Positions 1 through 6,713 of a stretch of DNA of 6,713 nt are shown piece after piece. Source of the stretch: Myxococcota bacterium. Lineage in GTDB: Bacteria > Myxococcota > Polyangia > GCA-2747355 > JAKLHH01. Numbering within the stretch: the first letter of the stretch is position 1; every line of letters starts with the position of its first letter. The stretch lies in contig JAKLHH010000428.1 in assembly GCA_022710245.1 (NCBI GenBank), forward strand, positions 1 through 6,713, written 5' to 3'. Position numbers and translations under genes: made by a program. The notes beneath the pieces are model-generated. The model worked only from the letters and a program-made list of their open reading frames with translations, was not told where the DNA came from and made no database searches.

Positions 1-2
1 TC

Positions 3-149
3 GCGAGTCACGTCGACCTCGCCCCGAACAAGAAGATGAGCGGCTCGCTTGAGGGGGCGAGGCGCGCGGCGAAGCCGCGGCCCAGGCTGCGTGGCAACTG
101 CCCCTTCTGCGATAGCCAACCGATCAAAACCACTGTGGCGAGGTACTAG
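3..149 (+). CDS. Possible C-terminal tail of an unidentified protein (partial)
   Basis: The frame is open from the window edge to a TAG at 147-149 and gives about 48 residues. It is basic, ends in a CxxC-like motif (NCPFC) and finishes with KTTVARY. The other two plus frames close within 52 bases. Third positions are mostly G/C in the first part but less so near the end, so coding support is modest. I do not recognise the family. It could be the tail of a zinc-ribbon-like protein or simply an open non-coding stretch. Only the sequence left of the window would settle it. Confidence 0.25.
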   Translation, partial: ASHVDLAPNKKMSGSLEGARRAAKPRPRLRGNCPFCDSQPIKTTVARY

Positions 150-192
150 CCGCGAACTGGCGAGGAGGGCCCGGCGCCTCTAAGATCGCCGC

Positions 193-930
193 GTGGCCCT
201 GCGTGTCCTGCTCCTGCTCCTCCTCGTGCTGGCTCCGACCTCGACCGAGGCCGACGGGCACGACGCTCTGCTCGCGCTCCTCGGCCGCTTCCGGCTCGCG
301 CTGCCGGCGGGTCACCGCCAGCTCCTGCTCGTCACCGCCGAGGGCTGGGGGGCGAGCCAGGGTGAGCTCCGCCGCCTGGCCCTCGAGGGCGGACGCTGGC
401 GGACGGTGGGCAAGCCGCTCGCCGTGCGCCTCGGCCGCCGGGGCCTCGCGCGCGGGCGTGGCCTGCACGACGACCGCGCGCTGGCGAGCGGGCCGGCCAA
501 GCACGAGGGAGATCGGCGCTCGCCCGCGGGGATCTTCGCGCTCGGCACCGCGTTCGGGCGCGGCGAGGCGGTCGCGCCCCCTGCGGGGCGCTGGCCGTAC
601 CGCGCCGTCGACGCACGCGACCGCTTCGTCGACGATCCGCGCTCGCCCCACTACAACACCTGGCAGCGCCTGCCCGCCTCGGGTCGAGCGGCCTGGCGCT
701 CGGCCGAGGAGCTCGCGCGCTACCGGCTCGGGGTGGTGGTGCTGCACAACGCCGCGCCGGTGCGCGCCAGCGCGGGGAGCGCGATCTTCCTCCACGACGG
801 CGACGGGCGGACGGCGTCGGTCGGCTGCACGACGCTGGCGCAGAGCGATCTGCTCCTGGTCCTCCGCTGGCTCAGCCCCGAGGCGAAGCCGCTCCTCGTG
901 CAGGTGCCGGGGCAGCTCCCGTCGCGCTGA
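193..930 (+). CDS. Secreted L,D-transpeptidase-like protein (YkuD family, COG3786-like)
   Basis: The 245-residue product starts with a signal peptide-like segment (residues 1-20: MALR, a run of leucines, then a small-residue stretch ending TEA), so it is probably exported to the periplasm. The catalytic half shows family hallmarks: KHEGDRRSPAGIFALG at 103-118, a PHYNTW segment near 152-157, SAIFLH with the likely catalytic-site His201, and SVGCT with the likely nucleophile Cys212. The family forms 3-3 peptidoglycan cross-links or attaches proteins to peptidoglycan through an acyl-cysteine intermediate. The Cys motif reads VGCT rather than the classical HGC; variants of this kind are usual in the COG3786 branch. 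The GTG at 193 is the first possible start after an in-frame TAA at 181-183. The nearest good Shine-Dalgarno (AGGAGG, 163-168) is about 24 nt away, which is too far, so initiation may be weak or the start uncertain. The fold call is firm; the exact reaction is inferred. Confidence 0.85.
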   Translation: MALRVLLLLLLVLAPTSTEADGHDALLALLGRFRLALPAGHRQLLLVTAEGWGASQGELRRLALEGGRWRTVGKPLAVRLGRRGLARGRGLHDDRALASGPAKHEGDRRSPAGIFALGTAFGRGEAVAPPAGRWPYRAVDARDRFVDDPRSPHYNTWQRLPASGRAAWRSAEELARYRLGVVVLHNAAPVRASAGSAIFLHDGDGRTASVGCTTLAQSDLLLVLRWLSPEAKPLLVQVPGQLPSR

Positions 931-935
931 GCTGA

Positions 936-952
936 CGCGCCGGCCTGGCGCG
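936..952 (+). terminator. GC-rich hairpin after the YkuD gene
   Basis: CGCGCC (936-941) and GGCGCG (947-952) form a perfect 6-bp stem with a 5-nt loop, six bases after the stop codon of the YkuD gene. There is no T-run after it, so it is not a textbook intrinsic terminator. It may assist termination or protect the 3' end of the transcript. An 8-bp direct repeat, CGCGCCGG, overlaps it at 936-943 and 949-956. Confidence 0.3.
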
Positions 953-1049
953 CCGGTCTGGACGCGGGAGGAGCGCTCCCCCTCCTTCGTGAATAGACCC
1001 ACCCCGCCGTCCGTCCACCGTGATGACCACTCACCACGCGGAGGCCCTC

Positions 1050-1277
1050 ATGAAGAGAATGCTCCCAGGCTCCCTGGCGGCAGCGCTCCTCCTCGGCGCG
1101 CCGCTCGTCAGCGCGCACCCGACCGGCCACGAGTCCCGCACCGTCGCGCAGTGTCAGAAGCTCCCGACGCCCATGCGCCAGCACTGCGTCCAGTGCGTCA
1201 CGCGGCCGCTGAAGCACCACTTCCATCCGGACTACCCGCCCGGCGCGCGCTGCCGCCCGGACAACGGCAAGCCCTAG
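1050..1277 (+). CDS. Small exported cysteine/histidine-rich protein, unknown function
   Basis: This 75-residue protein begins MKRMLPGS, followed by an Ala/Leu hydrophobic stretch and a probable signal peptidase I site (VSA before HP, after residue 22). The mature part is about 53 residues with Cys35, Cys46, Cys49 and Cys68 (46 and 49 form a CVQC) and a histidine cluster (KHHFHPD, 55-61). It ends RCRPDNGKP. The ATG at 1050 is preferred over one at 1023 because a GGAG lies about 7 nt upstream and because the signal peptide then starts with the basic MKRM. Two disulfides or a small metal site are both possible. I do not recognise a named family, although small exported proteins of this style occur in Myxococcota. 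It stops 12 bp from the stop of the convergent lipoprotein gene. Confidence 0.65.
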   Translation: MKRMLPGSLAAALLLGAPLVSAHPTGHESRTVAQCQKLPTPMRQHCVQCVTRPLKHHFHPDYPPGARCRPDNGKP

Positions 1278-1289
1278 CGCTCGCACCGG

Positions 1290-2720
1290 CTACTCGAGCT
1301 CGTCCGTCACCTCGAGCGGCTTGACCTCGAGCCCGCCCTTGCCGCCCTGGCCGCCCTCGACGCGGAAGCTCGAGTGCTTGCCGTCGCAGTCGAGGTCCCC
1401 GCGCGCCTCGATGACGAAGCGCGCCGCGGCGCCCTTGCCGCTCGAGGTGAAGCGGTACTCGTAGCGGTGGCGCTGGCCGGGCTGAAAGCCGAGCGCGCGC
1501 CAGGTCGGCGCGTCGAAGTCGGCGGGGGCGGGCACGCACTGGCCTCCCTGCGCGCAGCAGCCCTTCGCGGGCGCCCAGTTGGTCGAGGCTGGGAAGCGGA
1601 AGGCCTTGCCGCGCGCGGGGTGCGCCTCGAGGTGCGCGCGCAGGCCGCGGACGAGCGCCTCGACGCCCTCGCGCGCCTCGACCGTGTTGCTCCGCCGCGT
1701 GTACTTGACGAAGGCCGGGATGGCGACGGCTGCCAGGACGCCGATGGCCGCCGCGGCGCCCAGCTTGCCCTCGAGCCGGGGCAGCCGGTACTCGCTGACG
1801 AGGAGGTCGCCGCTGACCCGCGGCTCGAGCTCGGCGAAGACCCGCTGCAGCTCGTGGTGGGCGATCAGCGCGGGCACCACCTTCTCGGCTCTGCCGTCGG
1901 CGAGCGCGGTCTTCTTCTCCTGCTCCGTCTGCGCCAGCCCCGCGACCAGCGCCTGCGCCATGATCTGCCGGATGGCCTGGAGCTTGTCGCCGCGGCCAGC
2001 GATGCGCACCAGCACGCGGTCGCCCTCCAGCGCGAAGGCGCCCGCGCGGAGCGAGAACTGCTCGACCATCCGCAGCAGCCCGGGGTCGCGCAGGGCGGCG
2101 AGCTCGAGCGCGACGAGCAGGTCGGCCTTCGCCGGATCGGAGGCCGCGAAGCAGGGCGCGTCGGGCGCCAGCGCGGGCGCGGCGCCCTGCGCGCGGTCGA
2201 TCCCGGCGCGGACGGCGCCGGGCGTGCCGAGGAGGAGCCCGGCCGGCACCCGCGCGACGACCAGCTTGCCCTCGAGCGCCGTGAGCGCCACGCCGCGGTG
2301 CGAGCCCGCGCTGGGGAGCGCGAGGTTGCCAGGCGTGGCGAGGAGGACCAGGACCGCCGCCTCGGGCGGCTCACCGAGGCCGATCGCGTAGCCGACCGCA
2401 CCGCGGACCTGGGTCAGGTCGAGGCCGAGGCGCTGCACCAGGTAACGCGCGAGCTCGCTCCTCAGCTCGGGGCGTGCGCGCAGGTACTCGAGCGGCCACG
2501 AGAGCATCCCGGGTCCGAGGTGGAAGACCGCTCGCGCGCTCGCGGGCACGTGGGCGAGGAAGGCCGCGCGGGCCGGGGCCGGCGGCGCGGCCGGCGCCAC
2601 CGGCGGCGGCGCGGCGGGCCGCGCGGGCGGCGGCGCGTGAGCGCAGCCGGCGAGGGTCAGCGCGAGGAGAGCGGCGTTCGTTGCGGAGCGGAGAGCGGCG
2701 TACGTTGCGGAGCGGAGCAT
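1290..2720 (-). CDS. Predicted lipoprotein with C-terminal type IV pilin-like domain
   Basis: The 476-residue product begins with a signal sequence and a lipobox (LTLAGC, Cys26), then a Pro/Ala-rich linker (about 27-50). Residues about 50-312 form an alpha/beta-looking domain of unknown role. Its opening (FLAHVPASARAVFHLGPG) loosely recalls DUF3352-type proteins, which is only a guess. Residues 319-350 then match the conserved pilin helix (IGVLAAVAIPAF, VKYTRRSNTVEAR). The region after it resembles myxococcal pilin-like heads: CCAQGGQC at 388-395, DAPTWRALGF at 403-412, RYEYRF at 419-424 and a GDLDCDG motif at 441-447. The prepilin peptidase site (G before F/M-T-L-x-E) is absent, so this is not an ordinary pilin. 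Lipidation at Cys26 and an internal membrane helix are inferred. The ATG at 2718-2720 follows a weak purine stretch (GAGG). The signal-peptide region contains a 24-bp tandem repeat. The gene is convergent with the small exported protein. Confidence 0.8.
   Translation of the reverse strand: MLRSATYAALRSATNAALLALTLAGCAHAPPPARPAAPPPVAPAAPPAPARAAFLAHVPASARAVFHLGPGMLSWPLEYLRARPELRSELARYLVQRLGLDLTQVRGAVGYAIGLGEPPEAAVLVLLATPGNLALPSAGSHRGVALTALEGKLVVARVPAGLLLGTPGAVRAGIDRAQGAAPALAPDAPCFAASDPAKADLLVALELAALRDPGLLRMVEQFSLRAGAFALEGDRVLVRIAGRGDKLQAIRQIMAQALVAGLAQTEQEKKTALADGRAEKVVPALIAHHELQRVFAELEPRVSGDLLVSEYRLPRLEGKLGAAAAIGVLAAVAIPAFVKYTRRSNTVEAREGVEALVRGLRAHLEAHPARGKAFRFPASTNWAPAKGCCAQGGQCVPAPADFDAPTWRALGFQPGQRHRYEYRFTSSGKGAAARFVIEARGDLDCDGKHSSFRVEGGQGGKGGLEVKPLEVTDELE
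2667..2714. repeat. 24-bp tandem duplication inside a signal peptide
   Basis: Two 24-bp copies, 2667-2690 and 2691-2714, differ at one base (T or A at copy position 12). They lie in the 5' end of the lipoprotein-pilin gene and encode the eight-residue repeat LRSATYAA / LRSATNAA just after the start Met. The unit is a multiple of three, so the duplication keeps the frame and only lengthens the N-terminal region before the hydrophobic core. Confidence 0.9.
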
Positions 2721-2776
2721 GGGGACCTCGTGCGAGAGCTCGGGTTGGGTGTGCTCCCTCTCCTGGTGCCGCGAGG

Positions 2777-2835
2777 GAGGTCAGGGTCGCAGCAGGACCT
2801 CGAGCCGGGAGCATGCTGGCCGAGTGGCTCCCGGC
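2777..2835. repeat. Two adjacent inverted repeats (hairpins)
   Basis: GCCGGGAGC (2804-2812) and GCTCCCGGC (2827-2835) are perfect 9-bp arms around a 14-nt loop. Immediately beside it, GAGGTC (2777-2782) and GACCTC (2796-2801) form a 6-bp stem around 13 nt. Both lie 57-115 bp upstream of the lipoprotein-pilin start, reading on the minus strand. Neither is followed by a T-run. They could end transcription coming from trpB2, form a leader structure, or be an operator. The pairing is certain; the role is unknown. Confidence 0.5.
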
Positions 2836-2837
2836 CG

Positions 2838-2986
2838 TCAAGGCGCGAGACCGACGTGACCCGGTCAAGCACGAGGGGCTGGCGGTAGGCGCGGTAGGGG
2901 GTGAGGCCGTCATAGGCCAGGCGCGCCTGGTTGCCGAAGGCGCGGACGAAGGTCTCCTGCAGCGCGTTCTCGAGACGGCGCCCGGT
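2838..2986 (-). pseudogene. Short coding-like remnant without start codon
   Basis: One minus-strand frame reads as about 50 residues with strongly G/C third positions and a natural protein-like composition (for example RLENALQETFVRAFGNQ and AYDGLTPYRAYRQPLVLD). No ATG, GTG or TTG lies before this stretch back to the in-frame TAG next to the trpB2 end. The frame continues to a stop at 2657-2659 through sequence that no longer looks coding. It may be a decayed gene fragment. I considered a transposase or integrase tail because of the LTPYRAY segment but cannot support that. It could also be chance in GC-rich DNA. Confidence 0.25.
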
Positions 2987-3084
2987 GGGTGGTCCGCAGC
3001 CTACTGGGTCACCGCGATGGTGATCCCGGCGACCAGGGTCTCCTTGAGACGATGGTCTCCACGCAGTGGCCCTCTATCGTGGGT

Positions 3085-4368
3085 TTAGTGCCCGTTGTAA
3101 GCCGCCAGATCGAGGAGCCCGTGCCCCGAGAGGTTGAAGAGGATGGTCCGCTCCCGCCCCTCGGCGTCAGCGGCCCGCGCCAGCTCCATCGCCGCGGCGA
3201 TGGCGTGCGCCGACTCGGGCGCCGGGATCAGCCCCTCGGCCCCGGCGAAGGTCCGCGCCGCCGCGAAGGTCTCCTCCTGCGGGTAGGCGCGCGCCTCCAC
3301 CAGCCCCCGCGAGACGAGCTCGCTCACCTGGGGCGCCGCGCCGTGGTAGCGGAGCCCGCCGGCGTGGATCGGGTCGGGGACGAAGTCCGCCCCGAGCGTG
3401 TACATCTTCACCAGCGGGGTCAGGTGCGCGGTGTCGCCGTAGTCGTACTCGAAGCGGCCGCGCGTCAGCGTCGGGCAGCTCGCGGGCTCGGCCGCGACGA
3501 TCTGCAGCGCGCGCCCGTCGAGCTTGTGGCGGACGAAGGGGAAGGCGAGGCCGCCGAAGTTCGAGCCGCCGCCGTGGCAGGCGACCACCGCGTCGGGGAA
3601 GAGGCCCAGCTCGTCGAGCTGCCTGAGCGCCTCCTGGCCGATCACCGTCTGGTGCAGCAGCACGTGGTTGAGCACCGAGCCGAGCGCGTACTTGGTCCCC
3701 GGGTGGCTGACCGCGTGCTCGACCGCCTCGGAGATCGCCACCCCGAGCGAGCCCGGGTGGTCCGGCTGCTCGGCGCGCACCCGGCGGCCGAACTCGGTCT
3801 TCGTCGAGGGCGAGGCACAGACCTCGGCGCCGAAGATCTCCATCATCGTGCGCCGGGTCGGCTTCTGCTCGAAGGAGATGCGCACCATGTAGATGGTGCA
3901 GGCGATCTCGAAGCGCCGGCAGGCGTAGGCGAGCGCCGTGCCCCACTGGCCGGCCCCGGTCTCGGTGGCGAGCCGGCGAACGCCCTCCAGGCTGTTGTAG
4001 TAGGCCTGCGGGAGCGCCGTGTTGAGCTTGTGCGAGCCGACCGGCGAGGCGCCCTCGTACTTGTAGAGGATGCGCGAGCGGGTGCCGAGGGCGCGCTCGA
4101 AGGAGAGCGCGCGGCGCAGCGGCGTCGGGCGGAACGCCGCGTAGGCCTCGAGGAGCGGCTCCGGGATGGGGATGTGGGCCTCGCTGCTCATCTCCTGCTC
4201 GAGGAGGCCGCGCGCGAAGAGCGTGGCCAGCTTCTCGGGCGCGATCGGCGCCCGGGTCTCCGGGTCGAGGGGCGGCGCGCCGACGATCCCGGCGTCCGCG
4301 AAGAGGTTGTAGAAGCTGGTCGGGATGCCCGAGGGGGTGAAGCTGGGGGTGATGATCGTGGAGCGCAT
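3085..4368 (-). CDS. trpB: TrpB2-type tryptophan synthase beta-like PLP enzyme
   Basis: The 427-residue product matches the TrpB2 (TrpB-like) class along its whole length, within the usual size. Seen in order: FRPTPLRRA (79-87), YKYEGASPVGSHKLNTA (102-118) with the PLP Schiff-base Lys114, ETGAGQWG (136-143) with the likely catalytic Glu136, EQKPTRRTMME (167-177), a long KYALGSVLNHVLLHQTVIG block (226-244), the PLP-phosphate loop GGGSN (266-270), IHAGGLRYHG (334-343), and NLSGHGLLDLAAY near the end. TrpB condenses indole with serine to give tryptophan. TrpB2 enzymes often lack a partner alpha subunit and may act as stand-alone indole salvage or serine-deaminating enzymes; no trpA is visible here. 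The ATG at 4368 is chosen because GGAG lies about 7 nt upstream; a GTG at 4398 would add ten unconserved residues. A structured leader precedes it. Confidence 0.93.
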   Translation of the reverse strand: MRSTIITPSFTPSGIPTSFYNLFADAGIVGAPPLDPETRAPIAPEKLATLFARGLLEQEMSSEAHIPIPEPLLEAYAAFRPTPLRRALSFERALGTRSRILYKYEGASPVGSHKLNTALPQAYYNSLEGVRRLATETGAGQWGTALAYACRRFEIACTIYMVRISFEQKPTRRTMMEIFGAEVCASPSTKTEFGRRVRAEQPDHPGSLGVAISEAVEHAVSHPGTKYALGSVLNHVLLHQTVIGQEALRQLDELGLFPDAVVACHGGGSNFGGLAFPFVRHKLDGRALQIVAAEPASCPTLTRGRFEYDYGDTAHLTPLVKMYTLGADFVPDPIHAGGLRYHGAAPQVSELVSRGLVEARAYPQEETFAAARTFAGAEGLIPAPESAHAIAAAMELARAADAEGRERTILFNLSGHGLLDLAAYNGH

Positions 4369-4471
4369 CTGGCTCTCCTTCTCTCGCCGACGGGTCACAG
4401 GTTGAGGGCGCCGCTTGGCGCTGCAGGGGACGCGCGACTCCGCCGGGGCGCGCGGCTCCCCGCTCGCTCAT

Positions 4472-4544
4472 CCCGTCCTGGTCTCTCGTGGCTGGCGTTG
4501 TCGGCTAGGCGGGCGGCACGTCCAGCGCGCGAGACCGGGACGGG
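4472..4544 (-). promoter_or_regulatory. Long imperfect hairpin in the trpB2 leader
   Basis: CCCGTCCTGGTCTCTCG (4472-4488) faces CGCGAGACCGGGACGGG (4528-4544): 15 of 17 positions pair. After a small bulge the stem continues with GCTGG (4491-4495) against CCAGC (4522-4526), leaving a loop of about 26 nt. It lies 104-176 nt before the trpB2 ATG, so it should be inside the 5' leader if transcription starts near 4590. A regulatory mRNA element (attenuator, protein-binding or ligand-binding leader) is possible, as is a DNA operator. There is no T-run after it. The pairing is seen; the function is inferred. Confidence 0.5.
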
Positions 4545-4590
4545 CGACGCCAGCGCCAATCGAGGATTCCGCGGCCGAGACGTGTGAGAG

Positions 4591-4629
4591 CCATATTTCA
4601 TAGATGAGCGATGAGGGACGCGAGATCAA
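4591..4629 (-). promoter_or_regulatory. Weak promoter candidate for trpB2
   Basis: On the minus strand a TTGATC (4629-4624) resembles a -35 box. It is followed by the AT-rich TATGAAATAT (4602-4593), which stands out in this GC-rich window. The spacing to TATGAA is 21 bp, longer than the optimum, so this is only a candidate. The TTGATC lies inside the 9-bp dyad at 4619-4643, which would suit operator control. Confidence 0.25.
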
Positions 4630-4643
4630 CCCACGATCTCACG
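4619..4643. repeat. 9-bp dyad, possible operator
   Basis: CGCGAGATC (4619-4627) and GATCTCACG (4635-4643) pair over nine positions with one G.T wobble, around a 7-nt loop. It lies between the putative terminator and the AT-rich promoter candidate of trpB2 and overlaps a -35-like TTGATC. This placement fits a repressor or activator site, but a transcript hairpin cannot be excluded. Confidence 0.4.
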
Positions 4644-4654
4644 AAAGGTCGAAG

Positions 4655-4679
4655 AAAAAAACCTCGCACCGCGGCAGAG
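4655..4679 (-). terminator. Probable intrinsic terminator of the lipoprotein pair
   Basis: On the minus strand, about 37 nt after the TGA of the second lipoprotein gene, CTC and GC pair with GC and GAG (with one bulged T) and are followed directly by G then seven Ts (4661-4655). The T-run is the only long one in the window. The stem is short, so terminator strength is uncertain, but the position is right for ending the two-gene lipoprotein transcript. Confidence 0.45.
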
Positions 4680-4715
4680 TGTTGGCTGGCTCGCGATCGT
4701 TTCCCTCGCTGGTCC

Positions 4716-5584
4716 TCACGGCGGTGCGGCGGTGGTCACGGCCGCCCCCCAGAAGGCCTCGCTGCCCGTGCTCAGCCCCGTGCCCTTGCCGGTCTTGGGA
4801 TCGATGGCGAGGATCTGGTTGTCGCCCGTGAAGCCGTAGAACGTGCCCCGCAGGTAGGCGAGGCCCAGACCTTGGAGAAGCCGGTCTCGCCGATCTTCGT
4901 CGCCGCGCCGGTGTCGGTGTTGATCCTCGCCAGCGCGTCGCTGGCGCCCGTCACGGTGGCGAAGGTGCCCACCCCCTTGATGGAGACCAGGTCGCCGCTG
5001 AAGAGCACGCCCTTGTTGCTGATCAGCTGCAAGATGCCCGCGGTCCGGTCCACCTTGTAGAAGTCGCCCGCGTTGGTCGCTGCCAGCAGGAGCTCGACGG
5101 TGGGGTCGCTGTCCGCGAAGGCGAAGGAGAGAGAGTTGAACGAGCTGTCGGGGAGCGGACCGAGCATCTGGCAGGCGGCGGTCTGCGGATCGATGGTGTG
5201 GATCGCGGTCTGCGAGATCCCCATCATCTTGCCCTGCTGGTCGACGGCGATGTCGGTCATCTGGTTGGTGCACGAGAAGGTGCCGATGAGGACCGTCGAG
5301 GACGTCGCCAGCTCGAGGCGGTGCAGGGCGCTGGAGGTGCTCGCGTAGATCGGCGGGTCGGGCGCGAGCACGTCGCCGCTCCGGTCGGTCAACCCACGGT
5401 CGCTCAGCCCGCCGTCATCGCGGACCGTGTCGCGGTCCCGGTCCCGGGGCGGGCCGTCGCGGTCGAGCGCGGTGTCCCGGCGGACGGCGTCGCCCACCCT
5501 GGCGCTCCCGGGACGGAAGAGGAGCAGGCGATCGCATCCGCCGGCGAGGAGGAGCGCGCAGAGGCCGCTCGCGACCACCTGCAT
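4716..5584 (-). CDS. Repeat-bearing predicted lipoprotein, frameshifted near the C-terminus
   Basis: This is a paralogue of the gene just upstream. The ATG at 5584 gives MQVVASGLCALLLAGGC, a signal peptide with lipobox-like LLAGGC (Cys17). Residues 36-71 form an Asp/Arg-rich linker, and from about 79 a body holds five copies of a short repeat (for example AIHTIDPQTA, ALARINTDTG, QILAIDPKTG) typical of small beta-propeller-like surface proteins. After Trp240 the frame breaks: a run of three Gs (4864-4866 on the plus strand reads CCC) should be four. In the next frame the sequence continues LAYLRGTFYGFT and ends GAAVTTAAPP at a TGA (4716-4718), matching the paralogue residue for residue in length. 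Repaired, the protein would have 289 residues; as written it stops at 4772 after 270. Sequencing error and true mutation are both possible. It starts 5 bp after the upstream stop with a poor ribosome binding site, suggesting translational coupling. Ligand and role are unknown. Confidence 0.75.
5372..5479 (-). repeat. Asp/Arg-rich low-complexity linker
   Basis: Residues 36-71 of the second lipoprotein are dominated by alternating Asp and Arg (RDTALDRDG, RDRDRDTVRDD, SDRGLTDRSGD), encoded by GAC/CGG-type near-repeats. Such linkers often space an outer-membrane lipoprotein body from its lipid anchor. The upstream paralogue has a much shorter version (residues about 17-50), so the linker is the part that has diverged most between the copies. 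Confidence 0.7.
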
Positions 5585-5589
5585 CGGGC

Positions 5590-6426
5590 TCAGTCGATCA
5601 CCGGCGCCGCGGTGGTCACCCCCGCGCCCCACCAGGCCTCGCCGCCCTTGCTGACCAGCGTGCCCTTGCCGGTCTTCACGTCGACGGTGACGAACTCCTT
5701 GCTGTCGGTGAACCCGTAGAACTTGTTCTTCCAGAAGCCGAGCCCCCAGATGCTGGAGAAGCCGGTGTCCCCGATCAGCGTCGCCTTGCCGGTCAGGGTG
5801 TCGATCCTCGCCAGCCAGTCGGTGCCGGCGAAGCTCTTGGTGACGGTGGCGAAGGTGCCGAGCCCCTTGACCGAGACGAGGTCGCCGCTCGAGCCCGGGC
5901 CGCCGTAGTTGCCGAGCGCCTTCGACTGACCGGTCGCCGGGTTGATCTCGTAGACCCCGCCGCTGATCCCGGCGGCGACGAGGATCTCGGTGGTGTCGCC
6001 GATCTCCGAGGCAATGAAGGAGAGCCCGTTGAAGTCCGCGCCCCCCGAGAGCGGGGCGAGCTTGGCGCAGACCGCGGTCTTCGGGTCCACCGAGTAGACG
6101 GTGTCGTAGGAGATGCCGACCATCTTGCCCTTCTTGTCGAGGGCGATGTCAGTCATCTGGTCGGAGAGGCCCGGCCACTTGAAGGGACCGATCAGCTCCA
6201 CTGTCAGGGCGGTCGGGTCGACCTTGAAGAGCTCGTTCGCCGTGTGCGCGTAGACCGCCGGCTCCCCGGTATAGATGAAGCCCTCGCCCTGCGCGGCGGC
6301 CTCCCAGGGGCGGCCGCGATCGTGGACGGCGCCGTCCTGGCGAGGGCTCGAGGTGTCGGTGAAGGTCGACTCGCCGGCGCAGCCCGCGACCAGCACGGCA
6401 AGGACCCAGGTGAGCGCGGCTCGCAT
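5590..6426 (-). CDS. Predicted lipoprotein with five propeller-like repeats
   Basis: The 278-residue product starts MRAALTWVLAVLVAGC, a clean lipoprotein signal with lipobox LVAGC (Cys16). After a short polar linker (17-50) come five spaced repeats of the form hydrophobic-x-x-(V/I)D-x-x-T-(A/G): ELFKVDPTALT (65-75), TVYSVDPKTAV (109-119), GVYEINPATGQ (157-167), WLARIDTLTGK (204-214) and EFVTVDVKTGK (244-254). Conserved inter-repeat blocks include QMTDIALDKKGKMVGIS and SGDLVSVKGLGTFATVT. This suggests a small beta-propeller exposed at the cell surface or in the periplasm; the number of blades is inference. The ATG at 6426 is chosen because a strong AGGAGG lies about 6 nt upstream; an upstream GTG-type start at 6486 would spoil the signal peptide. 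It is the first gene of a two-gene unit with its paralogue 5 bp downstream, and is divergent from the DnaE-like gene. I recognise no named family. Confidence 0.8.
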   Translation of the reverse strand: MRAALTWVLAVLVAGCAGESTFTDTSSPRQDGAVHDRGRPWEAAAQGEGFIYTGEPAVYAHTANELFKVDPTALTVELIGPFKWPGLSDQMTDIALDKKGKMVGISYDTVYSVDPKTAVCAKLAPLSGGADFNGLSFIASEIGDTTEILVAAGISGGVYEINPATGQSKALGNYGGPGSSGDLVSVKGLGTFATVTKSFAGTDWLARIDTLTGKATLIGDTGFSSIWGLGFWKNKFYGFTDSKEFVTVDVKTGKGTLVSKGGEAWWGAGVTTAAPVID

Positions 6427-6573
6427 CTCGGCCTCCTCAGGTGATGCTCTTCGCTCCAGTGTCGCGCTTCGGCGGGGTGCGCTCAACCCCGGCGATCAGC
6501 GAGGATGGCCGGAGCGGCGAAGGCGGCGCTCTGCTACGATCGCAGGCGCGGCGCGGCCGCCGGCGGTGCGAGC
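6427..6573. promoter_or_regulatory. Divergent intergenic region between lipoprotein and DnaE-like genes
   Basis: The 147 bp between two divergently transcribed genes must hold a promoter for each. The only recognisable element is TACGAT (6535-6540) on the plus strand, a plausible -10 box 34 nt before the GTG of the DnaE-like gene; no good -35 lies 17 bp upstream of it. For the lipoprotein unit no convincing boxes were found apart from the strong ribosome binding site beside its ATG. Confidence 0.35.
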
Positions 6574-6713
6574 GTGTTCGTCCCCCTGCACGTGAAGAGC
6601 GACCTCTCCCTCGGCCTCGGCACCGCCTCGGTGACCACGCTGGTCGAGGCCGCGGCGCGCCTCGGGCTGCCCGCTCTCGCGCTCACTGACCTGGAGACGC
6701 TCGCCGGCCAGCT
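6574..6713 (+). CDS. DNA polymerase III alpha-like protein, N-terminal PHP domain (partial)
   Basis: Only the first 46 codons are in the window. They read MFVPLHVKSDLSLGLGTASV then TTLVEAAARLGLPALALTDLETLAGQ, which matches the start of the PHP domain of the DnaE family (typically LHVHS-xxSLL-G..S, then ALALTDH). The family replicates DNA or performs error-prone repair synthesis in the cytoplasm. Two metal-ligand positions differ from the canonical PHP site: HVH reads HVK (Lys8) and TDH reads TDL, so the ancestral phosphoesterase site is probably inactive, as in many DnaE proteins. The GTG at 6574 is chosen because conserved sequence begins there; an in-frame ATG at 6505 would add 23 Ala/Gly/Arg-rich residues. 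I cannot tell the main replicative DnaE from an accessory paralogue, nor exclude a stand-alone PHP protein. Confidence 0.75.
   Translation, partial: MFVPLHVKSDLSLGLGTASVTTLVEAAARLGLPALALTDLETLAGQ

Follow-up and report, generated by a model that had tools for sequence, protein, structure and literature searches.

Type IV pilins are expected to begin with a leader that is cleaved off and a helix that anchors them, any extra domains being grafted on, and in the filament they bury the start of this helix in the core. Several variations on this plan have been described. In modular pilins, such as PilB and PilC of S. sanguinis (PMC10191384) and CpaL of Caulobacter (PMC12607857), a pilin module is combined with another domain; the graft is described as following the pilin module and sitting on a processed pilin. 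In the Geobacter split pilin (PMC10191384), stick and head are two proteins. For Myxococcus xanthus PilA, it is reported (PMC11046646) that the helix near Pro22 loses its helical structure upon assembly, and that Arg30, Lys37 and Glu53 bridge the helices of neighbouring subunits.

The stretch of 6,713 nucleotides of Myxococcota DNA analysed here (hereafter the window) encodes a protein that departs from the usual expectation of a pilin, as the domain order is inverted and the processing site is gone. Unlike M. xanthus PilA and the other major pilins of type IVa pili, it lacks the leader, the cleavage site, Phe1 and Glu5, and a lipoprotein domain precedes the pilin part. It shares with the modular pilins the joining of a pilin module to another domain, but here the pilin module comes last. 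As in the Geobacter case, the head is produced separately from the portion of the helix that serves as anchor; the fusion differs in keeping roughly the later two thirds of the helix, and in having its head fused to a lipoprotein. The N-terminal domain (N-domain) resembles TP0453 of Treponema pallidum, also a lipoprotein, in its fold; TP0453 has no pilin part. I found no report of a pilin domain at the C-terminus of a lipoprotein, or of this inverted order, in searches of the open-access literature. The anatomy of the fusion is firm, while its function is proposed only.

Anatomy of the window protein

The fusion gene is an open reading frame with an ATG start, encoding 476 residues (Table 1). 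A preliminary description of the window had taken the product for a lipoprotein with a pilin-like helix at residues 319–350, followed by the motifs CCAQGGQC (residues 388–395) and GDLDCDG. All of these are present as described, and the signal peptide with its lipobox cysteine is that of a bacterial lipoprotein. The start of the signal peptide also contains a near-tandem repeat, LRSATYAA / LRSATNAA. Even at E 10, Pfam offers no family for the protein as a whole.

Table 1. Features of the lipoprotein-pilin fusion gene, in window positions
Feature	Positions	Strand	Evidence
Lipoprotein-pilin fusion gene, 476 aa + stop	1290..2720	-	ORF; nine relatives covering 79–96% of the protein
Signal peptide and lipobox LAGC (23–26), Cys26	2643..2720	-	Pattern and hydrophobic stretch
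Ala/Pro-rich linker, residues 27–52	2565..2642	-	Sequence; pLDDT mostly <50 up to residue 49
N-domain, residues 53–316, TP0453-like fold	1773..2564	-	
Pilin helix alpha1, hydrophobic part (shortened), residues 320–338, IGVLAAVAIPAF	1707..1763	-	Position-by-position prepilin comparison; KD19 2.32
Amphipathic part of alpha1 (alpha1-C), residues 339–366	1623..1706	-	Model helix 319–366; PilA alignments
Pilin head, residues 367–476	1293..1622	-	Beta strands, fold match to PilA 8tj2, cysteine positions
GDLDCDG motif, residues 441–447	1380..1400	-	Columns G441–C445 invariant in 10/10 aligned fusions

The proposed pilin homology of the C-terminal part holds in sequence and in predicted structure. The NCBIfam model PilA_Myxo matches residues 323–358 (E 4.5e-6, 26.8 bits, far under the cut-off of 400 set for the whole protein), a profile built from 10 fusion proteins retrieves M. 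xanthus PilA from the PDB with an E of 3.4e-9, and standalone prepilins match the C-terminal profile of the fusions across helix and head, many of them near E 1e-45. In the model, a long alpha1 packs on an antiparallel beta-sheet head (strands 421–427, 434–441, 450–458 and 464–466), the alpha-beta fold of a pilin; the full-length model is unsure at residues 311–340 (pLDDT blocks 60, 51 and 52). The head possesses four cysteines (388, 389, 395 and 445) that may pair; disulphides are common although not universal in pilin heads.

The cleavage motif is indeed lost, as the same description had stated. The prepilin-leader model TIGR02532 (cut-off 16.3) does not match the window protein even when E is allowed to reach 10, while it matches the standalone relatives L010 (30.0 bits) and L014 (32.8 bits). 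There is no leader with a G-F-T-L-x-E site, cut after the Gly; pilin positions 1 and 5 are occupied by Pro314 and Gly318, the latter in place of Glu5, and Pro335 corresponds to the pilin Pro22.

The N-domain matches the TP0453 fold over nearly its whole length, with a loose superposition (4.6–5.0 Å, TM-score 0.42–0.48, 8–12% identity), and TP0453 is absent from the 17 PDB sequences found by the fusion profile at E up to 1. Its two long helices were considered as candidate amphipathic helices, but their hydrophobic moments over the whole length are low and unremarkable (0.12 and 0.21; the scales used in these and the other hydrophobicity measurements were those of Kyte-Doolittle, membrane insertion and Eisenberg).

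Relatives and their genomic settings

Nine relatives of the window protein show the same layout, at 28–40% identity in the alignment (one of them, P0005, without its N-terminus); three of these closest relatives are named PilA or PulG in their source annotation. The layout also recurs at loci in independent assemblies, as the preliminary description had proposed to look for in Myxococcota. A frameshift or misassembly joining two genes, which it had considered, is very unlikely as the origin of the fusion, judging from these nine sequences and independent assemblies. In the ten-member set A1, among the nine proteins that have their N-terminus, four carry a strict and seven a loose lipobox pattern, while P0006 and P0009 show a candidate ordinary cleavage site only. 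Pfam gave nothing consistent across the ten members of A1.

A genome scan with the single window sequence returned no matches, whereas one with the alignment identified 77 loci with a relative, prepilins included, mostly in Myxococcota or 'Deltaproteobacteria' assemblies. Within the phylum, the pilin part is found in at least 133 of 188 genomes (prepilins included) and the N-domain in at least 11 of 377, both lower bounds as 19 and 6 candidates per genome, respectively, were scored. Of the C-domains with a domain E of 1e-15 or lower, 149 are distinct, 95 with the prepilin motif and 54 without. I read seven of the latter as fragments, masked or variant prepilins (L012, L072, L074, L106, L137, L144, L169), which leaves 47 genuine non-prepilins. 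Four others appear to start in the cytoplasm (L003, L022, L049, L104), and in five (L071, L094, L105, L107, L167) the head is present without the pilin-type hydrophobic part of the helix; by eye, L094 and L107 are lipoprotein-like and L105 is multi-span-like. After these exclusions 38 N-domain fusions remain, with a hydrophobic N-terminal export signal identified by pattern in 30, and by eye or unconfirmed in eight (L006, L007, L052, L073, L109, L110, L161, L164).

A quick tree built from the pilin part requires the prepilin label to change 12 times, with four of the changes forced by strong branches; the count is over 149 columns with 51 of 118 inner branches open, and may include reversals. 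The tree holds 121 rows after removal of near-copies (62 prepilins, 55 fusions, 4 helix-less), and the sequences being related, the counts of fusions and prepilins are not independent. It seems that the lipoprotein-pilin arrangement originated on more than one occasion. The fusions fall into N-terminal groups unlinked by profile comparison, namely TP0453-like, ∼500-residue and (by eye) short lipoproteins; the best link of the N-domain to the ∼500-residue parts of longer fusions has an E of 9e-4 and a probability of 22%, in a comparison where several parts are single sequences and a remote link is possible.

The two halves also occur in other combinations. The fusion protein L116 (1156–2979, minus strand) combines a member of the N-domain family with a GspG-type pilin (T2SSG 28.2 bits, cut-off 21), and this type II secretion pilin domain seemingly lacks the usual helix start. 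L112, L115 and L119 are N-domain relatives with a hydrophobic tail and no pilin. L003 (5129–6364, plus strand) and L022 (7770–8408, plus strand) are multi-span proteins leading straight into a pilin helix and head; the first is a DUF4190-type membrane protein (28.6 bits, under the Pfam cut-off of 35), which the second resembles by eye only.

Neither in the window nor at L001 do the flanks examined put the fusion gene within a pil cluster. In the window, the gene next upstream on the same strand encodes a TrpB-like PLP enzyme (3085–4398, minus strand; NF009057, 655 bits, cut-off 366), and a YkuD-type L,D-transpeptidase domain protein lies at 193–930 on the plus strand (PF03734, 31.2 bits, cut-off 23.4). 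Two adjoining minus-strand genes, 4716–5632 and 5590–6486, are related by eye and give weak DUF4394 matches under the cut-off; the latter has a lipobox-like start, and the former appears frameshifted, as its C-terminal likeness to the latter goes on in a different frame, in ORF 4716–5273. L001 is flanked by nadA and by weak TIGR02266 matches; its flanks are common to L007 and partly to L006, and are unlike those in the window; the neighbourhood offers no lead.

A standalone prepilin that shares this head occurs in genome G008 (L030), where it adjoins pilT, PilC-like and histidine kinase genes, with a pilB over the cut-off on the same contig, which is the setting of a pilA gene. PilB is found over the cut-off in seven of nine fusion genomes and in none of 14 control genomes. 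Prepilin peptidase is present in all nine, but also in 12 of the 14 controls. In G005, a 3.6-Mb and perhaps incomplete assembly, no prepilin with this head turned up, its two matches both being non-prepilins.

Helix positions kept in the fusions

I compared 51 fusions (the 38 N-domain fusions and P0001–P0013) with 79 distinct prepilins, position by position. Prepilin positions 1–13 are not common to the fusions (Phe1 in 0 of 51, Glu5 in 3), a loss partly built in, as the classes were split by a motif including these two residues. In contrast, the later residues are kept: Gly14 in 42, Ala17 in 44, Ala20 in 50, Pro22 in 51, Phe24 in 47, Tyr27 in 48, Glu35 in 48 and Ala36 in 50. This conservation is also partly built in, as A-x-A-I-P served to place the P rows and AVAIP was part of one genome-scan pattern. 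The sharp boundary near position 14, as read from these sequences, is nonetheless not an artefact of the class definition. It follows that the cleavage part and most of the anchor are gone, while the packing part remains. The suggestion of a decayed pilin is not supported by this comparison, given that the later helix and the GDLDC motif are conserved across distant fusions.

Possible roles of the pilin-ended lipoproteins

The preliminary description listed a pilus-associated anchor among its options, and association with the pilus is still the best reading. My best explanation, held tentatively, is that an exported, pilin-ended lipoprotein docks on the type IV pilus, tethering or capping it at the membrane. 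The protein would be exported by Sec and held outside the cytoplasm by its N-terminal lipid, perhaps also by the TP0453-like domain, and its C-terminal end would consist of a type IVa pilin's distal helix and head. Neither processing nor polymerisation could follow the usual route, because pilin positions 1–13, with the cleavage site, Glu5 and most of the anchor, are gone; the protein would keep the inter-pilin packing segment (Gly14–Pro22 together with the charged alpha1-C) and a head with paired cysteines. Docking would be easiest at the lowest pilus subunit, where the N-terminal domain would not be in the way, since a helix start buried in the filament core means that a long N-terminal domain is best tolerated there. 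A membrane-held pilin domain without Glu5 could then sit beneath the pilus as a cap, brake or tether. The pilin sequence and fold, the TP0453-like N-domain, the helix kept from position 14 and the even cysteine numbers (see below) argue for this, as do the GspG-type fusion, the recurrent changes of status in the tree, the pilA-like setting in G008 and the distribution of PilB; prepilin peptidase adds weak support, being also present in most controls. The pilin-less tails of three N-domain relatives, the lack of such a prepilin in G005 and the unsure part of the model speak against it, as does the window helix, which is hydrophobic enough for a membrane span.

The chief rival, possible although less favoured, is that the pilin head was recruited as a disulphide-bonded, perhaps calcium-binding envelope module with no role in pili. 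GDLDCDG reads like D-x-D-x-D-G, which I take to be a candidate calcium-binding motif. The head is carried by several unlinked N-terminal groups, by the DUF4190-type protein L003 and by the short uncleaved membrane proteins L049 and L104; the five heads without a pilin-type hydrophobic helix part fit a merely recruited head, and the flanks examined show no link to a pil cluster, two observations that also count against docking. However, most fusions keep the helix from position 14 (the presence of this stretch being how the set was selected), and a mere head needs none; nor would it need the GspG-type pilin found on an N-domain of the same family.

It is unlikely that the helix is a true stop-transfer span, with the lipid outside and the head in the cytoplasm, the topology implied by the two anchors of the preliminary description. 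In the window helix, KYTRR comes after ∼19 uncharged residues, in keeping with the positive-inside rule, and the KD19 of 2.32 exceeds the usual limit of ∼1.6 above which a helix can span the membrane (the range in the 38 fusions is 1.16–2.32, and the median of the whole non-prepilin set 1.87). Fusion helices are however less hydrophobic than those of prepilins (2.38–3.18, median 2.96, n = 90), with one exception among 51, P0011 at 2.49; the window value is just under the lowest prepilin. Three of the non-prepilins read as starting in the cytoplasm have high values (L003 2.44, L049 2.52, L104 3.11), and L022, at 1.83, does not fit. Hydrophobicity thus leans toward an exported head, without settling the topology. 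As the N-domain is predicted to be exported, a single span after it would place the head and its cysteines in the cytoplasm, and the cysteine numbers speak against this: they are even (2, 4, 6 or 8) in all 51 fusions (38 + 13), as expected for pairs in an oxidising place. The same holds for 87 of 90 prepilins, whose heads lie outside (five of 95 could not be placed), and for 43 of the 44 non-prepilins measured among the 54, the odd one being L104. The head would therefore lie outside the cytoplasm, with the helix shielded by a partner or lying on the membrane. Of the two anchors originally proposed, the N-terminal lipid stands, while the internal helix is uncertain, with even cysteines set against its hydrophobicity.

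If the protein were a true minor pilin, cleaved at a site that escapes recognition and incorporated into the filament, this would account for the pilin fold and the conserved packing residues, yet such a reading is highly improbable in view of Pro314 and Gly318, the lack of a TIGR02532 match, the ∼290 residues ahead of the helix and the secretion signal already present. An artefact or decaying fusion is scarcely credible for the window gene, for which no support was found (L114 and L118 look decayed by eye), its relatives having invariant pilin motifs at 28–40% identity.

Going beyond the docking explanation, I can offer a broader proposal only as a doubtful one: Myxococcota may possess a class of pilin-headed lipoproteins that cannot be processed and that were put together on more than one occasion from the heads of their own pilins. 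Docking on type IV pili from the side of the envelope, these would link the pilus with the outer membrane and act as its cap, brake or anchor or as a sensor of its state, with the TP0453-like domain as the membrane-responsive half. If the fusions touch pili, they would be pilus accessories of a new type, and would amount to a natural experiment in truncation on the part of the helix sufficient for docking. If they do not, pilin heads would be an envelope module open to recruitment, to which source annotation can give the wrong name. The recurrence of the arrangement in Myxococcota suggests a class of envelope proteins, docking on pili or derived from them, that is so far undescribed.
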